From a virus: DNA of 23,745 nt. This document shows, piece after piece, positions 1 to 23,745 of the stretch. Positions within the stretch are counted from its first letter, which is position 1; each line of letters begins with the position of its first letter. Under the pieces are notes generated by a model. It was not told where the DNA came from. It ran no database searches and saw only the letters and a list, made by a program, of their open reading frames with translations. Where the stretch lies: positions 1 to 23,745 of the IMG/VR virus record IMGVR_UViG_3300032285_000100, one strand, 5' to 3'. Position numbers and translations under genes: made by a program.

Positions 1-3000
1 GGGCTGATGGCAAACTTAATGCGCTTGTCCAACTCATCAAAATATTGTTTGTGCAGTTGGTTGTCTTGGGAACCCTCGCCTTCGCCAGCGGCTTTGGCTT
101 CTGCAAACAACTTATCGCGTGCGGCAGTCAACTTGGCTGCGTATTTCATGTTTGACATCTGACGAGACATACTGAATGTCTTCTCGCGGAACGCACGGAT
201 TGAGTCCTTGCTGTAACCCAGCGTGCCTTTACGCTTCTGGAACGCCTGTGCAAAAGATGATTCAGGGAGTGTCTGCAAGAACAGGCGGAGCACTTGCTCA
301 CGTGCCTCAGTAAATTTCTCACGCGCCTCGGGAGTGAGGGAGCCACCATCAATGACTTGAAGCACGCTGTTCACGAAAGACGATGATGGCGTATTGCGGT
401 AGTTCATCTCTGACAGCTTGGCGAACTTCTGCACCTGTGTGGCACCGTTCTCTTTAAGCATGCTGATGAACCGCTCACGCTCACGTTCAGTCTCAAATGC
501 AGATACGTATGTGTCAGGTTTACCACCACGACCCGGGGCCGAGTAGGATACCCAGAAGTCACCATTACGTGTCAGTGGGAAATACGGTGTGATCTGTCCA
601 CGCTCGGCAAGTTTGGCGTAAATCTCCCGCTTGATCTTTTCAGATTCTTCCTTACCCATACCAGCGGCGTCGATACGTGCACCGATGGATTCCCGAATCT
701 CCTCGTACAGAGCTTGGTAGGTGTCGCGCATGCGGCGGTACAACTGACGACCTGCGGGGCCAATGGCCTCAAAGTCTTTCTGCATGGCATCCCATGCTTC
801 CAGCTTCTCTTTTTGGGTGAGCTTTTGGAGGCGCTCGGCATCTTTGTCACCCTTGGTGTCAGCCTTCTCATAGGTTTCACGTGGAACCGATGGGTCAACC
901 TCATCAATCGTACTTTTGTAGATTAGACTGTTGAACTTATCGAGTAACTTGCTGTGTTCTTTCGCCCACTTCTCAGCTTCAGCGACAACTGGCTCAATCT
1001 GTTGATTGCGGCGGTACTCATCACCACCCTTTTCTTCCACGAGGCGGTTGACCGTGGGTGCGGAGGGCAGGTAGGTCTTGGCAACGTCTACCAGTGCATG
1101 CAACGGGAGAGTGGACAGAACGATGTTCTTGATCGTACCCGTGGTTGTACCCTTCAAGAATCCATGCAACCTATCCGCACGCTCTTGCGTCATGCCGGGG
1201 AGTTTGGATACCGCATCAACGGCGCTGTTGAGCCAATCCGCTACAACCTCACTCTTGGGGTTGATCGTAGCGGCATAGAGGATGGGTGCATCACGCAGTT
1301 CAGGCGAAGGCGAGAGCATGGCCTCGATGACTTGATCAGCCTTATCCAAAGCTGTTTCGATGCGCTTGGGTTCAAGTCCGATGAGCTTGCGGAAAAAATT
1401 CTTTACCGAATTGGTAAAGCGTTGAAGCGCGGTGATCTTCTCACCCTTGGGGTTGATGGCGTTCAGCTTGGCACGGAACGACTCGTTTGACCATGCCTCG
1501 GCAGTGAACTCATCCAGCGACTCAGCGCCGTACGCAGTATCAAGCGAACCTTTGACATCATTGAACAACTCGCGCAGTTGTTTGGTCAGTGGGTGCGCAG
1601 GGTTGGCAAGTGTGTAGGCAGTGGCGGCATGCCCGACTTCGTGCAAGAGCACGTGCGTGTTCATACCTGTCTCGGGGTCAAGGAATATCGTGTCGGTCTT
1701 GGGGTCATACATACCCGGAACGCGCTGCCCGGCTTCGTTCGTAAGGTTCTCCTTGAGAACAACTTTTGGTGTGACACCCGCACGCACTAGGGCCGTCGCC
1801 AGCTTACCAATCGTGCCACCAAAATAATCAGCGGTCATTCGCAGTGCGCCTTGGATGTCACCCTTGGACAGCAAGTCAGCAATCGCTGGGTGCAGTGGCA
1901 TTGCCATCGAATCGGCTTCATCCAACTCCAGTGCGGCATCAGGGTTGGTATAAGTGCGGACGTATGCCTGTTCAGCGTTGTGCTTGGCAAGTTCTTTTTC
2001 AGAAGATGCAAATTGCTTCTGATACTCGGCAACCATCCTGTCGAGTGCCTTGATTGAGTCAGCATCCAAGTTTTCACGCACCCACTTTTCAGCAAGCTGG
2101 GCGGCTTTGAAATCCATGCCTTTGAAGAACTCAGCTTCAGCCGCCGATTCGCCCGGAGCGCGGCGATAACGTGGAGTCTTGTCCACGAGGTTGAACGCTA
2201 TGTTGCGCAGCGCGTCGATGGTGCGAGGTACCTTACCAAAATATGTTTTGGCGGCTTCAGCTTCCTTGGAAGGCTTGGCTTCTTTCTTGACCTTGCTGAC
2301 CTTGGCAGTGTCTGCCTCTTTCACATCAGTCTTGTCAGCGGCGTAGCCCACGTTGGCAACGCGCTTGAGTTCTTTGGCGGCAGTCTGCCCCGCCTTCTCC
2401 TCAACGGTCTTAGCTTCAGGCTCGGCTTTCTCCACAGGCTTCTCGGCCTTGGGAGCGGCTTCCTTCTTGGGTTCAGCCTTTGGCTCGGCCTTCTTCTCCA
2501 CAGTTTTTTCCACAGGCTTCTCAGCCTTGGCTTCAGGAGTAACTGCGGGTTTACCCTCGGGTTTGGCTTCTACTTTAGCTACGGGTTTACCCTCGGCTTT
2601 CTTACCTTCGGGTTTACCCTCAGTTATCAATTCGACAGGTGCAAACTTAGTAGTTTTCAGTGGAGTGGGTTTCTCGCTCTTTCGTACTCCAGTCTGTCCA
2701 GTACTGCTTGCAGGTACATCCACTCGCCCATCTCCAGATGGAGCAGTTCTTGCGGTGGTTTCAGTCTTTGCGGGTCGGCTAGAAACTGGAACGCCCTCTC
2801 CAGTAATGGTAGGGACAGGTTCGATAGATTTGAGTTGAGCACGTGGAGTCTCCTTTCCGGTGGCGGCGGCAGTCGCGCCACCCTTGGGGCCGAACATCTC
2901 GGACTGACCCATGAACAAGGGAGACTGCAATGCTTGTGCGACTTGGGCGCGAGATTCGGGAGGGACTGCCTCATTGGTCGAGTATGCAGTCAACTCACGT

Positions 3001-5201
3001 TGAACTTGAGCGCGTTGAGTCGGGTTAGATAAATCCTTTCCTACGAGGCGTTTGCGCAGCGGAGCGGAAGGCAACACACCAAAACCTGTCATCATCTCTT
3101 GCGTTACGACTTCTGGGGCCGGAGCTTGTCCAGCGGCCTCGGCTTTTGCCGCCTCTTGATTGGCACGCACCTTGTCACCGTAGCGAACACCCATACCGGG
3201 GAACGATTCTTGTACAGGTTCACGTACAACTGGCGCAGGGGCAGGTGCAGACTCAGGTGGCTCGGCAATTTGTAGCTGGCGCTGATTCTCAGCGGCAACA
3301 GTTTCAGCTTGTTTCTGCGCGGCGGCATCTTGCTCGGCCTGACGGAAGTCTTTATCGCGGCTGACAACTTCTTGCAAACGATCAGGCATCTGAGTGTTAA
3401 CAGGCTCCTCACGGAAGCCACGCCCCTCGGGTGCAGGTGCGGCAAACTGCAAGGCACCTTGGCGGGGATCGACTGATGCTTCGTTCTGCAACGACGCCAG
3501 ACTGTCGTCCTGCATCTCAGCACGAACTTGTTTGTATGCCTCAACTACGGCTTGTCTGGGGGCCATGCCCTTGTCAATCAACTCTTGGGTGACCTCGCTC
3601 ACGCGAATCGTCATCGGATCAGTTTCTTCGGGCGCGGCTTGGCGCTCGGGCATCATATCGCCGAGCAGGTCGGGCTGTTGGGACATGAACCCTTCTTCAG
3701 CGGCGGCGCGGCGGTCGGGGCGTTGCATACTTCCCATGCCGGGAAGTGACATCTGACGCTCGTCAATGGTAGGTGCTACATCTTCTTCAGGCGCGATCTT
3801 GGCCTTTGCCATCTTTACCGAGTCCATATCACCGGACTGGTTCAACATATCTGCTTCAGCGCGAGTCAGTTCTTCACCACGGTTGAGCTTGGTCTTGGCG
3901 GCATCGAGCGTTTCAGTGTATGAGGCACCCTTACCGTCAGGGGTATACCTAGCCACATCATCCATGCTGAACTTGGCTTTTGCCAGTTCATTGGGGAACA
4001 TATCTGCCTGTGGGCCACCAGCGCGGCGCTCGTAGGCGGGCCGATTAAAGTCAATGTCCGCAGGTAAATTTGTTTGTGCGGCGGTCTGCTCACCAGCAGC
4101 TTCGGCCCTACGGTCTGCTTCCTCACGTGATAACGCAGCGGTGCGGCGTCCTTCTACGATAGCGCCCGGGGCACCGAACGTACCGCCACCAATAGCACCC
4201 TTGATGGACGCGTTCAGAATACGGTCGATGTTCTCGGTGTCGAGGAGGCTACCCTTTGCGCCAGCAGTTTGCTCGGCAAGGATGCCCAGCACTTCTTGCA
4301 AGCCTTCAGTACCAGCTTCACCCAGCGTAGTTGTGCCAAGTGCCTTGGCGACTTCCAACTTAGCTGATCGGGGGACAATAGAGGAGCGGTTTAGGATTTC
4401 AGACGCCAGTCTATCTTTGGCGGCAGGACTTAATTGACTAAGAATTTTTGAGGGAAGATAGGTATCAAGCACACCTTGGGCGGCACCAAACGCCAGCGCG
4501 ATGCTAGGTTCTAATTTACCTGTCTTCTCATAAATACTCTCAAACGTGTCGGGTGCATTTAACCCAACAGAGGAACCATACATACCAGCCAGCGTACCGC
4601 GTTCGGCACCCTTGGCGGCGGCTTGTTCAGTAGCACGACCTGCAAGACGTGCAGCGTATGCGTCAGCGGCTTCACCAGTCAAACCACGTTTGGCGATTGT
4701 CTCTGCGGCTTTTGCTGCGGCAAGCTCTTCAACACCACGGGCGGCAACACGTTTACCAATAGATGCGCCAGCACCTGCACCCGTGAGCATGCCTAAGATG
4801 TCAGGGCCAAACTCACCGACTGTCTCAGCAAAAAAGCCGGGAACGTCACCCACACCGCGAACATCTTTGTAGGACTTGTACGCTGTGGGATTCTCCATCT
4901 CAGCTTGCTTTTTCTTCGCAGCCGCTTCAGCCAATTGTTCTTTGGCGTAATCATCAAACCCAAGCGCAGACCCCGCCAAGGCGGGGAGCGTGTCTGTAAT
5001 CGTACTACCCAACCCTGACGCAGCGCGTTTAAAGCCTCCTGCTACCAGCGAACCAAGACCCTGATCCCGATAGTCGGGAGTATAGGTACTGCGGGCTATT
5101 GCGGCGTTTGCAAGGGCGGCGGCGCGTTGCTTGATCTCGTCATCAGCCATCGTGTCGGGGAACGACACAGGCCCATAGTTGGGTATCTGTACGACTTTCA
5201 T
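1..5201 (-). CDS. Giant polyvalent-type phage protein with HEVGH zinc metallopeptidase domain (5' 1733 codons, C-terminus outside window)
   Basis: The frame is open from ATG at 5201 to the window edge; I checked every codon and found no stop, so at least 1733 residues are encoded. The start MKVVQIPNYG overlaps the previous stop by one base (TAATG). Seen: Ala/Gly-rich, partly hydrophobic N-terminus (about 30-260); a long low-complexity, probably disordered part (about 340-960) ending in a Lys/Pro/Glu-rich stretch (about 854-941); a metallopeptidase core with HVLLHEVGHA (HEVGH at 1187-1191) and a downstream DEFTAEAW (1230-1237) whose E1231 or E1235 may be the third zinc ligand; then a charged helical region containing PYFPLTRNGDFWV. 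Known: such giant proteins with zincin domains are called large polyvalent proteins and are thought to be packaged and injected with phage DNA. Inferred: processing of itself, virion or host proteins. The likely function beyond proteolysis is unknown. Confidence 0.85.
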   Translation of the reverse strand, partial: MKVVQIPNYGPVSFPDTMADDEIKQRAAALANAAIARSTYTPDYRDQGLGSLVAGGFKRAASGLGSTITDTLPALAGSALGFDDYAKEQLAEAAAKKKQAEMENPTAYKSYKDVRGVGDVPGFFAETVGEFGPDILGMLTGAGAGASIGKRVAARGVEELAAAKAAETIAKRGLTGEAADAYAARLAGRATEQAAAKGAERGTLAGMYGSSVGLNAPDTFESIYEKTGKLEPSIALAFGAAQGVLDTYLPSKILSQLSPAAKDRLASEILNRSSIVPRSAKLEVAKALGTTTLGEAGTEGLQEVLGILAEQTAGAKGSLLDTENIDRILNASIKGAIGGGTFGAPGAIVEGRRTAALSREEADRRAEAAGEQTAAQTNLPADIDFNRPAYERRAGGPQADMFPNELAKAKFSMDDVARYTPDGKGASYTETLDAAKTKLNRGEELTRAEADMLNQSGDMDSVKMAKAKIAPEEDVAPTIDERQMSLPGMGSMQRPDRRAAAEEGFMSQQPDLLGDMMPERQAAPEETDPMTIRVSEVTQELIDKGMAPRQAVVEAYKQVRAEMQDDSLASLQNEASVDPRQGALQFAAPAPEGRGFREEPVNTQMPDRLQEVVSRDKDFRQAEQDAAAQKQAETVAAENQRQLQIAEPPESAPAPAPVVREPVQESFPGMGVRYGDKVRANQEAAKAEAAGQAPAPEVVTQEMMTGFGVLPSAPLRKRLVGKDLSNPTQRAQVQRELTAYSTNEAVPPESRAQVAQALQSPLFMGQSEMFGPKGGATAAATGKETPRAQLKSIEPVPTITGEGVPVSSRPAKTETTARTAPSGDGRVDVPASSTGQTGVRKSEKPTPLKTTKFAPVELITEGKPEGKKAEGKPVAKVEAKPEGKPAVTPEAKAEKPVEKTVEKKAEPKAEPKKEAAPKAEKPVEKAEPEAKTVEEKAGQTAAKELKRVANVGYAADKTDVKEADTAKVSKVKKEAKPSKEAEAAKTYFGKVPRTIDALRNIAFNLVDKTPRYRRAPGESAAEAEFFKGMDFKAAQLAEKWVRENLDADSIKALDRMVAEYQKQFASSEKELAKHNAEQAYVRTYTNPDAALELDEADSMAMPLHPAIADLLSKGDIQGALRMTADYFGGTIGKLATALVRAGVTPKVVLKENLTNEAGQRVPGMYDPKTDTIFLDPETGMNTHVLLHEVGHAATAYTLANPAHPLTKQLRELFNDVKGSLDTAYGAESLDEFTAEAWSNESFRAKLNAINPKGEKITALQRFTNSVKNFFRKLIGLEPKRIETALDKADQVIEAMLSPSPELRDAPILYAATINPKSEVVADWLNSAVDAVSKLPGMTQERADRLHGFLKGTTTGTIKNIVLSTLPLHALVDVAKTYLPSAPTVNRLVEEKGGDEYRRNQQIEPVVAEAEKWAKEHSKLLDKFNSLIYKSTIDEVDPSVPRETYEKADTKGDKDAERLQKLTQKEKLEAWDAMQKDFEAIGPAGRQLYRRMRDTYQALYEEIRESIGARIDAAGMGKEESEKIKREIYAKLAERGQITPYFPLTRNGDFWVSYSAPGRGGKPDTYVSAFETERERERFISMLKENGATQVQKFAKLSEMNYRNTPSSSFVNSVLQVIDGGSLTPEAREKFTEAREQVLRLFLQTLPESSFAQAFQKRKGTLGYSKDSIRAFREKTFSMSRQMSNMKYAAKLTAARDKLFAEAKAAGEGEGSQDNQLHKQYFDELDKRIKFAIS
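2380..2640 (-). repeat. Lys/Pro/Glu/Ala low-complexity coding repeat in the giant protein
   Basis: This stretch encodes about 87 residues built almost only from K, P, E, A, V and T, with recurring units such as EGKP, KPVEK and AEPK. It separates the disordered N-terminal half of the giant protein from its metallopeptidase half and is most simply a flexible or extended charged linker. The repeats are imperfect at the DNA level. Confidence 0.8.
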
Positions 5202-7054
5202 TATTGTCCCAGTAAGTCAGAGGCAGCTTGATCATAAGACGTTGCGCCAGCCGAACTGCGAGTTCCCCCAATTAAATTCTCGGCGTAGCGTTGCTTGGCT
5301 CTGGAAATAATGCCTTGGAACTTGGGATCGTCAAGTTTGACCCGCCCGTTCTTCAAATCAAGCGCAAGCTGTGCCGCGCCGCCTGTGTAGGCTGCGCCCA
5401 CATACTTCTGAAACTCGGGTGAGCCGGGGTTGCTGAACGTCTCATTGACACGTTTTTCCACCGCTAACTTTTCGTTGATTGTCAGCGGCTTGGGTTGACT
5501 ACCCGCCATCAACTTCATCAGACCCATTTGGTTGCGCATCGAACCAAGTTCGGACTGCATACCTGCACGTTCCAGTGCCATCTGCAAGCCCATACCAGCG
5601 CGTTCGCGTTTACCCTCGGTATCAACAAGACCCTTCTGAGCACCCATCAATAGGCTGGAACGCTGAATCTCATACGTCTCGGCATCGCGTTTGTTCTTTT
5701 GATAGGAGTCAAAGTAGCGTTGTGATGCCTCACGGTCACCTTTCTCATCAGACATGCGAGACTTGATCAAGTCCATCTCTGCTTGGCGAGATGCTTTGTT
5801 AGCGGCAGACTCCAACTCACTGACCTTATCGTGGTAGTCTAGACCTTGTGTAGCACCCTCAAACAAACCTGTCATACCGGGTTTACGAGAAGCCAGCGCA
5901 GAAAGACCCCCACGGATTAAGGCGTCAGCATCTTTGTCGGCGTAGCGTGCTTTAGTGGCAGCACGTTCTTCGTCGATCATCTGTTGCATTTTGTCGTAGT
6001 ACGGCTTGGATGCGGCTTGATTCTGAGCAAACTGCTCACCGATGATGCGCTTGCGATCAGCCTCGGATACTTCAGGGTTTTCCCTATTACGAATACGCGC
6101 CATCTCATCTTGCACGAGCTTCTGATATGCAGTCTCCTGCTCCGTAGGCTTCATGTAACGGTCGATCATTCCTTGCATTTTGGACATATCGAAGCCGCCA
6201 CCGCCGCCACCCATCTGCTTGAGGATTGCGGCAATGTTGGCGTTACCACCGCCACCTTGGACAGTGAGGTCTTCGGGCCGAACAGGGCCAGCGGCGGGCG
6301 CAGGAGGTACGGCTTGCGCGGCGGCTTGCGCGGCGGCTTGCGCGGCGGCTTTGCGTTTCCATTCAGGGTCAGCGGGTTTATTGAGGAGGCGCTCCAGCAA
6401 GTTGCGACCGTCATCTTCACTTGCGGCGCTCATAATTTCAGAGCCGCCGCCACCCATCGGGTCACTCGACATGTCTACATCAACAGGTTGGTTCTTGTTG
6501 TCCTTGAACGCAACGATGCCACCACGCGCCATCAACAACGGCTGACCGCCACCGGACATATTGAATGGGGTAGGAGCTTGTTGTTGATCACGTTGGTCTT
6601 GCATGTCGCCGAGTGAGGCAATACCACCCGTAGCAAGTTTTTGAGGTTGCTGTTGAGTAGGTTGCATCGGTTGTGCAGGGGGCTGGGGAGCCTGTGCCAT
6701 CTGCTGTGGGGGAGCCGCTGGCGCACCTTGAGGCGCACCCTGTGGGGGTGGGGGAGGTGCAGACGATTGAAACTGTGCAGGGGCACCGGGCATCTGGGGC
6801 TGTTGCTGGGCTATGCCAGCCAAACCCATCGCAGCCTGAGCCACTATGGTGGGCATTTGCTGGGGGTTAGGTGCCATCTTTGCTACTTGCTCTTGTTGCA
6901 GTTGGGCACGGCGGCTTAATTCAAGACCCGCCAACATGTCCATCGGCATACCATCCACAGCTTGCTTGCCGGGGTTTTGCTTGTACTGCATCAATGCCTG
7001 AGTGGGCATCAGGCGCAAGTCTTTGCGCGTCTGTTCGAGTGATTGTCCAATCAT
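5201..7054 (-). CDS. Internal virion protein, 617 aa, Pro/Gln-rich N-terminus and helical C-terminus
   Basis: The N-terminus (1-60) contains GMPMDMLAGLELSRR, which I recognise as typical of a virion protein found in many uncultured aquatic phages. Residues 63-140 are Pro/Gln-rich and likely disordered. Two Gly-Gly-Ile motifs follow, ATGGIASLGDM (141-151) and ARGGIVAF (176-183), then a short AAQA repeat (about 236-248). The rest (about 290-617) is charged and mostly helical, with strong coiled-coil character around 330-480. It starts 3 bases after the 510-residue gene and its stop overlaps the start of the giant gene, so the three are probably translated together. Position after the nozzle and GNAT-like genes suggests an internal, ejected protein comparable in place to T7 gp14-gp16. 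No enzymatic motif is visible; the function is inferred from context. Confidence 0.75.
   Translation of the reverse strand: MIGQSLEQTRKDLRLMPTQALMQYKQNPGKQAVDGMPMDMLAGLELSRRAQLQQEQVAKMAPNPQQMPTIVAQAAMGLAGIAQQQPQMPGAPAQFQSSAPPPPPQGAPQGAPAAPPQQMAQAPQPPAQPMQPTQQQPQKLATGGIASLGDMQDQRDQQQAPTPFNMSGGGQPLLMARGGIVAFKDNKNQPVDVDMSSDPMGGGGSEIMSAASEDDGRNLLERLLNKPADPEWKRKAAAQAAAQAAAQAVPPAPAAGPVRPEDLTVQGGGGNANIAAILKQMGGGGGGFDMSKMQGMIDRYMKPTEQETAYQKLVQDEMARIRNRENPEVSEADRKRIIGEQFAQNQAASKPYYDKMQQMIDEERAATKARYADKDADALIRGGLSALASRKPGMTGLFEGATQGLDYHDKVSELESAANKASRQAEMDLIKSRMSDEKGDREASQRYFDSYQKNKRDAETYEIQRSSLLMGAQKGLVDTEGKRERAGMGLQMALERAGMQSELGSMRNQMGLMKLMAGSQPKPLTINEKLAVEKRVNETFSNPGSPEFQKYVGAAYTGGAAQLALDLKNGRVKLDDPKFQGIISRAKQRYAENLIGGTRSSAGATSYDQAASDLLGQ
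6311..6346 (-). repeat. Three perfect 12-bp tandem copies coding AAQA
   Basis: The plus-strand unit ggcttgcgcggc occurs three times in a row, followed by a partial copy. On the coding strand it gives Ala-Ala-Gln-Ala repeats in the 617-residue protein. The copies are identical at the DNA level, so this is a slippage-prone microsatellite whose copy number change stays in frame. Confidence 0.9.
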
Positions 7055-7057
7055 GTT

Positions 7058-8590
7058 TTACCCCGGTTTATTTCCGCCGTACAGTTTGCTGTAAATACCC
7101 GCCGCCGTTGCAGCACCACCCAAGATGTTGTTTGCGATGCTTGGGGCTTCAGTGTATTGGTTCTGAGTAGTCATTGGAAGACCTGTCAGCATATCCTTGA
7201 GATACTTCTGCTGTGTCTTGTCGTAGTCGCGCTGTTCCAAGAAGTCCTTATAGTCAGAAGTCAATTGCTCTTGGTCAATACCACGTTGAGTAGCACCCAT
7301 GTCAGCCATCGTCTTCAAACGGTTAAGGTTGAAGTTACCTTGGTTAATACCAATGTTACCCATGTTGGCGGCGGCAGAACCTGCCTCAGTCAAGTACTTC
7401 AGGCCCAGACCTGCACCAAACTGACGAGAATCTTCACCTGCCTTCAGACCTTCCAAACCATATTTGGCAGACAAGTCAGCGGATGTCAGGCCTTGCTTGG
7501 CACCGAACTGGCGAGACTCCTCACCCAGACGTGCGGCCTCCAAGCCGTACTTAGCGCGGAGTTCTGCATCTGAGAGTCCTTGCTTGGCAGCAAACTGCCG
7601 TGCTTGCTCACCCGAGTCGTATGCGGCTTGACCATACTTGGCTTGCAACTCAGCCTCGGTCAAACCTTGCTTGGCGGCAAACTGGCGGGACTCCTCACCC
7701 AAACGCTGTGCATCAAGGCCGTATTTGGCGGCAAGTTCTGACGAGGCCAAACCTTGCTTGGCACCAAACTGACGAGATTCCTCACCAGCCTTCTGAGCTT
7801 CCAAACCTAACTTGGCAGTGGACTCGGAACCAAGGCGATACTGCTCGGCTTCAGCCAGACGTTGTTTGAGCGCAGTGTCGTAGGCCGCTTGCGAACCCTT
7901 GGCTTGGATGTCACCAATTTGCTGGTTGACGTTGCGGATGTTTTCAGAGTTGTACAAGGCTTGGCGTCCACCACCAAAAGCACCTTGAAATTTCTTTGCG
8001 TCTTGCGCACGCTGGATGTCAGCTTGGCGACGAGCCTCACGTGCTTGAACGTCCACTACGTTTTGCAAGTAGGGGTTCATGTAGCTTTCAACGCTACCGG
8101 GTGCGCCAAGACCCGCAGATACAGTACCCGCATTAAACGTGCCACCTGTATAGGCTTGAGGTGCATTAAACCCTGACGAGAAGTTACCCGCTGTGTAATC
8201 TGTTACACCACCAAATTGATTGGTAGCTGCGGCAGGGGTATATGCCCCAACACCACCATACGTGTTGCCTTGTGTGGTTGGTGTGTACGCCGCAGGTGCG
8301 TTGAACTGATTACCAAACGTAGCCCCTGCATACGCAGGTTGCGTAGTTGCCTTGTTGTATACGCTTTGAAGATCGTTTGTAGCGTTGGTTACCGAGTCAG
8401 GTGTTGCTAAACCACTGATGCCTGTGAAAGCACTGTTCTGCAAGGTAGAAGTGTCTGCGACTTTCTGCCCACCATACCCTTGGTAGTTCTCCCCAGCGGT
8501 ATCCACCGCCGCACTGATTAGACCCCCTACGACTGGTGCTGCCCAGTCTGATACCGTCGATTCGACTGTTCCGGTTGCAATACCTGTCAT
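7058..8590 (-). CDS. Internal virion protein, 510 aa, with five 29-residue tandem repeats
   Basis: The start is set by a GGAG site five bases upstream (8599-8596). Residues 1-170 are low in charge and rich in Gly, Ala, Thr, Asn and Tyr, with several repeats of the type FNAPxAYT. Residues 170-255 contain YMNPYLQNVVD and a charged helical part. Residues 258-402 hold five 29-residue repeats with consensus AKYGLEAxxxGEESRQFAAK. The C-terminal part is helical and ends in a short Gly-rich tail. Proteins with this YMNPY segment and these repeats are common in uncultured aquatic phages, where they sit next to other internal virion proteins. It lies between the 1272- and 617-residue genes. Likely a component of the internal core or ejection apparatus; no catalytic motif is seen. 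Some relatives carry different repeat numbers, as far as I recall. Confidence 0.75.
   Translation of the reverse strand: MTGIATGTVESTVSDWAAPVVGGLISAAVDTAGENYQGYGGQKVADTSTLQNSAFTGISGLATPDSVTNATNDLQSVYNKATTQPAYAGATFGNQFNAPAAYTPTTQGNTYGGVGAYTPAAATNQFGGVTDYTAGNFSSGFNAPQAYTGGTFNAGTVSAGLGAPGSVESYMNPYLQNVVDVQAREARRQADIQRAQDAKKFQGAFGGGRQALYNSENIRNVNQQIGDIQAKGSQAAYDTALKQRLAEAEQYRLGSESTAKLGLEAQKAGEESRQFGAKQGLASSELAAKYGLDAQRLGEESRQFAAKQGLTEAELQAKYGQAAYDSGEQARQFAAKQGLSDAELRAKYGLEAARLGEESRQFGAKQGLTSADLSAKYGLEGLKAGEDSRQFGAGLGLKYLTEAGSAAANMGNIGINQGNFNLNRLKTMADMGATQRGIDQEQLTSDYKDFLEQRDYDKTQQKYLKDMLTGLPMTTQNQYTEAPSIANNILGGAATAAGIYSKLYGGNKPG
7385..7819 (-). repeat. Five tandem 87-bp (29-residue) coding repeats
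   Basis: The unit starts lie at residues 258, 287, 316, 345 and 374, exactly 29 residues apart. Conserved positions are A-K-Y-G-L near the start and ESRQF-x-AKQGL in the second half. The third unit is the most divergent (EQARQF instead of ESRQF) and the fifth loses the AKQGL part. DNA copies differ at many third codon positions, so the protein pattern is older than a recent duplication. Confidence 0.9.
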
Positions 8591-8599
8591 GATAGCTCC

Positions 8600-11500
8600 T
8601 TAACGGGGTAAGTACTTTTTAGGATTGATCTGCTTACCTTGGTCAGCAGTACCAGTACGTGCCTTGCGAACACGTTCCATCAAAGCGTACAGTTGTTTGG
8701 CACCCGCTTCAGAGTTGCCGTTACCGAGGTGCGAAACCACATCGGCGGGAATTACAAACTCGCCACCGCTTAACTTGGCAGGACGTTTGTTGTCAATGGT
8801 TGCATTGATCTTGTCTTCCATACCATCATGGGCAGACTTGAGGTAGCCGAGGCCACCATTGATCGAACCACCAGCGGCTTTCTTTTCAAAGTAGTTTACA
8901 GTGCCGTGGCCCCTTGTGCCTTGAGCGCCAGTCTGAACTCGCTGTCCGCCCGTACCTGCGGCGACTGAACGCAGACCCATAGGGGTGATACCTTTGGCAC
9001 CAGACGCTGCGCCGAGTGCCCCACCAGCAATTGCCGCAAGCGCCTTGGGGTTAGTCAACGCGGTAGTAAGGGCGTTTGCAAGTTTATCGGTAGTGCTGTT
9101 TGCACCCGTGGTCTTAGTTGTACCCGCAGGGGCAGAGCCGCCGGGAGTGTTACCTGTACCGCCAGTTGCTGCAACGTAGCCAGACTGCGCAGAGTTAAGC
9201 ATACCGTTTTTAATTAACGCATTAACCTGCTCTACGGTTAAGTAAGACGACTCACCTGTGGTGGGGTCAAGAACTGAGGCAGTACCATCATCATGGATAA
9301 ACACACGGTTGGTACCAACTGTCTGCCAACCGCTAGTAAAGCCATCGCCAGAAGCAGCGCCGTTGTTTTGAATGTTGTTCTTATCACGCTCGATCAAGTC
9401 TTCAACACCAGCATTGGCTGGTACGCCACCATTATTCTGGACGTTGTTACGATCACGATTGATCAGGTCTTCAACACTCATTTGATCAAGGGGTATTTCT
9501 CCATTATTCTGGACGTTTCCTTTATCGCGGTTAATCAGGTCTTCAATGCTGAAACCGCTGTTCGCCCCGTTGTTCTGCACGTTTTCCCGATCACGGTTAA
9601 TCAAGTCTTCAATACTCAATCCTTCGTAGTCATCCATGTTATCCCCCAAGTTAGTTTGTGTTGCGCGTGCAGGTTCATTACTGACTGGCAACGTGGTTTT
9701 ATCTGTGCGTAGCGGAGACAAGAACTGATCCAACTTGTCAGCATCCGCGCTAGTGCCTGTATCCCGAAGAATCTGATCAGTCGGGCGTGGCTCGGCATAC
9801 GTGTATGTATCGTTGCCTGTACCAAGACCTCGTGTGAGTCCAACATCTTCAGCCGCCTTTGCCTCTTTATTAGGCTCGTTAAAATACTTTGAGGCAAGCG
9901 TATCGGATGCGCCCAACTCATTTTCAGCGCCAGAATACAACCCACCTGTCTGTATACCCCCATGAATATCATCGGGTCTATCATCCAAAATGCTAGTACC
10001 AATTGTCTTGGTTGGGTCAGCATCTGTCAATGCGCTGTAAGTTGCGGTACCTTTTGTCGTAGCCTCAAGATCAGGTTTAGTCGTCTCAGTCAGGTTTCTG
10101 TCAGTCAACGAGGCAATTCCAGTGTCATCGGCAGTACCCGACGTGCCACCCTGTTGACTCGTTATAAGGCTACGCAGTCCAATATCACCCACATTTTCAG
10201 AGTCCGACATGATGTTGGATGGCTGGTAGGAGGCAGTCTGTACTCCTTGATCCTTGCCATAGTTCAGCAATTCGGACACCCCCGAGGTATCTACGGGTGC
10301 GTTGGCAACACCCAGATCAGCCGCCATCAGGTCATTCGGTGCAGTAGAAAGCTGAGTGCCCTCCAATTGAGGGAGATCAGTCGTGGCAATCGTAGGGTTG
10401 GTGACGGGGCTGGTTTGAGCATCCGTGATGTCCGAAGTAGTGTCTGCAATGCTTGCAGTATCGACACCTAAGTCAGCCGGAGTTGGTGGGCCAACCATAT
10501 CAACATTGGGGTCAAACGCAAACGGGTCAGTGGCGGCAACTTGGTTAGTAGGTATCGCGGCGGTTTGCCCCAAAGTGTCAAACCCAAACTGATCAGCCGT
10601 TTGCTCGTTTGTAGCAACTTGTTGATCGGCAGTTTCTTGGGTCAAATCATTGGCATCAGCTTGCTGTTTGAGCGCAGTAGCCTGACCACTGTTTTGTGCA
10701 AATTGAGTTGGGGTAATGTCAGAACCTTCTACCCCAACAACCCCAGAGGTACTCTTAAATTGATTCCAAGAATCTGCTTCAGGGCGGGTTTCGCCCAGTG
10801 CGGTCTGTGCTTCGGTGCGGTCGGCGTAATTGTCAAACCCAAGGTTTTGAGAGAACTGATCTTGAATACGCCCTTTAACAACATCCTCGGCTACGTTCTG
10901 ATAGTTAGCGGGGATACTGGATACATCAACGGGTACTGCTGGCATAAACGCCAACAAGTCTTCCGAAGTAGGATCAGGGATTGGGGCATCAGTGCCGTAA
11001 ATGTCAGCGTATGTCTGCTTGTACAAGTCAGTGGCTTCTTGCACCGTAGTAGCACGTGCGTCAGCAAATGCTTGTAATGCAGCCAGCGTTTCTTTCTCAT
11101 CCTTGACACCGAGGAACTGCTTGGCGAGTTCAGGATCGTCTGGATCAAAACGGTAGCCCTCTTTGAGGGCGGCGGCTTGCGCCTCCTCTAAGTCAGTTGT
11201 CTTGAGGTCAATGTAATCTTTGGCGGCAGTAGCTACGTCACCTGTTTTGACAAGTGCATCAAGCTGTGTCTGATCAAGGGGGATGCCGAGGGCTTGCTCA
11301 ACGCTGGTTTTGGCGGCTACGGTGTCGTTAAACACTTTGGCAACTTGCTGTGCGTTAGCTTCTTCTTGCTTTTGGAAGTCTGCAATCGAAGTATCCAGCG
11401 TTGCTTTTTGCGCAAGCAATGTCTTCTCAAGTGTGGGAAGCTGAGTTTTTAACCCATCTAACTCAGTAGATAGGGTAGCTAGTTTTGTTTCAGCGGTAGC

Positions 11501-12418
11501 ACGTGCATCTTCATAACCGGGAATTGCATCGTTAACAAGGTTAGCGTATTTGTTGACTTCCTCTACCGCAACTTCCCCTCTGTCATACCCCGCTTTTAAT
11601 TCGTTGTATTTGTCAAGGTTGGCTTGAATTACTTCACGCTTTTTATTGATGTCATCCGCAGTTGTCGTGTACTCTTGGACAATTTCATTTTGCCGTCTGC
11701 CGTTATCGTCCAACGCCTTACCTGTTTGGGTAGCGTTGTTGTAAGCCGTTTGCAATGTCGAGCTAACGTCTTTAAGTCCATCTTTTAGGTAATCTTTACC
11801 CGCGCCCAGCATGCTGCTCAGTACAGAATTAACGACCGCCTTGTCGGTGTCTTTGCCTAAAACACCAGCGGCTAAACCTGCGTTTACAGCACGCTGCGTA
11901 GCGGCACCCGCCGCGCCATAGTCTTTTGCAAGGTCATTGAAGCCGGGGATTCTTGAGGTAACCTCATTAACTCCTGCCATCGCGCCAGCAGTCAAACCTG
12001 CGGTCAAACCACCAGTAATCAATGCTTTGATTGGATCGCCTTTACCAGTAAGTGCTGACCCAAGTGCGGCTTGAGTACCACCACCAGCCATAGCGCCAGC
12101 AACTTTACCAATAGACCCCGCAATTGAGGAGTACCCAGCATCGGTTGCGGCGCTTGCAATTGATGAAGAAACAGAGGACGCAACAGAAGCACCTACAAAA
12201 GAAGTAACACCCCCAATTACCGCCCCTTTAAGTGCATCTGATACTGATGCGCCTTGTGCAAGTGATAGCCCTGCGGAAACAACTCCTGAACCAATTGCGG
12301 TAGCAACGGCAGTTGAAACAGTGGCGGTTGTAAGCGCCCCAACAACGGCAGTACCGATGGCGGCGGCAACTCCCGTTTCAACTATTATGGCCCCAATAAA
12401 TACGGCTGCTGCTGGCAT
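8600..12418 (-). CDS. Large internal virion / ejection protein, 1272 aa, glycine-zipper N-terminus
   Basis: Residues 1-155 are an almost charge-free Ala/Gly/Val/Ser region with repeated small-xxx-small spacing (for example GAVIGGVTSFVGASVASS), able to form packed membrane helices. Residues about 240-365 are a coiled coil. Residues about 480-930 are rich in Thr, Asp, Gln and Pro and probably disordered. Four copies of a 17-residue motif follow at 935-1020. The C-terminus has a conserved block, GGEFVIPADVVSHLGNG (1218-1234) and ALMERVRKARTG, which I recognise from the ends of many aquatic phage virion proteins. It starts just after the GNAT-like gene (TAATATG) with GGAG upstream. Inferred: a protein stored in the capsid that inserts into the host envelope during DNA delivery. 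Tape measure is an alternative, but no other long-tail genes are present. Confidence 0.75.
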   Translation of the reverse strand: MPAAAVFIGAIIVETGVAAAIGTAVVGALTTATVSTAVATAIGSGVVSAGLSLAQGASVSDALKGAVIGGVTSFVGASVASSVSSSIASAATDAGYSSIAGSIGKVAGAMAGGGTQAALGSALTGKGDPIKALITGGLTAGLTAGAMAGVNEVTSRIPGFNDLAKDYGAAGAATQRAVNAGLAAGVLGKDTDKAVVNSVLSSMLGAGKDYLKDGLKDVSSTLQTAYNNATQTGKALDDNGRRQNEIVQEYTTTADDINKKREVIQANLDKYNELKAGYDRGEVAVEEVNKYANLVNDAIPGYEDARATAETKLATLSTELDGLKTQLPTLEKTLLAQKATLDTSIADFQKQEEANAQQVAKVFNDTVAAKTSVEQALGIPLDQTQLDALVKTGDVATAAKDYIDLKTTDLEEAQAAALKEGYRFDPDDPELAKQFLGVKDEKETLAALQAFADARATTVQEATDLYKQTYADIYGTDAPIPDPTSEDLLAFMPAVPVDVSSIPANYQNVAEDVVKGRIQDQFSQNLGFDNYADRTEAQTALGETRPEADSWNQFKSTSGVVGVEGSDITPTQFAQNSGQATALKQQADANDLTQETADQQVATNEQTADQFGFDTLGQTAAIPTNQVAATDPFAFDPNVDMVGPPTPADLGVDTASIADTTSDITDAQTSPVTNPTIATTDLPQLEGTQLSTAPNDLMAADLGVANAPVDTSGVSELLNYGKDQGVQTASYQPSNIMSDSENVGDIGLRSLITSQQGGTSGTADDTGIASLTDRNLTETTKPDLEATTKGTATYSALTDADPTKTIGTSILDDRPDDIHGGIQTGGLYSGAENELGASDTLASKYFNEPNKEAKAAEDVGLTRGLGTGNDTYTYAEPRPTDQILRDTGTSADADKLDQFLSPLRTDKTTLPVSNEPARATQTNLGDNMDDYEGLSIEDLINRDRENVQNNGANSGFSIEDLINRDKGNVQNNGEIPLDQMSVEDLINRDRNNVQNNGGVPANAGVEDLIERDKNNIQNNGAASGDGFTSGWQTVGTNRVFIHDDGTASVLDPTTGESSYLTVEQVNALIKNGMLNSAQSGYVAATGGTGNTPGGSAPAGTTKTTGANSTTDKLANALTTALTNPKALAAIAGGALGAASGAKGITPMGLRSVAAGTGGQRVQTGAQGTRGHGTVNYFEKKAAGGSINGGLGYLKSAHDGMEDKINATIDNKRPAKLSGGEFVIPADVVSHLGNGNSEAGAKQLYALMERVRKARTGTADQGKQINPKKYLPR
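9359..9616 (-). repeat. Four copies of a 17-residue motif (SIEDLINRDRxNVQNNG)
   Basis: Copies occupy residues 935-951, 957-973, 981-997 and 1004-1020 of the 1272-residue protein, with spacers of five to seven residues. The core EDLI-x-RD-[RK]-x-N-[VI]-QNNG is kept in every copy, while codons differ at many third positions. The array sits just before the Gly/Thr-rich C-terminal part. Confidence 0.92.
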
Positions 12419-12419
12419 A

Positions 12420-12848
12420 TTAGAACTCCATCACGTATGCAGTCATCGGCTTGCCTTTGACATTAATTTTGAGCGTTTTTACAGGAAGACCCGTCAGTTG
12501 AGCAAGACGTCCATACCTGTTATCCGGTGTGTAGGTGTAAGCAGTCTTGACTCCAATCTTTTTTAGATAATCCGCAAGTTTTTTAAAATCATCAGCCAAC
12601 ATACGTGGTTGTGCTTCTTTGCCAATTGTGTGAATCTCAACAACACCTTTACCGCGAACCATGATAAGGAACAACACGTTCCCAAGGTGCACGAGTTTGG
12701 CACCTTCATCTTTTACAGTGGTGGCAAGTTTGCCAAGCATCTCTTGCGCTTTTTTATCCGAACCTGTTTCTTCTTTAAAGTAGTTCAGCGCAATCTGCAC
12801 GATTTGCTCTTGCTCTTGTTTGTCCATGACTTGTTCTTGTTCTGCCAT
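12420..12848 (-). CDS. GNAT-like acyltransferase-fold phage protein, 142 aa
   Basis: Residues 52-74 form a beta region ending in GVVEIHTIG. A helix follows (ADDFKKLADYLKKIG, 85-99), then a strand (VKTAYTYT), a helix (NRYGRLAQLTGL, 110-121) and two further strands. This order and the RYGRLAQLTGL segment match the C-terminal half of GNAT folds in phage proteins of this position. The N-terminal 30 residues are Gln/Glu-rich. The start is one base after the stop of the 104-residue gene, and MDKQEQ eight codons in is an alternative start. In T7 the GNAT-fold protein gp13 lies between the nozzle gene and the internal core genes and helps core assembly; this gene has the same place. Whether it binds acetyl-CoA is not clear, as I see no convincing Q/RxxGxG/A loop. 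Confidence 0.65.
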   Translation of the reverse strand: MAEQEQVMDKQEQEQIVQIALNYFKEETGSDKKAQEMLGKLATTVKDEGAKLVHLGNVLFLIMVRGKGVVEIHTIGKEAQPRMLADDFKKLADYLKKIGVKTAYTYTPDNRYGRLAQLTGLPVKTLKINVKGKPMTAYVMEF

Positions 12849-12849
12849 A

Positions 12850-13164
12850 TCAACCTACTTTCCAATTTGTACCATCGGAATAGACGGGCACTTTGACAGC
12901 ACCTCCTCCGACGACTGTGGCTCCAAACGTGGGGCCAGTTGCATTAGTTACAAATGATTTTGCCCCTATCCCTGCATCTGCCGCACTTGGCAAGTCTGCT
13001 ACGAGGTACACAGGTGGCGCTTGCAATTGATTGACTGCGGCATTTAATTTTGTGAAGTACAGCCGCAAGACGTTGTTTAACTGATCTTGATATGCGCGGT
13101 CGTAATCTTCTCGCGCCAACGGAAGTGCTGGTGGCGCTACTTGGTTGAGTAAATTAACGCTCAT
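12850..13164 (-). CDS. Small phage structural protein, 104 aa, with DGTNW-type C-terminal module
   Basis: The first half (DYDRAYQDQLNNVLRLYF) is a helix found in many small virion proteins. The second half contains VYLVADLPSA, GAKSFVTNAT and VPVYSDGTNWKVG, a beta module that in other phages often ends tail fibres or follows other virion domains. The start overlaps the stop of the 706-residue gene by four bases (ATGA) and has AGAGG upstream. It probably sits on the tail or forms part of a fibre. No enzyme motif is seen. Confidence 0.7.
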   Translation of the reverse strand: MSVNLLNQVAPPALPLAREDYDRAYQDQLNNVLRLYFTKLNAAVNQLQAPPVYLVADLPSAADAGIGAKSFVTNATGPTFGATVVGGGAVKVPVYSDGTNWKVG

Positions 13165-15281
13165 GAGTTACCTCTGCGACCATCGGCACGAATGTCAAGG
13201 CGAGGAGAGCCAAGTTGCCATGCAACACCCAACGCATCTGACGATACCTTGTAAGCCAACTGACGACCACGTACACGTACAAACACCTGCCCAGTAAATT
13301 CCTCAACAGGAACTTGAGCAGTGCGTGTAATGCCAGCGTAGGCAGAACCACCCACAGAAAGCGGATCGTTATAACCAGAACCCGAGTTCTGCAACGGATA
13401 CAACGTCATGGTGATCGCAGGGTTATCCGCAGTTGAGTTACGGAACGTCACGTCAGGCAACACGCGATAAATAAACATGAACTTGTCACCATCGTCAATG
13501 TCAAATTCAGCAGACGTGATTGACGCTTCAATCGGCGCAGTCGTACCTGATGAATCATCGTCATAACCAACTTCATGGGTCACAATGTTGTTGAGATAAG
13601 TTGCACCAATTGGGTTGTCCAGCACCCCCGTATCTAACCATGCAGTGCGTGCCAAGTTGCCGTAGTACCAGATGTCTTCGGCATAGTTGTAGATCACATA
13701 GCGGTCAACTTGATTGGAGTTCAATGAACAGTAGAACCACCAGACTTCATTGAAGCCTTCATTTGTGCCAGCACACACTTGGTCAAACTGCGCGTTGTTG
13801 ATGTCCGAAAAGATGTATTGGCGTAAGTCACAACGCATGGACTGGGTGCGACCGTCGTACTTGTAAAACTTGTCTACGCCCATCCAGTAAGAGATACCGT
13901 TGGCGTACGCCACAGCGTTCTCGCCAGCGATTGAGATGTTGTCACCAACGATGTCAGCCTTCCAAACCACAGGCGCACCCACATACTGCATCGAATACAA
14001 AGACGAGTCTGTCCACACCAAAAGTTCTTGGCGAGACTGAATGGCGGTCACAATCTGTGATCCGTGCGAGAGTTGCAAGAACCCCGCTTGGTTTGTGGCA
14101 CTCGGCGTCCAGTCCGTTACAGACTCTTGGTCAGCCCAGCGAACCAGCATGGGGTTAAATGTTGAGGAGCCGTACTCAGTGCAACCCAACGCAAACACAA
14201 ATCGGTTGATGTCCGATACGATAATGTAGTTCTGTTGAGTCGGAACGTCAGAGGCGTACGCAAGGTCTGCTGCGTTGATGCCGCGAACTGACAAGTAGTG
14301 TGTGGGTGTTTGCGTACCCGACGTGTTGATAGCCGTGCCCCCAGCAGTTGCTGAGAGATTGCACGTAGTGCCGCTGGCGTTGATTACATAGTACGTCGTA
14401 CCGGGAACTAGACCAGTCGGCAATGCGCCTGTGGTCAACAGTTGAACAGCGGTATTATCGGGTAACGTAACCGCAAACGTCACCACCGCAGGGCTGGCAA
14501 TCGTAACTGTAAAAGTAGTTGCTCGATAGCCTGTTGAAGCATCCCAATAGTAAATACCGCCCCCACGAGGGCCAAAAATCAGGTCTTCACCAAAGTTGTA
14601 TTGACTCCATAGACGCACGGGGTCAGTGCCCGTTGTACCAATACCCCAAGTACCAGAACCCCAAGTACCAGCGCCCCAACCTGTTAGCGGAACAGCATAC
14701 TCGGGGCCAGTATTAATCTCGTAGAAAGCATATACACCTGTGCCCCCACCTGTGCCTGAAGATGCGGCTGTACCGGGCACGAGGATTGTGTAGCTACCTA
14801 TCGTAGCAGTGACAATTAGAAAACTGCCCGTAAGCACAACACCACGAACTGTGGGCGCATTGTAGAAGTCAACATAGTTACCTGCGCTGTAACCAGTTGT
14901 TGCATCTGTGACGGTTACGGTGGTGTATGCCACACCACCAATTGTTTGGTTGGTTGAAGTGGCAGTTGTAAAAGGGTTAGACCCTAGCGCGTGTACGCTT
15001 GCATAGGGGGTGGAATCAAAATATGCGCCGCCACTTGAGACGTAGAACTTGAGGTTGGTGCCAACACCAAGGAGCTTCTCAGAACCCAAAGTCACCCATG
15101 CCCACAAGGAGCGGCAGATACCCAAAAACGTGTTGGCAGATACTCGCACCCAGCCGCCGATCTTCTCAGGCGTGCCTTGGCGAAACCGTACCTTGTCCGA
15201 TTCGTACCAACCGTTCTCGTTGGTGTATCGGGTGTTCTCGCGGTTGACACCAGATTTCAGGGTTATCTTTTTTAATGGCAT
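13161..15281 (-). CDS. Phage stabilisation / tail nozzle-like protein, 706 aa (P22 gp10-like family)
   Basis: The N-terminus (LKSGVNRENTRYTNENGWYE and KVRFRQGTPEKIGGW) and later blocks (YNFGEDLIFGPRGGGIYYWD, WADQESVTDWTP, RQELLVWTDSSLYSMQY, NEVWWFYCS) are hallmarks of the phage stabilisation protein family, relatives of P22 gp10, which seals the short tail below the portal. A Gly/Trp motif, GWGAGTWGSGTWG, lies near residue 200. About residues 90-190 and 258-333 look like small inserted beta domains; the second has the widespread TTGALPTGLxxGTTYYV pattern. The end, RVRGRQLAYKVSSDALGVAW, is also typical. It begins one base after the endolysin stop (TGACATG) and is translationally coupled to the next gene. 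Expected role: tail tube or nozzle component that retains DNA. Confidence 0.8.
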   Translation of the reverse strand: MPLKKITLKSGVNRENTRYTNENGWYESDKVRFRQGTPEKIGGWVRVSANTFLGICRSLWAWVTLGSEKLLGVGTNLKFYVSSGGAYFDSTPYASVHALGSNPFTTATSTNQTIGGVAYTTVTVTDATTGYSAGNYVDFYNAPTVRGVVLTGSFLIVTATIGSYTILVPGTAASSGTGGGTGVYAFYEINTGPEYAVPLTGWGAGTWGSGTWGIGTTGTDPVRLWSQYNFGEDLIFGPRGGGIYYWDASTGYRATTFTVTIASPAVVTFAVTLPDNTAVQLLTTGALPTGLVPGTTYYVINASGTTCNLSATAGGTAINTSGTQTPTHYLSVRGINAADLAYASDVPTQQNYIIVSDINRFVFALGCTEYGSSTFNPMLVRWADQESVTDWTPSATNQAGFLQLSHGSQIVTAIQSRQELLVWTDSSLYSMQYVGAPVVWKADIVGDNISIAGENAVAYANGISYWMGVDKFYKYDGRTQSMRCDLRQYIFSDINNAQFDQVCAGTNEGFNEVWWFYCSLNSNQVDRYVIYNYAEDIWYYGNLARTAWLDTGVLDNPIGATYLNNIVTHEVGYDDDSSGTTAPIEASITSAEFDIDDGDKFMFIYRVLPDVTFRNSTADNPAITMTLYPLQNSGSGYNDPLSVGGSAYAGITRTAQVPVEEFTGQVFVRVRGRQLAYKVSSDALGVAWQLGSPRLDIRADGRRGNS

Positions 15282-15282
15282 G

Positions 15283-15648
15283 TCAGGTCACCCTTACCCA
15301 CTCCGGTTTGCCTTGGCCTCGGCTGAAGTGTGGACAGTCCACGAGCTTCTTGCCGTTCCCGCCCCACGAGTTCAGGGGGTTGAGCGTTTCCCAATAGGCA
15401 CCCAGAGGGGCAAGCGTGGCCTTGTCGCCAACGAGTTTGCCGTTCTTGAAGATGTTGAAGTCCACCGCCAAGCGTACCAAGTGCAACGAGTTCATCGTCT
15501 GGCTACGCCCAGTCTTCATGTAGATTTCTTGCTGTTCGGGAGTACGGTACAACTCTCCTGCGGTGAGGGTAAAGCCTTGCTCGGTTGCAAACTGAATCAG
15601 CCTGCACATATCAAGGAGGAAAGCAGCTTGTTCGGTAACAAGGCTCAT
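15283..15648 (-). CDS. Endolysin, M15-family L-Ala-D-Glu (VanY-like) peptidase, 121 aa
   Basis: The zinc-binding motif is SLHLVRLAVDFNIF, with H56 and D63 as ligands, and DCPHF gives D104 as likely catalytic acid/base and H107 as third ligand. YRTPEQQ (34-40) is a further family hallmark. The size suits a single catalytic domain without a cell-wall binding domain, as usual for phages of Gram-negative hosts. It would cut the peptide stem of peptidoglycan at lysis. No signal peptide is visible, so export needs the holin encoded just upstream, whose stop it overlaps by four bases (ATGA). A GGGGG site precedes the start. Confidence 0.9.
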   Translation of the reverse strand: MSLVTEQAAFLLDMCRLIQFATEQGFTLTAGELYRTPEQQEIYMKTGRSQTMNSLHLVRLAVDFNIFKNGKLVGDKATLAPLGAYWETLNPLNSWGGNGKKLVDCPHFSRGQGKPEWVRVT

Positions 15649-16151
15649 TTGTTCCCCCTTTTCATTTCAGCGAGTTTCTCAATGGTGCGACCACCAAAGT
15701 ATGCGCCCATGATCAGCATGCCCCACTGACCCAGCAACGATACGTAAGACTCGTTGGCGTTGTAGCCAAAGGCTGACATCATGGAGAACAAGAAGTACCC
15801 CACAAAGATGGCAATCAGGCTCATGGGGCGAATGTTTTTAGATAGCCAAGAATCAGACGACATGTCTGATTTCCAGCGATCTGAGACGTTGTTGTCTTCA
15901 TTCTGCGCGGCAGCAGCAAAGGCTTGAAGTTCGTCGATACCTAGCTTCTTTTCCTCGATGCGCAAGCGCAAGAGTTCTTCTTCGTGATCTAACTCGTACT
16001 GTTTGAGTTTTACGGTGTCTTCAGCCGACAGCGGCTGGTCGATCTTGATGCCTGTCTTTTCCTCAACCCAATCTTTGCCTTTTGCCAAGACAGCATTTGA
16101 GATGAGGGAAAGACCCTGCGAAAGTAGTGGTGCAAGAAGTGCGGGAATCAT
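15645..16151 (-). CDS. Holin, 3TM gene-transfer-agent type, 168 aa
   Basis: An N-terminal hydrophobic segment (IPALLAPLLSQGLSLISNAV) is followed by a charged coiled part (about 40-85), the signature RWKSDMSSDSWLSKNIRP (92-109), and two membrane helices (IRPMSLIAIFVGYFLFSMMS and LLGQWGMLIMGAYFGGRTIE). This arrangement matches the holin family described as 3TM holins for gene transfer agent release. It would form the inner-membrane lesion that lets the endolysin reach the wall. It overlaps the 104-residue gene upstream and the endolysin downstream by four bases each, so stoichiometry is probably set by translational coupling. Confidence 0.85.
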   Translation of the reverse strand: MIPALLAPLLSQGLSLISNAVLAKGKDWVEEKTGIKIDQPLSAEDTVKLKQYELDHEEELLRLRIEEKKLGIDELQAFAAAAQNEDNNVSDRWKSDMSSDSWLSKNIRPMSLIAIFVGYFLFSMMSAFGYNANESYVSLLGQWGMLIMGAYFGGRTIEKLAEMKRGNK

Positions 16152-16462
16152 TTTTTGCTCCCAATTTTCTCGTTGATAACCGCGATGTCTTGGCGGTTGT
16201 GCATGATGTCGTCACGGTTCTTTTGGATTTCTTTTTCCAAGTCTTGACGCAACTTCTCACGCGCAAGTTCGGCACCCGAGTTGGGTGCTTGCCGATTGTC
16301 TGAAGTCACCACAAGACTGATCTTGTTGTTCAGAATGGTGACCTCATGACTCAAAGTATTGAGGGCCGACATGAGATAAGTCACGCATGCAAACATGATG
16401 GGAAGCACAGCGAACGCCAGCTTCTCAATGAACTCGTGTTTAGCTTTGAACTCATCCGACAT
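16148..16462 (-). CDS. One-TM coiled-coil membrane protein, 104 aa, in lysis block (possible DUF7201-like)
   Basis: Residues 12-34 form one hydrophobic helix (LAFAVLPIMFACVTYLMSAL), and the rest (about 38-104) is a charged helix including ELAREKLRQDLEKEIQKNRD. The sequence resembles a phage family I remember as DUF7201, without a proven function. Its place directly before holin and endolysin makes a lysis role, such as an inner-membrane spanin-like subunit or holin partner, reasonable. However, no outer-membrane lipoprotein partner is seen nearby, so this is inference. AAGGAG (16473-16468) precedes the start. Confidence 0.7.
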   Translation of the reverse strand: MSDEFKAKHEFIEKLAFAVLPIMFACVTYLMSALNTLSHEVTILNNKISLVVTSDNRQAPNSGAELAREKLRQDLEKEIQKNRDDIMHNRQDIAVINEKIGSKK

Positions 16463-16475
16463 GTCGGCTCCTTAA

Positions 16476-16643
16476 TTACTCAACGGCTTCAGGCTGTGCG
16501 GCGGCTGGCATAGGCATCTGGGGGATGGCTTGCTCTTGGATCGCTTGCACCAACTGGAACACCTCTTGGAATGGCTTTGTGCCGAGGTATTGCAGTACAC
16601 CGTTCACGAGGTTCAGGGACAGTTCAATTTTTTGGTCGTTCAT
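16476..16643 (-). CDS. Conserved small phage protein, 55 aa
   Basis: ATG at 16643 opens a 55-codon frame, MNDQKIELSLNLVNGVLQYL and onward, ending ...AQPEAVE. GGAG lies seven bases upstream of the ATG. The first 40 residues look helical and match a small phage family with the pattern ELSLxxxNxVLxxLxxxPFxxVxxLVxxIQEQA; the end is Pro/Ala/Met-rich. Small proteins of this type often sit in structural or lysis blocks; the role is unknown. It lies between the 125-residue gene and the one-TM gene, and a hairpin occupies the gap in front of it. Confidence 0.75.
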   Translation of the reverse strand: MNDQKIELSLNLVNGVLQYLGTKPFQEVFQLVQAIQEQAIPQMPMPAAAQPEAVE

Positions 16644-16657
16644 TTTCAATCTCCAAT

Positions 16658-16688
16658 GCCGCTGAAATGGGGCAGCGGCGATACCCCA
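16658..16688 (-). promoter_or_regulatory. Two mutually exclusive hairpins in front of the 55-aa gene
   Basis: In the 51-base gap between stop 16695 and start 16643, GCCGCTG (16658-16664) pairs with CAGCGGC (16673-16679) around an 8-base loop. TGGGG (16668-16672) could instead pair with CCCCA (16684-16688), using bases in the loop of the first hairpin. Neither stem is followed by a T-run on the transcribed strand, so it is not a standard terminator. The stem ends a few bases before the GGAG site and could tune translation or slow RNA decay. Confidence 0.45.
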
Positions 16689-16694
16689 AAAACA

Positions 16695-17072
16695 TTATGC
16701 CGCAGGAGTGACCCAAGGCAAAGGCAATTGCACTTCTGTTGGGTTAAGTTGTGCGTCAATGTTGGCAGTGATGGAGGCCTCAATTGCCGCTTGGTCAACC
16801 CCATCGGCCCAGCACCACCCAATTACTTGCTGTTGTGTAAGCTGGTCATAGGGGGTGAACGAGCCACCTGTTGCTGGAATAGGGAATGTTGATACACCGT
16901 AATTTGTAGCTGTGTAAATTGTGGGCTGTACAGTCTCAGCACTGCCTGCGGGGGGTGGAACTGCATCCGTGCCAGTACAGCGCCATCCTGCGCTTAAAAC
17001 GACTTGAGAATAGCCGTCGATTACTTGTGTGGACGTTTCCATCCAATCAATTGTCCATGCGATTGTTGTCAT
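16695..17072 (-). CDS. Tail fibre-associated protein, 125 aa (DUF7936-like)
   Basis: The N-terminus (TIAWTIDWMETSTQ, then VVLSAGWRCTG) and the second half (FTPYDQLTQQQVIGWCW, then AAIEASITANIDAQLNP and LPLPW) fit a phage family that I recall as DUF7936. It usually occurs after tail fibre genes or fused to their ends. It follows the 928-residue fibre with an 18-base gap and AAAGGAA upstream. A structural role at the fibre tip or in fibre assembly is possible, based on place only. Confidence 0.65.
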   Translation of the reverse strand: MTTIAWTIDWMETSTQVIDGYSQVVLSAGWRCTGTDAVPPPAGSAETVQPTIYTATNYGVSTFPIPATGGSFTPYDQLTQQQVIGWCWADGVDQAAIEASITANIDAQLNPTEVQLPLPWVTPAA

Positions 17073-17090
17073 GATTTTTCCTTTAAAAAA

Positions 17091-19877
17091 TTACCAGCCC
17101 CAGTTAATTGATTCATACCCTATAAGCACAATGACATTCATTTGCAAAGTTGTACTAGCACTTCCTGAAGCATTTGTGAGGGTGATGGTTAGATTGCCAG
17201 AAGCGGCTCCAGTAGTTACGGTAAGCGGCGAAGAACCGCCATAACTTTGACTGCTGGAAGTTGTGACGGTTGCGCCAGAGCCACCCCAACCAGTGATGCT
17301 GTATTGATAGTTACTTAAACTGCCAGCGTTATCGTTTCGTTGCTGGACATAAGCAATCAGGCTGATAGCAGTACCATAAGAGCCAGTATTTAGAGTAAGC
17401 AAGTTTACCGATGCTCCACTTGCCAAACCGCCTCTGGATGATTGATAAGACTTCACGTTTCCACGAGCCTCAATGTCACCAGCAACTGAAAGTTTTGCTG
17501 AGTTATACGGCGTTAATACAGCAACCATTACGTTGCCGTCTTGGTTGATCATCACCCTTGGCGAACTTGACCCGGCGTACATACGAATCCGAGGGCCACC
17601 ATCAGTGGTGTTATAGCCATTGAAATCCATACCGGACTTTTGCGCTGCACTTGCTGACGTTTCACCACCTGCTGAAATCCGCAAAACACCACCATCGCTT
17701 CCAGAGCCTACGGTTGCTCCTGCGTGAATCTCACCGCTAATTAAAGTGCTGGTAAATGCAGGAACGGCACTGGCAGTTCCATACGGAGAATTTAAACCAA
17801 ACGTACCTTGCCCCATGTGCACCAGCGTTTGGGGATCAGTTAATCCAATGCCAAAGTAACCGTTTGTATACTTAATGTGAACGCCAGCAGTGCCAGCAAG
17901 AGATGCGCCAATTGACAAAACACCAACGGCAGACGTTCCTGCTCCAATGTAGTAATCTGAAACACCGTACTCATTGATGTCAATATACGGCTTGACTGAT
18001 GGCGCACCATATATATAAATTGCTTTTGCAGTTGTTCCGCTGATACGCAAAGTACCATCTGTCATGTGCAATAAATCAGCCGGAGAGGTTTGGTTTATAC
18101 CAATGTAGCCCGTATTGGAGATATAAAAACGGTCTGTTCCATTAGAAAGAGGGTTTGCTCCTACTGAATTCCCTTGTCGAATAGAAAAATCACCGTAAGC
18201 GCTTGAGTTGGAAACAACCCCCCAGTTTCTTGCAGTAGCGCTTACGTCGTTTGTGTAAAGTCCAAGACCGCCAGTGTTACCTAGACCTGAACCACCCCTT
18301 AAGATTGCGGCGGGGATACTTGCAGATGCTGTTGGGCCAACATCTAAAAAAGCACCGGGGCTACTATTACCAATACCCAGATAACCAACGCCACTCCAGC
18401 GCCCAACTTCGCCATAACCTTGTACGTTCCAAGTCATTGCGTTGTCAGAGCCAACCATTCCAAATGAATACTCGTTATACCCAGAAGATATGGTTCCACC
18501 TTCTCTGAACCTTAGACGGGCATTACCATTGTTAATGGTGTGCATAACAATGTCTCTGGCAGAGGCATCCACATTACCAATTTGCAAATCCGCTTGTGGG
18601 TTAGGGCAAGCAATGCCAAAATAACCTGTACTTGCAAAACGACCAACTTCTCGCACGCCAGTTGCTTGGCTATTTGTACCAAACGCTAAGTAACCAGCGT
18701 AGTTACCCGCAGTTCCATTTTCTTTACGACCAACAATAGATGCGAATTGAGCAATAGAACTTGTACCGCTGTAATAACCCCCAAGGCTAATACCACCACC
18801 ATAATCAATAGTTGCTGTGTTTGTACTAAATGCTTGTATGGTTTGGTAGTTGCCCATAGTTGCACTTGCGGCACGAACATCCAGTTGACTTAAGGGCGAA
18901 GCAGTATTAACACCCAATCCAGTGGTTGTCCAAGCACCCAAAGAAATAAAGTTTGCAGATGCGTCAGCGTTACCAGTCGAATATCCAAACGCTATCGCTC
19001 CGCTATTACCGCTGACAATAGATAAGTTAGCAGAGCCTGACTGACCATAAATAGCGCCTTTTCCACCGTTCGTACTAAAGGCAATACCTGCGTTGTTGCC
19101 AGCCGTTCCAACCTCAATTGCGCGGAACATTCGGGTCGTAACAGACGGGCTGTTGCCAATAATGATGTCGCCATTGAGGTTGGATAAATCAGTTCCCGCA
19201 TAAAGCAAATTGGAACTGCTTGCTAAAATACCACCCGTGCTTGTGTAAACAACTCGACCTGTTGTCAAACTACCAAATGTTGCATTACCTGCTACAAACA
19301 AATTGCGTGGACGAGTTGCGCCAGACGCGCCAATGTCGTAGGTGTTGTCAGTAAAAATCAGGTTGCTAGTAATCGTGCCGTTTACAGTCACGGTATCGGC
19401 AGAGGCATCACCAAGGATGGTATTACCTGTTACGGTCAAGTTGGTGACGGTAATTGGGCCAAAAACAGAATTACTGCTGACTTTCACAAAGTCAGTACCG
19501 TTCCATGCCACTTGAGCAGACTCACCCTTGACAATAGTCACACCCGTAGTTGGGCCAACACCACGAATCACGATGGACTGAGTGCCACCAGAAGCGTTGA
19601 TTACCGTATAAATTTTGGACTGCGCAGGGGCAGTTATGTTGCGAGTCACAGTACCCGAGGCTGGGTTCCACAGAATGATCGCTTGTCGGGCTTGGTTTGA
19701 CGCACCCGTGGTGGTCGTCAGCGTGATGTCTGCATCGGTTGTGATGCTGGTTGTACCCGCAACGGCGGTGTCCAGCAACGAAGTGATGGCGGTGTTTACC
19801 GTGTCACCCCAAGTACTAGACAGTTCACCTGTGACTGGTAGGGCCAGACCAAGGAGGGAGGTATATGCTGTCGTCAT
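17091..19877 (-). CDS. Long tail fibre protein, 928 aa
   Basis: The N-terminus, TTAYTSLLGLALPVTGELSS and TWGDTVNTAI, is a well-known start of tail fibres in uncultured phages and probably attaches to the virion. Residues about 30-150 form a beta-rich region (ARQAIILWNPASGTVTRNI, YTVINASGGTQSIVIRG). The shaft holds at least five copies of a G-x-x-x-P-x-x-x-L motif, such as YLGIGNSSPGAFLDV, YIGINQTSPADLLHM and YFGIGLTDPQTLVHM. The C-terminus (about 830-928) is a Ser/Thr/Gly beta domain ending in NWGW. Many fibres with this shaft end in an S74 chaperone peptidase; no such domain (no SDxRxKxN motif) is present. AAGGAA precedes the start. Expected role: receptor binding. Confidence 0.85.
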   Translation of the reverse strand: MTTAYTSLLGLALPVTGELSSTWGDTVNTAITSLLDTAVAGTTSITTDADITLTTTTGASNQARQAIILWNPASGTVTRNITAPAQSKIYTVINASGGTQSIVIRGVGPTTGVTIVKGESAQVAWNGTDFVKVSSNSVFGPITVTNLTVTGNTILGDASADTVTVNGTITSNLIFTDNTYDIGASGATRPRNLFVAGNATFGSLTTGRVVYTSTGGILASSSNLLYAGTDLSNLNGDIIIGNSPSVTTRMFRAIEVGTAGNNAGIAFSTNGGKGAIYGQSGSANLSIVSGNSGAIAFGYSTGNADASANFISLGAWTTTGLGVNTASPLSQLDVRAASATMGNYQTIQAFSTNTATIDYGGGISLGGYYSGTSSIAQFASIVGRKENGTAGNYAGYLAFGTNSQATGVREVGRFASTGYFGIACPNPQADLQIGNVDASARDIVMHTINNGNARLRFREGGTISSGYNEYSFGMVGSDNAMTWNVQGYGEVGRWSGVGYLGIGNSSPGAFLDVGPTASASIPAAILRGGSGLGNTGGLGLYTNDVSATARNWGVVSNSSAYGDFSIRQGNSVGANPLSNGTDRFYISNTGYIGINQTSPADLLHMTDGTLRISGTTAKAIYIYGAPSVKPYIDINEYGVSDYYIGAGTSAVGVLSIGASLAGTAGVHIKYTNGYFGIGLTDPQTLVHMGQGTFGLNSPYGTASAVPAFTSTLISGEIHAGATVGSGSDGGVLRISAGGETSASAAQKSGMDFNGYNTTDGGPRIRMYAGSSSPRVMINQDGNVMVAVLTPYNSAKLSVAGDIEARGNVKSYQSSRGGLASGASVNLLTLNTGSYGTAISLIAYVQQRNDNAGSLSNYQYSITGWGGSGATVTTSSSQSYGGSSPLTVTTGAASGNLTITLTNASGSASTTLQMNVIVLIGYESINWGW

Positions 19878-19889
19878 GTGTTTTCCTTA

Positions 19890-20651
19890 TTAGACTGTCT
19901 GGACAGGAGTCCAACTTTGGGTTTGCCCATCATTGATATTTTGCCAGTTTGCGGTCTGGTTGTCATCAATCGGCTCCCATAAATATCGGGCGATAAGCTG
20001 ATCGGCAATCGTGGCACCTGCCACCATGTATGCGTAGAAGATTGAACCTACTACTACATCTAGTTCTGAGGCCGAAGCGGACTCTAAAATCCGGGTGTCA
20101 AAAACTTGTTTGGCTGAGATTACATCTGCGCCTGTGGCGCTCTCACTCACACTTGCGGGGAGGACAAGCTGGGCGCTGTTGGTTTCTGAAGCCGTGGCAG
20201 TTTCGTTGGCGTTTGCAAAAAATGCAAAGTTGGAAGCAAGGGTATCCGCGCCTGTTGCTGTTTCAGAAACTGAAGTGGAAAAAGTCTGCTGTGCGTACAA
20301 GAAGAAGTCATTTACAGCCACAGACTCAGATACCGCAGTGGCAAATACTTGTTGTGCGGAGTTGGCGTCAGACATCGTAGCCGTTTCGCTTACAGATACC
20401 CCTAGTGTGCTGGATGCAACACGTGTTGCGTCAACACCAGAAGCAGTCTCGGCAACTGCGCTATTGAACGTGTTTGTGGACAGTACTGCGTCTACACCAG
20501 CGGCAGTCTCAGCGACTGCACTACCAAACGTGCTCCCAGCGACGATTTCCGAATCTAGGGCCGAGGCTGTCTCTGAGGTGTCGCGGTAATAAACCGACAT
20601 ACCCCATCCAGCTTCACCCCAAGTGCCAGAACCCCAGCCGCCTTCAGCCAT
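19890..20651 (-). CDS. Repeat-containing tail fibre / appendage protein, 253 aa
   Basis: The N-terminus has a Gly/Trp motif (GGWGSGTWGEAGWG) also present in the 706-residue stabilisation protein. Residues about 21-220 are nine to ten repeats of 20-21 residues with pattern F-x-x-x-V-[SA]-E-[TS]-A-x-x-x-D-x-x-x-A, for example FGSAVAETAAGVDAVLSTNT. The C-terminus (YLWEPIDDNQTANWQNI, then DGQTQSWTPVQT) is a short module common at the ends of such phage proteins. The start lies one base after the stop of the 59-residue gene (TGATATG), with GGAGC upstream. A thin fibre or shaft built from the repeats is likely; attachment partner and receptor are unknown. Confidence 0.75.
   Translation of the reverse strand: MAEGGWGSGTWGEAGWGMSVYYRDTSETASALDSEIVAGSTFGSAVAETAAGVDAVLSTNTFNSAVAETASGVDATRVASSTLGVSVSETATMSDANSAQQVFATAVSESVAVNDFFLYAQQTFSTSVSETATGADTLASNFAFFANANETATASETNSAQLVLPASVSESATGADVISAKQVFDTRILESASASELDVVVGSIFYAYMVAGATIADQLIARYLWEPIDDNQTANWQNINDGQTQSWTPVQTV
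19995..20591 (-). repeat. Nine to ten 20-21 residue coding repeats
   Basis: The repeat register is marked by an aromatic or Leu residue, then V or A, then E-[TS]-A and a D four residues later. Lengths alternate between 20 and 21 residues. Copies two and three (FGSAVAETAAGVDA and FNSAVAETASGVDA) are nearly identical, which suggests recent duplication; the last units are the most divergent. Confidence 0.88.
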
Positions 20652-20652
20652 A

Positions 20653-20832
20653 TCAGGCTCCGGTCAACTGATCTTCGTCAAACCAGCGTTGCTGTGCTGT
20701 ACCGTCAGCGTCTTGCCATTCGACAAGATATTGAACCATGCCATCTTCAGTCATGCGCAAAGCAATAACTGGGCCTTCGGGCACTGCAACGGCGAGCTTT
20801 ACAACCTCGCCTTTTTTGAAAGTAGTAGCCAT
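20653..20832 (-). CDS. Small SH3-like phage protein, 59 aa (YodC/DUF2158-like)
   Basis: ATG at 20832 opens a 59-codon frame, beginning MATTFKKGEVVKLAVAVPEG and ending QRWFDEDQLTGA. AAAGGAA lies just upstream. The pattern F-K-x-G-E-V-V-K-L, then V-[QE]-Y-L-V-E-W, then R-W-F-x-x-x-x-L resembles small SH3-barrel proteins such as YodC/DUF2158. Similar small proteins are found next to virion genes in aquatic phages. It fills the gap between the 193- and 253-residue genes, with 11 bases before it and one base after it. The function is not known. Confidence 0.78.
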   Translation of the reverse strand: MATTFKKGEVVKLAVAVPEGPVIALRMTEDGMVQYLVEWQDADGTAQQRWFDEDQLTGA

Positions 20833-20843
20833 GATTGTTTCCT

Positions 20844-21425
20844 TTAAGTAGCGGTGAGGCTGAATGTGTAAGTCACGTTCAAAGTATCGCCAGAAGCGAC
20901 CACACGGTCACCGGGGGCGGCAAAGTCAGAAGCAGAAAACAGAATACCTGTTGTACCACTCTTAGTGCTATTGCTGGTCAAAAACGCGCCGCCAACAGTG
21001 GCAGTGGCGTTGATGGTAAACGCAGCAGGAGATGCCGAGTTGGTCTGCACTGAGGGGTTGGCAGTGGTTGCTGTACCAAACGTGGCAGCGGGGCGTGTAG
21101 CGTTGCTGTATGGGACGATTTCAGTCCAGCCAGCGTGTGAAGACATGGTATCTGACGCAGCGGGATTATTACTGGCGGCTGCACCATACAAACCGATATA
21201 CCAAGCGGCAGTGTAAGCACTGCCCTTGAAATACTGCGCGTTCATGTCTTGCAGACCTACGTTCACCACGAGGTTGGGCAGTGCTTCAGACCACTTGAGG
21301 TTGCCCTCAGAGTCATGGCACTCAATTGTAAATACACCGCCAGCTTTGGCGTGACCATCAGCACTTGCAGCGCGGGTCAGCATTGCACCAATGGTGTCCG
21401 AGGAAGATGCTTCTGTGTTCAACAT
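20844..21425 (-). CDS. Phage structural protein, 193 aa
   Basis: I start at ATG 21425 (MLNTEASSSDT) because GGAG (21435-21432) lies six bases upstream; a longer frame to 21551 would run over the end of the previous gene without an SD site. Hallmarks are GVFTIECHDSEGNLKWSE, NLVVNVGLQDMNAQYF and WYIGLYGA, a pattern seen in many phage virion proteins that occur near tail genes. The C-terminal half is Ala/Thr/Ser-rich and beta-like, ending in DTLNVTYTFSLTAT. Probably a virion surface or tail protein, but not assignable more exactly. Confidence 0.8.
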   Translation of the reverse strand: MLNTEASSSDTIGAMLTRAASADGHAKAGGVFTIECHDSEGNLKWSEALPNLVVNVGLQDMNAQYFKGSAYTAAWYIGLYGAAASNNPAASDTMSSHAGWTEIVPYSNATRPAATFGTATTANPSVQTNSASPAAFTINATATVGGAFLTSNSTKSGTTGILFSASDFAAPGDRVVASGDTLNVTYTFSLTAT

Positions 21426-21431
21426 GGTTGA

Positions 21432-21438
21432 CTCCTTA
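21432..21438 (-). promoter_or_regulatory. Stop-SD fusion TAAGGAG that fixes start 21425
   Basis: The stop codon TAA of the 139-residue gene (21438-21436) is directly followed by GGAG, six bases before ATG 21425. This decides the start of the 193-residue protein. The same fusion occurs at 22992-22986 and at 8602-8596. Confidence 0.85.
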
Positions 21439-21855
21439 ATTAAAGCGCAAGAGCGCAGATGTGGAAGTGTTCTCAGGCATTTGCACTGTGAACGAGGTTT
21501 GGCAAGTTTTATCTGCCCCAAAGTCCAACACAGCAACAGACTTGTCGCCATTGCTTGCGTTGTAAATTAAAGCACCTCGGCACGTGAACGCCGCAGGATT
21601 CCAGACGGAATTATTGAAGTCCACGTACACGATACCGTTGGCAGACGTGCTGATCGTCACGCCTGTGAGGACGTTTCCACCTGCGGTGTAACCCGTACCA
21701 ACAACTTCATACGAAGTGGTGTAGATCGTGGTGCTAGGGCCAAGCGTAGCTAGACCCGTGTACAGCGCCAGCTTGAGTGTGTCCGTAGACAAGTCTTGCT
21801 GTGCTTGCAGAATCTGCTGCTTGAAGCTGGTGGTGAGCGTTTGTTGAATGGACAT
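21436..21855 (-). CDS. Small phage virion protein, 139 aa
   Basis: The N-terminus SIQQTLTTSFKQQILQAQQD is helical. It is followed by DTLKLALYTGLATLGPST and GTGYTAGGNVLTG, the pattern of a virion protein family common in uncultured phages. The second half (VYVDFNNSVW, TCRGALIYNAS, VAVLDFG) is beta-rich and ends in LRFN. Its ATG overlaps the stop of the adaptor gene by one base (TGATG). Placement between adaptor and tail genes suggests a capsid or tail decoration or a minor tail protein. Confidence 0.75.
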   Translation of the reverse strand: MSIQQTLTTSFKQQILQAQQDLSTDTLKLALYTGLATLGPSTTIYTTSYEVVGTGYTAGGNVLTGVTISTSANGIVYVDFNNSVWNPAAFTCRGALIYNASNGDKSVAVLDFGADKTCQTSFTVQMPENTSTSALLRFN

Positions 21856-22505
21856 CAGACCACCTGTACACGGACTTGACCGTCACGATACATATCTTGA
21901 CGTTGTTTGCCATCGCCCAACTGTTTCAACTGAATCATCGCACGGTCGTACATGTTCTGATACAGCGCAACCATGTCGGCTTCACCTTTCATATAACGAA
22001 TCGCCTCAATCAACGTGCCATTGAGAAGGGCAGAATCGAAGTTATCACCCAACCAAGTCGTACCAGCCGTAACGATGGACTCAGGGTAATAGTAGTAGTG
22101 CATCTCAACTGTGTACTGCGCATCAGGCGTGGGGCCAAGAATAAACGTGAGTTCATTGGGCAGCGCGGAGTTGGGGCCAAAGATGGCATAGTGCTCGGGA
22201 AACCCTGTATCAGTTGCCTTGGGGTATGCCTCACGAATGAAGTTCACGTCCTTGTTCAAAAGGAAATGATATTCACCATCGGCGTGCACCGCTGCAATCG
22301 AGTAAACAGACAGAAAGTCGTTGGGGGTAGACAGGTATTTGTTGTTGGCAGTCGTTAAACCTTCCACGTTTTTGCGCAACGAAGCAAGCTGAACAGTGTT
22401 GTAAATCTTCTGCTCTGCTTGCCTGATGAACATGTTCATGTCGTCCGTGGGAAACGTGTTCTCACAGATGTCTGCCACAAACGTAACGAGTTCGGTATAC
22501 GTCAT
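21855..22505 (-). CDS. Head-tail adaptor protein, SU10-type, 216 aa
   Basis: The N-terminal helix (YTELVTFVADICENTF), FIRQAEQKIYNTVQLASLRK, PNDFLSVYSI and FGPN...LGPTPDAQYTVEMHYYYYP are typical of phage adaptor proteins of the SU10 type, which dock below the portal. The C-terminus has LNGTLIEAIRYMKGEADMVA and AMIQLKQLGDGKQRQDMYRDG. GAGG precedes the start. Expected role: ring between portal and tail. The wider family has several divergent members, so the assignment is to the family and not to a proven ring position. Confidence 0.8.
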   Translation of the reverse strand: MTYTELVTFVADICENTFPTDDMNMFIRQAEQKIYNTVQLASLRKNVEGLTTANNKYLSTPNDFLSVYSIAAVHADGEYHFLLNKDVNFIREAYPKATDTGFPEHYAIFGPNSALPNELTFILGPTPDAQYTVEMHYYYYPESIVTAGTTWLGDNFDSALLNGTLIEAIRYMKGEADMVALYQNMYDRAMIQLKQLGDGKQRQDMYRDGQVRVQVV

Positions 22506-22512
22506 ATCAACC

Positions 22513-22779
22513 TCACGCCATTGGGCCTCGGGCCATTAAACCTTTGGTAGCTGCGCCTGTACCGCGAATCTTGATACCACTGGTCTTAGCTGGCTTTTCA
22601 CCAGCAGACTTGCTGATGTTGCCAACGCCCATGTCCACGGTGTCAAGTTTGCTACGGTTAGGGCCAGAGCCGGGATTAGATGAGGCTTTTACAACCTTGC
22701 CAGTCATTGTGTGTGGTACGGCATAAACGCTGGCGTCACCAACTTCTTTGCCACCCATCTTTTTGCTGAATGTAGCCAT
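22513..22779 (-). CDS. Small basic Gly-rich phage protein, 88 aa
   Basis: Sequence features are MGGKEVGDASVYAVPHTMTG near the N-terminus, a Gly/Ser/Lys-rich middle, and the conserved end TSGIKIRGTGAATKGLMARG. I recognise this ending from small proteins beside adaptor genes in uncultured aquatic phages. The protein is strongly basic and lacks hydrophobic core segments, so it is probably unstructured alone. GGAGG inside the last codons of the previous gene serves as its SD site. A packaged nucleic-acid binding or assembly role is possible. Confidence 0.7.
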   Translation of the reverse strand: MATFSKKMGGKEVGDASVYAVPHTMTGKVVKASSNPGSGPNRSKLDTVDMGVGNISKSAGEKPAKTSGIKIRGTGAATKGLMARGPMA

Positions 22780-22781
22780 GA

Positions 22782-22979
22782 TTAGCCTCCAGACTGATTT
22801 TTGGCGCGAGAAAGATTGCGACCAAATTTTTTGCGATCCATAGACGTAGGGCCACCCTTCTTCAACTTCAAAGAAGTGCCTCTACCGCCCTTGTGTTCTT
22901 GCGCATCATGCTGCTTGAACGCTTTTTTGATCATGGCTTTATCTTGAGCCAAATCACTTTTCATACCTTCTTTAGCCAT
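22782..22979 (-). CDS. Small basic phage protein, 65 aa
   Basis: I choose ATG 22979 (MAKEGMKSDLAQDKAMIKKA) because AAGGAG ends at 22986, six bases upstream; ATG 22982 directly in front is only three bases away, and ATG 23003 lies inside the previous gene without SD. Hallmarks are MIKKAFKQHDAQEHKGG, SLKLKKGGP and KKFGRNLSRAKNQ. Lys/Arg content is very high. The family recurs next to the 88-residue protein in related phages. The function is unknown; it may bind DNA or act in assembly. Confidence 0.75.
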   Translation of the reverse strand: MAKEGMKSDLAQDKAMIKKAFKQHDAQEHKGGRGTSLKLKKGGPTSMDRKKFGRNLSRAKNQSGG

Positions 22980-22985
22980 CATAGA

Positions 22986-22992
22986 CTCCTTA
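22986..22992 (-). promoter_or_regulatory. Stop-SD fusion TAAGGAG that fixes start 22979
   Basis: TAA of the zinc-ribbon gene is followed directly by GGAG, and two ATG codons stand in a row at 22982 and 22979. Spacing favours the second one. Confidence 0.75.
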
Positions 22993-23418
22993 TGTCGTGA
23001 CAATCGTTACTGTACCAACTTGTGACACTGATACCAAGTAGTTTGGCGTCAGACCATCATCATTTAACCGCGAACCACCAACAGGGTTCCAGCCCCATTG
23101 GAATACACGGCTACCTTCACCCGGTACTCCATCACCATCTTGATCAGTGGTGGAGTCGGGAAGCAATTGCAATCCGGTGTACCCCGACTGCGTATAACTC
23201 AAATCAGGACGTGGTTCCCGCAATGCTTGCGGATCATCCACTGGGTACATACCCAACTGCAATTGCGGCTGATCAGGTTCCCAGCACTCGCGGCACACCT
23301 TGATCGTGACCTGCTTGGTCTTAATGATCAGCTTGGTCAGGTCTTTGAGCTTAAAACGAAAGCCACAGCGATCACACTCGGCAATCGCTTTTTTACCTGA
23401 TGCAAACCTATTTGCCAT
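22990..23418 (-). CDS. Zinc-ribbon phage protein, 142 aa
   Basis: Two CxxC pairs, C15-DR-C18 and C42-RE-C45, are 23 residues apart and surround a short beta-like segment, as in a zinc ribbon. A characteristic stretch ECWEPDQPQLQLGMYPVDDP follows, then a Pro/Asp/Gly-rich part with FQWGWNPVGGSR and an all-beta end (LVSVSQVGTVTIVTT). Proteins of this type are common in phage structural blocks. The end resembles small virion beta modules. A role in the head-tail region is likely by place; zinc binding is inferred from the cysteines. Confidence 0.8.
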   Translation of the reverse strand: MANRFASGKKAIAECDRCGFRFKLKDLTKLIIKTKQVTIKVCRECWEPDQPQLQLGMYPVDDPQALREPRPDLSYTQSGYTGLQLLPDSTTDQDGDGVPGEGSRVFQWGWNPVGGSRLNDDGLTPNYLVSVSQVGTVTIVTT

Positions 23419-23420
23419 GA

Positions 23421-23745
23421 TCAGCCACCAATAAAATATTGGCGTGGCACAAACCGATCAGGCGCTTTCTCGCGGTCTTCTCCAGCGGCAAGAGCAAACT
23501 GTTGCTCGTAAACGGCTTGGAGCATCTCAAGGCGAGGGCCACCTTCAGGAATCTTCATTGCAATGTAGTACGCCAGACCTGCCACAAGGCAAGGCAAGAA
23601 GCGGAAGTTCATGTCTGGTGTTTGCACACCCGAGCCAGCGTTCTGTACTCGGCGCATGCGGAAGTACGACATCTGATAGTAGGGGGTTGACACCGTGCCT
23701 TGATCGGGCACAGGCCATACAGTCACAGCAGGAAGTTCAGCCCAA
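23421..23745 (-). CDS. Phage virion protein, C-terminal 107 residues (5' end outside window)
   Basis: The frame stays open to the window edge (WAELPAVTVWPVPDQG), so the gene begins outside; an internal GTG at 23726 is not a convincing start because it has no SD. Hallmarks are YQMSYFRMRRVQNAG, FRFLPCLVAGLAYYIAMKIP and YEQQFALAAGEDREKAPDRF. I recognise this C-terminal pattern from structural proteins of uncultured aquatic phages near adaptor genes. It probably belongs to the head-tail connection. It ends two bases before the zinc-ribbon gene. Confidence 0.7.
   Translation of the reverse strand, partial: WAELPAVTVWPVPDQGTVSTPYYQMSYFRMRRVQNAGSGVQTPDMNFRFLPCLVAGLAYYIAMKIPEGGPRLEMLQAVYEQQFALAAGEDREKAPDRFVPRQYFIGG

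Follow-up and report, generated by a model that had tools for sequence, protein, structure and literature searches.

Zincin peptidases are the commonest domain of the phage 'polyvalent' proteins, and either autoprocessing or host targets have been proposed for them (Iyer et al. 2017, PMC5512222). In the same work the polyvalent MPTases were sorted into 12 clades and unified with the zincin of lethal factor, and several modes of action were considered: the protein may process itself ahead of packaging (P1 DdrB), processing may occur inside the head or once the cell is entered, or host proteins may be attacked. In the N4-like virion RNA polymerases (Schitoviridae), a zincin precedes a large helical C-terminal half; according to the N4 structure paper, HExxH lies in subdomain C1, and the C2 half is mostly helical, with a fold that has no known relatives. 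The PLxRFG/tail-700 giants of temperate podophages (Lastavirus, Parlo, PEp14, POI1126 and Skulduggery), with genes of about 9-15 kb, have an LPD39-like region and a whole C-terminal PLxRFG domain, and mostly an HExxH domain just upstream of the LPD39-like region.

Here we analyse a giant protein encoded at one end of an IMG/VR fragment of 23,745 bases (the window). Judged from sequence and structural modelling, its membership in this already described class, with a conserved zinc-peptidase domain, is well supported. With the zincin proteins of Iyer et al. 2017 (PMC5512222) it shares HExxH and a second-helix Glu, LPD39, the large multidomain form and the virion gene context, and its combination of zincin, LPD39 and PLxRFG in one chain is the kind of multidomain make-up that marks polyvalent proteins; unlike them, it has no other recognised effector enzyme. 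The features listed above for the temperate-podophage giants are also shared, but the present gene is only 6.8 kb, the identity is 23-28%, the zincin belongs to a different clade, there is no methylase/helicase part, and the literal string PLxRFG is absent. When compared to the N4-like virion RNA polymerases, the zincin in front of the C-terminal half and the position as the last gene, before a convergent replication module, are common to both, whereas profile comparison detected no relation between the C-terminal halves, and Pfam and PHROGs scans found no T7-like RNA polymerase domain in the full protein. The 2,307-aa protein of Rhizobium phage RHph_TM27A has a zincin found by the same profile and then a PLxRFG C-terminus, in the same order, but the identity is about 24-25% and the N-terminus differs.

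The gene and its operon

The giant-protein gene and the three large genes upstream of it are as follows.

3..5201, minus strand: polyvalent-type giant protein, residues 1-1733 of about 2,271; open frame, full length in two relatives
5201..7054, minus strand: 617-aa protein, immediately upstream in the operon, without a family match of weight
7058..8590, minus strand: 510-aa protein (P0003) with a weak DNA-ejection protein match (phrog_4287, E 0.009) and 29-aa repeats
8600..12418, minus strand: 1272-aa protein (P0004) with an N-terminal series of hydrophobic Ala/Gly segments

The frame of 1,733 codons starts with ATG, runs on the minus strand from 5201 to 3 and is stop-free to the window end. 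The initial annotation had supposed that it continues outside the window and had advised a downstream extension; the frame itself and the full-length copies in two IMG/VR relatives agree with this. The full-length protein was taken from these relatives, which came from the viral contig scan: L002 (contig of 60,852 bases, 99% identity over the best segment), where it has 2,271 aa, 538 of them beyond the window, and L003 (44,427 bases, 93% identity), where it has 2,266 aa. The window and L002 differ by 99 synonymous and 22 non-synonymous codon changes, and the resulting dN/dS of about 0.07 indicates a real gene under purifying selection.

The gene order in the two relatives also bears out the earlier placement of the gene as the last of the virion/ejection operon. 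In L002 the downstream genes point the opposite way, and those facing the giant-protein gene encode a DUF927 primase/helicase, an SNF2 helicase and a PD-(D/E)XK nuclease. The minus-strand run that ends in the giant gene includes a tail-fibre-like protein, a holin and a 'stabilization' protein (phrog_3287), which we take to be P22 gp10-like. The three large upstream proteins (617, 510 and 1272 aa) are likely of the ejection type. The C-terminal part of P0004 resembles a tape-measure-like protein of phage DSL-LC04. The last gene at the syntenic place of that phage encodes a different protein, without HExxH and without similarity to the present giant. The L002 contig additionally encodes a portal protein, a large terminase, a major-head-protein match and a DNA polymerase, and this gene content makes a short-tailed phage of some 60 kb the probable source. 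No prophage relatives were found in scans of genome contigs, and therefore no host is suggested.

Some smaller features of the window were also recorded. The 29-residue repeats of P0003, KQGL..AEL.AKYG....GEESRQFGA, correspond to a 174-base tandem repeat at 7413-7818. P0004 has four spaced repeats xEDLINRDxxNVQNNG at residues about 936-1012 (9383-9613). A small lysis pair occupies 15283-16151, where an M15-like peptidase frame (15283-15648, by inspection) adjoins a holin (15645-16151, phrog_3427).

Domain layout and the predicted zinc peptidase

Within the window, the giant protein is divided as follows.

5100..5201, minus strand: N-terminal motif, residues 1-34, VxIPNxGxVxFPDxM / VxIPGxGxVxFPDxM, from compared start regions of relatives
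4737..5099, minus strand: residues 35-155, phrog_6958 'virion structural protein' (E 1.8e-10 with the window protein, 2.8e-9 with the full protein)
2082..4121, minus strand: low-complexity stretch by composition, residues 361-1040, rich in P/E/K/Q/A
1182..1934, minus strand: zincin-like metallopeptidase domain, residues 1090-1340, from AlphaFold2, Foldseek and profile matches
1629..1643, minus strand: HEVGH, residues 1187-1191, two predicted zinc ligands and general base, from conservation
1509..1511, minus strand: Glu1231 of DEFTAEA, predicted third zinc ligand, from conservation
609..1136, minus strand: LPD39 (PF18858), residues 1356-1531 (E 1.1e-17, 64.8 bits against a cut-off of 27)
3..587, minus strand: first quarter of the PLxRFG/tail-700 domain (NF032893), partial (E 3.2e-26, 92 bits)

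The N-terminal motif is common to part of the family, while other members have YxIxAPDGxxYxIeGP (starts of L016-L094); thus two alternative motifs occur on otherwise homologous giants, as if they were an exchangeable N-terminal tag. In the low-complexity stretch the K/E content peaks at about 800-1000, and the Pfam scan recognised no domain there. In L002 the whole PLxRFG domain is present at 1539-2259 (E 6.1e-118, positions 2-680 of 681), and its 395 bits exceed the curated NF032893 cut-off of 100 bits. The profile HMM search proposed in the initial annotation returned a polyvalent-protein domain, LPD39, above its curated cut-off. Of the further enzymatic domains thought possible in the C-terminal part, none was recognised; LPD39 and PLxRFG, which have no known activity, were found there. 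A structure search with residues 1340-2271 (model pLDDT 74) gave no PDB fold match.

With the composition of this protein, chance alone would give about 0.005 HExxH motifs. For the conservation analysis, an IMG/VR search with the PLxRFG alignment gave 80 further loci. Among 32 non-redundant zincin domains, H1187, E1188, H1191, E1231, N1239, F1242 and R1271 are invariant; HExxH is kept in 49/49 family sequences that cover it, and the third-ligand Glu in 50/50. HEVGH at 1187-1191 had been pointed out for the metallopeptidase, and a possible third ligand had been placed in DEFTAEAW. Both assignments are right, since the former is invariant in the relatives and the latter corresponds to the Glu of 'DEF' (DEFTAEA being residues 1230-1236), invariant in all 32. 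E1231 is also kept in the alignment with virion RNA polymerases and other phage giants. When residues 1041-1345 were searched with tblastn, weak matches were obtained to N4-like virion RNA polymerases, to crAss-like giants, to internal virion proteins of Autographiviridae and to one Rhizobium phage protein with a PLxRFG C-terminus; the alignment of these matches retains HExxH and the Glu of xEF, and the family zincin profile finds the first three groups as well. No Pfam or NCBIfam model recognises the present zincin and its region has no PDB sequence match, and so the assignment rests on alignment and fold.

The AlphaFold2 model of residues 1090-1340, built on the alignment of the relatives (pLDDT 85, pTM 0.77), has a minimal zincin fold, in which a helix (H40-51), three strands (E57-60, E74-77, E82-85) and the HEVGH-bearing helix (H93-109) follow each other, in agreement with the core reported for polyvalent MPTases by Iyer et al. 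2017. The third-ligand Glu lies in model helix 140-149, which starts at the DEF motif. The leading PDB matches by Foldseek are gluzincin peptidases. Catalytic domains of anthrax lethal factor rank first (probability up to 0.99, E-values of 0.014 and higher), and the small archaeal gluzincins jannalysin and selecase come after them with lower significance; no PDB E-value is below 0.014. The BFVD matches include Bordetella phage BB8 internal protein D, the PAO1_Ab05 internal core protein, a structural protein from Cellulophaga phage phi14:2 and the SBP1 virion RNA polymerase. Taken together, LPD39, the invariant ligands and the confident fold with its zincin core around HEVGH support the original identification of a large polyvalent-type protein with a zincin metallopeptidase; neither of the contrary outcomes looked for, a fold lacking the zincin core or an HExxH that varies among homologues, was obtained.

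The position beside LPD39-PLxRFG

The position just upstream of the LPD39-PLxRFG half nearly always holds a metallopeptidase-like domain, and these domains come from several zincin clades. The present zincin was found in 46 of the 54 sufficiently long IMG/VR family proteins, mostly about 1,040-1,160 residues from the C-terminus. Among the other eight, HEIAHHDE occurs in five and an HExxxH motif, located further upstream, in two (L042 and L062); the last (L041) is cut at its 5' end near this position. The five (L025, L027, L029, L030 and L072) form a subclade in which HEIAHHDE replaces the usual zincin; in L025 (L025:1116-8564), the sole member scanned, a GHKL/HATPase match (PF13589, residues 831-929) is followed by HEIAHHDE.

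In the cultivated PLxRFG phages, HExxH or HExxxH occupies the same position in 8 of the 9 examined, and in ZX1 and TM27A in addition. Five of these domains constitute a group with conserved HExxH and EE, for which a single hhalign comparison with the present zincin gave E 9e-6 and a probability of 83%; the alignment with the HExxxH group is less complete (E 1.3e-5, 81%, 55 columns). At least three sequence classes of zincin occur at this position: HExxHAAT...E, HExxHSGA...EE and HExxxH. None of the domains from the cultivated phages is recognised as a peptidase by Pfam. In Agrobacterium phage Atu_ph08 (L135:2705-3907) HExxH is missing from the position, and a JAMM-like stretch, FHNHPSNTHLSVAD, is present there, which we regard as a lead only; Pfam did not confirm it, and its spacing is presumably one short of the RadC form. 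Such repeated filling by different zincins was not found stated in the sources consulted, among them the article text of Iyer et al. 2017.

Proposed role and alternatives

We think it reasonably probable that the protein is packaged with the internal and ejection proteins and delivered at infection, and that the predicted zinc peptidase acts after delivery on a host protein or on its own chain, which follows the general model of Iyer et al. 2017 (PMC5512222). The operon position and the virion homologues suggest that the giant would enter the cell with the other packaged proteins, and the LPD39-PLxRFG half may be the chassis for virion association or ejection. For the PLxRFG half, packaging is a role that we infer from position, because no N4 C-terminal relation and no PDB match were obtained. 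Against the preferred reading also stand the PDB E-values of the zincin model, none below 0.014, and the different, HExxH-less protein encoded last at the syntenic place in phage DSL-LC04. In the active site, H1187, H1191 and E1231 are predicted to bind Zn and E1188 to activate water. Between the two kinds of target we lean slightly towards the host side, because no further effector that could be released is recognisable in the chain and because the zincin clades swap while the chassis stays. With no other effector recognisable upstream, a peptidase that serves to set further effectors free is also less plausible. We found nothing specific in the literature on virion proteomics of such proteins.

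Autoprocessing during assembly would give the domain an earlier role: the zincin would trim the giant before or inside the capsid, similar to P1 DdrB, and only a fragment would be delivered. The same was argued for DdrB itself, of which a 76-kDa cleaved form is packaged (Iyer et al. 2017, PMC5512222), and both the metallopeptidase-like domain that nearly always adjoins the LPD39-PLxRFG half and the long low-complexity stretch upstream of the zincin would suit such a scheme. Nevertheless, we consider it unlikely, as the N4 virion RNA polymerase has a related domain and yet enters the particle without processing (Iyer et al. 2017, PMC5512222) and no candidate cleavage site was identified in the present protein. 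A structural or regulatory domain, which binds metal and serves packing or folding without proteolysis, is harder still to accept. The N4 region with the zincin domain is required for encapsidation (Iyer et al. 2017, PMC5512222), and the accessible part of the N4 structure paper reports no protease activity, but the catalytic Glu1188 varies no more than the ligands do (49/49), and a purely structural site would not need it. The DarB-like antirestriction label that relatives carry in PHROG and RefSeq is very improbable as an identity, and we rejected it, because the phrog_10089 match (1518-2264, E 1.7e-68) is limited to the last 700 of 4,647 profile positions, which are the PLxRFG domain, and Pfam finds neither a methylase nor an SNF2 helicase domain in the full protein.

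The zincin belongs to the commonest domain type of polyvalent proteins, for which no established substrate was found in the sources consulted. The repeated filling of the position beside LPD39-PLxRFG leads to a specific testable hypothesis, which we put forward tentatively and with more doubt than conviction: that the LPD39-PLxRFG half cannot function unless a metallopeptidase is present in cis, be it a zincin, HEIAHHDE or possibly a JAMM-like domain, and that ejection or activation generally involves adjacent proteolysis. This compact family, in which a zincin, an LPD and a PLxRFG domain occur once each and no other effectors are recognised, is a simpler test object than the giants of 4,000-5,000 residues.
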